DNA of 64,000 bases from Flavobacteriales bacterium. Lineage in GTDB: Bacteria; Bacteroidota; Bacteroidia; Flavobacteriales; Flavobacteriaceae. Numbering within the stretch: the first letter of the stretch is position 1; each line of letters opens with the position of its first letter. The translations under genes were made by a program, and so were the position numbers. This document shows positions 1 through 64,000 of the stretch, piece after piece. Under the pieces are notes generated by a model that saw only the letters and a program-made list of their open reading frames with translations, ran no database searches and was not told the DNA's origin. The stretch lies in contig JALWTX010000022.1 of NCBI GenBank assembly GCA_026993355.1, positions 124,001-188,000 of the forward strand. The letters run 5' to 3'.

Positions 1-135
1 ATTGTCAATAGGCTTGAAAAGAAATGTAAATAATCTGTTTTTAACTTGAAATTTTGATAAAAATTCGCTATTAATTCAAAATATATTATATAAATTTTAA
101 CGCGACAATTTTAATAGAATTAAATTTCTTTTTAC

Positions 136-143
136 TATTTTTG
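136..143 (+). promoter_or_regulatory. Promoter -7 box, TAnnTTTG type
   Basis: TATTTTTG matches the Bacteroidota sigma-A -7 consensus TAnnTTTG and ends 17 bases before the ATG at 161. No convincing -33 element was seen. It would drive the two-gene unit 161-2024. Confidence 0.5.
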
Positions 144-160
144 GCAAAAAATAAACCAAT

Positions 161-1606
161 ATGGCTGTACGCTTAAAAGGAGATGTAGAATTAAAATCGG
201 CTCCCACGCCGATGCAGAAAGCTTTAAAAATAAACTTAAATCAAAATATATACGGCTCTTTTGCCGAAATAGGCGCCGGACAAGAAACTGCCCGTAATTT
301 TTTTAGGGCAGGAGCCTCTTCAGGTACTATAGCCAAAGCCATGTCTGCCTATTCAAAAGAATTCAGCGATGCCATTTATGGCAGGGAAGAAGATGGCAGA
401 TATGTCACCAAAAACCGGCTAAAAAAAATGTTGGTGCACGAAACCAATTTATTAGAAGAACGTATTGACCGTAACCAATTTCCAGACCGTTTTTATTTTA
501 GTTATGCCAATACGGTTGCAACAATCGATTTTGCTAAAAAATACAAAGGTCATGGTTGGGTAGGCATTCGTTTTCAGTTAGGACCTCATGAAGAGTACAA
601 TGAAATTATTTTGCATGTTCGCTTTCATGAAAATGATGCCAAGCATCAACAAGAAACCTTAGGTAAAATGGGGGTAAATCTCATTTATGGAGCATTTTAC
701 TATAATGATGATCCTAAAACTTTATTGACCTCACTATATGATTATATAGATAAAGACAAAATTGAGATTGACATGATCAATTTCTCAGGTCCAAGGTTTG
801 CATTTGTAGATAACCGGTTAATGAGTTTACTTTTGGTAAAAAATGGTTTTACAGATGCAGTCATGTTTGGTCCCGATGGCTTTAATTTACTACCTGCTGA
901 CGAATTATACAAGAAAAATATTTTAGCTTTAAGAGGCAGTTTCAGACCGGTTACCAAATTGGCTTTGGATATGCTGGATAAGGGTTTGGCAAAATTCAAA
1001 GAGGAAAAAGATGTGAATCCTGAGAAAACAGATGTGATATTTGAAATGACTTTGGACAATCTAACCAATGGCAATAATGATATTAACGAAAAAGATTTTC
1101 TGGATAGAGTCAATCTTTTAAGTTCGTTAAATCAAATGGTTATGGTCTCAAATTTTAGAGAATATTATCGCTTGGCCGAGTATTTTTCCAGATTTACCAA
1201 GGAACGTATGGGGTTAATTATTGGAACCAATCATTTAATTAAATTATTTGACGAAAATTACTACAAACATTTGAGTGGTGGCATATTAGAAGCAATGGGT
1301 AAACTTTTTAGCAAAAAAATGAAATTATATGTTTATCCTTATAAAGAACGTCATCAAAATGAGGCTGTTTGTAGCCGTAATGTAGTTCTGAACAATAAAA
1401 TGCAAGTTCTTTTTGAATATTTTAAAAATGATGGCCGCTTTGTAGATATTACTGATTACGATGAAAATTTATTAGGCACCTACAATCGTGAAATTATTGA
1501 CAAAATACAAAAGGGCATTCCGGGTTGGGAAAAATTTGTCCCAAAAAAAATAGCCGAACAAATAAAAACACTCAAATTGTTTGGGTATAAACGCTTGAAA
1601 AATTAA
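161..1606 (+). CDS. Conserved protein of unknown function, 481 aa
   Basis: I recognise this as a strongly conserved Bacteroidota family of unknown function. Relatives carry misleading database names such as TonB-dependent receptor or nicotinamide-nucleotide adenylyltransferase. No signal peptide, membrane segment, TonB box or beta-barrel pattern is visible, so a receptor role is not supported and the protein looks cytoplasmic. Conserved-looking blocks are AEIGAGQETARNFFRAG near residue 36, the sequence around NTVATIDFAKKYKGHGWVG near residue 117, FGPDGFNLLPA near 245 and LSGGILEAMGKLF near 415. The ATG at 161 follows a promoter-like box directly, and yjbQ starts 7 bases after its stop, so the two are probably cotranscribed. 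Existence of the gene is very likely; its function is unknown. Confidence 0.9.
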   Translation: MAVRLKGDVELKSAPTPMQKALKINLNQNIYGSFAEIGAGQETARNFFRAGASSGTIAKAMSAYSKEFSDAIYGREEDGRYVTKNRLKKMLVHETNLLEERIDRNQFPDRFYFSYANTVATIDFAKKYKGHGWVGIRFQLGPHEEYNEIILHVRFHENDAKHQQETLGKMGVNLIYGAFYYNDDPKTLLTSLYDYIDKDKIEIDMINFSGPRFAFVDNRLMSLLLVKNGFTDAVMFGPDGFNLLPADELYKKNILALRGSFRPVTKLALDMLDKGLAKFKEEKDVNPEKTDVIFEMTLDNLTNGNNDINEKDFLDRVNLLSSLNQMVMVSNFREYYRLAEYFSRFTKERMGLIIGTNHLIKLFDENYYKHLSGGILEAMGKLFSKKMKLYVYPYKERHQNEAVCSRNVVLNNKMQVLFEYFKNDGRFVDITDYDENLLGTYNREIIDKIQKGIPGWEKFVPKKIAEQIKTLKLFGYKRLKN

Positions 1607-1613
1607 AAATAAA

Positions 1614-2024
1614 ATGAAACAAAAAATAATTGTTTTACCTAAATACCGAAGGGGCTATCATTTAATTACAGACCTCTTATCAGATGCTCTAAAAAATGAT
1701 TTACCACAAACTGGCTTGGTGCATTTTTTTATACAGCATACCTCTGCCAGTATTATGGTCAATGAAAATTTTGACCCGACCGTAAGAGAAGATTTGGAAG
1801 CAGCCTTTAATGATATCGTTAAAGAAGATATGCCTTATTATCGTCATACAGTTGAAGGTAGTGATGATATGCCGGCACATATAAAAGCGGCTATGATTGG
1901 GACAGATATCACCATTCCAATTACAAACGGTCAATTTAATTTAGGTCAATGGCAGGGCATTTTTTTATGTGAATTTAGAAATAAGGCCTCAAATAGAAAA
2001 ATTATTGCCACTATTATTGAATAG
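1614..2024 (+). CDS. yjbQ: YjbQ/UPF0047 family protein (secondary thiamine-phosphate synthase type)
   Basis: This 136-aa single-domain protein has the family's usual length and core. HTSASIMVNEN (residues 42-52) and the later MPAHIKAAMIG with GQWQGIFLCEFR carry the conserved histidine, asparagine and glutamine positions. YjbQ proteins have weak thiamine-phosphate synthase activity when overproduced in E. coli, but their normal role is not settled. Here it is the second gene of a pair with the conserved unknown gene, 7 bases downstream. Its last 11 bases overlap the 3' end of the convergent XRE regulator, leaving no room for a separate terminator. Family call secure; physiological function uncertain. 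Confidence 0.93.
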   Translation: MKQKIIVLPKYRRGYHLITDLLSDALKNDLPQTGLVHFFIQHTSASIMVNENFDPTVREDLEAAFNDIVKEDMPYYRHTVEGSDDMPAHIKAAMIGTDITIPITNGQFNLGQWQGIFLCEFRNKASNRKIIATIIE

Positions 2025-2433
2025 ATTTTTTTAAAATCTTGAAAGTATCATTATCATAAACCATGATGATATTTTCTACCTCCTGACTTGCTGTTTGTGA
2101 AACAGTAAGTTTTTTTTGTATGCTATTGGCACTTACCTCATTTTGTGGCAATACCTCAATTTTGGATTTTTTTTGTGCTTCTGGTTCAAAACAAGCATCT
2201 GTCCGAAACTTATCTTCAACTAACATAGTTCCCTCACCGGTTATAAACCATTTAAGATTAATTTCAGGAAATCGTTTGGCCAATTTTGTCAAAAATTGAA
2301 AAGAGGGTTTATTTCTTCCCGATAGGATATGAGATATGCTACTTTTTTGAATCCCGAGTTCTTGAGCAAATTGCGCAGCAGTCAAACCATAATAAGATAA
2401 TATTTTTTTTAGGCGATCAGAAATTGTATTCAT
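2014..2433 (-). CDS. XRE-family helix-turn-helix transcriptional regulator
   Basis: This 139-aa protein has an N-terminal Cro/CI-type helix-turn-helix at about residues 6-62. The stretch GLTAAQFAQELGIQKSSIS followed by HILSGRNKPS is the recognition region. The C-terminal half (residues 75-139) is charged and matches no domain I know, and may be an oligomerisation or partner-binding region. The ATG is at 2433. A perfect TTACAAATGTAA palindrome begins on the very next base upstream and a second, longer palindrome lies 45 bases further, which strongly suggests autorepression. It converges on yjbQ with an 11-base overlap. No phage or toxin gene is adjacent, so it looks like a chromosomal regulator. 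Targets are unknown. Confidence 0.9.
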   Translation of the reverse strand: MNTISDRLKKILSYYGLTAAQFAQELGIQKSSISHILSGRNKPSFQFLTKLAKRFPEINLKWFITGEGTMLVEDKFRTDACFEPEAQKKSKIEVLPQNEVSANSIQKKLTVSQTASQEVENIIMVYDNDTFKILKKSIQ

Positions 2434-2445
2434 TTACAAATGTAA
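2434..2445. promoter_or_regulatory. Putative operator of the XRE regulator (proximal)
   Basis: TTACAAATGTAA is an inverted repeat (TTACA-2-TGTAA) abutting the start codon of the XRE gene. The same half-sites recur in the palindrome at 2473-2496, with centres 45 bases apart. Binding here would block translation initiation or early transcription of the regulator. The role is inferred from position and symmetry. Confidence 0.6.
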
Positions 2446-2472
2446 TTTATATTGCAAAGATAATATAAAAAT

Positions 2473-2496
2473 ATTAATTTACATATGTAAATTAAT
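2473..2496. promoter_or_regulatory. 24-base perfect palindrome, putative distal operator of the XRE regulator
   Basis: The sequence reads the same on both strands over 24 bases, centred between 2484 and 2485, with the core TTACATATGTAA at 2479-2490. It shares its half-sites with the site at 2434-2445. It lies about 40-65 bases upstream of the XRE start, where its promoter is expected. Confidence 0.65.
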
Positions 2497-2808
2497 TTAA
2501 TTTTTCAGTAAACCTAAACCTTGGTTTAGGCTTAAATCATTTTAATAAGATAAACATTTCACTTTAATAAAAATTACTTTCTTGTTGACTTACAGTTTAT
2601 TAAATTAACATTATAAGAATTATCTATAATATTTTTTACGGTGAATATTATTTATGAGTTACTATTATCCTTTTAATGACTTAAAGAAACATAAAGAAAT
2701 GGGGCTGCTATTTTTTAAATTTCGCTAAGAATAACCAAAAAAAATGTGTTAGAAATATCAATATGATAGAAATAATGAAAAAATTTATTAATAATTAATA
2801 ATATATCG

Positions 2809-2816
2809 TATATTTG
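2809..2816 (+). promoter_or_regulatory. Promoter -7 box of the Lrp-family gene
   Basis: TATATTTG followed by C is a perfect TAnnTTTG match, and ends 24 bases before the ATG at 2841. Confidence 0.65.
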
Positions 2817-2840
2817 CAGCGAAATATAAATTAGAAAAAA

Positions 2841-3323
2841 ATGGGAAAAATACATTTAGATGATGTCGATTTGCAAATATTAGATATGCTGATTGACAAT
2901 GCAAGGACACCGTTTACAGAGATTGCAAAAAAATTATTGATTTCGGCAGGAACAGTACATGTAAGAGTTCGTAAAATGGAAGAAGCCGGTATTATTAAAG
3001 GTTCAACCTTAATTTTAGATTATGATAAACTCGGTTATTCATTTATTGCTTATGTCGGAATTTATTTATCTAAAACATCTCAAACCAGATTTGTCTTAAA
3101 CAGATTGGAAGAAATCCCTTATGTATCTGTGGCACATATCACCACCGGTAAATTCAATATTTTCTGCAAAATACGCGCAAAAAATACACAACATGCCAAA
3201 GAAATTATTTTTAAAATAGATGATATCGATGGTATTATCCGTACAGAAACCATGATTTCATTAGAAGAAAGTATTAACGATAAAAAACGTTTAATGCATA
3301 CAATTTTTCAAGAGCTGGTCTAA
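2841..3323 (+). CDS. Lrp/AsnC-family transcriptional regulator
   Basis: This 160-aa protein has the standard two-part Lrp layout. A winged helix-turn-helix lies at residues 5-62 (DLQILDMLIDNARTPFTEIA, then the SAGTVHVRVRKMEEAGII recognition region). A RAM ligand-binding and oligomerisation domain spans about 68-150 (YVGIYLSK, ITTGKFNIFCKI). Such proteins form octamers and respond to amino acids or related metabolites; the ligand here cannot be read from sequence. The gene stands alone behind its own promoter box and ends in a strong terminator shared with aroB. The ATG at 2841 is the natural start because the HTH begins immediately after it. Confidence 0.95.
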   Translation: MGKIHLDDVDLQILDMLIDNARTPFTEIAKKLLISAGTVHVRVRKMEEAGIIKGSTLILDYDKLGYSFIAYVGIYLSKTSQTRFVLNRLEEIPYVSVAHITTGKFNIFCKIRAKNTQHAKEIIFKIDDIDGIIRTETMISLEESINDKKRLMHTIFQELV

Positions 3324-3342
3324 ATTATTTATTTAGATTTGA

Positions 3343-3366
3343 AAAGCCGGAATTATTTCCGGCTTT
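3343..3366. terminator. Bidirectional terminator between Lrp gene and aroB
   Basis: A perfect 10-bp stem (AAAGCCGGAA / TTCCGGCTTT) with a 4-base loop, followed by T7 on the plus strand. The right arm lies within the last codons of aroB, so it serves both convergent genes. Confidence 0.85.
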
Positions 3367-4399
3367 TTTTATAATAATCAAATGCATCAATCACATCTTG
3401 AGTTGGTACTTCCTTATTAAAATCTGCTTTTCCTATTTCTTTTAGCAAAACAAATAAAATTTTACCATTTTCATTTTTCTTATCAAATTTAAGCAAATTT
3501 ATAATCTTATTAATAGCCTGATTATCAAAGTCAATATAAGGATATATTAAATTAATACTTTTCGTAATTTCTACTAATTCTTTTGTCGATAAACCGTTAT
3601 TAAGATTGGATAAAAAGGCTTCTAATATCATGCCTATTGCTACGGCATGACCATGTGTTACCGGCATATTTAGTTCATAATTTAAATAACTTTCAATGGC
3701 ATGTCCCAATGTATGTCCATAATTCAATAATTTTCTAATATTTTGCTCATGTGGATCCTGGGTGATGATTTCGTATTTAATCTCAACCGAACGCTTAATT
3801 AAATGAGAAGGAAATACCTGATTTTCTTTGTTATAACTTTCTAAAAGTTGTTGCCAGTAATTTTTGTCTTTAATTAGGCCATGCTTTAACATTTCGGCAT
3901 AACCTGAGGCTATTTCCATTTTAGGCAGTGTATTTAAAAAATCCGGATAAATACAAATTATTTCCGGTTGAACAATGGTACCAATCTGATTTTTTAAGTG
4001 TTGAAAATTTATTCCGTTCTTTCCACCAATAGCGGCATCTACCATGCCAAGCAGACTTGTAGGGATATGTATAAACTTAATACCACGTTTAAATGTTGCA
4101 GCTGCCAAACCTCCCAAATCAGTTACAACACCACCCCCCAAATTGATGAGAAGTGATTTACGATCGGCGTCTGCTTCTATTAACTCACGCCATATTTTCT
4201 GTAAAGTTTCTAAATTCTTATACTGGTCACCATTTTTAAAGTTTACATTTGTAAACTCTATATTTATTTGATTCTCAATAACAGGTAAGCAAAATTTTTG
4301 CGTCTGATCATCTGTTAAAATAAAAACTTTACTGGGTTGAACATCGTTTATATAATTATTTACTTGTTCTATACCTTCTTGATTATAAACGTACTTCAT
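3353..4399 (-). CDS. aroB: 3-dehydroquinate synthase
   Basis: AroB makes 3-dehydroquinate from DAHP in the second step of the shikimate pathway, using NAD and a divalent metal. Visible motifs are INLGGGVVTDLGG (NAD binding and core), FKRGIKFIHIPTSLLGMVDAAIGGKNGIN, and the metal-ligand blocks GYAEMLKHGLI, LLNYGHTLGHAIE and VTHGHAVAIGM. I start at the ATG at 4399 (348 aa, the usual length). An open frame continues upstream to 4516, but its extra residues are atypical and would run into the divergent proline dehydrogenase gene. No other shikimate gene is nearby. A TTACATTTGTAA palindrome lies inside the gene at 4243-4254. Confidence 0.96.
   Translation of the reverse strand: MKYVYNQEGIEQVNNYINDVQPSKVFILTDDQTQKFCLPVIENQINIEFTNVNFKNGDQYKNLETLQKIWRELIEADADRKSLLINLGGGVVTDLGGLAAATFKRGIKFIHIPTSLLGMVDAAIGGKNGINFQHLKNQIGTIVQPEIICIYPDFLNTLPKMEIASGYAEMLKHGLIKDKNYWQQLLESYNKENQVFPSHLIKRSVEIKYEIITQDPHEQNIRKLLNYGHTLGHAIESYLNYELNMPVTHGHAVAIGMILEAFLSNLNNGLSTKELVEITKSINLIYPYIDFDNQAINKIINLLKFDKKNENGKILFVLLKEIGKADFNKEVPTQDVIDAFDYYKKSRK
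4243..4254. promoter_or_regulatory. TTACAwwTGTAA palindrome inside aroB
   Basis: TTACATTTGTAA, within the 16-base near-palindrome 4241-4256, has the same half-sites as the XRE operators. It lies in coding sequence 145-156 bases from the aroB start. A regulatory role is speculative. Confidence 0.3.
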
Positions 4400-4462
4400 T
4401 TTTAAGAAATATTTTTGGCTAAAAATACTAATATTTATCATATTAATCTCCTCTAAACTTTT

Positions 4463-4470
4463 TATTTTTG
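4463..4470 (+). promoter_or_regulatory. Promoter -7 box of the proline dehydrogenase gene
   Basis: TATTTTTG matches TAnnTTTG and ends 16 bases before the ATG at 4487. On the minus strand in this gap only a weak TATTTTTA candidate for aroB was seen. Confidence 0.5.
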
Positions 4471-4486
4471 AAAAAACTAAATTACA

Positions 4487-5662
4487 ATGGACAAAAATAT
4501 ATTCAATGATACTCAAACGGCTTTTGCTTATAAAACCGATGCCGAATTAGAAAAAGCATATTGGCTTTTTAAAATGATTAAAAATGAGCCTTTAGTAAAA
4601 TTAGGAACGGGCTTTACCAATTTTGCCCTAAAGCATCATTTACCGGTTGAAGCCTTGATCAAAACTACCGTATTTGATCATTTTTGTGGCGGTGTAACTG
4701 AAAAAGATACCCTTCCTTTAGTTGACAAGCTGTATCATAAAGGAGTATACTCTATTTTAGATTATTCTGTTGAAGGAGCTGAAAATGACGAAACCTTTGA
4801 TAAAACCTTACAAAAAAACTTAGCCTTAATCGAATTTGCCAAAAAACGACCGGAAATTCCTTTTGCTGTGTTTAAACCAACCGGAATGGGACGCTTTTTT
4901 ATCTATGAAAAAGTATCGGCCGGAGCAGATTTGACCGAAAGCGAAGAAAAGGAATGGCAACGTATTGTAAGTCGTTACGATACACTTTCTAAAGCAGCCA
5001 AAACAGCCGATGTACCCCTTATGATTGATGCAGAAGAAACCTGGATGCAAAAAGCGGCCGATGATTTAGCTGCCGAAATGATGCGGAAATATAACAAAGA
5101 AAAGCCCATTGTTTTCAATACTTTACAATTGTACAGAAAAGACCGGTTAGATTATCTAAAAGAATTGCATAAACAAGCCAAAGAAGAGGGCTTTAAAATT
5201 GGGATGAAATTAGTACGGGGCGCTTATATGGAAAAAGAAAGAGAGAGAGCGGCTAAAATGGGTTATCCTGATCCAATTTGTGTAGATAAAAAAGCAACGG
5301 ATGAAAATTATGATGCGACCCAAGCTTATATGATTGAAAATATAGATGATATGAGTATTTATTCCGGAACACATAATGAAAATAGTGCCTTTTATCTAAC
5401 TCAATTAATTGAAAAACACGGGTTAAAAAAAGATGATAAAAGAATTTGGTTTGGTCAATTATTCGGCATGAGTGACCATATCACCTTTAATTTGGCCAAA
5501 TTGGGTTATAATACCAGCAAATATATTCCTTTTGGTCCGGTAAAAGATGTCATGCCTTATTTAATCCGAAGAGCTGAAGAAAACACATCGGTAGCAGGTC
5601 AAACACACCGGGAATTAGAATTATTGTCAACTGAAAGAAAAAGAAGGAGGTTACAAAAGTAA
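4487..5662 (+). CDS. Proline dehydrogenase (monofunctional PRODH, FAD-dependent)
   Basis: This 391-aa protein is a standalone PRODH (beta-alpha)8 barrel that oxidises proline to pyrroline-5-carboxylate and passes electrons to the quinone pool. Recognisable blocks are VFKPTGMGRF near residue 127, LMIDAEETWMQ near 178, FNTLQLYRKDRLDYL near 214, GMKLVRGAYMEKERERA near 240 and SGTHNENS near 297. The C-terminal RRAEENTSVAGQTHRELELL contains the paired-arginine substrate motif typical of the family. The P5C dehydrogenase partner is not adjacent, which is usual in Bacteroidota. A strong bidirectional terminator follows. A 12-base TTACATTTGTAA palindrome sits between the stop and the terminator. Confidence 0.95.
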   Translation: MDKNIFNDTQTAFAYKTDAELEKAYWLFKMIKNEPLVKLGTGFTNFALKHHLPVEALIKTTVFDHFCGGVTEKDTLPLVDKLYHKGVYSILDYSVEGAENDETFDKTLQKNLALIEFAKKRPEIPFAVFKPTGMGRFFIYEKVSAGADLTESEEKEWQRIVSRYDTLSKAAKTADVPLMIDAEETWMQKAADDLAAEMMRKYNKEKPIVFNTLQLYRKDRLDYLKELHKQAKEEGFKIGMKLVRGAYMEKERERAAKMGYPDPICVDKKATDENYDATQAYMIENIDDMSIYSGTHNENSAFYLTQLIEKHGLKKDDKRIWFGQLFGMSDHITFNLAKLGYNTSKYIPFGPVKDVMPYLIRRAEENTSVAGQTHRELELLSTERKRRRLQK

Positions 5663-5725
5663 ACCATTCAAAAATTCTTAGAAGCGTTCCATCTCTGTCA
5701 CTAATAAATACTTAGTTGCTATAAG

Positions 5726-5737
5726 TTACATTTGTAA
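5726..5737. promoter_or_regulatory. TTACAwwTGTAA palindrome downstream of the proline dehydrogenase gene
   Basis: TTACATTTGTAA, same half-sites as the XRE operators. It lies between two convergent genes just before the terminator, so it is not in a promoter and its role is unclear. Confidence 0.3.
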
Positions 5738-5740
5738 ATT

Positions 5741-5766
5741 TTAAAAGCCCCAAACGGGGCTTTTAA
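5741..5766. terminator. Bidirectional terminator
   Basis: A perfect 11-bp stem TTAAAAGCCCC / GGGGCTTTTAA around the loop AAAC, between the convergent proline dehydrogenase and pRiA4b-like genes. The T and A tracts are part of the stem, so it should work in both directions. Confidence 0.85.
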
Positions 5767-5782
5767 GGTTTTAATAATCTTT

Positions 5783-6298
5783 TTAATTCCATTCATCTTC
5801 ATCATAGCCATAAAATTCACCAAAAGGATTGTCTGAAGCGCCACCTGGGTTTAATTCATTTTCATCATCATGAGAATTAAAATCAATTTCCGGCGGATCT
5901 TCCGGGCGGATTCCCTGCGCATGTGCAATTTGCGGATACTCTATGCCCGGGGCTTCTTCACCTTTATCCATTAAACTAACCAAAAAGCGCCACATTTTAA
6001 AAAAATCATAAACATAGAGCAAATTCGGTTGCTCTTCACTTAAAACATCTTTTATAAGCGTATTGCTCATCATGTTATTGGCCGGCTTACTTTCATCCAT
6101 GTTAAACAAAGGTATTTCAAGGCCTTGATTGAGTTCTTCATCTGTTAAATAAAACGAAGCCATTTCATCACCAACAAAATCAAAACTCTGCACAATAGCA
6201 TTATGAAGATCTTCTAGTGTTGCATTGTCTTGTATTTCTATATCACGATAAACATCATCGCCATCGGTTTCTAAAAAAACTCTTAATTTATATAACAT
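5783..6298 (-). CDS. Plasmid pRiA4b ORF-3-like family protein
   Basis: This 171-aa acidic protein begins with the fold typical of the pRiA4b ORF-3/IS1096-passenger family: LRVFLETDGDDVYRDIEIQDNATLEDLHNAIVQ-type N-terminus, then DEMASFYLTDEE and LLYVYDFFKMWRF. Despite the family name there is no transposase nearby, and such proteins are common single chromosomal genes in Bacteroidota. The C-terminal 50 residues are rich in Asp, Glu, Pro and Gly (EDPPEIDFNSHDDENE) and probably disordered. It lies 6 bases downstream of the CCA-adding-type gene, so it is likely the last gene of the tsaC-cca operon. Function unknown. Confidence 0.85.
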   Translation of the reverse strand: MLYKLRVFLETDGDDVYRDIEIQDNATLEDLHNAIVQSFDFVGDEMASFYLTDEELNQGLEIPLFNMDESKPANNMMSNTLIKDVLSEEQPNLLYVYDFFKMWRFLVSLMDKGEEAPGIEYPQIAHAQGIRPEDPPEIDFNSHDDENELNPGGASDNPFGEFYGYDEDEWN

Positions 6299-6304
6299 TT
6301 CAAT

Positions 6305-7744
6305 TTATTTTGTATCAAAGTTAGTATTTTTTTTTATAATGACCGGTGCTATTATTTCCATATATTTATAGGCAGCCGCGTATTCATTTGGAATTTTACC
6401 TTCTAATATGGCTTCTTTTATAGCTTCTTTAATTAAACCAACTTCTTTAGAGGGTTTGAGATTAAATTTTTTCATTATTTCTTCGCCCGATATAGGAGGT
6501 TGAAAATTTCTTATTTTGTCTCTTTCTTCTACTTCTATAAGTTTTAGACGGACCTTTTTTAAATTTCGCCGGTATTTTTCATATTTTCGTTGATTTTTGG
6601 TTGTAATATCAGCTTCACATAAAAGCATTAAATCATCAATGTCGTCACCTGCTTCAAAAAGCAAACGGCGTATGGCCGAATCTGTTACTTCATCTACCAG
6701 TGCAATAGGACGTGAACTTAATAAAACTAACTTTTTAACGTATTGCATGGGTTGTCCCAATGGAAGTTTAAGTCGTTTAAAAATCTTTGGCACCATTTTG
6801 CTACCAACAAATTCATGGCCATGAAATGACCAGCCGTTTCTGTCATGATAACGTTTGGTAGCCGGTTTGCCAATATCGTGTAAAAGTGCTGCCCAACGCA
6901 GCCACAAATTGTCCGATAGGTTTGCCACATTGTCAACAACCTCCAAAGTATGATAAAAATTATCTTTGTGTAATTTACCTTCATTTTCTTCTACGCCTTG
7001 CAGTTTGACAAGCTCCGGAAAAAATTCATTTAATAAACCGGCTTCAAATAGTAATCGTAAACCAATAGAAGGTTTGTCGTGTGACATAATTTTGTTAAAC
7101 TCATCAATAATACGTTCTTTTGAGAGTATTTTTAAGCGTTCCTTGTTACGTTTGATTGCTTCAAAAGTTTCGGGATGAATTTTGAATTGCAGTTGCGATG
7201 CAAAACGAATGGCTCTAATCATCCGTAAAGGGTCATCTGAAAATGTAATGTCCGGATCTAAGGGCGTCCGGATGATTTTCATTTTCAAATCTTCCAAGCC
7301 TTCAAACGGATCGATCAGTTCCCCCCAATCATGTTTATTTAAACTGATAGCCAAAGCATTAATGGTGAAATCACGGCGTTTTTGGTCGTCTTCCATAGTG
7401 CCGTTTTCAACGACCGGATTACGACTGTTTTGTTGATAAGATTCTTTACGGGCGCCGACAAATTCCAAAATCATATCGCCGGTTTTAATCATTGCCGTGC
7501 CGTAGTTTTTATAAATATTGACTTGGTGTTTTTCGGATAACAAAACTGCTACTTTTTTGGCCAGCTCAATACCACTACCAATCACGACAAAATCGAGATC
7601 TTTGGCTTTTTTTTGTTGCAATAAAAAATCGCGAACATATCCGCCAATGACATAAACGGGTTTATCGAGTTGTTGTGCGGCTTGGTGAATTAATTTGAAT
7701 ACCGGTTGCTCAATGGCTTCTGGATAAAACAGGTTCTCTTTCAT
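6305..7744 (-). CDS. cca: CCA tRNA nucleotidyltransferase / poly(A) polymerase family with HD domain
   Basis: This 479-aa class II nucleotidyltransferase is predicted to add or repair the CCA end of tRNAs. The head domain shows YVIGGYVRDFLLQ near residue 31 and the catalytic DxD in AKDLDFVVIG near 47-55, then RRDFTINALAIS near 123 (template region) and DDPLRMIRAIRFASQL near 165. A C-terminal HD phosphohydrolase domain has LLHDIGKPATKRYH near residue 288. HD domains in this family often carry 2'-phosphate or cyclic-phosphate hydrolase activity. Its ATG shares a base with the tsaC stop (TAATG), suggesting translational coupling, so two tRNA-maturation genes are expressed together. CCA addition versus A-addition cannot be separated by eye; no second copy is seen. 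Confidence 0.93.
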   Translation of the reverse strand: MKENLFYPEAIEQPVFKLIHQAAQQLDKPVYVIGGYVRDFLLQQKKAKDLDFVVIGSGIELAKKVAVLLSEKHQVNIYKNYGTAMIKTGDMILEFVGARKESYQQNSRNPVVENGTMEDDQKRRDFTINALAISLNKHDWGELIDPFEGLEDLKMKIIRTPLDPDITFSDDPLRMIRAIRFASQLQFKIHPETFEAIKRNKERLKILSKERIIDEFNKIMSHDKPSIGLRLLFEAGLLNEFFPELVKLQGVEENEGKLHKDNFYHTLEVVDNVANLSDNLWLRWAALLHDIGKPATKRYHDRNGWSFHGHEFVGSKMVPKIFKRLKLPLGQPMQYVKKLVLLSSRPIALVDEVTDSAIRRLLFEAGDDIDDLMLLCEADITTKNQRKYEKYRRNLKKVRLKLIEVEERDKIRNFQPPISGEEIMKKFNLKPSKEVGLIKEAIKEAILEGKIPNEYAAAYKYMEIIAPVIIKKNTNFDTK

Positions 7745-8289
7745 TAATCTCTAATTATTTCAATACCTTTTTCGGGGCTCCATTTGATTATTTTGGAAGC
7801 CTTCCGGCTTGTATTTTGACGATGCAAATTTACGACATAATCGACGCGCTGCAAAATAACAGGATTAATTTCATTAAAATCTTTTGGTGAAGCTTCTCCG
7901 GATAGATTTGCAGAAGTAGAAATCAAAGGCTTTCCGGTGGCTTTAATCAAATCTTTGGCAAAGCCTTTTTTGACTACTCGAATGGCAATAGAGCCGTCAT
8001 CTGCTAACAATTCTGCCGGTAAATTTTTAGGATTAGGATAGATGATTGTCGTAGGTTCGATACTTTTTTCTAAAATTTCCCATATTTCAATAGGAATTTC
8101 TTCGACATAATTTTGAAGCATTTTATAAGAATCTACCAAGATAAGTAAACTTTTTTTAGGGTCACGCTCCTTGATTTGATATATTTTTTTAATAACTGCC
8201 GGATTGGTAGCATCTCCGCCAATGCCCCAAATGGTATCGGTAGGGTAGAGAATGGTTCCGCCGCTTTGGACAATTTCTATGATATTCAT
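7744..8289 (-). CDS. tsaC: L-threonylcarbamoyladenylate synthase (TsaC/Sua5/YrdC)
   Basis: The enzyme makes threonylcarbamoyl-AMP from threonine, bicarbonate and ATP for t6A37 modification of ANN-decoding tRNAs. The YrdC fold is clear: GGTILYPTDTIWGIGGDA near residue 10, KKIYQIKERDPKKSLLILV near 34, SIAIRVVKK and ISTSANLSGEASP near 135. I start at the ATG at 8289 (181 aa). The open frame extends to 8355, but that extension runs into the repeat-rich intergenic DNA and is not family-like. It is the first gene of tsaC-cca-pRiA4b-like. It is TsaC-length and lacks the Sua5 C-terminal domain. Confidence 0.95.
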   Translation of the reverse strand: MNIIEIVQSGGTILYPTDTIWGIGGDATNPAVIKKIYQIKERDPKKSLLILVDSYKMLQNYVEEIPIEIWEILEKSIEPTTIIYPNPKNLPAELLADDGSIAIRVVKKGFAKDLIKATGKPLISTSANLSGEASPKDFNEINPVILQRVDYVVNLHRQNTSRKASKIIKWSPEKGIEIIRD

Positions 8290-8323
8290 TTTGTTTAGTT
8301 TCAAGTTACAAGTATTACGCTCA

Positions 8324-8353
8324 GACCTAACAGGTTTTGAAAACCTATCAGTC
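8324..8353. repeat. Dispersed REP-like inverted repeat, copy 1
   Basis: GACCTAACAGGTTTTG followed by AAAACCTATCAGTC forms an imperfect hairpin centred on GGTTTTGAAAACC. Two related copies lie at 38170-38200 and 38227-38257. All three are intergenic and downstream of minus-strand genes or between genes, so they may serve as terminators or be remnants of a small mobile palindrome. Confidence 0.65.
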
Positions 8354-8599
8354 ATTCCTCACTTTTCAAATCATTAATTCATCATTTCATCAATGAACCC
8401 GGTCATTTCGGTACAATTTTTTCCTTCGTCAAAAATCACTCAATGACCTACCTATTCAATTCATCAATTCATCATTTCAGATTTCAGATTTGCAATGTCA
8501 GATTTCAGATTTTGTGGAATTCATCAGTTCATCATTTCCTCATTCCTCAGTTCCTCACTCCTCAATTCATCAACTTATCAGTTCCTCAATTCCTCATTT
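8354..8599. repeat. Degenerate short-unit repeat region (TTCATCA / TTCCTCA)
   Basis: The stretch is built from variants of TTCATCA, TTCCTCA and AATTCATCATTTC, plus three copies of CAGATTT(C/G) around 8477-8510. Read on the minus strand these are GATGAA/GAGGAA units. Units vary in length and sequence and there are no constant spacers, so it is not a CRISPR array. The last units overlap the final codons of the GT4-GT2 gene (ELRN and its stop at 8578), so the repeat has grown into or been recruited as coding sequence. Confidence 0.7.
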
Positions 8600-10422
8600 T
8601 TATATAACTCTTTCAATTTGTTGTATCGTTCGCGCATACCTTTGGCATTGATTTCGGCAATGGTCCAGCCGGTTTTACCGTCTAAAAAGCCCAGTGTTAT
8701 AATGTAGTGATAAAGAAACCGGTAAGCCGGTTTGATATAGCCTAGAAAAAAGTTCGGTTTAACTTTCTTTTTGTAAAGTTCTTTAGCTTTCAAACCGGCA
8801 TATTGTATAATTTTGTTCCTATAATCGTTGTAACTTTTATAAGTATAATGCAATAAAGGCATGGTAAATTGTCCGATTCTTCCTTTACATTGCACTTCTT
8901 CATGCACCATTTTGCCGTTGTAAAGACAGAAATTTTTATTAAACAATCGAAGGACTTTGTCATTTTGCCAGCCGCTGAAATTGACTTTTTTATCTATAAA
9001 GAAATTTTTTCTCGGAATCCAAAAGCCTTTTTCTTGGTCAATATTGTAAAGTTTGTCAATAATTTCCAATTTTAAATCTTCACTGATTTGTTCATCGGCG
9101 TCTAAAATAAAAATCCAATCGTGTTTGGCTTGTGAAATGGCGAAGTTTTTTTGAGACGAAAAATCATCAAATTGCCGTTGCAAAATACGAACGCCCATTT
9201 TTTCTGACAATTCGACTGTTTTATCATTACTAAAAGAATCCATAATGATAATTTCATCAGCCCATTTGACTTGATCAATGGCTTTGGCTATATTTTCTTC
9301 TTCATTCAGGGTCGGAATGATGGCGGACACTTTGGTGCGTTCTTTCTGCTTTAAAGCTGTATTTACCGGTAGCCCTAAGGTTTTTTGATAAACCGCTACA
9401 TATTGTTTAGTCGCTTCTTCCCATGTAAACCGGTTACTCCATTGTATGATGTCTTCTTTTCTATTGTTTTGAGTGTAGTCTTCCAAGCCTTTTTTCAAAA
9501 CCTCTTGCATGTGTTCGGGTTCAAAATTTTCAAAATAATAGGCTTTATTACCACCGACCTCAGGCAGACTTGTAAAGGTCGAAAGGAATACCGGTTTACC
9601 TAATCGCATCGCTTCAATAGGCGGCAAGCCGAAACCTTCGGAAATAGAAGGAAACAAGAAAGCTTCGGCATGTTTTATATACCAATATTTTTCGGCATCG
9701 GTAACCGGTCCTGTGAGATGAACCCGGTCCTTGACACCAAATTTTTCGGCTTCTTTCCAAATCTGTTCGATATATGATTTGTCGGGGTGAATGCCACCAA
9801 TTACCAACTCATAATCATTGCCAACCAACAAACGCGGTAAGACATGAAAGTGTTTTTTATATAAAACCGTTCCGACACTAAATAAAAATTTCTTTTTGGG
9901 ACGGTATTTCGGGCTGTCAAAATAGGGGTATTCGTTGACTTCAACCCCATTATAAATGACATGGATTTCTTTGCCGTGCGTATCTAAATGTTTTTCAACA
10001 TCTTCCTTAACAAAGTTAGAAATAACGGTGATGGCATCTGCCCGGTCTATTTTGTCTTGAACGGCTTGAAGCAGTTTCTTTTTTTTGTTTTCAGGTTTAT
10101 CGGTATATAAAAAATTTAAATCGTGAATGGTATAGACAAATTTCATATCATTTTTAGGGACATACTTGGTGTCTTGCCAAGTGGCATGCCAAAGCTTGTA
10201 TTTCTTAGGTTTTGTCAGATAAAATTTATCTAAATGAGACCGGTTGATTTTATTGAGAAAGCCGGGAAATTTGACTTTGGGATAGGTGAAAAAATGAAAA
10301 TTAAATTTATCGTTGTGATATTTATGCAGGTTAACAGCTAAATTTTTACAATAGAAATATAAACCCGTAAACGGGTGTTTCATTCGTTCTACATCAACTA
10401 TAATATGTGGTTTCTGTTCCAA
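8578..10422 (-). CDS. Fused glycosyltransferase: GT4-like N-terminal and GT2-like C-terminal domains
   Basis: This 614-aa protein joins two glycosyltransferases. Residues 1-355 form a GT-B, GT4-type enzyme (FTGLYFYCKNLA glycine region, FLFSVGTVLYKKHFHVLPRL, and the nucleotide-sugar motif PSISEGFGLPPIEAM). From about residue 363 a GT-A, GT2-type domain begins (VSAIIPTLNEEENI, WIFILDADEQIS with the DxD, GWQNDKVLRLF, HEEV), resembling WaaE/KdtX-type lipooligosaccharide core transferases. One polypeptide may therefore add two sugars in sequence. The only in-frame start is TTG at 10422, because a stop lies two codons upstream and the first beta-strand begins right after it. It is the last gene of the glycan operon. 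Confidence 0.9.
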   Translation of the reverse strand: MEQKPHIIVDVERMKHPFTGLYFYCKNLAVNLHKYHNDKFNFHFFTYPKVKFPGFLNKINRSHLDKFYLTKPKKYKLWHATWQDTKYVPKNDMKFVYTIHDLNFLYTDKPENKKKKLLQAVQDKIDRADAITVISNFVKEDVEKHLDTHGKEIHVIYNGVEVNEYPYFDSPKYRPKKKFLFSVGTVLYKKHFHVLPRLLVGNDYELVIGGIHPDKSYIEQIWKEAEKFGVKDRVHLTGPVTDAEKYWYIKHAEAFLFPSISEGFGLPPIEAMRLGKPVFLSTFTSLPEVGGNKAYYFENFEPEHMQEVLKKGLEDYTQNNRKEDIIQWSNRFTWEEATKQYVAVYQKTLGLPVNTALKQKERTKVSAIIPTLNEEENIAKAIDQVKWADEIIIMDSFSNDKTVELSEKMGVRILQRQFDDFSSQKNFAISQAKHDWIFILDADEQISEDLKLEIIDKLYNIDQEKGFWIPRKNFFIDKKVNFSGWQNDKVLRLFNKNFCLYNGKMVHEEVQCKGRIGQFTMPLLHYTYKSYNDYRNKIIQYAGLKAKELYKKKVKPNFFLGYIKPAYRFLYHYIITLGFLDGKTGWTIAEINAKGMRERYNKLKELYKNEELRN

Positions 10423-10454
10423 TTGTTATTAAATTTTTGACTTCAAATATACAA

Positions 10455-11570
10455 TTATTTTCCAATGATATTTTGATATAAATTTTGCCATTGCGCAGCG
10501 ATTGTATCATCATTAAATTTTTGGACAAATTCATATCCCCGAGTGATGTGTTCATTAGTATCGGTTTGATATATTTCGTCTATTTTATGTTTTATTTCCT
10601 CCGGATTTTTAACATTTTCCAAATAAAAAGCTGCGGGTCCGGCGGCTTCCGGAAATACACCTTTACTATTGGTAATCAGCGGAATACGACTATATAAGGC
10701 TTCGATTAAAGGAATACCGAAACCTTCAAATATACTGGGATAAATAAACATATCAGCCATTTGATATAAGCCTGCCAATTCTTCCAAACTTAAATTTTTG
10801 AGAAAATATACCTTGTTTTGCATATTATGTTTGGCGATATAGGTTTTAATTTCTTGTGCATAAGGGTTTTCTCTACCGACTATAACCAGCTTATAATCCG
10901 TATCTTTTATGGCTTTAACGATACTAAAAGCATTTTTACGCGGTTCTATGGTGCCGACATTTAAAATAAAATTATAGGGTAAATTGAATTTTTGTCTGAT
11001 TGCCGCTTTAAATTCATCCGAATAAGTTTCTTTAAAAGCTTGGTGACAGCCTTGATAGATGACTTTAATTTTTTCAGGATTTATTTTGAAAAAATGGATG
11101 ATATCTTGTTTAGTTTGTTCGCTGATAGCCACTATTTGATCGGCATGTTTGGCGGCATATTTAAATTTTAAGGTGTAAAATTTCCGGTCTATGGGTTTGT
11201 AGAGTTCGGGGTAACGTAAAAAAATCAAATCGTGGATGGTAACAACGGATTTGATGCCGGTGTTTTGAATACCGAAAGGCAATTCACCGCTCAAACCGTG
11301 ATAAATATCCAAGTTATCCTTCTTCAAGTCACCAGTGATAAATTTACTACGCCACAATGCCGGAAATTTTTTGCAAAGCCATTCATCAGGTTGCCGGACG
11401 GTCATTTGCGGAGTCAAGGTCAAACGATTGATTTTTGCCGTTTTGGGATTGTATAAAAAATATTGATTATCTGGATAATAAGTCGCCATAATCCGGACCA
11501 AATCACGACTGTAATTGCCTAAGCCGGTATTGTTGTGAAACATGCGTTTGGCGTCGTAACCTATCTTCAT
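10455..11570 (-). CDS. Glycosyltransferase family 4 protein
   Basis: This 371-aa GT-B retaining glycosyltransferase has a typical GT4 layout. The N-terminal acceptor domain starts KIGYDAKRMFHNNTGLGNYSRDL, with the glycine-rich loop. The C-terminal nucleotide-sugar domain has FILNVGTIEPRKN near residue 200, YKLVIVGREN near 224 and the donor motif PSIFEGFGIPLIEAL near 278. IPLITNSKGVFPEAAG follows, as in mannosyl- or rhamnosyltransferases. Its ATG overlaps the TGA of nothing downstream, but its own start overlaps the upstream pyruvyl transferase stop (ATGA), indicating translational coupling. It would act at the cytoplasmic face in surface-glycan assembly. Sugar specificity cannot be read from sequence. 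Confidence 0.93.
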   Translation of the reverse strand: MKIGYDAKRMFHNNTGLGNYSRDLVRIMATYYPDNQYFLYNPKTAKINRLTLTPQMTVRQPDEWLCKKFPALWRSKFITGDLKKDNLDIYHGLSGELPFGIQNTGIKSVVTIHDLIFLRYPELYKPIDRKFYTLKFKYAAKHADQIVAISEQTKQDIIHFFKINPEKIKVIYQGCHQAFKETYSDEFKAAIRQKFNLPYNFILNVGTIEPRKNAFSIVKAIKDTDYKLVIVGRENPYAQEIKTYIAKHNMQNKVYFLKNLSLEELAGLYQMADMFIYPSIFEGFGIPLIEALYSRIPLITNSKGVFPEAAGPAAFYLENVKNPEEIKHKIDEIYQTDTNEHITRGYEFVQKFNDDTIAAQWQNLYQNIIGK

Positions 11571-12826
11571 ATATTCGAGGCAATTTGGTTAAAAGTTTCT
11601 TCGACTAATTGTTTTTGAATGGCGACTTTATGCTTTATTTCGTTAGATAAACGCTCATAATTGCCGGTAACATAAGCCATTTTTTCTGTAATTAAGTTGA
11701 CTATTTCACCGGATTCCCACAATTTAGACTCATTACTCTCAATAATTAAATCACTTCTGTCTAAATTTAATCCGATAACACCTTGATATTTAGCGCTATA
11801 TGATAAAGCGATAGCCGGTGTTCCCATTTGCAGGGTGGAAATAGCGGCATGCATCCGTCCGGTAACAGTCATGTAGCCGTTACCTAATATAAAACGGGCG
11901 CGTGTGGCTAATATTTTATCGGTAATGGGGATTATTTTATCTAAAATGTCAGTTGTAAAAAAAGAATCTGTTTTCAAAAAGTTTACTAAATCTTTGATTT
12001 GAGCTGCTTCATTCCCGTGCGGTGGGAACGTATGAGCTAGTAAAACCAGTTTTTTATCTTGATAATTTTTATTGGTTAAAATGTTCTTTATCAACGATTT
12101 GTAAGCGTTGAAATAGGCGTTTTTATCCGTCGTATAATATTTTCCCTGCAAGCCGGAAATCACCAGAGTAATATATTTTTTCTTTTCTAAATCATAATGA
12201 TTTAAAACCGCTGTTTCAATGCTTTTATCGGATTGTAAGGGCAAATCCATAAAAGCCAAATCGGCACTTTGATAGATGTTTTTTTCTAATCCGAATGCTT
12301 TTTTCAAATAGTCTTTGCTCCATGCATCCCTGACAAAAATGGAGATTCGCTTATAAAAATGTTTCATCACAAAACGATTGCGCCAACGCTCAAAAGGTCC
12401 GATGCTTTGCCCTAATAAAATAAGTTTTGTTGCTTTTGACCAGCGCCAATATTGTAATAAATCTCTATATATTTTTTGGGTGTAATATTCCGATAAATCA
12501 TCACCGCCTAATACCAAAACTTCGTCATATCGGGCTACTTCGCTGGCATCAATCAGATATTTTCTTTTTTGATAAGAGCGCACCCATTTATATTTTGAAA
12601 TTACAAAATTTTTAGCTTCGTGGTTAGTAAGTTTTACCGGTTTTGCCAATTCCGATTGTATTTCGTCAAATCCGGAATGTCCGTTACATTGGCAATAAAA
12701 TTCGGTATCATCGCCATAGCGTTTTTGCAATTCATTTATAGTAACCAATCCCATCATGGCGGTTCCGTAATTGTTAAGACAATGAAACCGGTGAATAAAT
12801 ATTTTTTTTACTGATTTTTGAGCCAT
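11567..12826 (-). CDS. Polysaccharide pyruvyl transferase family protein
   Basis: This 419-aa protein belongs to the PF04230 (WcaK/CsaB-like) family, whose characterised members transfer pyruvate from PEP to sugars, forming ketals on surface glycans. Features are FHCLNNYGTAMMGLVTINEL at the N-terminus, VLVLGGDDLSEYY near residue 104, LILLGQSIGPFERWRNRF near 138 and VRDAWSKDYL near 168. The C-terminal GYMTVTGRMHAAISTLQMGTPAIALSYS-type block near 325 has the conserved R-x-H. The 3' end shares an ATGA overlap with the GT4 gene, and its first 19 bases overlap the FrhB-like gene's end. FrhB-like and pyruvyl transferase genes often occur side by side in capsule and exopolysaccharide loci. Confidence 0.92.
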   Translation of the reverse strand: MAQKSVKKIFIHRFHCLNNYGTAMMGLVTINELQKRYGDDTEFYCQCNGHSGFDEIQSELAKPVKLTNHEAKNFVISKYKWVRSYQKRKYLIDASEVARYDEVLVLGGDDLSEYYTQKIYRDLLQYWRWSKATKLILLGQSIGPFERWRNRFVMKHFYKRISIFVRDAWSKDYLKKAFGLEKNIYQSADLAFMDLPLQSDKSIETAVLNHYDLEKKKYITLVISGLQGKYYTTDKNAYFNAYKSLIKNILTNKNYQDKKLVLLAHTFPPHGNEAAQIKDLVNFLKTDSFFTTDILDKIIPITDKILATRARFILGNGYMTVTGRMHAAISTLQMGTPAIALSYSAKYQGVIGLNLDRSDLIIESNESKLWESGEIVNLITEKMAYVTGNYERLSNEIKHKVAIQKQLVEETFNQIASNI

Positions 12827-14163
12827 TTTTTAAGTTTTAGTCGGAATTTTGTCCAAGCAGAATGGTCATATACATTTTCTAATTTTTGAATGAAAGGTAA
12901 TAACTCTTTTTTTAAGGCAGGAATATCATTATAGTGTTTAGAATAAAATGATTTTTCTTGTAACTGCATCCGTAATTTATAGATTTTTCGTCTTTTTTTA
13001 GAGGTAATTTTTTTCGGTTTAACCCGCTTTTCAGGCACATATTTTCCTTTTTTTTGTTGTAAATATAAGCGGTATGCCAAGCCTTCACGCCGGTGACGAA
13101 AACCACCGGCTTGACTTTGTATCAATTCTTCGGGGCTTAATGTGTCATAATGTAAGTGTCCGTTAGCCCGGTGTTTTTGAACCAGATCCTCTAAAACCGG
13201 ATGGCGCGTTACGACAATATTTGTGCCTTGGTAATCATTTTCATATTTGGGAATCCATGCGTCGCCAAAAGATATATCTGCCGTTTCACCGATAATATCG
13301 TCACAGAAATCACAAGCTTTTAGTTTGAATAAGCCCCAGCCCCAGTTGGTACCAAAGAGTTCTTTGTTTACTTTGACAATTTCTTTTTCATCATTAGTGA
13401 TGATTTTTGTGCCGTAATCAGAAGCTTTATGTCCGGGTAGTTTGTAGCGGAAATCAAAATGTTTGACTTCCTTTTCATCAACCGGAAATTGCGAAATCAA
13501 TGAAGATAAGTAATGTGTCGATTTTAAGTGACCACAAAAAATACTGATGGTAAATATGAGGCGTTCGGCAAAAATAGATTCTGTTTGTTGCAACAGACGA
13601 ATGCCTTTTATAAAACAAGGCAATCCGACTACGGCATAACGTCCATTATGTGTTTTGATAAATTGTAAAACTTCTTCGAGATTAGTAGGATAATATTTTG
13701 ATTTTGAACCTACTCGATTAGATTTTGCATCTTTGGCAACTTGATATTTAAATCGGATTTCCGGATTATTTTGTTCCGTAACATTTAAAACGTAATCCAC
13801 CAGATTTTCATCCAGTAAGGTTTGTGTCAGCCACGATACGCTGCCACCGGAACTGCCGGTTTTACGATAATCTCCTTGTGCGACATAACCGGCATAAATA
13901 TTTTGGTAAAAACCAAATTCCGGATTGAATTGACTACCGGTGTTGTCATATAATTTTCGGGCTATATCGGTTTCATTAGGTTGTGTATTGTCAAACGGGC
14001 AAATTATATCCTGTTGATTTTCAACGTCTTTAAGTTTCGGTAAAAATTGTCCGTGTTCTGTCAAGTGCATCGTTAAAGGCGCGTTTGTTGTAGCTGTGCA
14101 AATGCCACAACCGCTACAATAATTTTCAGCAATGATATTTTTTAAAAAATCTTGAACTTTCAT
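12808..14163 (-). CDS. FrhB-family protein (coenzyme F420 hydrogenase/dehydrogenase beta subunit-like)
   Basis: This 451-aa protein starts with a cysteine cluster NYCSGCGICTA (residues 14-24), then ICPFD near 55. It continues with KTGSSGGSVSWLTQ near 95, VGLPCFIKGIRLLQ near 175, FCGHLKSTHYLSSL near 210, and FKLKACDFCDD with ADISFGDAW near 280-300. This is the FrhB N- and C-terminal domain pair, an iron-sulfur and flavin redox module. In glycan clusters it is found with pyruvyl transferases, where its exact reaction is undetermined. The ATG at 14163 forms an ATGA overlap with the upstream GT2 stop; a TTG three codons earlier is less likely. The C-terminus is basic and helical. No F420 metabolism is implied. 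Confidence 0.9.
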   Translation of the reverse strand: MKVQDFLKNIIAENYCSGCGICTATTNAPLTMHLTEHGQFLPKLKDVENQQDIICPFDNTQPNETDIARKLYDNTGSQFNPEFGFYQNIYAGYVAQGDYRKTGSSGGSVSWLTQTLLDENLVDYVLNVTEQNNPEIRFKYQVAKDAKSNRVGSKSKYYPTNLEEVLQFIKTHNGRYAVVGLPCFIKGIRLLQQTESIFAERLIFTISIFCGHLKSTHYLSSLISQFPVDEKEVKHFDFRYKLPGHKASDYGTKIITNDEKEIVKVNKELFGTNWGWGLFKLKACDFCDDIIGETADISFGDAWIPKYENDYQGTNIVVTRHPVLEDLVQKHRANGHLHYDTLSPEELIQSQAGGFRHRREGLAYRLYLQQKKGKYVPEKRVKPKKITSKKRRKIYKLRMQLQEKSFYSKHYNDIPALKKELLPFIQKLENVYDHSAWTKFRLKLKKWLKNQ

Positions 14164-15191
14164 TTCTCCCAAGTTGACAATTCTCCGACCGCATCCGATT
14201 TTGCCAATCCGGGAATGGCAATGACATATTTGCCACGTTTAACGATAGATTTAGGCGCCCACGACAACAACCACCAATCTTCGTCCGAACCTTGTCCGGG
14301 TTTGCCTCTGTCGGGTTTAGGCGCTCCGACATAAGGATTAGGGATGGGCATATTATCCATTAAATATTGGCGGTGCATAAATAAATGCGGTGCGCCGGCA
14401 GAACGCAATAGTTTGACTTCAACACCATTGATGTTTTCCGTGCCAAAAATTTTATGCGGCTCTTTATGAAACCCTGTTACCACCGGTCGTTCGTTTTTTT
14501 CGGCAACTTTTTCAATGGTTTCAAAAAAATGCGGGGTGATTTCTACATCATCTTGAAAATAATGTATCCATTCTACATCAGGGTCTGATAAAAAGTAAGA
14601 AAAACCGGTGTTCATTGAAAAAACCAAACCCATATTTTTTGGGTTGTCGATATAAGTGTTTTGAGTAAAACGTTCTTTTATTAGTTCATATTGACGACGA
14701 TAAATTTCATCGGAACCGTCATTGACAATCAGAATCTCTTCGGAACGGTCTTTTAATTGACTAAGCAAATTAATCAAAAATTCGGGTCGGTTATAAGTCG
14801 TAATAAGAATACCTTTGCGTTTATTATGTTCCGGTTTGTAATATTTTTTAAAGTTGATTTTTGTGTAAATAATCGATTTTAAGGCTGCTAATTTTTCTTT
14901 GGCACTTCTGTTCTTTTTATATACCACAAACAGATGATTGCCCCAAACCGGTTTGTAGGCGGTCTGAATTAAATCGAGGAATTCATTGGTGTAATCTTCG
15001 GGTAGTTTTTTATGAAAAACGATGTATTCAAAATGGTAATCGCTTAACCGGATATCTTTTAAAATCTGATAGGGGAACACTTTTGGAAAATCGTATAACA
15101 GGACTTCCGGTCCAATAAAAATGTCATTTTCCAGTCTATTTTTCTTTAAAAACTTGACCAACGGCAGCCAATACTTATTTTTTGGATACAT
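14160..15191 (-). CDS. Glycosyltransferase family 2 protein with N-terminal extension
   Basis: This 343-aa protein has a GT-A domain from about residue 125: KGILITTYNRPEFLINLLSQL, EILIVNDGSDE near 153, and WIHYFQDDVEITPHFF near 214 carrying the acidic metal-binding motif. The C-terminal region ends GKYVIAIPGLAKSD. The first 120 residues (LVKFLKKNRLENDIFIGPEV and onward) are not a standard GT2 part. They resemble nothing I can name and may bind the acceptor or a partner. Its TGA overlaps the ATG of the FrhB-like gene. The ATG at 15191 follows a 39-base gap after the GSCFA gene, so it likely lies in the same transcript. Confidence 0.9.
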   Translation of the reverse strand: MYPKNKYWLPLVKFLKKNRLENDIFIGPEVLLYDFPKVFPYQILKDIRLSDYHFEYIVFHKKLPEDYTNEFLDLIQTAYKPVWGNHLFVVYKKNRSAKEKLAALKSIIYTKINFKKYYKPEHNKRKGILITTYNRPEFLINLLSQLKDRSEEILIVNDGSDEIYRRQYELIKERFTQNTYIDNPKNMGLVFSMNTGFSYFLSDPDVEWIHYFQDDVEITPHFFETIEKVAEKNERPVVTGFHKEPHKIFGTENINGVEVKLLRSAGAPHLFMHRQYLMDNMPIPNPYVGAPKPDRGKPGQGSDEDWWLLSWAPKSIVKRGKYVIAIPGLAKSDAVGELSTWEK

Positions 15192-15230
15192 ATGCTTAAT
15201 TTCTGCAAATATCGTAAAAATTACCTAGAC

Positions 15231-16172
15231 TTAAAACTTCATCCAACTATATTGCTGTTGTAATTGATTGATTTTCTGTTGTAGCTTTATAAGTCTTTCT
15301 GTATCCATTATTGAACCGGGATTAAAACTTTTATGCGCCAGCCCTTGTCGGATTTTTTCTATGCGTTGCATCGTGTGTATTGCATCTTTTGAAATGAAAC
15401 TAGCTGAAAATTTTTCCCAAATATAGTTGATTGCCAATTCATTAGGGTGGATGTAATCATCTTTGTAAAACCGGTAATCGCGTAAATCATCGAGTAATAT
15501 TTCGTAAGATGGAAAGTAAAAAATTTCTGATTCTAATTGATGAACTGCTGTTATCAAATGTGCTTTACTGCGTTGGTTTTCAACAAAACCGTTTTTGAGA
15601 TGTCGTACGGGACTGATACTCATCAATATTTTTATACCGGGATTAATAGTTTTTACCAAACGAATAATTTCTTTTAGTTCTTCTGTAATTAGAGTAGGGG
15701 GTAAGAGAATTTTTTCAAATTCTTTTTGGGGGACTTTATGGCAATTATTAACGATATTGCCCGATGCTTTATGCCGGTAAACCCAAGCGGTGCCAAAGGT
15801 CAAAAACAACCAATCGGCAGTTTTTAAGAATTTATTTGCTTCTGAAATTTTATCATTTATTGTTTGTAAAAATTCATCTTTGTCAGGATGATTAAATGAG
15901 GAATGCAGATCAAAACTTTTCCATAAATTTTGGTGATAAAACAAGTCTTTTTCATCCAAAAACTGTTGATTTATAACGTATTGCAATAATTTACGAATTG
16001 ATGCCGGATTAAAAACCGTCCCGAACGGATTGATTTGATTTTGAAATTGATAGTAATCGAATTTATTTTGAATATGGGTTACAAAACAAGAGCCGAGACC
16101 GAAAATTTTATCTTGATAAGAAATCTTTTCTGGGCTTTCCGGTAGGTTGATTTCCGTTCTAAACTTCATCAT
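15231..16172 (-). CDS. GSCFA domain-containing protein
   Basis: This 313-aa protein shows the eponymous block as GLGSCFVTHIQ near residue 26 and the downstream NPFGTVFNPASI near 48. DWLFLTFGTAWVYRH follows near 143, then LMSISPVRHLKNGFVENQRSK near 198 and YFPSYEILLDDLRDYRFYKDDYIHPN near 235, whose DxxHPN is like the catalytic Asp-His of SGNH hydrolases. GSCFA proteins are related to SGNH/GDSL esterases and acyltransferases but have no agreed function. The first 14 bases overlap the acyl-CoA synthetase gene, implying coupled translation. In this setting an O-acyl transfer or removal on the glycan is an attractive guess only. MM at the start leaves 16172 or 16169 possible. Confidence 0.9.
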   Translation of the reverse strand: MMKFRTEINLPESPEKISYQDKIFGLGSCFVTHIQNKFDYYQFQNQINPFGTVFNPASIRKLLQYVINQQFLDEKDLFYHQNLWKSFDLHSSFNHPDKDEFLQTINDKISEANKFLKTADWLFLTFGTAWVYRHKASGNIVNNCHKVPQKEFEKILLPPTLITEELKEIIRLVKTINPGIKILMSISPVRHLKNGFVENQRSKAHLITAVHQLESEIFYFPSYEILLDDLRDYRFYKDDYIHPNELAINYIWEKFSASFISKDAIHTMQRIEKIRQGLAHKSFNPGSIMDTERLIKLQQKINQLQQQYSWMKF

Positions 16173-17979
16173 GCATTTGTTTTTGATAGGCTTGTCTCAA
16201 CACGCGTCTCATAATCTTGTTAGAAGCTGTTCGCGGTAGTTTTTCTATTATCACTACATCATAAATTTTAAACAAAGGATTGAGTTTTTGTTTAATCAGT
16301 TTTTGTAATTCGTGTTGTAATAATTCTTTGTCAACAATTCCGTTAGGAACGATATACAAAACCAAGCGTGCAGGACCACCTTCGGGCGGGCTGACGGCTA
16401 TGGCAGCAGATTCTGTTACAGCAATATGCGAATTGACCAATTCTTCAATTTGCAACGAACTGACTTTGATACCGCCCAGATTCATACTGTCGTCGGTGCG
16501 CCCCATGACGCGGTAGTAGCCGTTGTCCATACGCTGCAAAAAATCACCGTGACGGCGTAGAAGTTTACCGTCAATTTTTGGGGTACCTTCATAGTAAACT
16601 TGATGATGATCACGATTTAATAATTTGAAAGACAAGCCCATAGCCGGTGGCACTAAAAAGACTTCGCCTTTATCGGATAGCTTGCCCTCTTCGTTAACGA
16701 TGACAAATTCGCTACCCAGTGCCGGCGTTGAAAAAGTGGAAGGGATGTTGGTTTGTATCAATGTGGAGGTTACATAACCACCGCCAATTTCGGTGCCACC
16801 GCAATATTCAATCACCGGTTTGTTACCGGCTAGTTGCATCAGATAAGTCATCTCGTTGGGATTAGAGCTTTCGCCGGTTGAGCTGAAACATTTTATTGCC
16901 GACCAATCAAAGTTTTCCATGGTGCCGGCATTTTTCCATGCTCGCACAATACTTGGCACAACGCCGAGCATATTGACAGTGGCATCTTGTACAAAGCGAC
17001 CGAATGCTTCACTCATCGGACTACCTTCAAACAAGGCAATAGTACCATTGTTGATCAAGGTGGCATAAATGAGCCAAGGTCCCATCATCCAGCCCAAATT
17101 GGTGGGCCATGCCACTACATTACCGCTCTGAATATCATGGTGGTAAAAACCGTCTGCGGCTGATTTTATAGCGGTGGTATGATTCCAAGGAATAGCTTTG
17201 GGATTGCCGGTAGTACCCGACGAAAACAAAACTGTGATAGTGTCTAACGGCGACATTTCTACGGAAACAAATTCTGTTTTGTCCGATAAAAATTCGTCCC
17301 AAAAAAGATCTTGTCGTCTGATACGAACATCTGTATTTTCAATAGCGGGAACGATAACGATTTTTTCAGCACCGGCTTGTAAAACTTTGTCGTAAAGCGG
17401 TAATTTTTTACCACCGCGCAACAGGTAATCTTGTGTAAATACCAATTTGGGCGGGGCAATCTCAAAACGTACTTTAATTTCGTCAGGCGAAAAACTATCG
17501 GCTACCGTTACCACTTGCATGCCGGCTTTGATAGCGGCTAAATAGATGGCTACCGCTTCCACATTCATAGCCATATCAATACCGATAGTATCGCCTTGTT
17601 GCAAGCCATTTTCTATCAAAGCATTGGCAATCCGGTTAATGTATGCTTCCAAATCTTGAAAAGATAAAGTCTGTATAGCGTCGCCGTTTTCTTTTTGATA
17701 GACAATTGCCGTTTGGTCAGGTTTGGCTTTAAAACACGAATCGACAATGTTCATTCGGGCATCTTTAAGCCAAACCGGTTGTTCAATATCGCTATCGTCC
17801 AATACGGTCGAGTAGGGGGTTTTAAGTTGAATATCAAGGGCTTTGACCGTTGTGTCCCAAAAATCTTTCCGGTTGGTGATGGACCATTGGTAAAAATCTT
17901 GGTAATGCTCAAAACCCTTTTTTTGCATTTGTTTATACAGATTGGTAGATTTGATAAAATTGGGTGTTGGTTGCCACAT
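16159..17979 (-). CDS. AMP-forming acyl-CoA synthetase (acetyl-CoA synthetase-like, ANL superfamily)
   Basis: This 606-aa adenylating enzyme has a full ANL domain set. The P-loop VLFSSGTTGNPKAIPWNH lies near residue 252, YCGGTEIGGGYV near 390, GRTDDSMNLGGIKVSSLQIEEL near 490 (hinge), and the catalytic lysine is in LPRTASNKIMRRVLR near the C-terminus. Overall arrangement, including the N-terminal DFWDTTVKALDI region, resembles acetyl/acetoacetyl-CoA synthetase relatives similar to plant AAE17/18. The acid substrate cannot be assigned. It is the first gene of the minus-strand run that continues with GSCFA and the glycosyltransferases, overlapping GSCFA by 14 bases. That suggests its CoA thioester may feed glycan acylation, though a separate metabolic role is equally possible. 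A terminator separates it from udp upstream. Confidence 0.9.
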   Translation of the reverse strand: MWQPTPNFIKSTNLYKQMQKKGFEHYQDFYQWSITNRKDFWDTTVKALDIQLKTPYSTVLDDSDIEQPVWLKDARMNIVDSCFKAKPDQTAIVYQKENGDAIQTLSFQDLEAYINRIANALIENGLQQGDTIGIDMAMNVEAVAIYLAAIKAGMQVVTVADSFSPDEIKVRFEIAPPKLVFTQDYLLRGGKKLPLYDKVLQAGAEKIVIVPAIENTDVRIRRQDLFWDEFLSDKTEFVSVEMSPLDTITVLFSSGTTGNPKAIPWNHTTAIKSAADGFYHHDIQSGNVVAWPTNLGWMMGPWLIYATLINNGTIALFEGSPMSEAFGRFVQDATVNMLGVVPSIVRAWKNAGTMENFDWSAIKCFSSTGESSNPNEMTYLMQLAGNKPVIEYCGGTEIGGGYVTSTLIQTNIPSTFSTPALGSEFVIVNEEGKLSDKGEVFLVPPAMGLSFKLLNRDHHQVYYEGTPKIDGKLLRRHGDFLQRMDNGYYRVMGRTDDSMNLGGIKVSSLQIEELVNSHIAVTESAAIAVSPPEGGPARLVLYIVPNGIVDKELLQHELQKLIKQKLNPLFKIYDVVIIEKLPRTASNKIMRRVLRQAYQKQMHDEV

Positions 17980-18011
17980 GTTTTTTAAATTTAAGTGTCA
18001 TAAAAATACAA

Positions 18012-18040
18012 AAAAACTTGCCACATCTGGACAAGTTTTT
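18012..18040 (-). terminator. Terminator of the uridine phosphorylase gene
   Basis: AAAAACTTG / CAAGTTTTT forms a 9-bp stem with an 11-base loop, followed on the minus strand by a T tract. It lies 24 bases beyond the udp stop and before the acyl-CoA synthetase start. Confidence 0.75.
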
Positions 18041-18047
18041 TACTTAG

Positions 18048-18065
18048 AAGTTTTTATAAAAACTT
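18048..18065 (-). terminator. Second small hairpin at the udp 3' end
   Basis: AAGTTTTT / AAAAACTT, 8-bp stem with a 2-base loop, overlapping the udp stop codon. Its arms resemble the neighbouring terminator arms, so it may be a duplicate or an accessory hairpin. Confidence 0.4.
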
Positions 18066-18942
18066 ATTTAATTAATAATAAACGATCTAAAGTGTATTTG
18101 ATTAAACCATCCACCGGCACGTAAGGATCGGCACTAAAGGTCATATTGGCACGGTTTGCAATTATGGCATTCATAGAGCAGGCATTATGCCCTAATAATT
18201 TGGCCAAACCATAAATAGCTGATGTTTCCATTTCCAAATTACTCATTTTCACCCCATTATATTCAAAAGAATCAAGTTTTTTATTCATTTCCGGATCATA
18301 AAGTGGAATTCGCAATACGCGGCCTTGGGGTCCGAAAAATCCTACAGCTGTTCCGGTAATACCACTGTATACTTTATCTGTCAAAAGAATTTTTTCAAGG
18401 AAATCACTGTTTTTAACAATGTAAGGACGCGCTTTATTATGATCCCAATTGGTATGTTTAATAAAGGCTTCTTCCATTTCGAGTTCTCTGACACCAATAG
18501 CGTCATAATAATGAAGCATTCCGTCCATACCTAAGCCATATTTTCCAAGCACAAAACTATCAACCGGAATATCTGCTTGTAGCGAACCCGATGTACCTAT
18601 ACGTACAATATTTAAAGTTGTATGTGTTTCTTTCACCACCCGTTTTTCCAAATCGATATTGACCAAAGCATCTAGCTCATTCATCACAATATCAATATTA
18701 TCAGGGCCAATCCCTGTGGACATCACCGTTAACTTCTTACCTTTATAATATCCTGTAACTGTATGAAACTCACGTTTTTGTGTTTCAAATTCAATTTTAT
18801 CGAAATGCTTGGCTATACGATCAACTCTTTTTTGGTCGCCCACAAAAATAATTTCATTGGCAATATTTTCAGGATGTAAATTTAAATGATAAACACTTCC
18901 ATCGGGGTTTAATACTAATTCGGATTCTGCTATTCTTCTCAT
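18064..18942 (-). CDS. udp: Uridine phosphorylase-like nucleoside phosphorylase
   Basis: This 292-aa member of the PNP/UDP phosphorylase family cleaves nucleosides with phosphate in pyrimidine salvage. Motifs are EIIFVGDQKRVDRIA near residue 28, VMSTGIGPDNIDIVMNEL near 73, RIGTSGSLQADIPVDSFV near 110 and NLEMETSAIYGLAKLLGH near 233, with the conserved E-M-E. A purine substrate is possible but the length and central region look closer to uridine phosphorylase. I start at the ATG at 18942. The open frame upstream to 19002 encodes a Phe/Ile/Lys-rich stretch from intergenic DNA that also holds the TACTTTAG promoter-like box. A terminator pair follows. Confidence 0.9.
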   Translation of the reverse strand: MRRIAESELVLNPDGSVYHLNLHPENIANEIIFVGDQKRVDRIAKHFDKIEFETQKREFHTVTGYYKGKKLTVMSTGIGPDNIDIVMNELDALVNIDLEKRVVKETHTTLNIVRIGTSGSLQADIPVDSFVLGKYGLGMDGMLHYYDAIGVRELEMEEAFIKHTNWDHNKARPYIVKNSDFLEKILLTDKVYSGITGTAVGFFGPQGRVLRIPLYDPEMNKKLDSFEYNGVKMSNLEMETSAIYGLAKLLGHNACSMNAIIANRANMTFSADPYVPVDGLIKYTLDRLLLIK

Positions 18943-18970
18943 AATTATTTCATTTTTAAAAATAAAAAAA

Positions 18971-18978
18971 CTAAAGTA
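18971..18978 (-). promoter_or_regulatory. Promoter-like box TAnnTTAG for udp
   Basis: On the minus strand TACTTTAG lies 28 bases upstream of the udp ATG. It differs from the usual TAnnTTTG only at one position. The same variant precedes three other genes here. Confidence 0.35.
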
Positions 18979-19134
18979 CAAAAAAATAAAGCTTTGTTTC
19001 AATTAAATCTCTCATAAATTGACAAAAATCAATTAATACGTTTTTCTTTTCAACTTCAAGTATTTTTTTATACATTAATTATGCTTTAAAAAACTTTTTA
19101 ACAAAAAAATGACTTTATTTACTTAAAAAAATTA

Positions 19135-19142
19135 TAATTTAG
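19135..19142 (+). promoter_or_regulatory. Promoter-like box TAnnTTAG for the LOG-family gene
   Basis: TAATTTAG followed by C, 28 bases before the ATG at 19171; a one-base variant of the -7 consensus. Confidence 0.35.
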
Positions 19143-19170
19143 CAGGCTGATAATTTTTAAGAATGGAAGT

Positions 19171-19863
19171 ATGATTGCAAAAAGAACGAAACAAAAAGAT
19201 TGGAATAGCATTAAAACCAATGATTCATGGCAAATATTCAAAATAATGTCGGAATTTGTAGAGGGTTTTGAAAAAATGAATAAAATTGGGCCATCCGTTA
19301 CCATATTTGGTTCAGCAAGAACCAAAAAGGATGCCGAACATTATAAAATAGCGCAAAAGATAGCGAAAAAATTAGCTAAAGAAGGTTTTGGCATTATCAC
19401 CGGTGGGGGGCCGGGTATTATGGAAGCTGCTAACAAAGGAGCACAAAAAGGAAAAGGAGCTTCTGCCGGTTTAAATATCGTTTTGCCTTTTGAACAAGAG
19501 GCCAATCCCTTTATTGATCCGGACAAATTGGTAGATTTTAATTATTTTTTTGTCCGGAAGGTTATGTTTGTTAAATATGCGCAAGCATTTGTCGTAATGC
19601 CGGGCGGATTTGGTACTTTGGATGAATTATTTGAAGCTTTAACTTTAATCCAAACCAAAAAAATTGAAAAATTCCCCGTTATTTTATTTGACACCAAATT
19701 TTGGGGAGGTTTAATTGCTTGGATAAAGAAAACACTCTTAGAAGAATATCAATACATTAGCCCACAGGATTTGGATTTGATACATTTGACTGACGATCCT
19801 GATGAAGTGGTTAAAATTATTGTCGATTTTTATAAAAAACGAAATTTGACACCAAATTTTTAA
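19171..19863 (+). CDS. LOG-family protein (TIGR00730 Rossmann fold; possible nucleoside-5'-monophosphate phosphoribohydrolase)
   Basis: This 230-aa cytosolic protein carries both LOG signatures: GIITGGGPGIMEAANKGA near residue 76 and VMPGGFGTLDELFEALT near 143, the PGGxGTxxE catalytic motif. Characterised LOG enzymes remove ribose 5'-phosphate from cytokinin or purine nucleotides; in most bacteria the physiological substrate is AMP-like or unknown. The N-terminal 40 residues are helical and charged. It is the first gene of a plus-strand run (29 bases before the nuclease gene). That association has no obvious metabolic logic, so it may be only cotranscription. Confidence 0.93.
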   Translation: MIAKRTKQKDWNSIKTNDSWQIFKIMSEFVEGFEKMNKIGPSVTIFGSARTKKDAEHYKIAQKIAKKLAKEGFGIITGGGPGIMEAANKGAQKGKGASAGLNIVLPFEQEANPFIDPDKLVDFNYFFVRKVMFVKYAQAFVVMPGGFGTLDELFEALTLIQTKKIEKFPVILFDTKFWGGLIAWIKKTLLEEYQYISPQDLDLIHLTDDPDEVVKIIVDFYKKRNLTPNF

Positions 19864-19892
19864 ATTGAACAAACAACAAACAAACATTATAT

Positions 19893-21149
19893 ATGCAAAC
19901 TTTAAACAAAACCTTTTTAAGTTTTGGGTTATTTTTTATCACCCTGTATCTAACGGCACAAACACCAATTAAATTAATGAGTTACAACCTGTTACATTAT
20001 CCTACAGGTACCGGTATAGATAGAAAAGATAATTTGAAATATATTTTGGACACATATCAGCCGGATATATTTATGGCTTGTGAAATAGAAAATGGCACGG
20101 GTGCTGATGAAATATTAAATTATTGTTTAGGAACCCAGAAATTTGCTTCCTCAAGTTTTACTTACAATCATTCCGGTAGTCAATACCCCTTACAACAAAT
20201 GTTGTATTATAACAAATTTAAATTTGAACTCGTAAACGAAACATATTTAACCACCTATGTTCGTGACATCAATCATTATACCCTTAAGCTTTTAACTGAC
20301 AATACGTCGGACAATATTTATATTGAGGTATATGTGGCCCATTTAAAAGCAGGGGCCGATTCAACAAACTCATCTAATAATGATACAAGTAATGAAAATG
20401 CACGCCGTGACATGGTACAAGTTTTTGTTGATGACTTAGCCAATATTCCGTCTGATCATTTTGTCATCTTTGCAGGTGATTTTAATTTGTATACTTACCA
20501 AGAGCCTGCCTATCAAAAAATAATTGATCCCAACAATGCTATTGTAATGAAAGATCCCATCCATAGAGAAGGACCTTGGCATAACAACATCCAATATAAA
20601 GATATTTTTACACAATCGACCCATAGTACTTCTGCCAACAGCTATGTAGGTGGTGGTTTAGATGACCGTTTCGATTTTATTATGATGTCGCAAAACTTAT
20701 TGAATAATCCTGTTTTGCATTATACCTCAAACACATACAAATCTTTTGGCAACAATGGCACCTGTTTTAATAAAGCCATAAATAGCTCTTACTGCAGTGG
20801 TAATCTTTATGATGACACATTGCGGGAAAATTTATATACCATGAGCGATCATTTACCCGTGGTGGCAAGCTTGCAAACAACGGCCACTTTATCGGTAAAT
20901 AAAGAAAATTTATTGGTTACACGCATCAATGAAGGGACCTATGTACAAAGCACTTTAAGTTTGCATTCAGATGGTACTCTGCCAATGAATGTGCAAATTT
21001 TTAATTCGCTGGGACAAAGATTATTAAGTGTTCTATCTTATCAACCCGATATGCCTATTAATATCAGCACCTTGTCGCAAGGCATTTATTTTTTACACTT
21101 GCAAAGCGGTCAAAAACAACAAGTCATAAAATTTGTCAAAATACCTTAA
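19893..21149 (+). CDS. Secreted endonuclease/exonuclease/phosphatase-family protein with T9SS sorting domain
   Basis: This 418-aa protein has a signal peptide (MQTLNKTFLSFGLFFITLYLTAQ). A catalytic EEP/DNase I-like domain spans residues 26-325: IKLMSYNLLHY, the metal-binding Glu in MACEIENG, FAGDFNLYT and the terminal SDHLPVVA. The last 80 residues form a type A T9SS C-terminal domain (FNSLGQRLLSV, INISTLSQGIYFLHLQSG, QQVIKFVK), so it is exported and probably attached to the cell surface. It may degrade extracellular DNA for nutrients or act as a phosphodiesterase. Its last 17 bases overlap the next gene. Confidence 0.93.
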   Translation: MQTLNKTFLSFGLFFITLYLTAQTPIKLMSYNLLHYPTGTGIDRKDNLKYILDTYQPDIFMACEIENGTGADEILNYCLGTQKFASSSFTYNHSGSQYPLQQMLYYNKFKFELVNETYLTTYVRDINHYTLKLLTDNTSDNIYIEVYVAHLKAGADSTNSSNNDTSNENARRDMVQVFVDDLANIPSDHFVIFAGDFNLYTYQEPAYQKIIDPNNAIVMKDPIHREGPWHNNIQYKDIFTQSTHSTSANSYVGGGLDDRFDFIMMSQNLLNNPVLHYTSNTYKSFGNNGTCFNKAINSSYCSGNLYDDTLRENLYTMSDHLPVVASLQTTATLSVNKENLLVTRINEGTYVQSTLSLHSDGTLPMNVQIFNSLGQRLLSVLSYQPDMPINISTLSQGIYFLHLQSGQKQQVIKFVKIP

Positions 21150-23904
21150 ATATTATCTTTTCCCCATTATTTTCAGCCTAAATATAAGTCTATGGGGGCA
21201 AATAAATATTTGGCAGCAACAGCTAAAAATACGATTTGACAGTTTGACAAATGAAATTGGGATTATCCAAAAAACCGGTATAAGAAATGATTATGACAAA
21301 CCCATCAGCCGGCTTGTTTGGTTAAACTGGGCCAATGCATACAGTCATAAGCATACAGCTTTGGCCCGGCGAATTATGGAAAATTACAAGTTAAACTTTC
21401 ATTTTGCCCCTAAAAAACAACAAGGTTATGTTCATTTAAATGAAATATGGATAAATAGCCAACAAAAAACAGAAGACTTTAAACCGCTTTCTGACGATGT
21501 ATTTAGTATTGATTTAGATAAAAATTTGAATTCCGGCGACAGTTTGGTTTTTATTTTTAAATACGTTGTAAAATTACCGCACGCAAAATTTACCGGTTAC
21601 GGTATCGATAAAAACAAAAACATTTTTTTAAAAAATTTTTATTATCAAGTTATTCCTCTAAGCGATCAAATATATAGTGACAAAAACATTGATGACTATC
21701 CGGCATCGCCGGTTTTGTTTGATATAAAGTTAGAGAATTTCCGGTCAAAAAAAAATATTTGGAGCAATTTGGGGCATCATAAAGAACATTTAAAATCCTT
21801 CGCAAAAAATTTAACCATTGAAATAACCGACAAAAGTTATCAGGTTTTAAATGTAGATTCACTTCAAATTATTTGGCCAGGTAATGCTAAATTAGCCATT
21901 GATTTTCAACAAAAAAAGTTGTCTGAAATAATTAATTTTATTCGTCAAAAACATGGTTTATTTCTATCTCACCATGTTTTTATCAACCGGCAAGATTTAA
22001 AAAATCATAAAATTTATGGATTAGACTTGTTGCCAAATTTTCTTAATCCATATCCCGAAACTATAAAATGGGAACTATCCATATTACAACAATTGGCTTA
22101 TAACAACTTATTAAATTTGAATATTGACAGACGTAAAAACCCATGGTTAGTCGATGGTTTGGTCAATTATTTGATATATAGTTATATTCAAACTTTTTAT
22201 CCGGAATTTAAACTAATAGGTAAACTGGCAAACTTTAAATTATTACGATACTATTATGCTTCGCAAGTCAAATTAACAGAAAAATATCCTTGGTTATATT
22301 TATATATGGCGCGTATGAATAAAGACCAAGCATTATTTACATCCTTAGATTCCTTGACCAATTTTAACCGCAATGTTGCTTCTCCCTATAAAGCAGCATT
22401 GGGTTTCAAAATGCTTCAAGACCAAAATAGAAGTTTTCAAAAAAAACTGAAAAAATTTTTATTAAGCGGTCAAAAAAAGTGGCTTAGCCCAAGCTTATTT
22501 GAAAAATATGTTGTTTTGCCGGAACAAAAACAATGGTTTAAACTTTATTTTAAAACCACGTCAAAATTTGATTATAAATTAAAAAAAACGAAAATATACC
22601 ACGATACAATTGTTCTGACAATAAAAAATAAAACACATCAACTATTGCCTTTAACTATTTTTGGTTTAAATAATAATCGCTTGGCTTATGCCAAAGCTAT
22701 AAAAAGTTTTAAAAATGATACCCTCATTAAGATTAAACCATCTATTCCACTTGACTATATCGGCTTAAATTATTTTAATGATTATCCGGAATTACAAATT
22801 AACAATAATTATAAAAAAGTGAAATATCATTTATTGGATAAAGGCATTCAAATAAGACCGTACCGTGATTTTAAAAATCCCTTAAAACATCAATTATTTG
22901 TCAATCCTTTTCTGGCTTATAACTACTATGATGGATTAATTGTCGGAATGCAATTTTTTAATGAAAGTTTTTTGCACAATCATTTTAATTATATTTTGAC
23001 ACCGGCTTACGGAACAAAAAATAACAGTTTAACCGGAAGTTTTTCTATAGGCAATACTAATTATTTTAACCAAGCATCTTTATACGGCATAAATTATGGT
23101 TTTAAATATAGCTTTTTTCATTACAATCATAATTTAGTCTATCGTAAATATAGTCCAAGTCTTACCTTCAAATTCAGATCACCGTATTTGAGACAAAGAA
23201 AAGGCTTTAATTTTAAGCTAAAATATCTGTATATAGATAAAGATCCAATGGGCAGTATTCCGGGTGAAACAGATCAATATCAAATCTTGGATTTTAAAGC
23301 ACATTTTTATAACATTAATGTCCTAAAAGATGTATTTTTAAACACAGACTTTCAGCTGTCTAAATTATTTAGTAAAATTTCTACAACTTTTCGTTACCGG
23401 TTTTTAACCGATCAAAACAGACAATGGGATTTTCGTTTCTATTTAGGTAAATTTATTTACAACAAAACCCAATCCGATTATTTTTCGTTTGCGTTAGACC
23501 GGCCCACAGATTATTTATTTCAGTACAATTATTATGGGCGTTCAGAAACCAGCGGTATTTTTCATCAACAATTTATTTGGGCTGAAGGTGGTTTTAAAAG
23601 TTTTTATCCGCATCAATTTGCCAACGATTATATCATCAGTCATAATCTTAATATCGGCCTTTGGAAATGGTTTAACCTATATACCGATTGGGCATGGCTT
23701 AAACAAGTTCGCAAACCCGTAAATTTTTATTATGATGGGGGGATAAGAATTAATTTAATACAAGATTATTTTGAGATTTTCCTGCCGGTTTATGCCAATA
23801 AGCATTGGGAAATCACTCAAGATAATTATATATCAAAAATTCGTTTTATATTTACGATGGATGCTAAAAATTTGATGAAAATGTTTGGGCGGAGTTGGTA
23901 TTAA
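21133..23904 (+). CDS. M1-like pseudopeptidase with predicted C-terminal outer-membrane beta-barrel
   Basis: This 923-aa protein has a signal peptide (KYYLFPIIFSLNISLWGQ). Its first half resembles gluzincin M1 peptidases of Flavobacteriia. PWLVDGLVNYLIYSY (near 337) matches the M1 block around WLNEGFA. Counting back 23 residues to where HExxH should be gives LQQLA (318-322), and the downstream Glu ligand is Asp. All zinc ligands therefore look lost and activity is unlikely. Residues about 600-923 are rich in alternating aromatic and polar strands (FNYILTPAYG, LTGSFSIGNTNYF, FRFYLGKF), consistent with a beta-barrel. TTG at 21133 is the only start that keeps the signal peptide, since a stop lies one codon upstream. 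It overlaps the nuclease gene by 17 bases. Confidence 0.8.
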   Translation: MSKYLKYYLFPIIFSLNISLWGQINIWQQQLKIRFDSLTNEIGIIQKTGIRNDYDKPISRLVWLNWANAYSHKHTALARRIMENYKLNFHFAPKKQQGYVHLNEIWINSQQKTEDFKPLSDDVFSIDLDKNLNSGDSLVFIFKYVVKLPHAKFTGYGIDKNKNIFLKNFYYQVIPLSDQIYSDKNIDDYPASPVLFDIKLENFRSKKNIWSNLGHHKEHLKSFAKNLTIEITDKSYQVLNVDSLQIIWPGNAKLAIDFQQKKLSEIINFIRQKHGLFLSHHVFINRQDLKNHKIYGLDLLPNFLNPYPETIKWELSILQQLAYNNLLNLNIDRRKNPWLVDGLVNYLIYSYIQTFYPEFKLIGKLANFKLLRYYYASQVKLTEKYPWLYLYMARMNKDQALFTSLDSLTNFNRNVASPYKAALGFKMLQDQNRSFQKKLKKFLLSGQKKWLSPSLFEKYVVLPEQKQWFKLYFKTTSKFDYKLKKTKIYHDTIVLTIKNKTHQLLPLTIFGLNNNRLAYAKAIKSFKNDTLIKIKPSIPLDYIGLNYFNDYPELQINNNYKKVKYHLLDKGIQIRPYRDFKNPLKHQLFVNPFLAYNYYDGLIVGMQFFNESFLHNHFNYILTPAYGTKNNSLTGSFSIGNTNYFNQASLYGINYGFKYSFFHYNHNLVYRKYSPSLTFKFRSPYLRQRKGFNFKLKYLYIDKDPMGSIPGETDQYQILDFKAHFYNINVLKDVFLNTDFQLSKLFSKISTTFRYRFLTDQNRQWDFRFYLGKFIYNKTQSDYFSFALDRPTDYLFQYNYYGRSETSGIFHQQFIWAEGGFKSFYPHQFANDYIISHNLNIGLWKWFNLYTDWAWLKQVRKPVNFYYDGGIRINLIQDYFEIFLPVYANKHWEITQDNYISKIRFIFTMDAKNLMKMFGRSWY

Positions 23905-23916
23905 AAACAGTATTTT

Positions 23917-24651
23917 ATGACACTTGATATAAAAAACTTAGATATTGGTTATCCGGGAAAAACGGTACTCAAAAATATTAATCTTTCTGCAAAAAAAAGT
24001 GATTTTATTACTTTGATTGGTAAGAATGGTGCCGGTAAATCGACTTTTTTAAAAACTATTGCCAATATTTTGCCCGCAAAAATAGGTCAGATTATCGTAA
24101 ATAACCAAAACATTACTGATTTGACAAATTTGGACCGAAGCAATTTGGTGAGTATTGTTTTAACTGACAAAATTGATATTCCTCTAAAAGTTTATGAATT
24201 TATTGCACTGGGGCGGCAAAATTACACCGGTTTTATGGCTAACTTGCGTCCAAAGGATATAAATTTTATAGAAAAGACCATAGATTACTTGAATTTAAAA
24301 CACTTAATAAACCGGTCTATAACAGAAATTAGTGATGGTGAATATCAAAAAACAATTATAGCCAGAGCTTTAGTCCAAGACACCCCCATATTACTTTTAG
24401 ATGAACCAACCACACACTTGGACTTAGAAAATAAAGCACTGTTGATACGGCAATTAAGAGAAGTAAGTAAAAATAAAATTGTTATACTATCCACACATGA
24501 TTTGAATTTGATTTTGCCTAAAACCGACAAAATTTGGCTTACAAAGGACGGAACAATCACGGAATATGAAAAAAACAAATTGCCGGACAATTTTTTCAAT
24601 CAAGAATTATTAAAATTTGATAAAAATTGTGAAATATTCAGGTTGGTTTAA
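23917..24651 (+). CDS. ABC transporter ATP-binding protein, iron/cobalamin (FecE/BtuD) type, orphan
   Basis: This 244-aa nucleotide-binding subunit has Walker A LIGKNGAGKSTFLK (residues 33-46), a Q-loop region replaced by SIVLTDKID, the signature ISDGEYQK near 139, Walker B PILLLDEPTTHLDL near 158 and the H-loop STHDL near 191. The layout is that of siderophore, hemin or cobalamin importers. The signature reads ISDGE instead of LSGGQ. No permease or binding protein is adjacent, so a partner must be encoded elsewhere if it transports. It follows the pseudopeptidase by 12 bases and is probably last in that operon. Its final codons form half of a terminator hairpin shared with the PAS array. Confidence 0.9.
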   Translation: MTLDIKNLDIGYPGKTVLKNINLSAKKSDFITLIGKNGAGKSTFLKTIANILPAKIGQIIVNNQNITDLTNLDRSNLVSIVLTDKIDIPLKVYEFIALGRQNYTGFMANLRPKDINFIEKTIDYLNLKHLINRSITEISDGEYQKTIIARALVQDTPILLLDEPTTHLDLENKALLIRQLREVSKNKIVILSTHDLNLILPKTDKIWLTKDGTITEYEKNKLPDNFFNQELLKFDKNCEIFRLV

Positions 24652-24673
24652 TCAAGCTTTTTAAAACCAACCT
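24640..24673. terminator. Bidirectional terminator built from the ends of two convergent genes
   Basis: AGGTTGGTTT (24640-24649) pairs with AAACCAACCT (24664-24673), a perfect 10-bp stem with a 14-base loop. The left arm encodes the end of the ABC ATPase and the right arm encodes Gly-Trp-Phe at the end of PAS protein 1. Only 9 bases separate the two stops. A T-rich run follows on the plus strand. Confidence 0.7.
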
Positions 24674-25260
24674 TTCTTTTTCTTTTTAACAACAGCATCC
24701 TCATCAATTTCAAAATATTGCAAAGCTTTCTTTTCAGTTACACCGGCAATAGCCAATACAAACTCATTAAAATCCATATTTTTTTCTTCCAAAAAGCCTT
24801 CAAAATATTTTTTGGCTGCTTCAACACCGGCATTATTTTCAATTTCTTTTAAGACCTCAAACAATTTGGTAATTTTTGCCACTGCAGGTTCCGGAAGCAT
24901 TTTGCCTTCTATTAGCCAACCAACATTTTCACCAGCCTCATTATAGCGACGCGAAATTTTGGCAAAACTCCAGTAGCACGAACCATCTTTATTTACACCT
25001 TTAAAAATAAAATAAAAACTATCTTTTGTTTTGGCCAACTCTTCAAATGTATCCAAATGAATACGAGGCATAGAAGGATCCACGATAAAAGCAAAATCTT
25101 TCATAATTATATCCGATATTTTAAAACCGGTTACTTCGCTAAAATAATTATTGACATAAACTATATGATTCTCCTTATCAAGTTTTATTTTCAATTTTCT
25201 GGTTACATCCAATTGAATGCATCTTTTGTTTTGTTTCATAATGTGAGTGTTTACCGTCAT
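24661..25260 (-). CDS. Standalone PAS-domain protein, array member 1 (most diverged)
   Basis: This 199-aa soluble protein has one PAS domain (about residues 20-128): NHIVYVNNYFSEVTGF, KDGSCYWSFAKISRR. A helical tail follows (FEVLKEIENNAGVEAAKKYF, then EEKNMDFNEFVLAI). It is paralogous to the three genes upstream on the same strand. The flavin-pocket motif RHPDMP, present in members 3 and 4, reads VDPSMP here, so FAD binding is doubtful. The C-terminus ends KKKKKGWF, a polybasic run with terminal aromatics. There is no kinase, cyclase or chemoreceptor output domain. The ATG at 25260 leaves an 18-base gap to the previous stop; an ATG at 25239 is also possible. Probably the last gene of the array transcript. 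Confidence 0.88.
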   Translation of the reverse strand: MTVNTHIMKQNKRCIQLDVTRKLKIKLDKENHIVYVNNYFSEVTGFKISDIIMKDFAFIVDPSMPRIHLDTFEELAKTKDSFYFIFKGVNKDGSCYWSFAKISRRYNEAGENVGWLIEGKMLPEPAVAKITKLFEVLKEIENNAGVEAAKKYFEGFLEEKNMDFNEFVLAIAGVTEKKALQYFEIDEDAVVKKKKKGWF

Positions 25261-25278
25261 CTTATTAATATTTTAATG

Positions 25279-25905
25279 TTACCAAAAACGTCTTTTCTTT
25301 TTCTTCTTTATAAATTTTAAAATGTCATCAATGTTCATATCCGTCGGATCCACAGAAAACAATTCTTTATCAGAAACTTCCGAAGTCATATAATCGCGCA
25401 GATTTTTTTCGCCCCCAAATTTTTCTACAATATATTTTTCATAACTGGTACCTTTATCTTCCCAGTAACCTTTAAGATATTTTTTAGCCACATCTTCTCC
25501 ACCGCCACTGTTTTCAATGCCATATAATACTTCATATAACTTTTCAAATTCATTTTTAATATCGGTTGGCAAATATTTGCGTCTGATATAAACTGCCGTA
25601 TCTCTATTTTCATTTATTTTAGAACGTATATCGGCAATGGTCCAAAAATATTCACCATTTTTAGTCACGTTTTTACTCACCAAATACAAATCTTTCCCAT
25701 TTCTTATGGCTTTCCATGCCAAATCCAAAATAGTTTTGGACATTTTCGGATGTTGGATCATTTCATGACTTTGACCTATCAAATCTGTTTCTGAGAAACC
25801 GGTTACATCGGCATAAGCTTTATTAACATATTTGATATTACCATCTCTCGACAATTTACAAACAAGGGTAATATCCGGTTCTAATCCTTTTTCTACTTCA
25901 AACAT
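25279..25905 (-). CDS. Standalone PAS-domain protein, array member 2
   Basis: This 208-aa protein has a single Aer-like PAS domain (residues 10-125): GNIKYVNKAYADVTGF, DLIGQSHEMIQHPKMS, KNGEYFWTIADIRSK. It carries the same tail as its paralogues (YEVLYGIENSGGGEDVAKKY, then WEDKGTSYEKYIV, LRDYMTSEVSD). The Aer signature RHPD is QHPK here, so two of the three polar FAD-contact positions known from E. coli Aer have changed. The protein ends IKKKKKRRFW, again polybasic with terminal aromatics. The ATG at 25905 lies 8 bases after the stop of member 3, so these two are certainly cotranscribed. No membrane segment or signal peptide. Confidence 0.9.
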   Translation of the reverse strand: MFEVEKGLEPDITLVCKLSRDGNIKYVNKAYADVTGFSETDLIGQSHEMIQHPKMSKTILDLAWKAIRNGKDLYLVSKNVTKNGEYFWTIADIRSKINENRDTAVYIRRKYLPTDIKNEFEKLYEVLYGIENSGGGEDVAKKYLKGYWEDKGTSYEKYIVEKFGGEKNLRDYMTSEVSDKELFSVDPTDMNIDDILKFIKKKKKRRFW

Positions 25906-25913
25906 ATTCCTTC

Positions 25914-26564
25914 TTATTTAAACAATTTACCTAATATCCCTTTCTTTTTAGTACTCTGCTTAATAGCATCTTCTGCCGACACGGCGTTGCCCAAAAATTT
26001 ATCATCACTTATTTCTGACGACATATAATCATGCAGTTGTTCTTTATTTAAATTCATGATATTAAAAATAAACTCATCATATGTCATCCCCATATCTTCT
26101 AACATAGCTGTAAAATAAGCTTCGGATGCATCCATTCCGGCTGTTTTTTCAATTTCTAAAATATTGTGATATATTTTCTCAATTTTATTTTTAGCATCTT
26201 CCGGTATGGCTTTTCGCCGGGCATAATGCGTTATATTTCCTTCAGCATCAATTTTAGATTTGAAATCTGCTATCACCCAATAATAACGACCATCTTTTGC
26301 CAAGTTTTTAACAAAAGCATAAGTCGGTTTTACTTTATTCAAATTATCCCATAACAATTTGAAAATTAATTTGGGCGTATCGGGGTGCCTCAAAATATTA
26401 TGTGGCTGCCCCATCAATTCCCATTCCTTGTAGCCCGACACTTCCATAAAGTAATCATTGGCATATTCAATGATTCCTTTTTTATCGGTTTTACTCATGA
26501 TGGTTTTATAGGGATTCAATTTAATTTCCTCATTCTTAGGTATTGGCCTAATTATTCTTTTCAT
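25914..26564 (-). CDS. Standalone Aer-type PAS protein, array member 3
   Basis: This 216-aa protein matches the N-terminal FAD-binding PAS domain of the aerotaxis receptor Aer closely. TIMSKTDKKGIIEYANDYF, GYKEWELMGQPHNILRHPDTP and KDGRYYWVIADFK align with the Aer blocks, including Arg-His-x-Asp of the flavin pocket, so redox sensing through FAD is a reasonable prediction. After the PAS domain (20-135) comes the array's shared helical tail (IYHNILEIEKTAGMDASEAY, EDMGMTYDEFI, LHDYMSSEISDD) and a basic end KKKGILGKLFK. No HAMP, transmembrane or methyl-accepting region is present, and no chemotaxis gene is in the window. A 22-base hairpin lies just upstream of the ATG, with its own promoter-like box beyond it. 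Confidence 0.92.
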   Translation of the reverse strand: MKRIIRPIPKNEEIKLNPYKTIMSKTDKKGIIEYANDYFMEVSGYKEWELMGQPHNILRHPDTPKLIFKLLWDNLNKVKPTYAFVKNLAKDGRYYWVIADFKSKIDAEGNITHYARRKAIPEDAKNKIEKIYHNILEIEKTAGMDASEAYFTAMLEDMGMTYDEFIFNIMNLNKEQLHDYMSSEISDDKFLGNAVSAEDAIKQSTKKKGILGKLFK

Positions 26565-26577
26565 ATATTAGTTATCT

Positions 26578-26599
26578 TTATTTTAGCTGGCTAAAATAA
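26578..26599. promoter_or_regulatory. Hairpin or operator in the leader of PAS gene 3
   Basis: TTATTTTAGC-TG-GCTAAAATAA has perfect 10-bp arms and a 2-base centre, 13 bases upstream of the member 3 ATG. There is no T tract after it on the minus strand, so it looks like a protein-binding site or an RNA hairpin controlling translation rather than a terminator. Confidence 0.5.
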
Positions 26600-26640
26600 G
26601 ACATTTTTTAGCAATAATTTGTCTTTTTTGTTACAAAAAT

Positions 26641-26648
26641 CAAAAATA
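26641..26648 (-). promoter_or_regulatory. Promoter -7 box for PAS genes 3-1
   Basis: TATTTTTG on the minus strand, about 76 bases upstream of the member 3 ATG. It would give members 3, 2 and 1 a promoter separate from member 4, with the 26578-26599 hairpin in the leader. Confidence 0.4.
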
Positions 26649-26703
26649 TAATTTATTTTAACAAAATATCTTTTTCTGTAAGTTATATTTATTTTGATAT
26701 CAA

Positions 26704-27366
26704 TTATTTAAATATTTTTTTTAAAAAAGTTTTTTTTCTTCTCTTACTTTCTTTGATAGCTAATTCGGGCGTATAATATTTATCATTGGCTTGTAAATCT
26801 TCATCTTTTATTTGGGCTTGCATATAATCATTTAATTGTTTTTCATTCAACTCAAATAAATCTAAAATAAATGCATCATAGGTTTTGCCTATATCTTCTA
26901 AATAACCGTTTAAATAGGCTTGTGAACCTGAAATTCCTGTTTTCCGTTCTATTTCGATAAGTTTTAAATAAAAAACTTCAAAGAAATTTTTTACTTTTTT
27001 AGGGATCGCTTTCCGGCGTGAATAGAAACTCTCTATTTCACCAAACTCATTATATTTGATTTTAAAATCTGTAACCACCCAATAATACTTTCCTGTTTTG
27101 GTTAAATTCTTTACAATAGCATGAATATTTTTACCCGCAAATAAACGGTCCCACAATAATTTAAACACAACCTTAGGCATATCCGGATGCCGAATAACAT
27201 TGTGCGGCTGCCCCATCAATTCCCATTCCTTGTATTCCGAAATTTCCATAAAATAATCATTCGCATAGGTAATAATCCCTTTTCGATCAGTTTTACTCAT
27301 AATGGTTTTAAAAGGATTCAATTCAATTTCAATATCTACCGGAACAGGTCTTTTAATTATTTTCAT
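26704..27366 (-). CDS. Standalone Aer-type PAS protein, array member 4
   Basis: This 220-aa protein is closest to member 3 and keeps the full Aer flavin motif (GQPHNVIRHPDMPKVVFKLLW). Other PAS blocks are ELNPFKTIMSKTDRKGIITY, YANDYFMEISEYKEW and KTGKYYWVVTDFK. The tail YLKLIEIERKTGISGSQAY, LEDIGKTYDAFI and LNDYMQAQIKDED matches the other members. It ends RRKKTFLKKIFK, basic and amphipathic. I start at the ATG at 27366; the open frame extends 15 codons upstream but starts from intergenic DNA and would cross the conserved N-terminus MKIIKRPVPV, which parallels MKRIIRPIPK of member 3. It is the first gene of the array, 139 bases before member 3, and divergent from mutB. Confidence 0.92.
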   Translation of the reverse strand: MKIIKRPVPVDIEIELNPFKTIMSKTDRKGIITYANDYFMEISEYKEWELMGQPHNVIRHPDMPKVVFKLLWDRLFAGKNIHAIVKNLTKTGKYYWVVTDFKIKYNEFGEIESFYSRRKAIPKKVKNFFEVFYLKLIEIERKTGISGSQAYLNGYLEDIGKTYDAFILDLFELNEKQLNDYMQAQIKDEDLQANDKYYTPELAIKESKRRKKTFLKKIFK

Positions 27367-27389
27367 GACATTAATACTAATTTTTTCTA

Positions 27390-27397
27390 CAAAATTA
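27390..27397 (-). promoter_or_regulatory. Promoter -7 box of PAS gene 4
   Basis: TAATTTTG on the minus strand, 23 bases upstream of the ATG at 27366. Confidence 0.5.
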
Positions 27398-27516
27398 AAT
27401 AAAAAACGCAATTATTTATGAAATATATAAAAAATACATCTTTAAATTTATAAGTGTTCAAGTTTAGTTTATTTTCGTTCATTTGCGGCATTCTACAAGT
27501 CAAAATGTTTTTTACT

Positions 27517-27524
27517 TATATTTG
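27517..27524 (+). promoter_or_regulatory. Promoter -7 box of mutB
   Basis: TATATTTG, perfect TAnnTTTG match ending 19 bases before the ATG at 27544. Confidence 0.6.
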
Positions 27525-27543
27525 TCCAATCTAATTTGCGGAT

Positions 27544-29613
27544 ATGACTTTAACACGAAAAAATTTTCAATCCTTACATATACCAAAAAACAACCCAAAA
27601 ACAACCTTTTTTTCACATGAGGGATTTGCGGCCGGTATTGCCCCAAATTTACGGGGACCTTACAGCACCATGTATGTCCGGCGTCCTTGGACCATTCGGC
27701 AATATGCCGGATTTTCAACAGCCGAAGAAAGCAATGCTTTTTACAAAAGAAATTTGGCAGCCGGACAAAAAGGACTTTCCGTTGCTTTTGATTTAGCCAC
27801 ACATCGCGGTTATGATTCGGATCATCCGCGGGTTAAAGGAGATGTCGGTAAAGCCGGTGTTGCTATAGATACCGTCGAAGATATGAAAATTTTATTTGAT
27901 GATATTCCCTTAGATAAAATGTCTGTATCCATGACCATGAACGGAGCTGTATTGCCCATTATGGCCTTTTATATTGTCGCTGCCAAAGAACAAGGTGTGC
28001 CACAAGAATTGTTATCCGGCACCATTCAAAACGACATTTTAAAAGAATTTATGGTACGCAATACTTATATTTATCCACCTACACCTTCGATGAAAATAAT
28101 TGCAGATATTTTTGAATATACAGCAAAATATATGCCCAAATTCAATTCTATCAGTATTTCGGGGTATCATATACAAGAAGCCGGTGGCACGCCCGAAATC
28201 GAATTAGCCTATACGCTGGCTGACGGCTTAGAATATATCCGTACCGGGCTCAAAGCCGGCATGGATATAGACCGTTTTGCCCCACGCTTATCTTTTTTTT
28301 GGGGCATTGGCATGCATCACTTTAAAGAAATTGCAAAAATGCGTGCCGCCAGAATGCTTTGGGCTAAAATAGTCCGTCAATTCAACCCTAAAAATCCTAA
28401 ATCATTAGCTCTCAGAACACATTCACAAACCAGTGGGTGGAGCTTAACTGAACAAGATCCGTACAATAATGTCATGCGTACATTAGTCGAAGCAGCAGCA
28501 GCAGCTTTTGGCGGTACCCAATCGTTACATACTAACGCTTTGGATGAAGCCATTGCTCTACCTACTGATTTTTCGGCCCGAATTGCCCGTAATACCCAAA
28601 TATTTTTACAAGAAGAAACCTTGATTACTAAAACCGTCGATCCATGGGGCGGCAGTAAATATGTTGAAAAATTAACCCACGATATTGCCCAAAAGGCATG
28701 GGCGTTAATCCAAGAAGTAGAAGAATTAGGTGGCATGACCAAAGCCATCGAAAAGGGGATACCCAAATTACGTATTGAGGAAGCAGCCGCCACCAAGCAA
28801 GCCCGGATAGACAGCGGAAAAGATATGATAGTTGGGGTCAATGCTTATAAGTTGGATAAAGAAGCACCTATTCCGATTCTCGAAATTGACAACGATTTGG
28901 TAAGACAAAAACAAATCGAAAAGTTGCAAAAAATCAAAGCCTCGCGAGATAATGATCGCGTCAAGCATATACTGCAAAAATTAACCGATGCTGCGCGTAA
29001 CAACAGCGAAAATTTACTATCTTTGGCTGTAGAAGCCGCAGAAGCGCGAGCCACGCTGGGTGAAATATCAGATGCGCTCGAAAAGGTTTTTGGCCGGTAC
29101 AAAGCACAAATTCAAACTGTATCAGGTGTGTACGCCAGTGAAATAAAAGATGATGACAGCTTTAAAAAAGCCCGTAAATTAGCCGACCGTTTTGCCGAGC
29201 TTGAAGGCAGACGCCCCAGAATTATGATAGCTAAAATGGGACAAGATGGACACGACCGCGGTGCCAAAGTGGTGGCAACTGCCTATGCCGATATCGGTTT
29301 TGATGTCGATATTAGTCCCTTATTCCAAACACCGCAAGAAGTTGCCAAACAAGCAGCCGAAAATGATGTGCATATTTTAGGGGTTTCATCTTTAGCCGCA
29401 GGTCATAAAACCTTGGTGCCCGAAGTCATTCAAGAATTAAAAAAATTAGGACGGGATGATATTTTAGTGATTGCAGGCGGTGTCATTCCTAAACAAGATT
29501 ATCAATTTTTATTTGATAAAGGTGTCGTGGGCATTTACGGTCCCGGGACTAAAATAAGCGATGCGGCTATCGATATGTTGCAAATCCTCTTGCAAACCTA
29601 TGAAAATAACTAA
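27544..29613 (+). CDS. mutB: Methylmalonyl-CoA mutase, catalytic large subunit
   Basis: This 689-aa B12 enzyme interconverts methylmalonyl-CoA and succinyl-CoA. The N-terminal catalytic barrel shows [56 protein letters not shown] and [19 protein letters not shown]. The C-terminal cobalamin domain (about 555-689) has the base-off motif [17 protein letters not shown], supplying the axial histidine, and [13 protein letters not shown]. The length is close to the usual large subunit. The small subunit MutA and the MeaB chaperone are not in the window; in many Flavobacteriia mutA lies directly upstream, but here the upstream neighbour is the divergent PAS array. It could work as a homodimer or with a distant partner. 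It has its own promoter box. Confidence 0.96.
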
Positions 29614-29678
29614 AAAAATTTTTAGTGAAGTTTGACCAATAAACCTTAAAATGTCACTTTTTATTAAGACCATTTTCT

Positions 29679-29686
29679 TATTTTAG
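29679..29686 (+). promoter_or_regulatory. Promoter-like box TAnnTTAG for gcvT
   Basis: TATTTTAG followed by C, 21 bases before the ATG at 29708; one base off the TAnnTTTG consensus. Confidence 0.35.
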
Positions 29687-29707
29687 CCACACCTAAATTA
29701 ATATAAA

Positions 29708-30793
29708 ATGAAAACTACCGCATTAAATAAAAAACATAAAGCACTTGGGGCTAAAATGCTCCCTTTTGCCGGATTTGAAATGCCTATACAATATGAAGGC
29801 GTCAATGCTGAACATGAAACTGTTCGCCATAAAGTTGGGGTTTTTGATGTTTCCCATATGGGAAATTTTTTTGTTTCGGGCAAAGATGCACTCCCGTTTT
29901 TACAATACATTACCAGCAATGATGTAGATAAACTAAATCCGGGAAAAATCCAATATTCTTGTTTTCCCAACGAACAAAATGGCATAGTCGACGACTTATT
30001 AGTTTACCAACTTGACGATAATAATTATATGTTGGTTGTAAATGGTGCTAATTTGGAAAAAGATTGGAATTGGGTCAATAAACAAGCCGAAAATTTTGAT
30101 GTAAAACTTCAAGATTTATCTGGTGAATACAGTATTTTGGCGGTTCAAGGACCAAATGCTCCTAAATTGATGCAAAAAATAGCCGGAGAAAGTGCTAATC
30201 TTGAAAATTTAAAATATTATACATGGACCAAAGCAAACTTAGCCGGACATAAAGATATATTAGTCTCTGCAACAGGTTATACCGGTGAAAAAGGGTATGA
30301 AATTTATGTAAAAAATGAATTTGTTGAAGAGATCTGGGACGAATTATTTAACAAAGGGAAAGAATTCGGACTTAAACCCATCGGCTTAGGGGCACGCGAT
30401 ACCTTAAGGTTGGAAAAAGGCTATTGTTTATATGGCAATGATATAGATGATACCACTTCACCTATTGAAGCCGGTTTAGGTTGGATTACAAAATTTACCA
30501 AAGATTTTATCAATAGCGAAAACCTGAAAAAGCAAAAAGAACAGGGGGTGAGTCGCAAATTAGTCGGGTTTAAACTTAAAGATAAAGGCATAGCCCGCCA
30601 CGGATATGATATTGTCGATGAAAATGGCCAAAAAATCGGTTATGTAACCAGTGGAACCATGTCACCTACCTTAAAAGAAGCGATCGGAATGGGATATGTC
30701 CCAGCTGAAAAAGCCAAACCCGGAAGCCAAATATTCATTCAAATACGCAAAAAACAAGTGCCTGCCGAAGTTGTTAAATTACCTTTTTTATAA
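29708..30793 (+). CDS. gcvT: Aminomethyltransferase, glycine cleavage system T protein
   Basis: This 361-aa protein transfers the methylene group from H-protein-bound glycine to tetrahydrofolate. Visible blocks are MLPFAGFEMPIQYEGVNAEH near residue 18, VGVFDVSHMGNFFVSG near 42, SATGYTGEKGYEIYV near 194 and LGARDTLRLEKGYCLYGNDI near 226, including the folate-site aspartate. The end carries the barrel domain (VGFKLKDKGIARHGY, YVTSGTMSPTLKEAIGMGYV). Length and order fit GcvT rather than the related YgfZ or sarcosine oxidase. GcvH and GcvP are not adjacent. A hairpin terminator lies 43 bases downstream. Confidence 0.96.
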   Translation: MKTTALNKKHKALGAKMLPFAGFEMPIQYEGVNAEHETVRHKVGVFDVSHMGNFFVSGKDALPFLQYITSNDVDKLNPGKIQYSCFPNEQNGIVDDLLVYQLDDNNYMLVVNGANLEKDWNWVNKQAENFDVKLQDLSGEYSILAVQGPNAPKLMQKIAGESANLENLKYYTWTKANLAGHKDILVSATGYTGEKGYEIYVKNEFVEEIWDELFNKGKEFGLKPIGLGARDTLRLEKGYCLYGNDIDDTTSPIEAGLGWITKFTKDFINSENLKKQKEQGVSRKLVGFKLKDKGIARHGYDIVDENGQKIGYVTSGTMSPTLKEAIGMGYVPAEKAKPGSQIFIQIRKKQVPAEVVKLPFL

Positions 30794-30835
30794 TTCATTA
30801 ATTATTATAAATACAATTAAATTTACTTTTTATTG

Positions 30836-30876
30836 ACAAAAGCCGTATTAATTCGTTATAATTAAACGGCTTTTGT
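30836..30876 (+). terminator. Terminator-like hairpin after gcvT
   Basis: ACAAAAGCCGT pairs with ACGGCTTTTGT, a perfect 11-bp stem with a 19-base AT-rich loop. No clear T run follows, so termination efficiency is uncertain. Confidence 0.6.
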
Positions 30877-30966
30877 AAATAAATAAAGCAAAAGTTTAAC
30901 AACTCAACAATTTATTGATAATTCAAAATAGACAGCAAAATCATTCTTAAATTTCAATTATTTTCA

Positions 30967-30974
30967 TAAATTAG
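30967..30974 (+). promoter_or_regulatory. Promoter-like box TAnnTTAG for the tyrosine phenol-lyase-like gene
   Basis: TAAATTAG followed by C, 36 bases before the ATG at 31011; variant of the -7 consensus. Confidence 0.35.
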
Positions 30975-30998
30975 CACACATTAATTTCTAAAACTTAA

Positions 30999-32387
<1,389 letters not shown>

Positions 32388-32409
32388 TTGTTTTCTAATC
32401 ATATCAAAA

Positions 32410-32434
32410 AAAACCGGCTGAATAAGCCGGTTTT
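32410..32434. terminator. Bidirectional terminator
   Basis: AAAACCGGCT / AGCCGGTTTT, perfect 10-bp stem with a 5-base loop, flanked by A and T runs; between the convergent TPL-like and symporter genes. Confidence 0.85.
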
Positions 32435-32456
32435 TTAATGTATTTAAGAGAAAACT

Positions 32457-33785
32457 CTACAAATTATCATCCCATTCTTTGGGTTTTGGCGTATGCAATT
32501 TACCAACCGAATTGGCTACTATTGTGGATACGGTAGCATCACCTGTCACATTAATGACGGTTCTCATCATATCCAAAGGCCGGTCAATGGCAAATATTAA
32601 GGCTAATGCAATGGGTAATTTTTCAGATGGAAAACCCAAAGCTTCCAAAACAATAACCAGCATAATCATACCGGCGCCGGGTACGGCTGCTGCCCCGATT
32701 GATGCCAGTAAAGCCGTCAAAATAATGGTCAATTGGTTGCTGAAACTCAAGCCTTCGGGCCATAGCACTTGTAAAATAAAAACTGCCGCCACCGCTTGAT
32801 ATAAACTTGTTCCGTCCATGTTAACCGTTGCACCTACCGGCAAAACAAAACTGGAGATCTCTTGATCAACCCCGATATGTTCTTCAACCCGCTCCATCGT
32901 AACAGGCAAAGTGGCAGCACTTGAGCTACTACTAAATGCCAGTAATTGGGCAGGTGCCAATTGTTTCATAAACCAAAAAGGATTCTTACCGGTGAATAGT
33001 TTAACCATTAACATATATACAACCAACATAATGGACAAACCTAAAACAACAGCAAATGCATAGCGCAAAAGACTGCTTAATAAATCCCAATCACCGGCTG
33101 TACCAACAATGACATTGGTAATAAGTGCAAAAACGGCATAAGGTGCTGTTAACATTATTAAATCGACCATTTTTAAAATGGCTTCATTTAAGGAGTCAAA
33201 AACATCCTTTAACGGAGCCGCTTTATGTTCAGGAATTAAAATTAAAGTAATACCCAAAAAAATAGCAAAAAAGATGACTTGCAGCATATTACTGTTATTG
33301 CTCATCGCCTTAAAAATGTTATCAGGTACTATATCGACTAAAAATTGTAATTTAGGTTGCTTTTTTTGTTGCTTGGCAACATTTATTTTATGCGCTATTT
33401 TTTGATTACCGGCATAAGTTTGTTCTAATTTATCCACCGTTTCTTTAGAAACCCCAACGCCGGGTTTTAAAACATTGACGGTTATTAAACCAATAGAAAT
33501 AGCCAAAACAGTTGTTAAAATATATAAACCAATAGTACGCAAACCAATAGTTTTAAATTTGGCTATGTCTTTAAGGTCAGATACACCTTTAACCAGTGAA
33601 GCCAAAATAAGTGGAATGGCAATCAATTTAAGTAAATTAACAAAAATTTTTCCCCAAGGGGCAATCCAATCATAAGTCCACTCTTTACCATGATCAAATT
33701 GAAGCAAAACAAAACCGGCTACAAAACCGGCTAACATTCCCAATAATATCCGCCAATGAAGCGCCATTCCTTTTTTATTTTTCAT
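32457..33785 (-). CDS. Dicarboxylate/amino acid:cation symporter (DAACS family)
   Basis: This 442-aa inner-membrane transporter of the SDF/GltP family imports glutamate, aspartate, C4-dicarboxylates or neutral amino acids with Na+ or H+. About eight hydrophobic helices are apparent. Diagnostic motifs are the re-entrant hairpin serine run FSSSSSAATLPVTMERV near residue 280 and the NMDGTSLYQAVAAVFI cation-binding helix near 320. The C-terminal helix block AVPGAGMIMLVIVLEALGFP and DRPLDMMRTVINVTGDA near 405 has the substrate-binding Asp, Arg and Asn. The arginine in MMRTVINVTGD hints at an acidic substrate. It converges on the TPL-like gene. Confidence 0.94.
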   Translation of the reverse strand: MKNKKGMALHWRILLGMLAGFVAGFVLLQFDHGKEWTYDWIAPWGKIFVNLLKLIAIPLILASLVKGVSDLKDIAKFKTIGLRTIGLYILTTVLAISIGLITVNVLKPGVGVSKETVDKLEQTYAGNQKIAHKINVAKQQKKQPKLQFLVDIVPDNIFKAMSNNSNMLQVIFFAIFLGITLILIPEHKAAPLKDVFDSLNEAILKMVDLIMLTAPYAVFALITNVIVGTAGDWDLLSSLLRYAFAVVLGLSIMLVVYMLMVKLFTGKNPFWFMKQLAPAQLLAFSSSSSAATLPVTMERVEEHIGVDQEISSFVLPVGATVNMDGTSLYQAVAAVFILQVLWPEGLSFSNQLTIILTALLASIGAAAVPGAGMIMLVIVLEALGFPSEKLPIALALIFAIDRPLDMMRTVINVTGDATVSTIVANSVGKLHTPKPKEWDDNL

Positions 33786-33877
33786 ATCTTATTTTTGTGC
33801 TTAAAGATATAAAATTTTATTAAAGTCAAACTAAAGATAATTTTATAATCATTTTTTTAACAAAAAACAGGATACAT

Positions 33878-34831
33878 TTAAAACATAAGTTCTATCTCTT
33901 TTGCTCTTAAACCATTTAAGAAAGAAATGATGTCCATTTGTTTTTTCCCTTGTAGTTTAACTATTTCAGGGTAGATATAACCATCTTTCACAGCAATTTT
34001 GATTTGTTTTTTTCCTTTCAGTAAACTGCCGATTTCGTCATTATGATCTACTTCTTCAAACCGGCTTTTGTAAATAAACCATTTTTTAGGGTCATCATCG
34101 CCAATCTTCAAGTAAGTCCACGCACCCGGATATTGGGATAATCCGCGGATGTGATTATAAATATCCTTGGCGCTTTTGTGCCAATTGATATGTGTGTTTT
34201 CGGCATTGAGCTTTGGCGCTTTTTTCAAATTTTCCTTTTTGGACTGAACGATTGGTTTCACTTCATTTTTCGCTATTAAATCAACTGTTTTCAATACCAA
34301 GTCACTCCCCAAATTCATTAATTTGTCGTGCAGACTGCTGGCATTATCGGTTATTGACACCGGAATTTTTTCTTGCAATATAATAGCACCGGTATCAATT
34401 TGATCGTCAATAAAAAAGGTAGTAACACCACTTTCTGTCTCCCCGTTTATCAGGGCCCAATTAATTGGCGCAGCCCCCCGGTAATCGGGTAGAAGCGAAG
34501 CATGTAAATTAAATGTACCCATGGGGGATAAATTCCAAACTACTTTGGGCAGCATTCTAAAAGCTACAACTACTTGCAAATCAGGTTTTAATTCAGCCAA
34601 TTGGTTTAAAAAGTTTTCATCTTTTAAATTGGCCGGTTGTAAAACAGGTAAGTTATGCTTCTTAGCATATTTTTTTACCGCACTTTCCCGCAATTTTTTT
34701 CCACGACCTGCCGGTTTATCAGGTGCTGTTATAACCCCGACAACCCGATAATTATTCTCGACCAGTTTTTTTAAGCTTTCTACAGCAAATTCCGGGGTCC
34801 CCATAAAAACTATTCTTGGCTTTTGCTCCAT
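33878..34831 (-). CDS. fmt: Methionyl-tRNA formyltransferase
   Basis: This 317-aa enzyme formylates initiator Met-tRNA using 10-formyl-THF. Features are RIVFMGTPEFAVESL at the start, VITAPDKPAGRG near residue 36, LHASLLPDYRGAAPINWALINGE-type formyl-transfer core near 108 with the catalytic Asn-His-Asp set, and FFIDDQIDTGAIILQE near 140. The C-terminal OB-like domain (INWHKSAKDIYNHIRGLSQYPGAW) binds tRNA. The ATG at 34831 lies 48 bases from the divergent nnr start, with a -7 box between. Commonly fmt neighbours def or recQ; here it is a single gene. Confidence 0.96.
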   Translation of the reverse strand: MEQKPRIVFMGTPEFAVESLKKLVENNYRVVGVITAPDKPAGRGKKLRESAVKKYAKKHNLPVLQPANLKDENFLNQLAELKPDLQVVVAFRMLPKVVWNLSPMGTFNLHASLLPDYRGAAPINWALINGETESGVTTFFIDDQIDTGAIILQEKIPVSITDNASSLHDKLMNLGSDLVLKTVDLIAKNEVKPIVQSKKENLKKAPKLNAENTHINWHKSAKDIYNHIRGLSQYPGAWTYLKIGDDDPKKWFIYKSRFEEVDHNDEIGSLLKGKKQIKIAVKDGYIYPEIVKLQGKKQMDIISFLNGLRAKEIELMF

Positions 34832-34847
34832 TTATTTGTATTTTTAG

Positions 34848-34855
34848 CAAAAATA
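34848..34855 (-). promoter_or_regulatory. Promoter -7 box of fmt
   Basis: TATTTTTG on the minus strand, 16 bases upstream of the ATG at 34831, in the short divergent gap with nnr. Confidence 0.5.
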
Positions 34856-34879
34856 ATACAAGATTTTAAACCGGAGTTT

Positions 34880-36364
34880 ATGTTTCAAAAATTATTTAAA
34901 GCTAATCAGATCAAAGAAATTGACCGCCAAACTATTTTACGAAAAAAAATGCCCTCATGGGAGCTAATGGAATATGCAGGCTCTCAATTATTTGAAAAAA
35001 TTTTTAAACATTTAAATACCACACAACAAATTCATATTTTTTGCGGTGTAGGTAACAATGGAGGCGATGCTTTAGTTGTTGCCCGGTTATTTTTGAGCCG
35101 AGCCATTCGTGTCAAATGTTATAAAGTGCCTTTTAGCACCAAAACCTCTCCGGATTTTGCCTTAAATTTGAAAAAATATAAACAATTAAATGGCGAAATA
35201 GAAGATTTTGATCCTGATAAAGTGGGTCTAATTGATAAAAATGACCTCATCATTGATGGTATTTTCGGAACCGGTTTATCACGACCTGCAGAAGGTATTG
35301 CACAAAAAGCCATTCAATTTATTAATCAAACCAAAGCTAAAATTATCAGCATTGATGTCCCGTCGGGCTTATATGCCGATAAATCCAATAAGCCTCAAGA
35401 TTCTATTATAAAAGCTAATTTGGTTTACACCTTCCAATTTCCTAAAATTAGCTTTTTCTTTCCTGAAAACAGTGAATATGTCCCGAAATTCAATGTGATT
35501 GATATCGGTTTAGACAAAGAAGTAATAGAACAAATGCCAACTAATTATTTTTTAATAACCAACCAAATAAAAAAATTACTTAAACCCCGTTCCAAATTCA
35601 GTTATAAAAATGATTATGGTCATGCTTTGATTATTGGTGGCAGTTACGGCATGTTTGGTGCTGCTATCTTGGCTTCAAAAGCAGCCTTAAGAATCGGCGC
35701 CGGTTTAGTAAGCAATTTTATCCCCAAAAAAGCCTATAACATAAGCCAAACTTTTATTCCGGAAGTCATGTCCATGACCGATGAAAAAAAGAACTATCTC
35801 ACGAAGATAAAAGTGTCGGAAAAAATAACAGCTATCGGAATAGGTATGGGAATGGGACAACATCATAAAACGCAAAAAGCCCTCAAAAAACTTTTAAAAA
35901 CAGCAAATAAACCTTTACTCTTAGATGCCGACGCGATTAATAGCTTAGCTTTACATCCCAAATGGATGAAATATTTACCGGCAAACAGTATTTTAACTCC
36001 ACATCCCGGTGAATTTAGACGCTTAACCGGCACTTGGCAAAATGATACCGAAAAACTGGAAAAACTAAAAAAATTAGCCGGAAAACATCAATTAATTATG
36101 GTATTAAAGGGGGCATATACCTTTATTTCTGATGGTCAAAATTATTATATCAACCCAATTGCCAATCCGGCTTTGGCAACTGCCGGTAGTGGAGATGTTC
36201 TTTCGGGTATGATAACCGGATTGTTAGCCCAAAAACATACCCCCTTAAATGCTGCTTTATTAGGCGTTTATTTACATGGCTTAACCGCCGAAAATTATAC
36301 AAAAAAATATAATAATTTCAGTATGATTGCTTCGGATATAATAAACGAATTGAAAAGCTTGTAA
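34880..36364 (+). CDS. nnr: Bifunctional NAD(P)H-hydrate repair enzyme (epimerase and dehydratase)
   Basis: This 494-aa fusion repairs hydrated NADH and NADPH. The N-terminal YjeF epimerase domain (1-205) shows VGNNGGDALVVARLF, IIDGIFGTGLSRP and ISIDVPSGLYAD. The C-terminal ADP/ATP-dependent dehydratase domain (about 220-494) has HALIIGGSYGMFGAAILASK, LDADAINSLA, ILTPHPGEFRRL and the anion-hole motif ATAGSGDVLSGMITG. I use the ATG at 34880. An upstream TTG at 34823 would extend the protein into the fmt gene and add a hydrophobic, non-family N-terminus. It is divergent from fmt and is followed by a 112-base gap with the trxB promoter. Confidence 0.95.
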   Translation: MFQKLFKANQIKEIDRQTILRKKMPSWELMEYAGSQLFEKIFKHLNTTQQIHIFCGVGNNGGDALVVARLFLSRAIRVKCYKVPFSTKTSPDFALNLKKYKQLNGEIEDFDPDKVGLIDKNDLIIDGIFGTGLSRPAEGIAQKAIQFINQTKAKIISIDVPSGLYADKSNKPQDSIIKANLVYTFQFPKISFFFPENSEYVPKFNVIDIGLDKEVIEQMPTNYFLITNQIKKLLKPRSKFSYKNDYGHALIIGGSYGMFGAAILASKAALRIGAGLVSNFIPKKAYNISQTFIPEVMSMTDEKKNYLTKIKVSEKITAIGIGMGMGQHHKTQKALKKLLKTANKPLLLDADAINSLALHPKWMKYLPANSILTPHPGEFRRLTGTWQNDTEKLEKLKKLAGKHQLIMVLKGAYTFISDGQNYYINPIANPALATAGSGDVLSGMITGLLAQKHTPLNAALLGVYLHGLTAENYTKKYNNFSMIASDIINELKSL

Positions 36365-36444
36365 CCTGTGTAACACATTGAAATAAATGATATTAATATA
36401 AGCAAGTTTGATAAGCAATTTAAATAAATAAACTGAAAAATATT

Positions 36445-36452
36445 TATCTTTG
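36445..36452 (+). promoter_or_regulatory. Promoter -7 box of trxB
   Basis: TATCTTTG followed by C, perfect TAnnTTTG match 24 bases before the ATG at 36477. Its position shows that the longer open frame from 36450 is not translated from its first codon. Confidence 0.65.
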
Positions 36453-36476
36453 CATAAAATTGAAAATTATAGGATT

Positions 36477-37433
36477 ATGTCAGAAAACAGAGAACACATT
36501 CAAGTACTTATATTAGGCTCGGGGCCTGCCGGCTATACTGCCGGAATTTATGCTGCTAGAGCCGGATTTAAACCGGTTATTTATACCGGTATGGAAATGG
36601 GGGGACAATTAACCACCACAACTGAAGTAGATAATTATCCGGGATTTCCAGAGGGAATACAAGGGCCTCAATTGATGGAAAATATGAAAAAACAAGCCGA
36701 ACGTTTTGGAACAGAGGTGCGTTTTGGAATGGCTACCGCTGTTAAATTAGCCGATAAAGCAGGCGAAAAACACCTGGTTACCATAGACAACAATAAAGAA
36801 ATTTCTGCCGATACGGTCATTATTGCCACAGGTGCTTCTGCTATGTATTTAGGACTTGAGAGTGAGCAACGATTACGTGGTGGTGGCGTATCAGCTTGTG
36901 CTACATGCGATGGCTTTTTCTACAAAGGTTTAACCGTTGGTGTAGTTGGCGGGGGAGACGTTGCCGCTGAAGAAGCCAGTTATTTGGCTGGTTTGGCAAA
37001 AAAAGTCTACATGTTTGTCCGACGTGATAAAATGCGTGCTTCAAAAGCCATGCAAGACCGCGTTAAACGTATCGATAATATTGAAATTAAATGGAATACC
37101 GAGGTCGATGAAGTTTTAGGTGATAAAGTAGTCGAAGGCGTTCGTGTGGTCAATAATAAAACCGGAGAAAAAGAAACTATTCCTTTAGAAGGTTTATTTA
37201 TTGCAATTGGCCATAAACCAAATACTGATTTTCTGGGTGGTCAAATAGAATTGGATGAGCGGGGATATATTAAAACCCAATGCAAATCTACCCTTACCAA
37301 CAAACCCGGTGTATTTGCTTGCGGCGACGTTATGGATCCAACCTATCAACAAGCTGTTACAGCTGCCGGAACCGGTAGTATGGCCGCTTTAGATGCTGAA
37401 AAATATTTGGCAGCGTTAGAAGATGAATTATAA
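36477..37433 (+). CDS. trxB: Thioredoxin-disulfide reductase
   Basis: This 318-aa flavoenzyme reduces thioredoxin with NADPH. The FAD-binding motif is LILGSGPAGYTAGIYAARAG near residue 10. The redox CxxC is in SACATCDGFFYKG near 139. The NADPH motif is VGVVGGGDVAAEEASYL near 155, with VRRDKMRASKAMQDR after it, and the C-terminal FAD block VFACGDVMDPTYQQAVTAAGTG sits near 284. The length is typical. The ATG at 36477 is chosen because the alternative start at 36450 lies within the promoter box. A hairpin terminator follows. Confidence 0.96.
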   Translation: MSENREHIQVLILGSGPAGYTAGIYAARAGFKPVIYTGMEMGGQLTTTTEVDNYPGFPEGIQGPQLMENMKKQAERFGTEVRFGMATAVKLADKAGEKHLVTIDNNKEISADTVIIATGASAMYLGLESEQRLRGGGVSACATCDGFFYKGLTVGVVGGGDVAAEEASYLAGLAKKVYMFVRRDKMRASKAMQDRVKRIDNIEIKWNTEVDEVLGDKVVEGVRVVNNKTGEKETIPLEGLFIAIGHKPNTDFLGGQIELDERGYIKTQCKSTLTNKPGVFACGDVMDPTYQQAVTAAGTGSMAALDAEKYLAALEDEL

Positions 37434-37487
37434 ATGTTTTTAAACCGGCTATAAATTAGCTAAATAAAATTTTTCACTTCAAATTCA

Positions 37488-37510
37488 AACCACAGATTTC
37501 CTCTGTGGTT
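37488..37510 (+). terminator. Terminator after trxB
   Basis: AACCACAGA / TCTGTGGTT, 9-bp stem with a 5-base loop, followed directly by a run of T. Confidence 0.85.
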
Positions 37511-37582
37511 TTTTTTATTTTTCTTTAATTTTTTAGTATTTTTTTTGTAACTTGTTCACGTTCCCAATTAAATTTTAAAGTT

Positions 37583-38158
37583 ATGAAAAAAATTTTGTTA
37601 TTCACCGGCGATTTTGCCGAAGACTATGAAATCATGGTGCCCTTTCAAATGCTACAAATGACCGGTTACGAAGTACATGCCGTCTGTCCGGGTAAAAAAC
37701 CGGGAGATACAGTTAAAACGGCAATTCATGATTTTGAAGGAGATCAAACTTATACGGAAAAACGAGGACATAATTTTACGATTAATTACGATTTTGACAA
37801 AGTCAATCTCGATGATTATGCCGGATTGGTTATTGCCGGTGGTCGCGCTCCTGAATATTTACGGTTAAATCCGAAAATATTGGAAATGACACGTCACTTT
37901 TTTGAATATAACAAACCGGTTGCTGCTATTTGTCACGGTGCCCAAATATTAACGGCTGCCGGTGTGGTAAAAGGACGTAAATTAACAGCTTATCCGGCTG
38001 TCGGTCCGGAGGTGACTTTGGCCGGCGCCGAATATCAAAATATTCCGGTGGATCAAGCTTATGTCGATGGTAATTTGGTATCGTCACCTGCTTGGCCCGG
38101 ACATCCGGCTTTTATGCGGGAATTTATCAAACTGTTGGGCGGTAAGTTAGAAGCTTAG
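37583..38158 (+). CDS. DJ-1/PfpI-family protein
   Basis: This 191-aa single-domain protein belongs to the DJ-1/ThiJ/PfpI superfamily. The nucleophile elbow is [20 protein letters not shown] near residue 112 with cysteine followed by histidine, and the glutamate region is [17 protein letters not shown] near 4-20. [17 protein letters not shown] lies near 83. PfpI-like members have been reported as proteases, glyoxalase III or deglycases, and these claims are debated. The closest pattern is the PfpI/YhbO group, possibly protecting against reactive carbonyls. It follows trxB and its terminator, so it is expressed separately. No neighbour clarifies the function. Confidence 0.92.
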
Positions 38159-38169
38159 TATTTTTGCCA

Positions 38170-38200
38170 AACCTACTAGGTTTTGAAAACCTGTCAGGTC
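38170..38200. repeat. Dispersed REP-like inverted repeat, copy 2
   Basis: AACCTACTAGGTTTTG / AAAACCTGTCAGGTC forms an imperfect hairpin with the same GGTTTTGAAAACCT core as the copy at 8324-8353. Confidence 0.65.
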
Positions 38201-38226
38201 TAAATTCTTGAAAATTAATGAAATAA

Positions 38227-38257
38227 GACTCAGAAGGTTTTAGCAACCTGCTAGGTC
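38227..38257. repeat. Dispersed REP-like inverted repeat, copy 3
   Basis: GACTCAGAAGGTTTTAG / CAACCTGCTAGGTC, a more diverged copy 26 bases after copy 2. It ends 4 bases before the stop of the MutS2-like gene, where it could act as that gene's terminator. Confidence 0.6.
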
Positions 38258-38261
38258 ATTT

Positions 38262-40457
38262 TCAATTTTTACGCAACACTAATTCTAAATCTTTAACCGG
38301 CACGGATGCCGTAAATTTGCCGTAGTTGAGCAAAGCTTTATTTTTTTCTAGTTTTTCTATGGTTGCATTGGCCTGACTTCCTTTAATCCGTACTTGATCG
38401 CCTATTTTAGGCTTAAAAGTCATGGTTTTAATTTCTATTTTTTCCAAGTCTTTAACAACATCTGTTGATTGTAAGGCTTTTTCAACTTCTTGTTTTACCT
38501 TTGTTTGCTCAAGTTTTTGTTCCCGGATAGATTTTTTTTGCTGTTTACTTTGCTTTTTGGTTTTGTCTAATTTTGGAAATTTCTTATTTTTTTCTATCTC
38601 GGCCCATTTAAAAACTTGATTGGTTAAACGCTTGGCATTCTGGTGCTTGAAATAATCTTCAAATAATTTATTGAGTCGTTCGCCGGCTTTTAACAAATCG
38701 TTTTCCATTTGGTAAAGTTTGTTAAAACGATTAAGTTTTTGCAACAAATTTTTGTTGAGGTTTGTTTGTTCCTGTTGTTCGGCTTGCAACTGCAATTTTA
38801 ATCGTTCATATTCATTTTGCAAATCTTTCATCTGCTTGATTTCGCGTTGCATTTTTGTTAAAGTCCGATCAAACTTCACTTTATTTTTATCTACTTTTTT
38901 TTTGGCTTTATTAATAATACTATACGGAATACCTATTTTTTGTGCCACTTCAAAAGTAAAAGAACTTCCGGCTTGTCCAATATTTAGCTGATAAGTCGGT
39001 TGCAAATTGCGGGTATCAAATTCCATATGGGCATTGATTATTTCCGGATATTTATCGGCAATAAGTTTCAAATTGTTATAATGCGTCGTAATAATACCAT
39101 AAGCACCTTTATGATAAAATTCTTCTAAAAAAGCTTCGGCCAAAGCACCGCCTAAGTCGGGGTCTGAGCCGGTTCCGAATTCATCGATTAAAAATAGCGT
39201 ATCCGGATTTATTTTGCGCAAAAAATTACGCATGTTTTTCAAGCGATAACTATAGGTAGATAATTGATTTTCAATAGATTGATTATCACCAATGTCAGTT
39301 AAAATATTTTGAAATAAACTTAAACGACTTTTTTCATCAACCGGAATTAAAATACCGGCTTGAGCCATCAGTTGTAACAAACCAACCGTTTTTAAGCTGA
39401 TACTTTTTCCACCTGCATTAGGACCTGAAATGATAATAATACGTCTATTTTCATTTAATTCGATATTTTGCGGCACCACCGGCAAGCCTTTTTTTTCATT
39501 GGTTATTTTTAGCAACGGATGGTAAGCTTTGACTAATTTTAAACTTTTATCTTTGGAAAATTGCGGCTTAATAGCCCCAATTTCTTTAGCAAACTTGGCT
39601 TTGGCCGCTATTACATCAAGTGCTATTAAATAGCGGTTGTAACTTGATAAAACCGGTTTATAAGGGCGTAATGTGTCGGTTAGTTCTTTTAAAATTTTAA
39701 TAATTTCTTGCTTTTCGTCATATTTCAAATTAAAAAGACGTTTTTGCAATTGTCCTGTGGCTTCCGGTTCCATAAATACAATGCTTCCGGTTTTGGAAGT
39801 TCCCAATAAACTACCTTTGACTTTTTTTCTGAAAGCAGCCTGAACCGCCAAGACATTCCGGTCATCTATCTGACTTTCTTTTATGTCAGCCAAATAGCCT
39901 AATTTGTCATATTTACGCTTTTCATGTGCAAAAACTTGTAATATTTCTTGATATACCGCATTTATTTGCCGTCTAATAATGGCTAAGTCTTCAGAAGCCG
40001 TATCTTTAATTTCACCGTAAGCATCTATTTTGGCATTGATTAATTTGGCTATTTCCGGATGAAATTTTAATACCTCTATTTGTTCTAACAAATAAGGAAA
40101 ATAGTTTTTAAATTTTGTAAAAAACAAATGCAGTCGTTGGATAATTTCTACAGCTTTGGCAATATTTAAAAGTTCTTTGGGCTCGATAAAAGTATTTTCA
40201 ACATCAAGTTTTTTTAATTGATTTTCGAATGGTTGAATATAATGATGGGGGAGAGGGTTATCGCTTTCCAAAGAAGATAAATATTCATTAGTGACATTTA
40301 ATTTGTTGATAATCGATAATTTATCAAATTCCGGCACTATCACTTGAACCACTTGTTTAGCTTCATCGGACTGGGCATAAGCGGCAATATGGGACAATAT
40401 TTGGTCAAATTCTAAATCTTGAAGGGCTTTTGGGTGAATGCTTTGGTTTTTTCTCAT
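38262..40457 (-). CDS. MutS2-like DNA-binding ATPase lacking the Smr domain
   Basis: This 731-aa protein has the MutS2 arrangement. The core begins LEFDQILSHIAAYAQSDEAKQ near residue 15. The ATPase has Walker A IIISGPNAGGKSISLKTVG near 345, the ABC-type LSTYSYRLKNMR near 400 and Walker B LFLIDEFGTGSDPDLGGALAEA near 425. A long charged coiled coil (about 515-680) follows. The C-terminus (KPKIGDQVRIKGSQANATIEKL and onward) is a KOW/SH3-like segment, and the protein stops there. The nicking Smr domain of canonical MutS2 is missing and there is no sign of a frameshift. Nuclease activity is thus unlikely; ribosome rescue or recombination suppression are possible. Divergent from ung. Confidence 0.9.
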   Translation of the reverse strand: MRKNQSIHPKALQDLEFDQILSHIAAYAQSDEAKQVVQVIVPEFDKLSIINKLNVTNEYLSSLESDNPLPHHYIQPFENQLKKLDVENTFIEPKELLNIAKAVEIIQRLHLFFTKFKNYFPYLLEQIEVLKFHPEIAKLINAKIDAYGEIKDTASEDLAIIRRQINAVYQEILQVFAHEKRKYDKLGYLADIKESQIDDRNVLAVQAAFRKKVKGSLLGTSKTGSIVFMEPEATGQLQKRLFNLKYDEKQEIIKILKELTDTLRPYKPVLSSYNRYLIALDVIAAKAKFAKEIGAIKPQFSKDKSLKLVKAYHPLLKITNEKKGLPVVPQNIELNENRRIIIISGPNAGGKSISLKTVGLLQLMAQAGILIPVDEKSRLSLFQNILTDIGDNQSIENQLSTYSYRLKNMRNFLRKINPDTLFLIDEFGTGSDPDLGGALAEAFLEEFYHKGAYGIITTHYNNLKLIADKYPEIINAHMEFDTRNLQPTYQLNIGQAGSSFTFEVAQKIGIPYSIINKAKKKVDKNKVKFDRTLTKMQREIKQMKDLQNEYERLKLQLQAEQQEQTNLNKNLLQKLNRFNKLYQMENDLLKAGERLNKLFEDYFKHQNAKRLTNQVFKWAEIEKNKKFPKLDKTKKQSKQQKKSIREQKLEQTKVKQEVEKALQSTDVVKDLEKIEIKTMTFKPKIGDQVRIKGSQANATIEKLEKNKALLNYGKFTASVPVKDLELVLRKN

Positions 40458-40465
40458 TAAATTTG
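40458..40465 (+). promoter_or_regulatory. Promoter -7 box of ung
   Basis: TAAATTTG, perfect match, ending 27 bases before the ATG at 40493. It overlaps the divergent mutS2-like start region, so the two promoters interleave in a 35-base gap. Confidence 0.5.
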
Positions 40466-40479
40466 TTTCCTTAATACTG

Positions 40480-40487
40480 CAAAAGTA
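40480..40487 (-). promoter_or_regulatory. Promoter -7 box of the MutS2-like gene
   Basis: TACTTTTG on the minus strand followed by C, 22 bases upstream of the ATG at 40457. Confidence 0.5.
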
Positions 40488-40492
40488 ATAAA

Positions 40493-41161
40493 ATGAATGT
40501 TAAGATTGAAACCTCATGGAAAAACCTGCTGGCAGATGAATTTGAAAAGCCTTATTTTAAAGCCTTAACTGACTTTGTCAAAAAAGAGTATAAACATTAT
40601 CATTGTTTACCCAAAGGAAAAGATATTTTTAATGCTTTAGAATACACGCCTTTTGACAATGTAAAAGTCGTTATTATGGGGCAAGATCCTTATCCTACAC
40701 CCGGACATGCACATGGTTTGTGTTTTTCGGTGCAAGAACAGGTAAAACCTTTTCCACCCTCCTTGATAAATATATTTAAAGAAATACAAACTGATGTAGG
40801 ACAAGATTTTCCCGACAACGGTTCGTTGGTACGTTGGGCAAAACAAGGTGTTTTATTGCTAAATACAGTTCTGACCGTGCGTGCCGGACAACCACGATCG
40901 CATCAAGGAAAAGGTTGGGAAATATTTACCAATGAAATTATCCGGAAAATTTCTGAACAAAAAGAAAATGTGGTTTTTATGCTTTGGGGTGGAGATGCCA
41001 AAAAGAAAAAAAAGTTAATTGATACCGATAAACATTTTATATTAGAGTCGGGGCATCCTTCTCCTTTGAGTGCTAACCGTGGATATTGGTTTGGCAACAA
41101 ACATTTTTCCAAAGCAAACAATTTTCTTCAATCTAAAGGAATAAAACCTATTAATTGGTAA
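40493..41161 (+). CDS. ung: Uracil-DNA glycosylase, family 1
   Basis: This 222-aa enzyme excises uracil from DNA in base-excision repair. All family 1 motifs are present: the water-activating VVIMGQDPYPTPGHAHGLCFSV near residue 58, the Phe/Asn uracil pocket (FSV and LLLNTVLTVRAGQPRSHQGKGW near 120), and the minor-groove loop SGHPSPLSANRGYWFG near 185 with the catalytic histidine. The length is typical and nothing is missing. Divergent from another DNA-maintenance gene (MutS2-like) across a 35-base gap holding both promoters. A hairpin follows. Confidence 0.97.
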   Translation: MNVKIETSWKNLLADEFEKPYFKALTDFVKKEYKHYHCLPKGKDIFNALEYTPFDNVKVVIMGQDPYPTPGHAHGLCFSVQEQVKPFPPSLINIFKEIQTDVGQDFPDNGSLVRWAKQGVLLLNTVLTVRAGQPRSHQGKGWEIFTNEIIRKISEQKENVVFMLWGGDAKKKKKLIDTDKHFILESGHPSPLSANRGYWFGNKHFSKANNFLQSKGIKPINW

Positions 41162-41179
41162 AAAGTTTTTTATAAAAAA

Positions 41180-41205
41180 TCCCAATGTGAAAATTTACAT
41201 TGGGA
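41180..41205 (-). terminator. Terminator hairpin between ung and the small lipoprotein gene
   Basis: TCCCAATGT / ACATTGGGA, 9-bp stem with an 8-base loop. A T tract follows on the minus strand only, so it mainly ends the minus-strand unit 41231-42421, though it may also stop ung transcripts. Confidence 0.7.
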
Positions 41206-41230
41206 ATAAAAATTTGATTAAAAAACCGCT

Positions 41231-41380
41231 TTATACTTTATAAATACTCGCCATTAATTTTGGTGGCTGTTTTTTAATCATTTTATCATTTCCTGCTCTT
41301 CCGCGACATTCCTCTTGAGCTCCACATGAACTCAAACTAATTAAAATTAGCATAACGCCACTTAAAAATATAAATTTCAT
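41231..41380 (-). CDS. Small predicted lipoprotein, 49 aa
   Basis: ATG at 41380 opens a 49-codon frame: a basic start MKF, hydrophobic core IFLSGVMLILI, and a lipobox SLSSC with cysteine at residue 19, so a mature lipoprotein of about 31 residues. The mature part has one more cysteine (ECRGRAG) and a proline/lysine segment MIKKQPPKLMA. It follows the DUF6588 gene by 18 bases on the same strand and is ended by the hairpin at 41180-41205, which together support a real gene. I recognise no family. A chance frame with such a good lipobox in this position seems unlikely but cannot be excluded. Confidence 0.65.
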   Translation of the reverse strand: MKFIFLSGVMLILISLSSCGAQEECRGRAGNDKMIKKQPPKLMASIYKV

Positions 41381-41398
41381 TATAAACAATTTTAATTT

Positions 41399-42421
41399 TT
41401 AATATTTTAAGCTAATACCGGCAGTTGCAACCGGGTATTCTTGTAAGGTATAATCAGCAAATATTTGTAAAAAGAATAATTTTAATTTTACCCCTAATTT
41501 TGCTTTTAAACCGGTCAAATCATATTTTAAACTCAAAGGATCGGTCATAGTAACACTTTCGGTACGAATTAAATTACCGTTACTATCTCTAATATCATAA
41601 GTATAATTATAGGTCCCTAAAACGTCCATTTGGCTAAAGCCTTTTGAAAAGCCTAAAGCAGAATACAAACTTAGAAATTTATAATCTAATGAGGCAATAC
41701 CTTGCAAGGAGACACTGGTCATATTCAACCGGGCACCTTTGTCACTTGAAGGGTCATCATAGCCGGCAGAAATGTTTTGAATAGCTGCATGGGCTGCCAA
41801 ATTAAAATGCGTTTTTTTCTTGGCATCTTTACTTTTAGGAAAATATTGAGAAATACTGTGTTTAACACCTAAACCTAAAATTTGGAAATGCCCCCCATCA
41901 TTACTTTTAATTTTAGGTGTATATCTTAAATTGACTTCTGTCCCCAGTGGCAAACCAACTGACAATTGTGCCATAGGAGCAGGCACCGCATTTACCGGCA
42001 GTTCATTTTTAACGCCATCAGGGGCATTAAATTCAAATACTTTAAATTCATTTCCATTGTTATCGGGGATAACCACTTGCAAACGGGTTTGACTGGGACC
42101 GCCCATAACGGTTGGCAAGTCAGAAGGGCCGCTTTTAATTTGCAAATAATTATAATCATTTTGATTAAACGTAAAATATTCATCTTGTGCCGGCACAAAC
42201 GCTCCGGATGCACTTATGCTAAGCTGTAAATGAAAAGCTTTTAGCGGTTTGGCTGTTGTTACCCAACCGGCATTGGTGGCATACATTAGACCTTTGAAAA
42301 CAGGCCGTGTAAAATCAGTTACAAACTTATTTGCATCACTTTGTGCAGCAAAAATATTATCAATCTGACCATGCATTAAAATGCTGCTTAAGCTAAAAGC
42401 TAATAACAATAATTTTTTCAT
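41399..42421 (-). CDS. DUF6588-type outer-membrane protein
   Basis: This 340-aa protein has a signal peptide (MKKLLLLAFSLSSILMHGQ). It matches a Bacteroidota family I know as DUF6588: DANKFVTDFTRPVFKGLMYATNAGW near residue 30, VGLPLGTEVNLRYTPKI near 155, LGLGVKHSISQYFP near 183 and a C-terminal KLFFLQIFADYTLQEYPVATAGISLKY ending in an aromatic residue. Strand-like alternation across the last 200 residues points to a small outer-membrane beta-barrel. Its function is unknown. It has a perfect -7 box upstream and is followed by the 49-aa lipoprotein. Confidence 0.87.
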   Translation of the reverse strand: MKKLLLLAFSLSSILMHGQIDNIFAAQSDANKFVTDFTRPVFKGLMYATNAGWVTTAKPLKAFHLQLSISASGAFVPAQDEYFTFNQNDYNYLQIKSGPSDLPTVMGGPSQTRLQVVIPDNNGNEFKVFEFNAPDGVKNELPVNAVPAPMAQLSVGLPLGTEVNLRYTPKIKSNDGGHFQILGLGVKHSISQYFPKSKDAKKKTHFNLAAHAAIQNISAGYDDPSSDKGARLNMTSVSLQGIASLDYKFLSLYSALGFSKGFSQMDVLGTYNYTYDIRDSNGNLIRTESVTMTDPLSLKYDLTGLKAKLGVKLKLFFLQIFADYTLQEYPVATAGISLKY

Positions 42422-42450
42422 AATATGATTTTAAAAGGTTACTAATGTTA

Positions 42451-42458
42451 CAAATATA
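42451..42458 (-). promoter_or_regulatory. Promoter -7 box of the DUF6588 gene
   Basis: TATATTTG on the minus strand, 29 bases upstream of the ATG at 42421. Confidence 0.6.
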
Positions 42459-42472
42459 AAATAAATCTTTAA

Positions 42473-42988
42473 TTAATAGGTTAACAGACTGGTTATTTTA
42501 TAATTTTTTAGTCTTTCTCGTCCCCCTAAAAAAGAAAGTTCTATTAAAAAATTAAGCATTACAACTTCACCGCCGGCTTTTTCTACTAATTTGACTACGG
42601 CTTGTGCTGTACCGCCGGTGGCTAATACATCATCGTGAATCAATACCTTTTCGCCGGGTTTAATGGCATCTATATGCATACATAACGTATCAGTGCCATA
42701 TTCCAAATCATAGGTTTCGGAAAAAGTTTTATAAGGCAATTTACCCGGTTTGCGAATGGGTACAAAACCGGCATTGAGGTGTTCGGCTAAAAGTGTTCCG
42801 AAGAAAAAACCTCGTGCTTCAATACCGACAACTTTATCAATATCTTTCGGAATAAGTTGAAGCAGCTTTTCAGTGGTTAATTTTAAGGCATTTGCATCAG
42901 CCAATAAAGGAGTGATATCTTTAAAAATGATTCCGGGTTTTGGAAAATCTTTAATATCTCTGATGTATTTTTCAAGGTCTAGAGGCAT
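42473..42988 (-). CDS. apt: Adenine phosphoribosyltransferase
   Basis: This 171-aa purine-salvage enzyme makes AMP from adenine and PRPP. It begins IRDIKDFPKPGIIFKDITPLL (the Apt-specific start), has VGIEARGFFFGTLLAEHL near residue 54, IRKPGKLPYKT near 78 and the PRPP-binding loop VLIHDDVLATGGTAQAVVKLVEKAG-type block near 115. The DD-x-x-TGGT form is characteristic. It lies 48 bases downstream of the CDP-alcohol transferase gene on the same strand; no shared pathway is evident. Confidence 0.97.
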   Translation of the reverse strand: MPLDLEKYIRDIKDFPKPGIIFKDITPLLADANALKLTTEKLLQLIPKDIDKVVGIEARGFFFGTLLAEHLNAGFVPIRKPGKLPYKTFSETYDLEYGTDTLCMHIDAIKPGEKVLIHDDVLATGGTAQAVVKLVEKAGGEVVMLNFLIELSFLGGRERLKNYKITSLLTY

Positions 42989-43036
42989 AGATAATTTTTT
43001 TAATATTAAAACGTGTAAAAATAAACAAATATTTTA

Positions 43037-43612
43037 CTAATCAATCTTTCTTTGCCAAAATAATCCTTTTAAATTTGATTTGATTTCCGGAAGTTTTATC
43101 AAATAATACATATTTTCTATAAATGAAAAAGTAGCGACGACAAACATTAGCCAATATAAAAACGGTACGAAACCTTTCGTAAATAAAAGCAAGAAAAAAA
43201 TTGCTTGCAAAACACCTGATATTTTGGCTGAAATCAAATGCAGACTGGCCACTTCTTTAAATTTGAATAAAGCAAACAGATCAATAAATAAATAATAAAA
43301 AATCAGCAAAAAGAAGCTGATCTTATAAGGGGCAAGGTCATGCCATTTAAAACGGATTAAAGCAGCCATTGCTAACAAATACATGGCAAAATCTGCCGTA
43401 GAATCTAATTTTGCACCCAAAGATGTTTGCATATTAAAACGCCGGGCGATAAAACCATCTAAAGCATCGGTAAAAACATTGAAAAGAAACCAATAGAAAA
43501 AAAATTTTTCATTGCCCAAATAAACCACATAAAATAAAAATGGAACCGACAAAAGCCGGTAAAGTGAAATAAGATTAGGAATGTAATATATGTCTTTGTT
43601 AATCTTTGTCAA
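43037..43612 (-). CDS. CDP-alcohol phosphatidyltransferase family protein
   Basis: This 191-aa inner-membrane enzyme has the signature D-x2-DG-x2-AR-x8-G-x3-D-x3-D as TDALDGFIARRFNMQTSLGAKLDSTADF (residues 47-74, read in parts). Around it lie about five or six hydrophobic helices. The start YIPNLISLYRLLSVPFLFYVV is typical of phosphatidylglycerophosphate or cardiolipin synthase-like members; the acceptor alcohol is not readable. The only start compatible with the conserved N-terminus is TTG at 43612, with a stop three codons upstream and no ATG before the catalytic motif. Upstream is the divergent TlpA gene. Confidence 0.9.
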   Translation of the reverse strand: MTKINKDIYYIPNLISLYRLLSVPFLFYVVYLGNEKFFFYWFLFNVFTDALDGFIARRFNMQTSLGAKLDSTADFAMYLLAMAALIRFKWHDLAPYKISFFLLIFYYLFIDLFALFKFKEVASLHLISAKISGVLQAIFFLLLFTKGFVPFLYWLMFVVATFSFIENMYYLIKLPEIKSNLKGLFWQRKID

Positions 43613-43737
43613 AGTATTTTATTTTGGATAAAGATATAAAAAAACAATTTTCATAAATATGATAAACAATTATTTTTTTAACAAAAATTTGATGATAATC
43701 TTTTGTTAAGAGCACTGACAAGTCAACGGCTTTTTCT

Positions 43738-43745
43738 TATATTTG
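43738..43745 (+). promoter_or_regulatory. Promoter -7 box of TlpA-like gene 1
   Basis: TATATTTG followed by C, 30 bases before the ATG at 43776. Confidence 0.6.
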
Positions 43746-43775
43746 CATTTAATAATTTAGAAAAAGCAATAAAAA

Positions 43776-44912
43776 ATGAAAAAATTAATTTTATTAAGCT
43801 TAAGTTTGATTTTACTCGCTTCTTGTGGTCAGAAAAATACCAAAAAAGATGCTAATGTCGAAATTAGCGGTACGGCTATGGGGATGGATAAAGCACAAGT
43901 AAAACTGATAACTTATGAAGGGATGAAACCCATACCTATTGATTCTACAACCATGAAGGAGGGACATTTTAAATTGGCCGAAAAAGTAGATAAACCACAA
44001 TTGGTTTTTTTACATGTAGATGGCATTCCAAGTGATTTGCCCTTAATATTAGAACCAAACAGCCATATTAAAGTAGATTTAGACCGTGAACATATTCGCC
44101 GTTCTGCTGTGATAAGTCAAGGTTTAAACAAAAAATTCTATGATTACCTGGATCAACTAAAAATATTTAGAGATAAACAAGAAAAGTTAGCCAAACTTTA
44201 TCAAGCGGCCCAACAAAAAGGAACTAAAGCCGAACAAACTAACATCATCAACCGTTATTACAGTATTGATGACGAAAAACATGCCTATGAATATAAATTT
44301 ATTGAAGATAACAAAGACAATATTGTCGGTGGATTGGTTTTTGAAGCCACAGCTTATGACAGGGCAGAACCAAATTATAATAAATTGGCTAAATTATACG
44401 ATAAATTTAGCGAGGAGATAAAAAAAATGCCCAATGTTCAAAATGCTTATCAAAATGTGAAAGATAAAGCTGCTGTATCTGTCGGTAGTAAAGCACCAGA
44501 CTTTTCAGCACCGACCCCTGACGGTAAGCAAATATCGTTAAAGGATGCCATGGGCAAAGTAACTATTGTCGATTTTTGGGCTTCTTGGTGTCGTCCTTGC
44601 CGGGCTGAAAATCCATATGTGAAAGAAATTTATAAAAAATATCACGACAAAGGTTTAAATATCATTGGCGTATCTTTAGACAAACCCGGACACAAAGAAG
44701 ATTGGGTTAAAGCCATTAAAGATGACGGATTAACTTGGTACCAGGTTTCAAATCTTAAATATTGGCAAGATCCGATTGCCCGTAAATTATACCATGTAGA
44801 ATCAATCCCTGCTACTTTTATTTTAGATAAAAATGGCGTTATCCGGGCTAAAAATTTACGTCGCGATCGTTTAGAAGCTAAAGTAAAAGAGTTATTGGAA
44901 GAACAAAAATAA
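43776..44912 (+). CDS. TlpA-like thioredoxin-fold lipoprotein, copy 1 (DUF4369 N-terminus)
   Basis: This 378-aa predicted lipoprotein has signal peptide and lipobox LLASC (Cys17). A DUF4369-like beta domain covers about residues 28-130 (VEISGTAMGMDKAQVKLITYEG). A helical linker with HIRRSAVIS and QEKLAKLYQ follows, then a TlpA/ResA thioredoxin domain from about 238: APDFSAPTPDGKQISLKDA, the redox motif FWASWCRPCRAENP and the cis-proline SIPATFIL. It faces the periplasm and probably reduces disulfides. A paralogue follows directly, separated by a terminator-like hairpin. Confidence 0.93.
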   Translation: MKKLILLSLSLILLASCGQKNTKKDANVEISGTAMGMDKAQVKLITYEGMKPIPIDSTTMKEGHFKLAEKVDKPQLVFLHVDGIPSDLPLILEPNSHIKVDLDREHIRRSAVISQGLNKKFYDYLDQLKIFRDKQEKLAKLYQAAQQKGTKAEQTNIINRYYSIDDEKHAYEYKFIEDNKDNIVGGLVFEATAYDRAEPNYNKLAKLYDKFSEEIKKMPNVQNAYQNVKDKAAVSVGSKAPDFSAPTPDGKQISLKDAMGKVTIVDFWASWCRPCRAENPYVKEIYKKYHDKGLNIIGVSLDKPGHKEDWVKAIKDDGLTWYQVSNLKYWQDPIARKLYHVESIPATFILDKNGVIRAKNLRRDRLEAKVKELLEEQK

Positions 44913-44936
44913 AATTACATTCCTCTAAATAATACA

Positions 44937-44984
44937 AAACGGAGCAGACCAATGATATAAGACTCATCTCTGTTCCGTTTTTTT
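44937..44984 (+). terminator. Terminator or attenuator between the two TlpA genes
   Basis: AAACGGAGCAGA pairs with TCTGTTCCGTTT (one G-U pair), with a 20-base loop and a T run. It ends 12 bases before the ATG of copy 2, leaving no space for a promoter after it, so read-through must supply copy 2 or the promoter lies inside copy 1. Confidence 0.75.
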
Positions 44985-44996
44985 AAATTTCCCCTT

Positions 44997-46109
44997 ATGA
45001 AAAAAATACTTTTATCCGGACTCGGCATTATTTTATTATTCTTTTTTAGTTGTAAATCGACACCTAAAACAATTACCTACACCCTTAAAGCTAAAGTGCC
45101 GAATATTGAAAACCAAAAGGCTTATCTCTCTACTTTTGACAAAAAAATGACCCAAAAAGTTATTGACACGGTTGAGATAAAAGACAGTCTTTTAACATTT
45201 AATGTGCCACAGCAAAATCCCCGTATTGCAATTATTAGTTTTGATAAAAGTAAATTAAAAATTCCTGTTATTATCGGTGATGGTAACATTGATATGACCT
45301 TAAAAGGAGACAACCCCATTGATGCCGATTTGGCTAAAACAACCTCTCAGTTAACCCAAAAGTTTTATCTACATCAAAAAAATATTCAAAAGGATAAAGA
45401 AAGAGGCCGTCGATTAATCATGGCTTATCGCCGGACGCCAAATCAAGAAAAAAAGGACAGTATTCGTCATGCATTTGAAAATTGGCAGCAAATGGCTCAG
45501 ATAAAGGAATATGATTATATCCGGAAAAACAAAGACGTTACCGGTCTTATTTCCATGCAAACATTACTCAATGCCCCCGATGCTGATTTTCAGAAAATTA
45601 AAAAAGCCTTTGAGGCATATCCCATCAATGTAAAACGTTCGGCCTTAGGCAAATATATTAACACGATTATCCTCACCAAAGGTGCTACCGAAATAGGGGG
45701 TAAGGCTCCTAATTTTACGGGAACCACGCCCGATGGTAAAAAAATAAGTCTTAGCCAAGCCATGGGCAAAGTCACAATTATAGATTTTTGGGCCTCGTGG
45801 TGTCGTCCGTGCCGCATGGAAAACCCTTATTTGGTCGAACTTTATCAAAAATACCATTCACAAGGTCTGAATATTATTAGTATCTCATTGGATAAAAATA
45901 GAGATTCATGGCTATATGCCATCAAAAATGACCGTTTGTCTTGGCCACAAGTATCCGAATTGAAATTTTGGCAAGATCCAATTGCAAAAATGTATGGTGT
46001 GGTGGCTATTCCGCAAACCTTTATCTTAGATGCACAAGGTGTTATCCGAGCCAAAAATTTAAGACGCGAAGCATTGGAGAAAAAAATAAAAGAATTACTC
46101 AACGAATAA
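44997..46109 (+). CDS. TlpA-like thioredoxin-fold lipoprotein, copy 2
   Basis: This 370-aa paralogue of the preceding protein shares its layout. The lipobox is FFFSC (Cys19), the DUF4369-like region covers 25-125, there is a helical linker (RGRRLIMAYRRTPNQEKKDS), and the thioredoxin domain starts about residue 235 with APNFTGTTPDGKKISLSQA, FWASWCRPCRMENP and cis-Pro AIPQTFILD. The C-termini of both copies are nearly identical in pattern (GVIRAKNLRR), while the middle regions diverge strongly, suggesting an old tandem duplication with the redox domain conserved and the linker changed. Its start sits just behind a terminator-like hairpin. Confidence 0.93.
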   Translation: MKKILLSGLGIILLFFFSCKSTPKTITYTLKAKVPNIENQKAYLSTFDKKMTQKVIDTVEIKDSLLTFNVPQQNPRIAIISFDKSKLKIPVIIGDGNIDMTLKGDNPIDADLAKTTSQLTQKFYLHQKNIQKDKERGRRLIMAYRRTPNQEKKDSIRHAFENWQQMAQIKEYDYIRKNKDVTGLISMQTLLNAPDADFQKIKKAFEAYPINVKRSALGKYINTIILTKGATEIGGKAPNFTGTTPDGKKISLSQAMGKVTIIDFWASWCRPCRMENPYLVELYQKYHSQGLNIISISLDKNRDSWLYAIKNDRLSWPQVSELKFWQDPIAKMYGVVAIPQTFILDAQGVIRAKNLRREALEKKIKELLNE

Positions 46110-46150
46110 ACTTGAAATTGTAGAAGATAATAAATTAAGAAGAAACCTAG

Positions 46151-47065
46151 ATGAATTTCAAAACAAAAAAGGAGACGGTTATTGGGGCTGCCTTGGTGGC
46201 ATTTGCTGCCGCATTGTGGGGAATGGATGGTATCATTTTAACCCCCAAATTATATAACTTAAATGTATGGTTTGTTGTTTTTATATTACATGCCATTCCA
46301 TTTTTTTTTATGAATTTCTTTTTGTACAAGCGCTACAAAAAATTTAAGTACTTAAACCGGGTTGAATTACTGTCGCTTTTTTTTGTGGCACTTTTTGGTG
46401 GTGCCATTGGTACTTGGGCTATAGTTAAGGCTTTGTTTTTAGTCCATTTCAAATCATTGAGTATCGTCGTTTTATTACAAAAATTACAACCGGTATTTGC
46501 CATTGCATTAGCCCATTTTTTCTTAAAAGAACCCTTGAAAAAAAACTTTTTATTCTGGGGAAGTATTGCTTTAATAGGCGGTTATTTTCTGACATTCGGC
46601 CTGCAATTTCCCCATATCGAACATCAAAAAAATACGATATTTGCCGCTTTTTTTGCCATTTTGGCTGCTTTCAGCTTTGGTGCTTCTACAGTTTTCAGTA
46701 AAAAAATATTGCATAAACTGGATTTTATTACGGCAACCTTTTTCAGATATGCTGCCACAACTTTGGTAACATTTATTATTGTGTTAATAACCGGTCATTT
46801 GATGGATTTTAAACAGATGACGCCGCAAAATTGGTTAATTGTTTTCATTATTGCATTAACCAGCGGTTCGGTAGCCATATTTATCTATTATTTCGGACTA
46901 AAAAAAATCAATGCCATGTTGGCTACCATCATGGAATTATTTTTTCCCATTACAGCCATCATGCTTGATTATTTGGTTAATCATCAGCGCTTATCATTAG
47001 TCCAATGGATTAGTGCGGCTATAATGATATATGCCATTATACAAATTAACCGGGAATCTGCTTAA
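46151..47065 (+). CDS. EamA/DMT-family transporter
   Basis: This 304-aa inner-membrane protein has about ten hydrophobic helices in two EamA repeats (residues 10-145 and 160-300). Visible marks are AAALWGMDGIILTP in helix 1, LLQKLQPVFAIALAHFFLKEPL at the end of repeat 1, ASTVFSKKILHKLDFITATFFRYAATTL in repeat 2 and ATIMELFFPITAIMLDYLVNHQRLS at the end, the usual helix 9 and 10 loop. The family exports metabolites or amino acids; substrate unknown. A strong terminator follows. Confidence 0.93.
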   Translation: MNFKTKKETVIGAALVAFAAALWGMDGIILTPKLYNLNVWFVVFILHAIPFFFMNFFLYKRYKKFKYLNRVELLSLFFVALFGGAIGTWAIVKALFLVHFKSLSIVVLLQKLQPVFAIALAHFFLKEPLKKNFLFWGSIALIGGYFLTFGLQFPHIEHQKNTIFAAFFAILAAFSFGASTVFSKKILHKLDFITATFFRYAATTLVTFIIVLITGHLMDFKQMTPQNWLIVFIIALTSGSVAIFIYYFGLKKINAMLATIMELFFPITAIMLDYLVNHQRLSLVQWISAAIMIYAIIQINRESA

Positions 47066-47124
47066 ATTTGACGAATATAAATTTGTAATATAATTTATAT
47101 TATGTTAAATAGGATTTGTAGTAA

Positions 47125-47155
47125 TAAAACCGGTATCAAAATGATACCGGTTTTA
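47125..47155. terminator. Bidirectional terminator
   Basis: A perfect 14-bp stem, TAAAACCGGTATCA / TGATACCGGTTTTA, with a 3-base loop, between the convergent EamA and 89-aa genes. It is the longest hairpin stem in the window. Confidence 0.9.
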
Positions 47156-47166
47156 TTTAAAAAAAA

Positions 47167-47436
47167 TTAAAGGGCATTAATTTTTTCAATTAAAGCATCA
47201 ACTGTTTCATTAATTTCTTTTTCTAAATTTTTAAAATAAGCCTTTTTATTTTCGGCTTTACGGCCTTCATTAATTTTTTTGTAAAAATCTTCATAAGCTG
47301 ATACTGCTTCATCAACAATTGCTTCTGCTTTAGCAGCATTTGCATCCGGGTTTAGTAATTGTTTGTAATTGGCTTCATCTATCACTTCACCAAAAATATA
47401 ATTAATTTGTTTTTTTAAACCTTTTATACTTGACAT
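47167..47436 (-). CDS. Small conserved flavobacterial protein, 89 aa
   Basis: This 89-aa, largely helical, charged protein begins MSSIKGLKKQINYIFGEVIDEA, a start I associate with a conserved but uncharacterised Flavobacteriia family. It has AIVDEAVSAYEDFYKKINEGR in the middle and ends in a heptad-like helix LEKEINETVDALIEKINAL. It has no signal peptide, is probably cytosolic and may oligomerise as a helical bundle. The ATG at 47436 is followed downstream by a strong terminator. Function unknown. Confidence 0.85.
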   Translation of the reverse strand: MSSIKGLKKQINYIFGEVIDEANYKQLLNPDANAAKAEAIVDEAVSAYEDFYKKINEGRKAENKKAYFKNLEKEINETVDALIEKINAL

Positions 47437-47526
47437 AATTTCTTTATTTTAATTTTTTACAAATTTAAATAAAATATCGGACATAGCCTCATTTACATTT
47501 TTTAATCAAAATTATAAGTTTTGCTG

Positions 47527-47534
47527 TATATTTG
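47527..47534 (+). promoter_or_regulatory. Promoter -7 box of the DUF6452 gene, possible leaderless start
   Basis: TATATTTG lies only 4 bases before the ATG at 47539. With usual spacing, transcription would begin at or within a few bases of the start codon. Confidence 0.55.
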
Positions 47535-47538
47535 TTTT

Positions 47539-48015
47539 ATGATTTCGAAAACCAAATATATACAAAGATTCTTATGGTTCTTTTTAGCCTCATTAGCTTT
47601 TTATTCATGTCGTAAAGATGATATTTGCACAGCTGGTGGCACGCCCAAATTAGGTCTGGCTTTTTATGATTTTACACAACCGGACACTTCAAAGAAGGTT
47701 GATAACTTAACTGTACTTGCGTTGCCGGGAGTTGATACCTTAATCCATAATGCAAGTTTGGATGAATTAAAATTGCCCTTAAATGTTAATACTGACAGTT
47801 GCCGTTTTGTTTTAATGGACGAACAAAATCCGGATACCCTCCAATTTAATTACACACGTCAACGCGCATTTGTCTCAAAATCTTGCGGTTACAAAATTAT
47901 TTTTCATCAATTAACTATTGTTTTACAACAAGATAACGACCTTTGGATCAAACAAATTGATATTATAAAAACCACTGTTCAAAACGATACCATTCATGTC
48001 AAAATTCTTCATTAA
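47539..48015 (+). CDS. DUF6452-type predicted lipoprotein
   Basis: This 158-aa protein has a signal peptide ending in the lipobox AFYSC (Cys23), followed by RKDDICTAGGTPKLGLAFYDF, a start I associate with DUF6452. The rest is beta-rich with two further conserved-looking cysteines (NTDSCRFVL, KSCGYKIIFHQLTI). The ATG at 47539 is used because the TTG at 47521 precedes the promoter box. It overlaps the DUF6048 gene by 20 bases, a pairing common in Flavobacteriia that suggests a joint envelope function, still unknown. Confidence 0.87.
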   Translation: MISKTKYIQRFLWFFLASLAFYSCRKDDICTAGGTPKLGLAFYDFTQPDTSKKVDNLTVLALPGVDTLIHNASLDELKLPLNVNTDSCRFVLMDEQNPDTLQFNYTRQRAFVSKSCGYKIIFHQLTIVLQQDNDLWIKQIDIIKTTVQNDTIHVKILH

Positions 48016-48685
48016 TCTTATTCTGATTTGTTTATTTGGGTCCGTTTCAGGTCAAACGACTCAAGATAGCACTGCACTTCAAACGCCCAAAACCAATCTA
48101 AAATTGTATAAGATACGCATGGGTTTTGATATTGGAAATTTTTTATGGGCGAAGTATAAAAAAGATTCTGCTACAGGTTTTAATCTCGATGCAAACCTTT
48201 ACAAAGATTACTACTTTTTAGCCAATTTTGGTCAAGAAACTCATTTAACAGACAACAATTTACTAAATTACACGACTACCGGGCGATATTTTAAAATAGG
48301 CATTGGTTATAACTTGTATCACAATTGGTTAGACATGAACAACGATATAATGATTGGGCTCCAATATGCTCAAGCCAATTTCGATTATTTTTTACATGCT
48401 TACCGTATCAATCAACCCGGGGCTATTTATCCGCCTCAGACCATTTATGTGGATGAAAATTTTTTAAATAACAAAGCTAAATGGCTGGAAATCAGCACAC
48501 AGATACAAGTAGAAACTTTTAAACATTTATTTTTGGGTTATAATGTATCTATTAAATATTTAATGAGTACCTCGACTATTAATAATTTCGATATCTCTTA
48601 TATTCCAGGATTTAATGATAAAAATACTTATAGTAATTTTGGTTTTGGTCTGCAATACTTTATCAGTTATCAACTCACTTTTTAA
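47996..48685 (+). CDS. DUF6048-type outer-membrane protein
   Basis: This 229-aa protein has a signal peptide (MSKFFINLILICLFGSVSGQ) and beta-strand-rich sequence typical of a small outer-membrane barrel: YKIRMGFDIGNFLW, YFLANFGQETHL, YFKIGIGYNLY, IMIGLQYAQANFDYF and the end FGFGLQYFISYQLTF, finishing in phenylalanine. It matches what I know as DUF6048. Start ATG at 47996 lies within the end of the DUF6452 gene, so translation is probably coupled. The flavoprotein gene starts 2 bases after its stop. Confidence 0.88.
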   Translation: MSKFFINLILICLFGSVSGQTTQDSTALQTPKTNLKLYKIRMGFDIGNFLWAKYKKDSATGFNLDANLYKDYYFLANFGQETHLTDNNLLNYTTTGRYFKIGIGYNLYHNWLDMNNDIMIGLQYAQANFDYFLHAYRINQPGAIYPPQTIYVDENFLNNKAKWLEISTQIQVETFKHLFLGYNVSIKYLMSTSTINNFDISYIPGFNDKNTYSNFGFGLQYFISYQLTF

Positions 48686-48687
48686 TT

Positions 48688-50253
48688 ATGCCACAAAATA
48701 TTCAATTACGGATAAGCTTGGAAGAAGCTAAAAAACCAGACATCTTGATAAAAAAAGCGGCCGAATTTTTATCTGTCCCGCTTACGGAAATACGCGCTGT
48801 TAAAACGCTACGAAAATCTATAGATGCCCGAAAGCCCAAAATTTATTTCAATTATAAATTAGCGGTTTATATAAATGAAAATCCACCCGAAGAACAAACG
48901 TATCAATTTGCCTATAAAGATGTGCGCCAAGCGCCTCCGGTACATATTATCGGCTTTGGTCCTGCGGGTATGTTTGCCGCTTTACGTCTTATAGAGTTAG
49001 GCTATAAACCCATCGTGATTGAACGGGGCAAAGACGTGCGTACGCGGCGACGCGATTTGCGTCAAATTAACCAATTCGGCAAAGTCAATCCCGAATCTAA
49101 CTATTGCTTTGGCGAAGGCGGTGCCGGTACTTATTCCGATGGCAAATTGTACACACGCAGTTTAAAACGCGGTGATGTCCGGCGAGTGTTTGAAAATTTG
49201 GTTTATCATGGTGCCAATGCACAAATACTCATTGATGCCCATCCCCATATTGGGACGGACAAACTGCCCAAAGTGGTTCAAAATATTCGAGAAACTATTT
49301 TAAAATACGGTGGTGAGATTCACTTTGAAAGTAAATTGACCGGCATAAACCTAAAAGACAACCAATTAAAAAGCATTATAATTAATCAAAGTAAAGAAAT
49401 ACCGGTTAAGCATTTGATTTTAGCCACCGGACATTCAGCCCGTGATATTTATGATTTGTTAAATAAACACCATATTTATATGGAAGCAAAATCGTTTGCC
49501 ATGGGCGTTCGGGTCGAACATCCGCAAGCACTGATTGACAGTATTCAATATCATTGCCCGGTAGGCGAAAAAGATGCTTTGCTTCCACCCGCTTCATATA
49601 GTATTGTGCAACAAGTCGGACAACGCGGAGTATATTCATTTTGCATGTGTCCGGGTGGTTTTATTGTGCCTGCAGCAACTAATAAACAAGAAGTTGTTGT
49701 CAATGGTATGTCCCCCTCCAAAAGAAATAATAAATTTGCCAATTCGGGTATTGTCGTCCAAATTAATGTGGATGAAGATTTGCCTAAATATGAAAAATTC
49801 GGGATTTTTAAAGGTTTGGAATTTCAAAAAGATTTAGAACATTTAGCTTTTATTGCAGGTGGCAAAAACTTAAAAGCACCGGCTCAACGTTTAACCGATT
49901 TTGTAGAAGGACGTCTCTCTCCTACCCTTAATGAAACTTCTTATCAACCGGGACTCACTTCAGCACCTTTACATTCTATTTTACCCAAAATTATAGGAAA
50001 AAAGTTACGTAAAGCCTTTAAAGCCTATGGACAAAAAATGCCCGGTTTTTATACCGATCTGGCCAATGTAATCGGCGTCGAATCCCGTACATCATCCCCG
50101 GTAAAAATTCCACGGACAGACCAATTGCATCATCCGCAAATAACCAACTTATATCCTGCCGGCGAAGGAGCCGGTTATGCCGGCGGCATTGTTTCGGCTG
50201 CTATGGATGGCGAACGAATTGCTGAATCTATTGCAAAGAATTTTAATGTTTGA
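48688..50253 (+). CDS. NAD(P)/FAD-dependent oxidoreductase, COG2509 type
   Basis: This 521-aa flavoprotein has an N-terminal region of about 85 residues (MPQNIQLRISLEEAK, KTLRKSIDARKPKIYFNYKL), then the FAD dinucleotide motif IIGFGPAGMFAALRLIELG near residue 88 and ERGKDVRTRRRD. YCFGEGGAGTYSDGKLYTRS lies near 145, ILATGHSARDIYDLL near 246 and NLYPAGEGAGYAGGIVSAAMDG near 487. This is the uncharacterised FAD dehydrogenase group widespread in bacteria. The N-terminal RRSIDAR-like pattern is shared by the family. Substrate unknown. It starts 2 bases after the DUF6048 stop, so it belongs to that operon. Confidence 0.93.
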   Translation: MPQNIQLRISLEEAKKPDILIKKAAEFLSVPLTEIRAVKTLRKSIDARKPKIYFNYKLAVYINENPPEEQTYQFAYKDVRQAPPVHIIGFGPAGMFAALRLIELGYKPIVIERGKDVRTRRRDLRQINQFGKVNPESNYCFGEGGAGTYSDGKLYTRSLKRGDVRRVFENLVYHGANAQILIDAHPHIGTDKLPKVVQNIRETILKYGGEIHFESKLTGINLKDNQLKSIIINQSKEIPVKHLILATGHSARDIYDLLNKHHIYMEAKSFAMGVRVEHPQALIDSIQYHCPVGEKDALLPPASYSIVQQVGQRGVYSFCMCPGGFIVPAATNKQEVVVNGMSPSKRNNKFANSGIVVQINVDEDLPKYEKFGIFKGLEFQKDLEHLAFIAGGKNLKAPAQRLTDFVEGRLSPTLNETSYQPGLTSAPLHSILPKIIGKKLRKAFKAYGQKMPGFYTDLANVIGVESRTSSPVKIPRTDQLHHPQITNLYPAGEGAGYAGGIVSAAMDGERIAESIAKNFNV

Positions 50254-50292
50254 AACGGAAAATAGATTAACTTTGTTATAAAACAAAAAAAT

Positions 50293-50817
50293 ATGGATTA
50301 TTTCGGTAACATTATAGAAGGGCTTAAATATGCCTTACCGGCCATTGTAACCGGTTATACGACCTATTATTTTTTAAACCGCTTTTTTCGACATGAAGAA
50401 AAAAAACAACTTTTAACAGCCAAAGCCGACCTGAAAAAACATGCCCTGCCCATTCGTCTGCAAGCTTATGAACGCTTAGCTTTATTTTTAGAACGTATTT
50501 CACCCGCAAAATTAGTTCAAAACCGGCAACCGGAAAACAATGATAAAAAACAATATGAATTGGCACTGATTTTTCAAATTGAAAATGAATATGAACATAA
50601 TTTAAGCCAACAAATTTATGTCAGTAGCCAATGCTGGAAAATGGTCACCACTTCAAAAAATGCAACGATGCTTTTTATTAAAAAAGTATCGGAAAACCCG
50701 CATATACAAAGTGCACAAGATTTGCAAAAAGCTTTGATTGAACAGTCTGCAAAAGAAGAATTGCCGACCAGTGTCGGTTTGGCTTATATTCGAAACGAAG
50801 TAAATGAACTTTTATAA
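50293..50817 (+). CDS. Conserved Bacteroidota protein with N-terminal membrane anchor (DUF7935-like)
   Basis: This 174-aa protein has one hydrophobic N-terminal helix (GLKYALPAIVTGYTTYYFL, residues 9-28) followed by a cytoplasmic helical domain. The block LPIRLQAYERLALFLERISPAKLV near residue 51 is very characteristic of a conserved Bacteroidota family, which I believe is DUF7935. EIENEYEHNLSQQIYVS-type sequence follows near 96. No catalytic motif is visible. It lies 39 bases after the flavoprotein gene and 11 bases before the SDR gene, so all are likely cotranscribed. Function unknown. Confidence 0.85.
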   Translation: MDYFGNIIEGLKYALPAIVTGYTTYYFLNRFFRHEEKKQLLTAKADLKKHALPIRLQAYERLALFLERISPAKLVQNRQPENNDKKQYELALIFQIENEYEHNLSQQIYVSSQCWKMVTTSKNATMLFIKKVSENPHIQSAQDLQKALIEQSAKEELPTSVGLAYIRNEVNELL

Positions 50818-50828
50818 AAAACAATATT

Positions 50829-51710
50829 ATGATTAACTATAATGAACCCATGCTTAAAGATGGGGCCTTAGAAGGCAAAAATATCATTGTCACCGGCGGT
50901 GGCAGTGGTTTGGGCAAAACCATGACACGGTATTTCTTACAATTAGGTGCCAAAGTGGTTATTACCTCACGCAATTTAGAAAAACTTCAAAAAACCGCCC
51001 AAGAGTTATCCGGCGAAACCGGTGGAGAAGTTTTGGCTTTACGTTGTGATGTCCGGCATTATGATGAAGTAGAACAAATGTTACATGAGGCCATAAAAAA
51101 ATTAGGCAAAATAAATGGTTTGGTAAATAATGCTGCCGGTAATTTTATCAGTCCGACCGAACGCCTTTCGGCTCATGCTTTTGATACAATCATCGATATC
51201 GTATTAAAAGGCAGTAAAAATGCGACTTTAGCTTTAGGTAAATATTGGATTAAGGAGCAGATAAAACCTTCGACTATATTGAATATTGTTACGACTTATG
51301 CTTGGACAGGCTCGGCCTATGTAGTTCCTTCGGCTACAGCCAAAGCAGGGGTTTTGGCCATGACCCGTTCCTTAGCTGTTGAATGGGCTAAATATGGGAT
51401 TAGATCTAATGCTATTGCCCCGGGTCCATTCCCCACAAAAGGTGCTTGGGACAGGCTATTGCCCGGTGAACTGAAAGAAAAATTTGATCCGGCCAAAAAA
51501 ATTCCATTAAAACGCGTCGGCGAACATCAAGAATTGGCCAATTTAGCTGCCTACTTAATGAGTGAATACGCGGCCTATATCAATGGCGAAGTTATTACTA
51601 TAGATGGTGGCGAATGGTTATATGGTGCCGGCGAATTTAATCAGTTAGAAAAAATTCCGGCTGAAATGTGGGATATGTTAGAACAAATGATAAAAAACAG
51701 AAAAAAGTAA
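50829..51710 (+). CDS. SDR-family oxidoreductase, 2,4-dienoyl-CoA reductase-like
   Basis: This 293-aa short-chain dehydrogenase has the NADP-binding TGGGSGLGKTMTRYFLQLGAKV near residue 22, NNAAGNFISPTERLS near 99 and MTRSLAVEWAKYGIRSNAIAPGPFPTKGAW near 180. In place of the usual YxxxK it has VVPSATAKAGVLAM, the arrangement seen in 2,4-dienoyl-CoA reductases, where the lysine is kept and the tyrosine is elsewhere. The likely reaction is NADPH-dependent reduction of 2,4-dienoyl-CoA during unsaturated fatty acid beta-oxidation. It begins 11 bases after the DUF7935-like gene. Confidence 0.92.
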   Translation: MINYNEPMLKDGALEGKNIIVTGGGSGLGKTMTRYFLQLGAKVVITSRNLEKLQKTAQELSGETGGEVLALRCDVRHYDEVEQMLHEAIKKLGKINGLVNNAAGNFISPTERLSAHAFDTIIDIVLKGSKNATLALGKYWIKEQIKPSTILNIVTTYAWTGSAYVVPSATAKAGVLAMTRSLAVEWAKYGIRSNAIAPGPFPTKGAWDRLLPGELKEKFDPAKKIPLKRVGEHQELANLAAYLMSEYAAYINGEVITIDGGEWLYGAGEFNQLEKIPAEMWDMLEQMIKNRKK

Positions 51711-51792
51711 ATTGTCCCGGCAATTAAATCTGCTTTTTTGAAAAATAAAAGCTAAACAAAGTCAACAATATTTTAATTTTTAAATCAATCTT

Positions 51793-52509
51793 ATGAAAAC
51801 AATTAAACGGATTATATTTATCTTACTTGTTTTACAATTTTCAGCTTGTGCCGAATTGCAACAAGTTGTTGATAGTTTGCCTCAACAACAAGGCTTAAGT
51901 AATGCTCAAATTGCTTTCGGACTGAAAGAAGCGCTTAATCAAGGAATTGACAAGCAAGTAAGCAAACTAATGGCACCGGATGGTTTTTATAAAGACCAAA
52001 TGGTTCGCATTCTATTGCCACCCGAATTAAAAAAAGTAGATAAAACTTTGCGCGATTTGGGTATGGGAAAGTTAGCCGACAAAGGCATTAAATTACTCAA
52101 TACCGCTGCTTCTGATGCCGTTAAAGAAGCCAAACCTATATTTGTTGAAGCCATTACGACAATGACTTTTGACGATGCCAAAAATATTTTGTTGGGTAAC
52201 CAAACCGCTGCAACTGACTATTTGAAACAAAAAACACAACAACAGCTTTATGCCAAATTTAAACCACAAGTAAAAAAATCCTTACAAAAAGTGAAAGCAG
52301 ATGAAATTTGGCAGCAAATTATAAGCCGGTATAATCAAATTCCTTTTGTTGAAAAAGTAAATCCTGATTTAACAGATTATGTAACTAAAAAAGCCATTGC
52401 CGGTGTTTACCTTAAAATAAGTGTTGAAGAACAAAAAATAAGAAAAAATGCCCAAGAACGTACAACAGACTTGTTAAAAAAAGTTTTTGCTTTGCAGGAT
52501 CATAGATAA
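51793..52509 (+). CDS. DUF4197 domain-containing predicted lipoprotein
   Basis: This 238-aa protein has a signal peptide with lipobox QFSAC (Cys19) and a helical mature domain matching DUF4197: LSNAQIAFGLKEALNQGIDK near residue 35, ILLPPELKKVDKTLRDLGMG near 73, AITTMTFDDAKNILLGNQTAATDYLKQKT near 122 and DLTDYVTKKAIAGVY near 196. The fold is all-alpha. It is a common periplasmic or outer-membrane lipoprotein of unknown function in Gram-negative bacteria. An 82-base gap separates it from the SDR gene, and a strong terminator lies 71 bases downstream. Confidence 0.93.
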   Translation: MKTIKRIIFILLVLQFSACAELQQVVDSLPQQQGLSNAQIAFGLKEALNQGIDKQVSKLMAPDGFYKDQMVRILLPPELKKVDKTLRDLGMGKLADKGIKLLNTAASDAVKEAKPIFVEAITTMTFDDAKNILLGNQTAATDYLKQKTQQQLYAKFKPQVKKSLQKVKADEIWQQIISRYNQIPFVEKVNPDLTDYVTKKAIAGVYLKISVEEQKIRKNAQERTTDLLKKVFALQDHR

Positions 52510-52580
52510 TACCAGTTATATTTATAGAATTAATTTTTATGTATTTAGGCTAAGCCTTTTATTAAATTATACATATACTT

Positions 52581-52617
52581 AAAAATAGCTTTCATTTTTT
52601 AAAAGAAAGCTATTTTT
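52581..52617 (+). terminator. Terminator after the DUF4197 gene
   Basis: AAAAATAGCTTTC / GAAAGCTATTTTT, a perfect 13-bp stem with an 11-base loop, followed by T. Confidence 0.85.
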
Positions 52618-52652
52618 TTTTGCTTAAAATAAAAACAAAAATAATTTTTTGT

Positions 52653-52660
52653 TAAATTTG
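52653..52660 (+). promoter_or_regulatory. Promoter -7 box of the giant FG-GAP operon
   Basis: TAAATTTG, perfect match, 92 bases before the ATG at 52753, giving a leader of about 85 bases that contains the hairpin at 52672-52693. Confidence 0.5.
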
Positions 52661-52671
52661 AAACAAAATTT

Positions 52672-52693
52672 ACATTCAATATCAATTGAATGT
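52672..52693 (+). promoter_or_regulatory. Leader hairpin before the giant FG-GAP genes
   Basis: ACATTCAAT / ATTGAATGT, 9-bp perfect stem with a 4-base loop, in the predicted untranslated leader. It could be an operator or an RNA stability element; no T tract follows. Confidence 0.4.
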
Positions 52694-52752
52694 TAATTAT
52701 TAAAACAATAAAAAATATGTAAATAAACAATAAATCAGATAATAACAATACT

Positions 52753-55700
52753 ATGAAAAAACTACTATTTTTTCTATTTACGCTTTCTCTTACAATAAAT
52801 AGCACTATCGCACAATTGGTTAACTTTACAAATGTAAGTTTTACTTCACAAGTTATTGAACCGGTAACCGGTCCGCTCAATAATGATTATAACGGATATG
52901 TTTATAATGAAGGAAAAAGTGCTTTTGCCGATATTGATAATGATGGGGATATGGATATGGCTTTCTTAGAATACCATAATCCTATTCAATTACATATATT
53001 AATGAATGGCGGTAACGGAAATTTTTCATCCGTTCAAGATATTACACTAAGTACAAATGTCCGAAAAAAATTATTTATTAAATTTTTAGATTTTGACAAC
53101 GATGGAGATTTAGATCTATTTGTAGGTTCGCAGAAGTATGTAGATCCCAATGATGTCAATACACCCTTACAAACCTATATGGAAATATACGAAAATGATG
53201 GAAACAATCATTTTACTTTGTCCTATTCGGATCATGACGAAGATTGTAAAATGACATTCAGACTTGCCGATATCAATCATGATAATTACATCGATATTAT
53301 TACCATGAAAAATGATGGAAATATCAGTTATGCTTTAAACAATCAAAATGGTGGTTTTGATAGTTCTTTAACAGATGTCGGTTTTGTATCGGATATAGAC
53401 TTCTTTGAGGTGGTAGATTTTGACAATGACGGCTATGCAGATATTTGTGTTCATAATAACACCGGTTATAAATTACTGTTAAATAACCAAAATCTTGCTT
53501 TTACGGAACATCCTTTATTAGGTGTAACTACCGAAGGAGGCATTTTTAGGATCACAGACCTGAACAATGACAACAATTTGGAACTCATTGTTTTCGGACA
53601 ACAAAAATTACAAATATTTAAACATTTAGGAAATTATATCTTTACCAATGTATATGAATTTGAAAATGTTGAAGAGTTTGAAATGACAGGCAATGTAAAA
53701 ATAGCCGATATGAACAATGACGGAAAAAAAGATATTATTTACCAAGACGAGTTATATAACAGTTTTTTGTTTACCAATCAAAATAATTTCAATTTTAAAG
53801 TAAAATTATTGCCGCAAATAGTAATAAAAAGCACGTATGGCAAACATAGTGAAATTAATGTTGCAGATGTGACAGGTGATGGATATAAAGATATTTTAGT
53901 TTCGAGATTAAATGAATACAATAAATTTGTTATTAACCTTAATGGTGAAAAGTTTGTAACTAATGGTAAAAGACAAGCTGTTTATGATCCAAAAGGACAT
54001 ATACTTTCGGCAGATATAGATGGAGATAATCTCGCGGATCTTGTCACCTTTTATTACAATGAATATGATTATAGTAAGATTATTATTTATAAAAATAACG
54101 GGAATGGCTATGACCCAATTCCTATAAGTATTATACCATACCAAGCTTATTGGCATCCATCTTTATTTGACGCTGATAATGACGGCGACAATGATTTAAT
54201 TTTTCTGACGGATGCCGGCAATTATTTTAAATTTATCTATTACAGTAATGATGGCGAAGGTAATTTTATACGACAATTAAACGGTTTACCAATTGATAAT
54301 AACATAATAAAATATGCTATTGGTGATTTTAACGGTGATGGTTATAAAGATATAATTGTACAACAAGCAAATAATATTGGCTTTAATATATATTTAAATC
54401 AACAAGGGACATTTTCTTTATACCAGTCTGCACAAATTGACAATTCACCCACTTATGATGATTTTTTTGTTATTGATGTAAATCATGACGGTATTTCAGA
54501 TATTGTTTACGGCAATAAAATATTCATCAACGATGGTAGCGGTAATTTCACCTTGTCCCAAACACTTAATGATAATTATAAAAGAATATACCCCATTGAT
54601 TTGAATAGTGACGGATATAAAGATTTTATTTATGTAAATTTTGATTCTAACTCCTCAGGCTATCTAAAAAATAAGGTGTATATGAATGATGGTGATGGCA
54701 CCGGACATTTTTCTCTTTCTTCAAATTTATCAGGAAAAAATATATTTGATTCCGATTGGACGTACAGATACTTTGTATTGGATTTTGATAATGATGGCGA
54801 CGAAGATTTGTTTCTGTCCGATGAACACTCACAATCATCCAGTACATTAATATTCTATCAAAATATCAATGGCACTTTGTATAAGACAAATGACACTTGG
54901 TTTGATTCTCCAATGTATTGGCGACAAAGCATTATTTTTTTAGATTACAATCAAGATGGTTGGCAAGATTATATTAGTAGAGGCTATTATTCTTGGAATA
55001 CAACATACGATTTCGGTTTATCCTTAAAATTAAACCAGGGCTATACGCAAGGCGTACCAGTTTTATTAGAATTTCCAAACTTTAAAACTTGTATTGCCCC
55101 CGATTCGAATACTTTGGATTTGAATGATATAACTAATATTAAATTAACTAACTTACTACCGGCAAATATATCCTATTACAACACACTTGATGATGCAGAA
55201 AATCAACAAAACGAAATAAATAACCTTATCACTAATGTACAGATAGGCTATCCATATTATACTATATTTGCAAGATTAACCTATTCTAATCAAGACTACA
55301 TATTCAAATTTGTTTTTGAGGTAGATCACCGACCCGTTTTGGAAGTTGCCAGTCCCAGTGTAGTTCCCGATCCGGATGGCGATGGTGTTGAATCAGTTGA
55401 TTTATTTGATTTTGTTACTGAACATGAACCTTATGCTAATTTAAATTTTTATCCTTCCTATCAAGACGCACTAGCGCAAACCAATTCTACTCGAACAGTA
55501 GATATTTATACAGGTTTAAATACTTTCTGGGCAAGAAATGACGACGCTTGCCCGAATTGTTGCAATTGTATAAATATAAAGCAGATGGATATTATTCTTG
55601 ACGAACCAACAAATAATTATGACTATTCTATTCAACGATCTGCTTATCAATTATATGATTTGCCACAGATAACCAACCTTTCAATAACCTCTGACGATAA

Positions 55701-57075
55701 ATATAGTGGCAAAATCGATATCGACTTTAACTTTAATTTTTTCGGTTATAATTATCAAAAAATAGTAATCGGTTCTAATGGCAACGTCAGTTTTAATAAA
55801 TCCGATAGCAACCAATATGCCCCATATCAAGTACAATATCCAATCCCTGATGATCACATGCCGACAAACAGCATATTTGGTATTTATCAAGACTATGATG
55901 TGGCTAATGATAATATAGGTTATCAAACCATTGGAACTGCACCTTTCAGAAAGAAAGTAGTGTACTATAACCAATTACCTCTATATAACTGCTCCACTCT
56001 AACAGCAACCTCACAAATATCGCTTTTAGAAAGTTACAATATCATAGATGTAAATGTCAAACATAGAGAACCTTGTAACAATTGGCAAAACGGAAATGGT
56101 ATATTGGGAGTTCAAGACAAAGGTGCCATCAATGGATTTACCCCACCTGATAGAAATTTGGGCAACTGGACCGCTGATAATGAAACTTGGTGTTTCAAGC
56201 CAACTTATTTAGCACCTGATTTTCAGTATATTATTTGCGATGCTAATGTAGACGGACAGGAAGACTTTGACTTAAATATTATCAGAAATCATTATGCCAC
56301 AGCAAATACGGTAGATTTTTTTGAGACGAAATACTATGCCAAAAATAACATCAATCCTTTTACTGCAAACACTTTTACAAATACAAAAAATGCACAAATG
56401 CTGTATGCGAAATTAAATAACGGCAGTAATTTTGAAGTAAAAAGAATATTATTAGCGGCAATAGACTGCAATGCCGATTATGATTTTGACACGGTTCCGA
56501 CCGCTACCGAAGACCTGAATAATAACGATAATTATGGCGACGATGATACTGACGGAGACGGGTTACCCGATTTTATCGATGAAGATGACGATGGTGATAT
56601 GATTTTGACTATTGACGAACTAACAGTACCACGTCCCAATAACAGAACTGTCAACACTTATGCCGATACTGATGGAGACGGAATACCCAACTATCTTGAC
56701 GACGATGATGACGGTGACGGCACTTTGACCATAGACGAAGACTACAACGGTGACGGCAATCCCGGCAATGATGATATCAACAATAACGGCATTCCCGATT
56801 ATTTGGATTATCAAGTAACAGCAAATGTTACATTATTACCAGATTCAGCCATTCATATTTATCCCATTCCTTCAAAAAACATTCTGCATGTTGATTTTAA
56901 TATAGAGGTGAACAATGCTACCATGAAACTTTATACGCAAGAAGGTAAAATTATTCAGGAAAAACTCTTGAACAAAATATATAATATTATAAACTTACCG
57001 CCAACGACAGGAGTTTACTACTTAAAACTTATAACAGATAAAGGTGTCTTATATAAATCTATTATAAAAAAATAA
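52753..57075 (+). CDS. Giant T9SS-secreted FG-GAP/VCBS repeat protein with TSP3-like calcium repeats, 1440 aa
   Basis: The protein has a signal peptide (KLLFFLFTLSLTINSTIAQ). About 14 FG-GAP-like repeats with EF-hand-like calcium loops follow (DIDNDGDMD, DFDNDGDLD, DMNNDGKKD, DFNGDGYKD and similar, residues 60-750), predicting a seven-bladed or double propeller. From about residue 850 to 1200 comes an unrepeated region with a paired cysteine patch (ACPNCCNC) and a beta domain (GSNGNVSFNKSDS). TSP3-like acidic repeats (DTDGDGIPNYLDDDDDGDG) span about 1250-1360, and a type A T9SS sorting domain ends the protein. A TTACAAATGTAA site lies in codons 25-29. It is probably a cell-surface adhesin or binding protein; ligand unknown. 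The second giant gene follows after 15 bases. Confidence 0.92.
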   Translation: MKKLLFFLFTLSLTINSTIAQLVNFTNVSFTSQVIEPVTGPLNNDYNGYVYNEGKSAFADIDNDGDMDMAFLEYHNPIQLHILMNGGNGNFSSVQDITLSTNVRKKLFIKFLDFDNDGDLDLFVGSQKYVDPNDVNTPLQTYMEIYENDGNNHFTLSYSDHDEDCKMTFRLADINHDNYIDIITMKNDGNISYALNNQNGGFDSSLTDVGFVSDIDFFEVVDFDNDGYADICVHNNTGYKLLLNNQNLAFTEHPLLGVTTEGGIFRITDLNNDNNLELIVFGQQKLQIFKHLGNYIFTNVYEFENVEEFEMTGNVKIADMNNDGKKDIIYQDELYNSFLFTNQNNFNFKVKLLPQIVIKSTYGKHSEINVADVTGDGYKDILVSRLNEYNKFVINLNGEKFVTNGKRQAVYDPKGHILSADIDGDNLADLVTFYYNEYDYSKIIIYKNNGNGYDPIPISIIPYQAYWHPSLFDADNDGDNDLIFLTDAGNYFKFIYYSNDGEGNFIRQLNGLPIDNNIIKYAIGDFNGDGYKDIIVQQANNIGFNIYLNQQGTFSLYQSAQIDNSPTYDDFFVIDVNHDGISDIVYGNKIFINDGSGNFTLSQTLNDNYKRIYPIDLNSDGYKDFIYVNFDSNSSGYLKNKVYMNDGDGTGHFSLSSNLSGKNIFDSDWTYRYFVLDFDNDGDEDLFLSDEHSQSSSTLIFYQNINGTLYKTNDTWFDSPMYWRQSIIFLDYNQDGWQDYISRGYYSWNTTYDFGLSLKLNQGYTQGVPVLLEFPNFKTCIAPDSNTLDLNDITNIKLTNLLPANISYYNTLDDAENQQNEINNLITNVQIGYPYYTIFARLTYSNQDYIFKFVFEVDHRPVLEVASPSVVPDPDGDGVESVDLFDFVTEHEPYANLNFYPSYQDALAQTNSTRTVDIYTGLNTFWARNDDACPNCCNCINIKQMDIILDEPTNNYDYSIQRSAYQLYDLPQITNLSITSDDKYSGKIDIDFNFNFFGYNYQKIVIGSNGNVSFNKSDSNQYAPYQVQYPIPDDHMPTNSIFGIYQDYDVANDNIGYQTIGTAPFRKKVVYYNQLPLYNCSTLTATSQISLLESYNIIDVNVKHREPCNNWQNGNGILGVQDKGAINGFTPPDRNLGNWTADNETWCFKPTYLAPDFQYIICDANVDGQEDFDLNIIRNHYATANTVDFFETKYYAKNNINPFTANTFTNTKNAQMLYAKLNNGSNFEVKRILLAAIDCNADYDFDTVPTATEDLNNNDNYGDDDTDGDGLPDFIDEDDDGDMILTIDELTVPRPNNRTVNTYADTDGDGIPNYLDDDDDGDGTLTIDEDYNGDGNPGNDDINNNGIPDYLDYQVTANVTLLPDSAIHIYPIPSKNILHVDFNIEVNNATMKLYTQEGKIIQEKLLNKIYNIINLPPTTGVYYLKLITDKGVLYKSIIKK

Positions 57076-57090
57076 CTCAATTATTACATC

Positions 57091-60000
57091 ATGAAAAAGT
57101 TTTTATTTATTTTTATATTTACGGCAGTTTCATCTTTTGCACAGTTAAGCTATCAAGAACATATTGTTACCGAAAACACCCCCCAATCTTTACTTCATCC
57201 CAATCAAATTATACCTGTAGATATTAATGGCGATGGAAGAATTGATATTTTAGGCACTTCGTATTATGACCATAAAATTTTTTGGTATGAAAACATGGAT
57301 AATAACGGAACCTTTGGCACAGTTAATATTATAAATCATCAATTTACCAATCCCAATATCATTCCTATTGACTACGATCATGACAATGATATGGATTTTG
57401 TGGGTTACTCCAACGAAAGAGGTCTTATTTTTTGGTGTGAAAATACCGACGGGCTAGGGCATTTTGTCTCACATATTTTAATTTCAGATACACATTTGAG
57501 TAATATAGATGGAGGGCATAGACCCGAAATGAAAGTAGCAGATATTGACAATGATAATGATTACGATTTTGTAGTTGCTTCAAGTAATAACATTAGTATA
57601 TTTAGACATGACGGAAGTAATAATTTTACGGAAGAAATACTAGGTGGAAATTCTTTATTCGGCACAAAATTACAAGTAACCGATATCGATAATGACAATG
57701 ATATTGACATCATCATCGCTGATAGTAATGATGTTAAATTATTCGAAAATGCTGATGGGCTGGGAAACTACACTGCGCCACAACTTATTATATCATCGTA
57801 TTATAATATTGGCACCATAAAAATTATTGATTTAAATAAAGATGGCATCAAAGAAATTATGCTCCTGCTGACTTACGGATCATATAGTTATAATCCTGCA
57901 GCTATGTTCTTAATCAATAATGGCTCTTTTCCTTGGGATGCTTCGTATACACTGAATAATAATGGAGATGAAAATTTTAATTCAGTTTTAGATGACATGG
58001 AAGTAGATGATATAGATAATGACGGTACCAACGAATTATTTGGGACAAAATATCAAGGAATTGTTTTTACAAACACCGGACCTTTTCAATATCAACAAAC
58101 ATCTTATGTTAATATGAATAATTTAACAAAATTTGAATTTACCGATATTGACAATGATAATGATGATGATATCATAGGTTTTAACAAAGATAATCACATA
58201 GTGATATTTAAAAATGACGGATCCGGCAATTTCTCACTTAATCAAGAACTGCAAACTACCGCTTATTTCGCTTTTTCAAGTAGGGTTGATGATTTTAATA
58301 ACGATGGCAAAACAGATTTTGTTTCGCTTTTTTATCCTAATAAATTCAGTTTATTCAAACAACAAACACCTGATCAATTTGACGAGCATGAAATTACCGG
58401 TTTGGATATGAGTCATCTCAGATCTTTTGGCAGAGCAACCATAACAAGTGGAGATTTGAACAATGACGATTATAATGACATTATCATTTCAAAATATTTT
58501 CATGGTTCGGGTAACTCTACCAATACAACAGTTATGCTCAATGACCATGCAAATAATTTTGGGGTAAATAATAGTATATTCAATCAATTCCAAGCCGATG
58601 GTGTTGTTACTTCTGCTATTGAAAATATTACAGGAGGTAATTATAATGATATTGTTACACTTTATCATGACAACATAGATATCCTCAAAACAAATGACGG
58701 TTATCATTATTCAACGGTATATTCCTATCAGCGACCATTTGGAAATATCGTCAAAGTGGCAGACATGAATGGTGATGGGTCTAAAGATATAATTGTAGCT
58801 AGTGCTAATAATGACCTTTCACATGACAAAGGATTTTATATTATAGAAAACTTTGGAAATTCAAATTTTGTTTTTTCTTATTTATTCCGGATATTGAACA
58901 ACAATATTTTTGGTTTTGATGTAAAAGATATTGATAATGACGGAGACCAAGATGTGGTTGTTGCTACCAATTCAACTTCTGAAGGATATCTCATAAAAAT
59001 ATTTAAAAATAATGGGGATATGACTTTTGCAGAAGCTTCTATTAATTATAATTTAACAAACTCATTACCACATTTAATTTTAGAAGATATTAATAATGAT
59101 GACTATTTTGATATCATAGCAACTGATGGTACACAAATTATTTATGCTTTAAATGATAATTTCGGCAACTTTTTACCCGTTCAATCTTTGCCTTATAACT
59201 ATAATTATTTAACATCCATACAAGTATTAGATATAAATGGCGACGGCATTAATGATATTACAGGTTGTTCCAAAAATGAAGGAAAAATATTCTGGTTAGA
59301 AAATCAAGACCCTATCATGACTTTAACTTCAAATAATATTGATGAAGGAGAAACTTTAGATATTAACATCAAATTAAATCAAGCCGTTGCAAATGATACA
59401 GATATTTATGTTGATTTGATTGATCAAACAGCAGTCAATGGAACAGACTATATTTTCGCGTCACAAAATATTACAATACCGGCCGGATCAACCCAAGCTG
59501 TCATTTCAATTCCTATTTCCAATGACAATATTTATGAAACAGATGAAACCTTTAAAGTCAAATTAATTAACTTATCAGGAACAACCATTAATCAATCGGT
59601 TTCAAAAGTTCAGACCATTCATAATACGACCCCTCCCCCCTCCCTCTCTATAAATGACGTGCAAACTTTAGAAGGCGGTAATATACAATTTAATATTTCT
59701 GTTTCAGGTAATACAACCCAATCAATTATATTAAACGCAACAACAGAGGACATTACAACAAATCAAACAGATTATTCTCCGGTTAACAGGCAAATTGTTA
59801 TTACACCATCACAAACATCAGCCAATATTACTGTACATACTTTCGACGATGATATTTACGAATCTGATGAAACATTAAAATTAACCTGTTCGGTTACATC
59901 AAATAATGTTGCTAATAATATGATTGAGGCAATTGGTACAATTACTGACAACGATAATCCGCCAAGCATTCAAGCAGTTAATAGTAGTACAGATGAAGGA

Positions 60001-60525
60001 AATAACTTGCCGTTTACCGTTAACTTAAGCAATCCCAGTGCTTATGATATAACTCTGGATGTTTCTACAAGTGATTTGACTGCAACTGCCGGTTTGGATT
60101 ACGAAAGCCTTTCACAAACATTTACAATTCCGGCAGGAAATACCAGTATTTCAATACCGGTAACAACTTTAACAGATAACTTAACTGAGCCGGATGAAAC
60201 TCTACAATTAAATATTATGGTAACCAACTCAAATACCAGTAATATCAATATAACTGCAGTTGGAACAATCCATGATACCTCACCAAATGCAATTGAGGCA
60301 TTATCTAAGGATCTATTAATTTATTTTCCTAATCCCGTATATGACAAATTATACTTCAAAGGGCTAAAAATAAAAAAAATAATTATTTATAATATAGACG
60401 GGAAACAAATCAATACATACACGCAAACCCCAATTTCTCTATTAAATTACAAAAAAGGCATATATTTGTTAAAAATAATAACAAATGAGAATAAATTTAT
60501 AAACATAAATATAGAAAAAAAATAA
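57091..60525 (+). CDS. T9SS-secreted FG-GAP/VCBS protein with Calx-beta domains, 1144 aa
   Basis: This paralogue of the preceding protein has a signal peptide (KKFLFIFIFTAVSSFAQ), then about 13 FG-GAP-like repeats with calcium loops (DINGDGRID, DIDNDNDYD, DFNNDGKTD, DMNGDGSKD, DINGDGIND), residues 40-740. Three Calx-beta domains follow (about 745-1070), each with a DEGETLD-like start, a GTDY or GLDY turn and an ETDETFKVKL-type end. A T9SS type A sorting domain closes it (YFPNPVYDKLYFKGL, LLNYKKGIYLLKI). The propeller is shared with its neighbour but the stalk differs. A run of ten Cs broken by one T lies at 59630-59640 at a domain junction. Likely surface adhesin. Confidence 0.92.
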   Translation: MKKFLFIFIFTAVSSFAQLSYQEHIVTENTPQSLLHPNQIIPVDINGDGRIDILGTSYYDHKIFWYENMDNNGTFGTVNIINHQFTNPNIIPIDYDHDNDMDFVGYSNERGLIFWCENTDGLGHFVSHILISDTHLSNIDGGHRPEMKVADIDNDNDYDFVVASSNNISIFRHDGSNNFTEEILGGNSLFGTKLQVTDIDNDNDIDIIIADSNDVKLFENADGLGNYTAPQLIISSYYNIGTIKIIDLNKDGIKEIMLLLTYGSYSYNPAAMFLINNGSFPWDASYTLNNNGDENFNSVLDDMEVDDIDNDGTNELFGTKYQGIVFTNTGPFQYQQTSYVNMNNLTKFEFTDIDNDNDDDIIGFNKDNHIVIFKNDGSGNFSLNQELQTTAYFAFSSRVDDFNNDGKTDFVSLFYPNKFSLFKQQTPDQFDEHEITGLDMSHLRSFGRATITSGDLNNDDYNDIIISKYFHGSGNSTNTTVMLNDHANNFGVNNSIFNQFQADGVVTSAIENITGGNYNDIVTLYHDNIDILKTNDGYHYSTVYSYQRPFGNIVKVADMNGDGSKDIIVASANNDLSHDKGFYIIENFGNSNFVFSYLFRILNNNIFGFDVKDIDNDGDQDVVVATNSTSEGYLIKIFKNNGDMTFAEASINYNLTNSLPHLILEDINNDDYFDIIATDGTQIIYALNDNFGNFLPVQSLPYNYNYLTSIQVLDINGDGINDITGCSKNEGKIFWLENQDPIMTLTSNNIDEGETLDINIKLNQAVANDTDIYVDLIDQTAVNGTDYIFASQNITIPAGSTQAVISIPISNDNIYETDETFKVKLINLSGTTINQSVSKVQTIHNTTPPPSLSINDVQTLEGGNIQFNISVSGNTTQSIILNATTEDITTNQTDYSPVNRQIVITPSQTSANITVHTFDDDIYESDETLKLTCSVTSNNVANNMIEAIGTITDNDNPPSIQAVNSSTDEGNNLPFTVNLSNPSAYDITLDVSTSDLTATAGLDYESLSQTFTIPAGNTSISIPVTTLTDNLTEPDETLQLNIMVTNSNTSNINITAVGTIHDTSPNAIEALSKDLLIYFPNPVYDKLYFKGLKIKKIIIYNIDGKQINTYTQTPISLLNYKKGIYLLKIITNENKFININIEKK

Positions 60526-60531
60526 ATCATG

Positions 60532-60559
60532 AAGCGGTCCATCTGACCAGCTTTTTTTT
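60532..60559 (+). terminator. Terminator after the giant FG-GAP genes
   Basis: AAGCGGTC pairs with GACCAGCTT with one bulged base, followed by a run of T. It starts 7 bases after the stop. Confidence 0.6.
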
Positions 60560-60645
60560 ACAAAAACTGACAAATGAGTTCGATTTAAATTAATTTAAAT
60601 TTTATTTTTACCTATTAGATAACTTAATTAAAATTTTTGAATAAA

Positions 60646-62043
60646 ATGAAATACAGAATAGAACATGATACCATAGGCGAAGTAAAAGTACCTGCCGACA
60701 AATATTGGGGCGCGCAAACCGAACGCTCACGTAACAATTTTAAAATAGGCCCTGCCGGCTCTATGCCACGTGAAATTATTGATGCTTTTGCCATCTTAAA
60801 AAAAGCCGCTGCACATACAAACCATGAATTGGGTGTTCTACCTAAAGATAAACGCGATTTGATCTCACAAGTGGCCGATGAGGTTTTAGCAGGCGAATTA
60901 TATGATCAATTTCCGTTAGTCATCTGGCAAACCGGTTCAGGCACACAAAGTAATATGAATTTTAATGAAGTTGTTTCTAATCGTGCCCATGTATTAATGG
61001 GAAACAAATTAGGCGAGGGCGAAAAATATATTCATCCTAACGATGATGTTAACAAATCTCAATCGTCAAATGACACTTTTCCAACGGCTATGCACATTGC
61101 TTTGTATAAAAAAATTGTTGAGAAAACCATTCCTGCACTTGAATATTTACGTGATGCATTAGCAGAAAAATCCAAAGAATTTATGAAAGTGGTCAAAATA
61201 GGCCGTACACATTTAATGGATGCTACGCCTTTGACCTTAGGACAAGAATTTTCCGGCTATGTCTCGCAATTAGATCACGGCATACAAGCTTTAAAAAACA
61301 CTTTAGATCATTTGAGTGAACTGGCTTTGGGCGGTACAGCAGTCGGTACAGGTATAAACACACCCGAGGGCTATGCCGAAAAAGTTGCCCAACATATTTC
61401 AGAATTTACCGGGTTACCGTTTAAAACTGCTAAAAATAAATTTGAAGCATTGGCAGCACACGATGCCATTGTAGAAACACATGGCGCCCTTAAACAAATT
61501 GCGGTTTCCGTTAACAAAATAGCCAATGATATCCGTTTATTGGCCTCAGGTCCCCGTTCGGGAATCGGTGAAATAATTATTCCGGCAAATGAACCCGGCA
61601 GTAGCATTATGCCCGGTAAAGTAAATCCGACCCAAGCCGAAGCTATTACAATGGTGGCTGCTCAAATTATGGGTAATGATGTCGCCATAACCATTGGTGG
61701 CACACAAGGGCATTTTGAATTAAATGTATTTAAACCAATGATGATTTATAATGCATTACAATCGGCAGACCTGTTGGCTGATGCTGCTGTTTCCTTCACC
61801 GATAATTTGGTAAAAGGCATCCAACCAAATGAAAAACGTATTGAGGAGTTATTAAATAATTCTTTGATGTTGGTAACGGCTTTAAATCCATATATCGGGT
61901 ATGAAAATGCAGCCAAAATTGCCAAAGCTGCGCATAAAAACGGCACGACCCTAAAAGAAGAAGCGGTTAAATTGGGTATTCTGACCCCTGAAGAATTTGA
62001 TAAATATGTAGTACCCGAAAAAATGGTAGGCAAAATAGACTAA
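60646..62043 (+). CDS. fumC: Fumarate hydratase, class II
   Basis: This 465-aa TCA-cycle enzyme interconverts fumarate and malate. It shows [14 protein letters not shown] near residue 20, [19 protein letters not shown] near 97, [21 protein letters not shown] near 127, [20 protein letters not shown] near 185 and the fumarase/aspartase signature [13 protein letters not shown] near 315, with the catalytic serine loop. The length and absence of FeS cysteines mark class II; the SSND and PGKVNP contexts fit fumarase better than aspartase. The start is the ATG at 60646; the upstream TTG at 60637 would add three codons. A perfect terminator follows. Confidence 0.95.
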
Positions 62044-62067
62044 TTTTTTCATTTTTTTAAGTTTTTG

Positions 62068-62093
62068 AAAGGAATTGCAGGTGCAATTCCTTT
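62068..62093 (+). terminator. Terminator after fumC
   Basis: AAAGGAATTGC / GCAATTCCTTT, perfect 11-bp stem with a 4-base loop, followed by T. Confidence 0.88.
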
Positions 62094-62170
62094 TTTTATT
62101 CTATCCTTAAACAACCACTTTCTAAATTAAAGTATTGTTAGTCAATCAATAAAAAAAAATAATAAATTTT

Positions 62171-62204
62171 AACTAAAAAATTAGTTTTAACTAAAATTTT
62201 AGTT
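62171..62204. promoter_or_regulatory. Double BlaI-type operator
   Basis: Two sites 18 bases apart: AACTAAAAAATTAGTT (62171-62186, arms AACTAA/TTAGTT) and AACTAAAATTTTAGTT (62189-62204, a perfect palindrome). They end directly against the -7 box at 62205, so bound repressor would cover the -33 region. By position this is the autoregulatory operator of the BlaI-type repressor. Confidence 0.75.
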
Positions 62205-62212
62205 TATATTTG
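62205..62212 (+). promoter_or_regulatory. Promoter -7 box of the BlaI-M56 operon
   Basis: TATATTTG, perfect match, 26 bases before the ATG at 62239 and abutting the double operator. Confidence 0.7.
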
Positions 62213-62238
62213 TAGCATCAAAAGTAAAGAAAACTGTT

Positions 62239-62610
62239 ATGACCAAACAACTGACCAAAGCCGAAGAGCAAATTATGCAAATACTTTGGCTGCTCAAAAA
62301 GGCAACTGTCAAAGAAATAATGGCAGAACTACCTGACCCTAAACCTGCCTATAATACGGTTTCTACTATTGTTAGAATATTAGAAAACAAAAAGTTTGTC
62401 GGGCATGAAAAAATGGGAAAAGGTTATAGATATTTTCCCTTGGTAGAAAAAGAAACCTACAGCAATCAAAGCTTAAATAAATTAATTAACAATTATTTCA
62501 GCGGCTCGTTTAAATCAATGGTATCCTTTTTTGTTAAAAATAATGAAATTGACCTACAGGATGTAGAAGATTTGTTAGAAAAAATTAAAAATTCGCAAAA
62601 AAATGACTGA
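62239..62610 (+). CDS. BlaI/MecI/CopY-family transcriptional repressor
   Basis: This 123-aa protein has a winged helix-turn-helix (LTKAEEQIMQILWLLKKATVKEI, then PAYNTVSTIVRILENKKFVGHEKMGKG with the recognition helix) and a C-terminal dimerisation helix region (YFSGSFKSMVSFFVKNNEIDLQDVEDLLEKI). BlaI-type repressors dissociate when cleaved following a signal from the partner M56 membrane protease. That protease is the next gene, overlapping by 8 bases. A double palindromic operator next to the promoter supports autorepression. A beta-lactamase is not adjacent, so the regulated function is likely envelope stress or another pathway, as for most Bacteroidota pairs. Confidence 0.95.
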   Translation: MTKQLTKAEEQIMQILWLLKKATVKEIMAELPDPKPAYNTVSTIVRILENKKFVGHEKMGKGYRYFPLVEKETYSNQSLNKLINNYFSGSFKSMVSFFVKNNEIDLQDVEDLLEKIKNSQKND

Positions 62611-63874
62611 TTATATCTTGCAAGTTTTATTATACCAATTAATATTTCTCATAGCCTATGAGTTTTTTTTCAAAAAAGAAACCTTTTTTAGTTGGAATCG
62701 CTACTATCTCTTGATTAGTGCCGGTCTTTCTTATATTTTACCACTTATAAACATAAGCAGCTTTGCCAAATATGTCAAATATTTTCATGGCATTCAAGCT
62801 TTAAATCCTATTAATTTGAACTATCAAGCCGCCACATCAAAATATACGGTTTTAGATACTACCTTTATTAATTTGACTCAAATTTATATAATAGGTTCTG
62901 GTATAATGCTACTGCTTTTTATGTGGAAATTATTTCAATTATTTTATAAAATACATAGTCATAAGATTTTAAATTATTCAACTTATAAAATAGTTTTGCT
63001 AAAAGAAAAACATGTAGCTTTTAGTTTTTTAAATTACATTTTTATCAGCAAGGCTGTATTTGATCAAAATCCGGCACCAATCTTAGCACACGAATTGATT
63101 CATATTAAAGAAAAACACAGTTTGGATTTATTGTTCTTTGAAATTCAAAAAATTGTTTTTTGGTTTAATCCGTTGATTTATCTCTATCAACATAAAATTA
63201 TGCTCTTACATGAATATATTGCCGACCAAAAAACCTTAAAAACAATCCCCAAACAATCCTTTTACGAAAATTTACTACTGCAAAATTTTGCCATAGAAAA
63301 ATTACCCTTTATCAATCAATATTCAAACCAAACCTTATTAAAAAAACGTATTATGATGACAACAAAGAAACAATCCAACCCAATTTTAAAAGTAAAATAC
63401 CTCATGGTCTTACCCTTAATTTTTACAATGCTGTTTATGGCCTCATGTGATAAAACAGATCAAAGCGTACGAGGCCAAATCCCGACCGAATCTAAAATAG
63501 AAAATACACCAAAAACCTTTACGTTGGATCAAATTAACAAAGCACCTGTTTTTCCGGGTTGTGAAAAATTAAACGATAATAATGAAATAAAAGCCTGTTT
63601 TAGCCGTAAAATAAGAGAATTTGTAATAAACAATTTCGATAAAAAAATTATGAATGATTTACCGGCAGGAAAATATAAAATTCTGACACAATTTCATGTA
63701 GATTACACCGGAAAAGTCACCAATATCAAAGCCAAAGCAGATGTAGAAAAATTAAAAAAAGAAGCCATTAAAGTACTTGAACGCTTACCGGACATGCAAC
63801 CGGCAGAATTGGCTGATGGTCAAAAAGTTGGGCTGACTTATACCCTGCCAATTATTTTGATTGGCAAAAAATAA
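62603..63874 (+). CDS. M56-family (BlaR1-like) membrane metallopeptidase with C-terminal TonB-like domain
   Basis: This 423-aa inner-membrane protein has hydrophobic helices near residues 2-20, 33-50 and 92-115. The cytoplasmic zinc-protease domain carries ILAHELIHIKEKHSLDLL (HELIH near 164) and the third-ligand region LLHEYIADQKTL near 205. A further membrane helix VKYLMVLPLIFTMLFMASC near 263 ends in a lipobox-like Ser-Cys. The periplasmic part (about 290-423) is a TonB C-terminal-like domain (KAPVFPGCEKL, ITQFHVDYTGKVTNI-type, VGLTYTLPIILI). The penicillin-binding sensor of true BlaR1 is absent, so the signal differs. It partners the BlaI-type repressor with an 8-base overlap. Confidence 0.94.
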   Translation: MTDYILQVLLYQLIFLIAYEFFFKKETFFSWNRYYLLISAGLSYILPLINISSFAKYVKYFHGIQALNPINLNYQAATSKYTVLDTTFINLTQIYIIGSGIMLLLFMWKLFQLFYKIHSHKILNYSTYKIVLLKEKHVAFSFLNYIFISKAVFDQNPAPILAHELIHIKEKHSLDLLFFEIQKIVFWFNPLIYLYQHKIMLLHEYIADQKTLKTIPKQSFYENLLLQNFAIEKLPFINQYSNQTLLKKRIMMTTKKQSNPILKVKYLMVLPLIFTMLFMASCDKTDQSVRGQIPTESKIENTPKTFTLDQINKAPVFPGCEKLNDNNEIKACFSRKIREFVINNFDKKIMNDLPAGKYKILTQFHVDYTGKVTNIKAKADVEKLKKEAIKVLERLPDMQPAELADGQKVGLTYTLPIILIGKK

Positions 63875-63913
63875 CCTTAATAAATCATTGGAAATAGATT
63901 ATAATTCCCCTTA

Positions 63914-64000
63914 ATGAGAGCCTTCATATCCATATTATTTATCTTGCTCCACTTTTTGCTGCAAAGTCAAATAATAAATAGTAATTTAGATAAGGAAAAT
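63914..64000 (+). CDS. Partial gene at the window edge, predicted secreted protein
   Basis: An ATG at 63914, 39 bases after the M56 stop, opens a frame that runs off the window after 29 codons. The residues MRAFISILFILLHFLLQSQ form a convincing signal peptide, followed by IINSNLDKEN. The spacing suggests it is the third gene of the BlaI-M56 operon, where Bacteroidota often encode a secreted or TPR protein. Nothing more can be said about its identity. Confidence 0.55.
   Translation, partial: MRAFISILFILLHFLLQSQIINSNLDKEN

Follow-up and report, generated by a model that had tools for sequence, protein, structure and literature searches.

In Campylobacter jejuni, the bipartite energy-taxis receptor CetA-CetB contains CetB as its FAD sensor subunit, and HAMP is the proposed docking site for CetB on CetA (PMC2628428). 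CetC, a paralogue of CetB, can substitute for CetB (PMC3558505). Both proteins, like CetB2 of M. gryphiswaldense, consist of a stand-alone Aer-like PAS domain with a short helical tail, and CetB systems include several paralogues. One of these, CetB5 of M. gryphiswaldense, is without a CetA of its own and adjoins a gene for a CheY paralogue, its host being chemotactic (PMC12442639). FAD binding has been measured for CetB2, in which FAD is contacted by H54, N55, R58, F67, W71, N86 and R117, with F67, W71 and N86 required for function (PMC12442639). The FAD contacts of E. coli Aer are H53, R57, W70, N85 and R115 (PMC9668731).

Here, we compare with these systems an array of PAS genes in a window of 64,000 nucleotides, the whole stretch of DNA analysed, from a flavobacterial genome (2.2 Mb, 99% complete). 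The four genes, named A to D in order of transcription, lie in tandem on the minus strand at 24661-27366:

26704..27366, minus strand: gene A, PAS plus tail, 220 aa; FAD pocket complete; C-terminus RRKKTFLKKIFK (open reading frame and Pfam)
26707..26742, minus strand: gene A, basic/aromatic C-terminal peptide
25914..26564, minus strand: gene B, PAS plus tail, 216 aa; FAD pocket complete; C-terminus KKKGILGKLFK; aligns with a CetB-type protein along its full length
26214..26402, minus strand: gene B, stretch with FAD-contact residues H55, N56, R59, F68, W72, N87 and R117, by alignment to the Aer and CetB2 contacts
26055..26201, minus strand: gene B, tail block 1, a helical hairpin and a short helix, the part in common with CetB
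25917..25952, minus strand: gene B, basic/aromatic C-terminal peptide TKKKGILGKLFK, MinD-like
25279..25905, minus strand: gene C, PAS plus tail, 208 aa; FAD pocket partly lost; near-invariant C-terminus KKKKKRRFW
25282..25317, minus strand: gene C, basic/aromatic C-terminal peptide; last 16 residues 91% identical in 9 orthologues
24661..25260, minus strand: gene D, PAS plus tail, 199 aa; FAD pocket lost; C-terminus KKKKKGWF
24664..24699, minus strand: gene D, basic/aromatic C-terminal peptide

A sequence-only reading of the window had described these four tandem genes as encoding PAS domains with a helical tail and no kinase, cyclase, HAMP or chemoreceptor part. Open reading frames and alignment confirm this arrangement, and in Pfam and NCBIfam searches one PAS domain per protein (best Pfam PAS E-values 1.6e-7 to 7e-10) was the sole domain matched; kinase, cyclase, HAMP and MCP parts were all absent. 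The intergenic gaps measure 139 bp (A-B), 8 bp (B-C) and 18 bp (C-D); since B has its own 139-bp gap upstream, A is not necessarily co-expressed with B-C-D. Immediately upstream of B, at 26578-26599, lies a 22-bp palindrome, TTATTTTAGCCAGCTAAAATAA (as read on the minus strand), which is not conserved in relatives, bar possibly a similar one in G009. Gene A starts at the ATG at 27366, in agreement with the end coordinate of the sequence-only reading and common to its orthologues, which support it over a TTG at 27411 (26704-27411, minus strand; 15 more residues) that automatic annotation may wrongly choose.

The array is not a chance arrangement, as the same four genes recur in the same order and with conserved synteny across the genus, at dN/dS ratios of 0.03-0.13 (one comparison having dS near saturation). 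The neighbouring genes show genus-level synteny only, with no conserved adjacent partner gene that would hint at a target. Two further paralogues are encoded in the source genome, on contigs C19 and C5. The C5 paralogue (L008:7816-8433) is a sixth, strongly diverged copy that has lost most FAD contacts, and with them the flavin pocket, and is flanked by ddl- and dprA-like genes.

The helical tail and its CetB-type relatives

The tail shared by A-D is real and alignable, and it corresponds to the helical C-terminal region of CetB-type proteins. Gene B aligns over its full length with a CetB-type protein whose gene adjoins an MCP gene (47% identity, E=2e-53), the array tails match CetB-type tails by profile comparison (99% probability, E=2.6e-18), and the CetB-type tail pattern xxLYxxLLxxEKxxGMxASxxxLxxxLExKGxSYDEFI is found in the array proteins. 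The label "CetB-type" refers to MCP adjacency together with the published description (PMC2628428, PMC12442639) rather than to the C. jejuni CetB sequence itself. The array proteins fall within the format of this type, stand-alone with a single Aer-like PAS domain and about 160-235 residues. A subset of 162-182 residues stops directly after the GMxASxxxLxxxLExKGxSYDEFI block and adjoins an MCP gene in the fashion of CetA-CetB; in one gene neighbouring such a short member, both MCP and HAMP were confirmed. The second tail block, LxDYMxxEIxD, is restricted among the aligned sequences to the genus of the window and its near kin.

The tail is not a Pfam family, giving only scattered, single, weak Pfam matches, and its comparison with solved folds returned nothing in the PDB below E=6. 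No fusion to an output domain was seen in a tail search that covered 296 genomes of Bacteroidota and, from other phyla, 15 that carry the family. The open frames with tail matches were all shorter than 290 residues, except for one weak match in a 475-residue frame (G578, E=4e-5). A tail-only match in G036 is ProA and was rejected as chance. The statement that no system of this composition was known is not supported: stand-alone proteins with PAS plus tail are of the CetB kind, one of which is matched by B from end to end. The literature offered nothing relevant on CetB-like proteins of Bacteroidetes that are stand-alone or orphan, which is weak evidence of novelty with subscription papers mostly outside reach.

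Flavin pockets and lineages of the four proteins

The assignment of the PAS domains to the Aer type is upheld, and in the AlphaFold model of gene B (pLDDT 92) the PAS domain matches E. coli Aer (8dik) with a TM of 0.92 by target. While Aer unites transmembrane, HAMP and MCP parts in one protein, the array proteins have none of these. In the alignment, A, B and the C19 paralogue keep all FAD-contact residues of both Aer and CetB2, and so do nearly all relatives, with C, D and the C5 paralogue as exceptions. In C, the phosphate-binding arginine equivalent to Aer R57 is replaced by Q and the N54 equivalent by E, with the arginine-to-Q change and the loss of N54 seen in all orthologues tested; the H, W, N and R contacts are kept, with N in place of H in one orthologue. 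In D, the equivalents of H53, R57, W70, N85 and R115 are all replaced in all orthologues tested, and the residues found there differ among orthologues (F, L or M at H53; E, D, K, N or L at W70). Redox sensing through FAD, proposed earlier for the whole array, is a likely role of A and B, in which every contact is kept; C has lost the pocket in part and D wholly.

In a tree of 89 proteins, A, B, C and D form one clade each, with 98-100% bootstrap. The related MAGs L051 and L052 carry a three-gene form, AB-C-D, so that C and D predate the species split. Within the less diverged array pair found in the MAG G011, dN/dS is 0.04-0.06. Judged by clades and substitution ratios, A-D are four old, stable lineages under purifying selection with no recent expansion, shared by the genus, and not the ongoing diversification that had been suggested for the locus. 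The class-specific pocket states of C and D in all orthologues, taken with the low dN/dS, argue that both are working proteins. G011 holds two complete A-B-C-D arrays (L044 and L045, on contigs C115 and C116) with a dS of about 0.7-0.8 between them, reflecting either duplication of the locus or two species mixed in the bin.

A candidate sensor outside chemotaxis

The window had been noted to contain no chemotaxis gene, and the MCP signalling domain is in fact absent throughout the source genome, with no MCP gene adjacent to the array. MCP was likewise absent in 22 of 22 family-bearing Bacteroidota genomes tested (the source genome and 21 others), and CheW in 13 of 13 family-bearing genomes tested; the source genome is without CheW. 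In the 89-protein tree, the MCP-paired proteins, from Campylobacterota, Holophagaceae and other Bacteroidota, form one separate clade (100/100) that includes no window proteins. With neither an MCP partner nor a place in this clade, the array is not part of the CetA-CetB receptor system, although its sensing step is CetB-like. It differs from CetB also in its extra C-terminal segment with a basic/aromatic end and in its four genes, which include the pocket-changed C and the pocket-dead D. Whereas CetB5 resides in a chemotactic bacterium, the genome of the array has neither MCP nor CheW.

A conserved basic/hydrophobic C-terminal peptide is present in the array proteins, and in A, B and many Flavobacterium relatives it takes forms such as KKKGLFGKLFK or EEERGFFSRLFGR. 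Extended members of the family mostly end in a basic/aromatic peptide, often MinD-like. The E. coli MinD C-terminus, EEEKKGFLKRLFGG, binds the membrane, and the conserved array C-termini are similar to it; the likeness extends over A, B, the C19 paralogue and the Flavobacterium relatives, yet MinD is otherwise unrelated, and a short motif of this kind could be convergent or carry another meaning. Hydrophobic moments against shuffled sequences fell at percentiles of 0.05-0.97 and lent no support to a membrane anchor, but the test is without power, as MinD itself lies at 0.34-0.62. An MCP gene adjoins 1 of 108 members with a C-terminal extension versus 19 of 37 without (Fisher p=1e-12, a value inflated by kinship); outside Flavobacteriales and their near kin, the counts are 1/25 versus 19/33 (p=1.5e-5). 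This exclusion is one-way only, since 18 short members, among them the nos-cluster group and some from Capnocytophaga, have neither an adjacent MCP nor an extension. We infer that the basic/aromatic C-termini may anchor the proteins at the membrane, the alternative being a docking peptide for a common partner; the earlier description of the proteins as soluble is doubtful.

We propose, at a probability of about 45%, that A-D are CetB-like stand-alone PAS proteins, comprising FAD sensors (A and B) and pocket-changed paralogues, with a role outside chemotaxis and perhaps a membrane-linked target. A and B would bind FAD, and their conformation would follow the cellular redox state. C and D, which could not report flavin redox likewise, would act as fixed partners of A and B in hetero-oligomers, whose subunits would meet at the PAS face and at the helical tail resembling that of CetB. 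By its basic/aromatic C-termini the complex would be kept at the membrane, close to the respiratory chain, a positioning role that CetA may play for CetB, and the signal would pass by protein contact to a target other than an MCP. Since the bacterium has no such receptor and only two of the four proteins clearly have an intact flavin pocket, the sensors must report to another receiver. Hetero-oligomers had been raised as a possibility in the sequence-only reading, which as a whole is partly supported: a set that may work together agrees with our data, four equivalent sensors do not.

Alternatively, A-D could be independent sensors, A and B of redox through FAD and C and D of other ligands, with no mixed complex. 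Pocket states that are fixed within classes and different between them would suit this explanation, as would the single, unlinked members usual outside the array and the gap between A and B, which makes separate expression possible. The tight packing of B-C-D in an order conserved across the genus speaks against it, however, as does the variability of the D pocket, which looks free of ligand constraint, and we regard such independence as somewhat unlikely.

It is unlikely, too, that the four proteins are add-on regulators docking on histidine kinases and feeding a redox signal into a two-component system. PAS domains commonly feed kinases, and candidate receivers exist among the 11 HATPase_c matches in the genome, some of which are in kinase-like open reading frames. 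Against this, no conserved kinase neighbours the array or its relatives in Bacteroidota, and HAMP, the docking partner of CetB, is weak or absent in several family-bearing genomes; the single-contig relative G035 has no HAMP match.

Still less probable is a role as input of energy taxis for gliding motility, in place of a chemotaxis pathway. Capnocytophaga and many Flavobacterium glide, and GldL is present in 22/22 family-bearing Bacteroidota genomes tested; however, GldL belongs to the type 9 secretion motor, its co-occurrence, counted in family-bearing genomes only, is uninformative, and no conserved gld/spr neighbour was seen. Blue-light (LOV) photoreception, one form of the light sensing suggested earlier, has a negligible chance even though the PAS domains weakly resemble YtvA and LOV kinases, as the photoactive-cysteine segment reads PHNxxRHPD in A and B and has other non-cysteine residues in C and D, and Aer is the closest structure. 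The loss of the flavin pocket in D might point to a decaying duplication without function, but with purifying selection on all four genes, an ordered set that is conserved and near-invariant C-termini, we give this hardly any credence.

Wider occurrence of the family

In a scan of named genomes, PAS-plus-tail proteins were found in Flavobacterium, Capnocytophaga, Tenacibaculum, Filimonas, many Campylobacterota and Holophagaceae. Among larger groups, Campylobacterota, Flavobacteriaceae and Holophagaceae carry the family widely. CetB was characterized as one of the two halves of a chemotaxis receptor, and a large branch of its family occurs in chemotaxis-free bacteria, where the sensor half would be used alone. 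Being used there without a chemotaxis system, its flavin redox signal must have another receiver in flavobacteria. Generalizing the proposal made for the array, we tentatively suggest, at odds well below even, a receptor-free CetB redox sensor in flavobacteria without chemotaxis and in some of the Campylobacterota. FAD-bearing PAS subunits would join pocket-dead ones in a hetero-oligomer tethered to the membrane, which would convey the respiratory state to a new, non-MCP output via the CetB tail. The family-bearing flavobacteria include the easily grown Flavobacterium and Capnocytophaga, and the array allows a natural comparison between flavin-competent subunits and the pocket-dead ones retained with them across a genus.

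MCP-paired CetB-type genes also occur in other Bacteroidota families (L174-L179, L189), and both forms are therefore present in the phylum. A PAS-plus-tail subgroup of mostly 174 residues with a MEEIHRFY-like end (L085, L092, L099, L105, L109, L127) adjoins genes for NosL-like proteins and ABC-2 transporters in Sulfurimonas and its kin; a link of this subgroup to nitrous oxide reduction is suggested. In Sulfurimonas and Helicobacteraceae, an extended PAS-plus-tail gene with a MKKLFS-like end (L054-L062) adjoins a divergent gene that weakly matches the chemoreceptor zinc-binding (CZB) domain.
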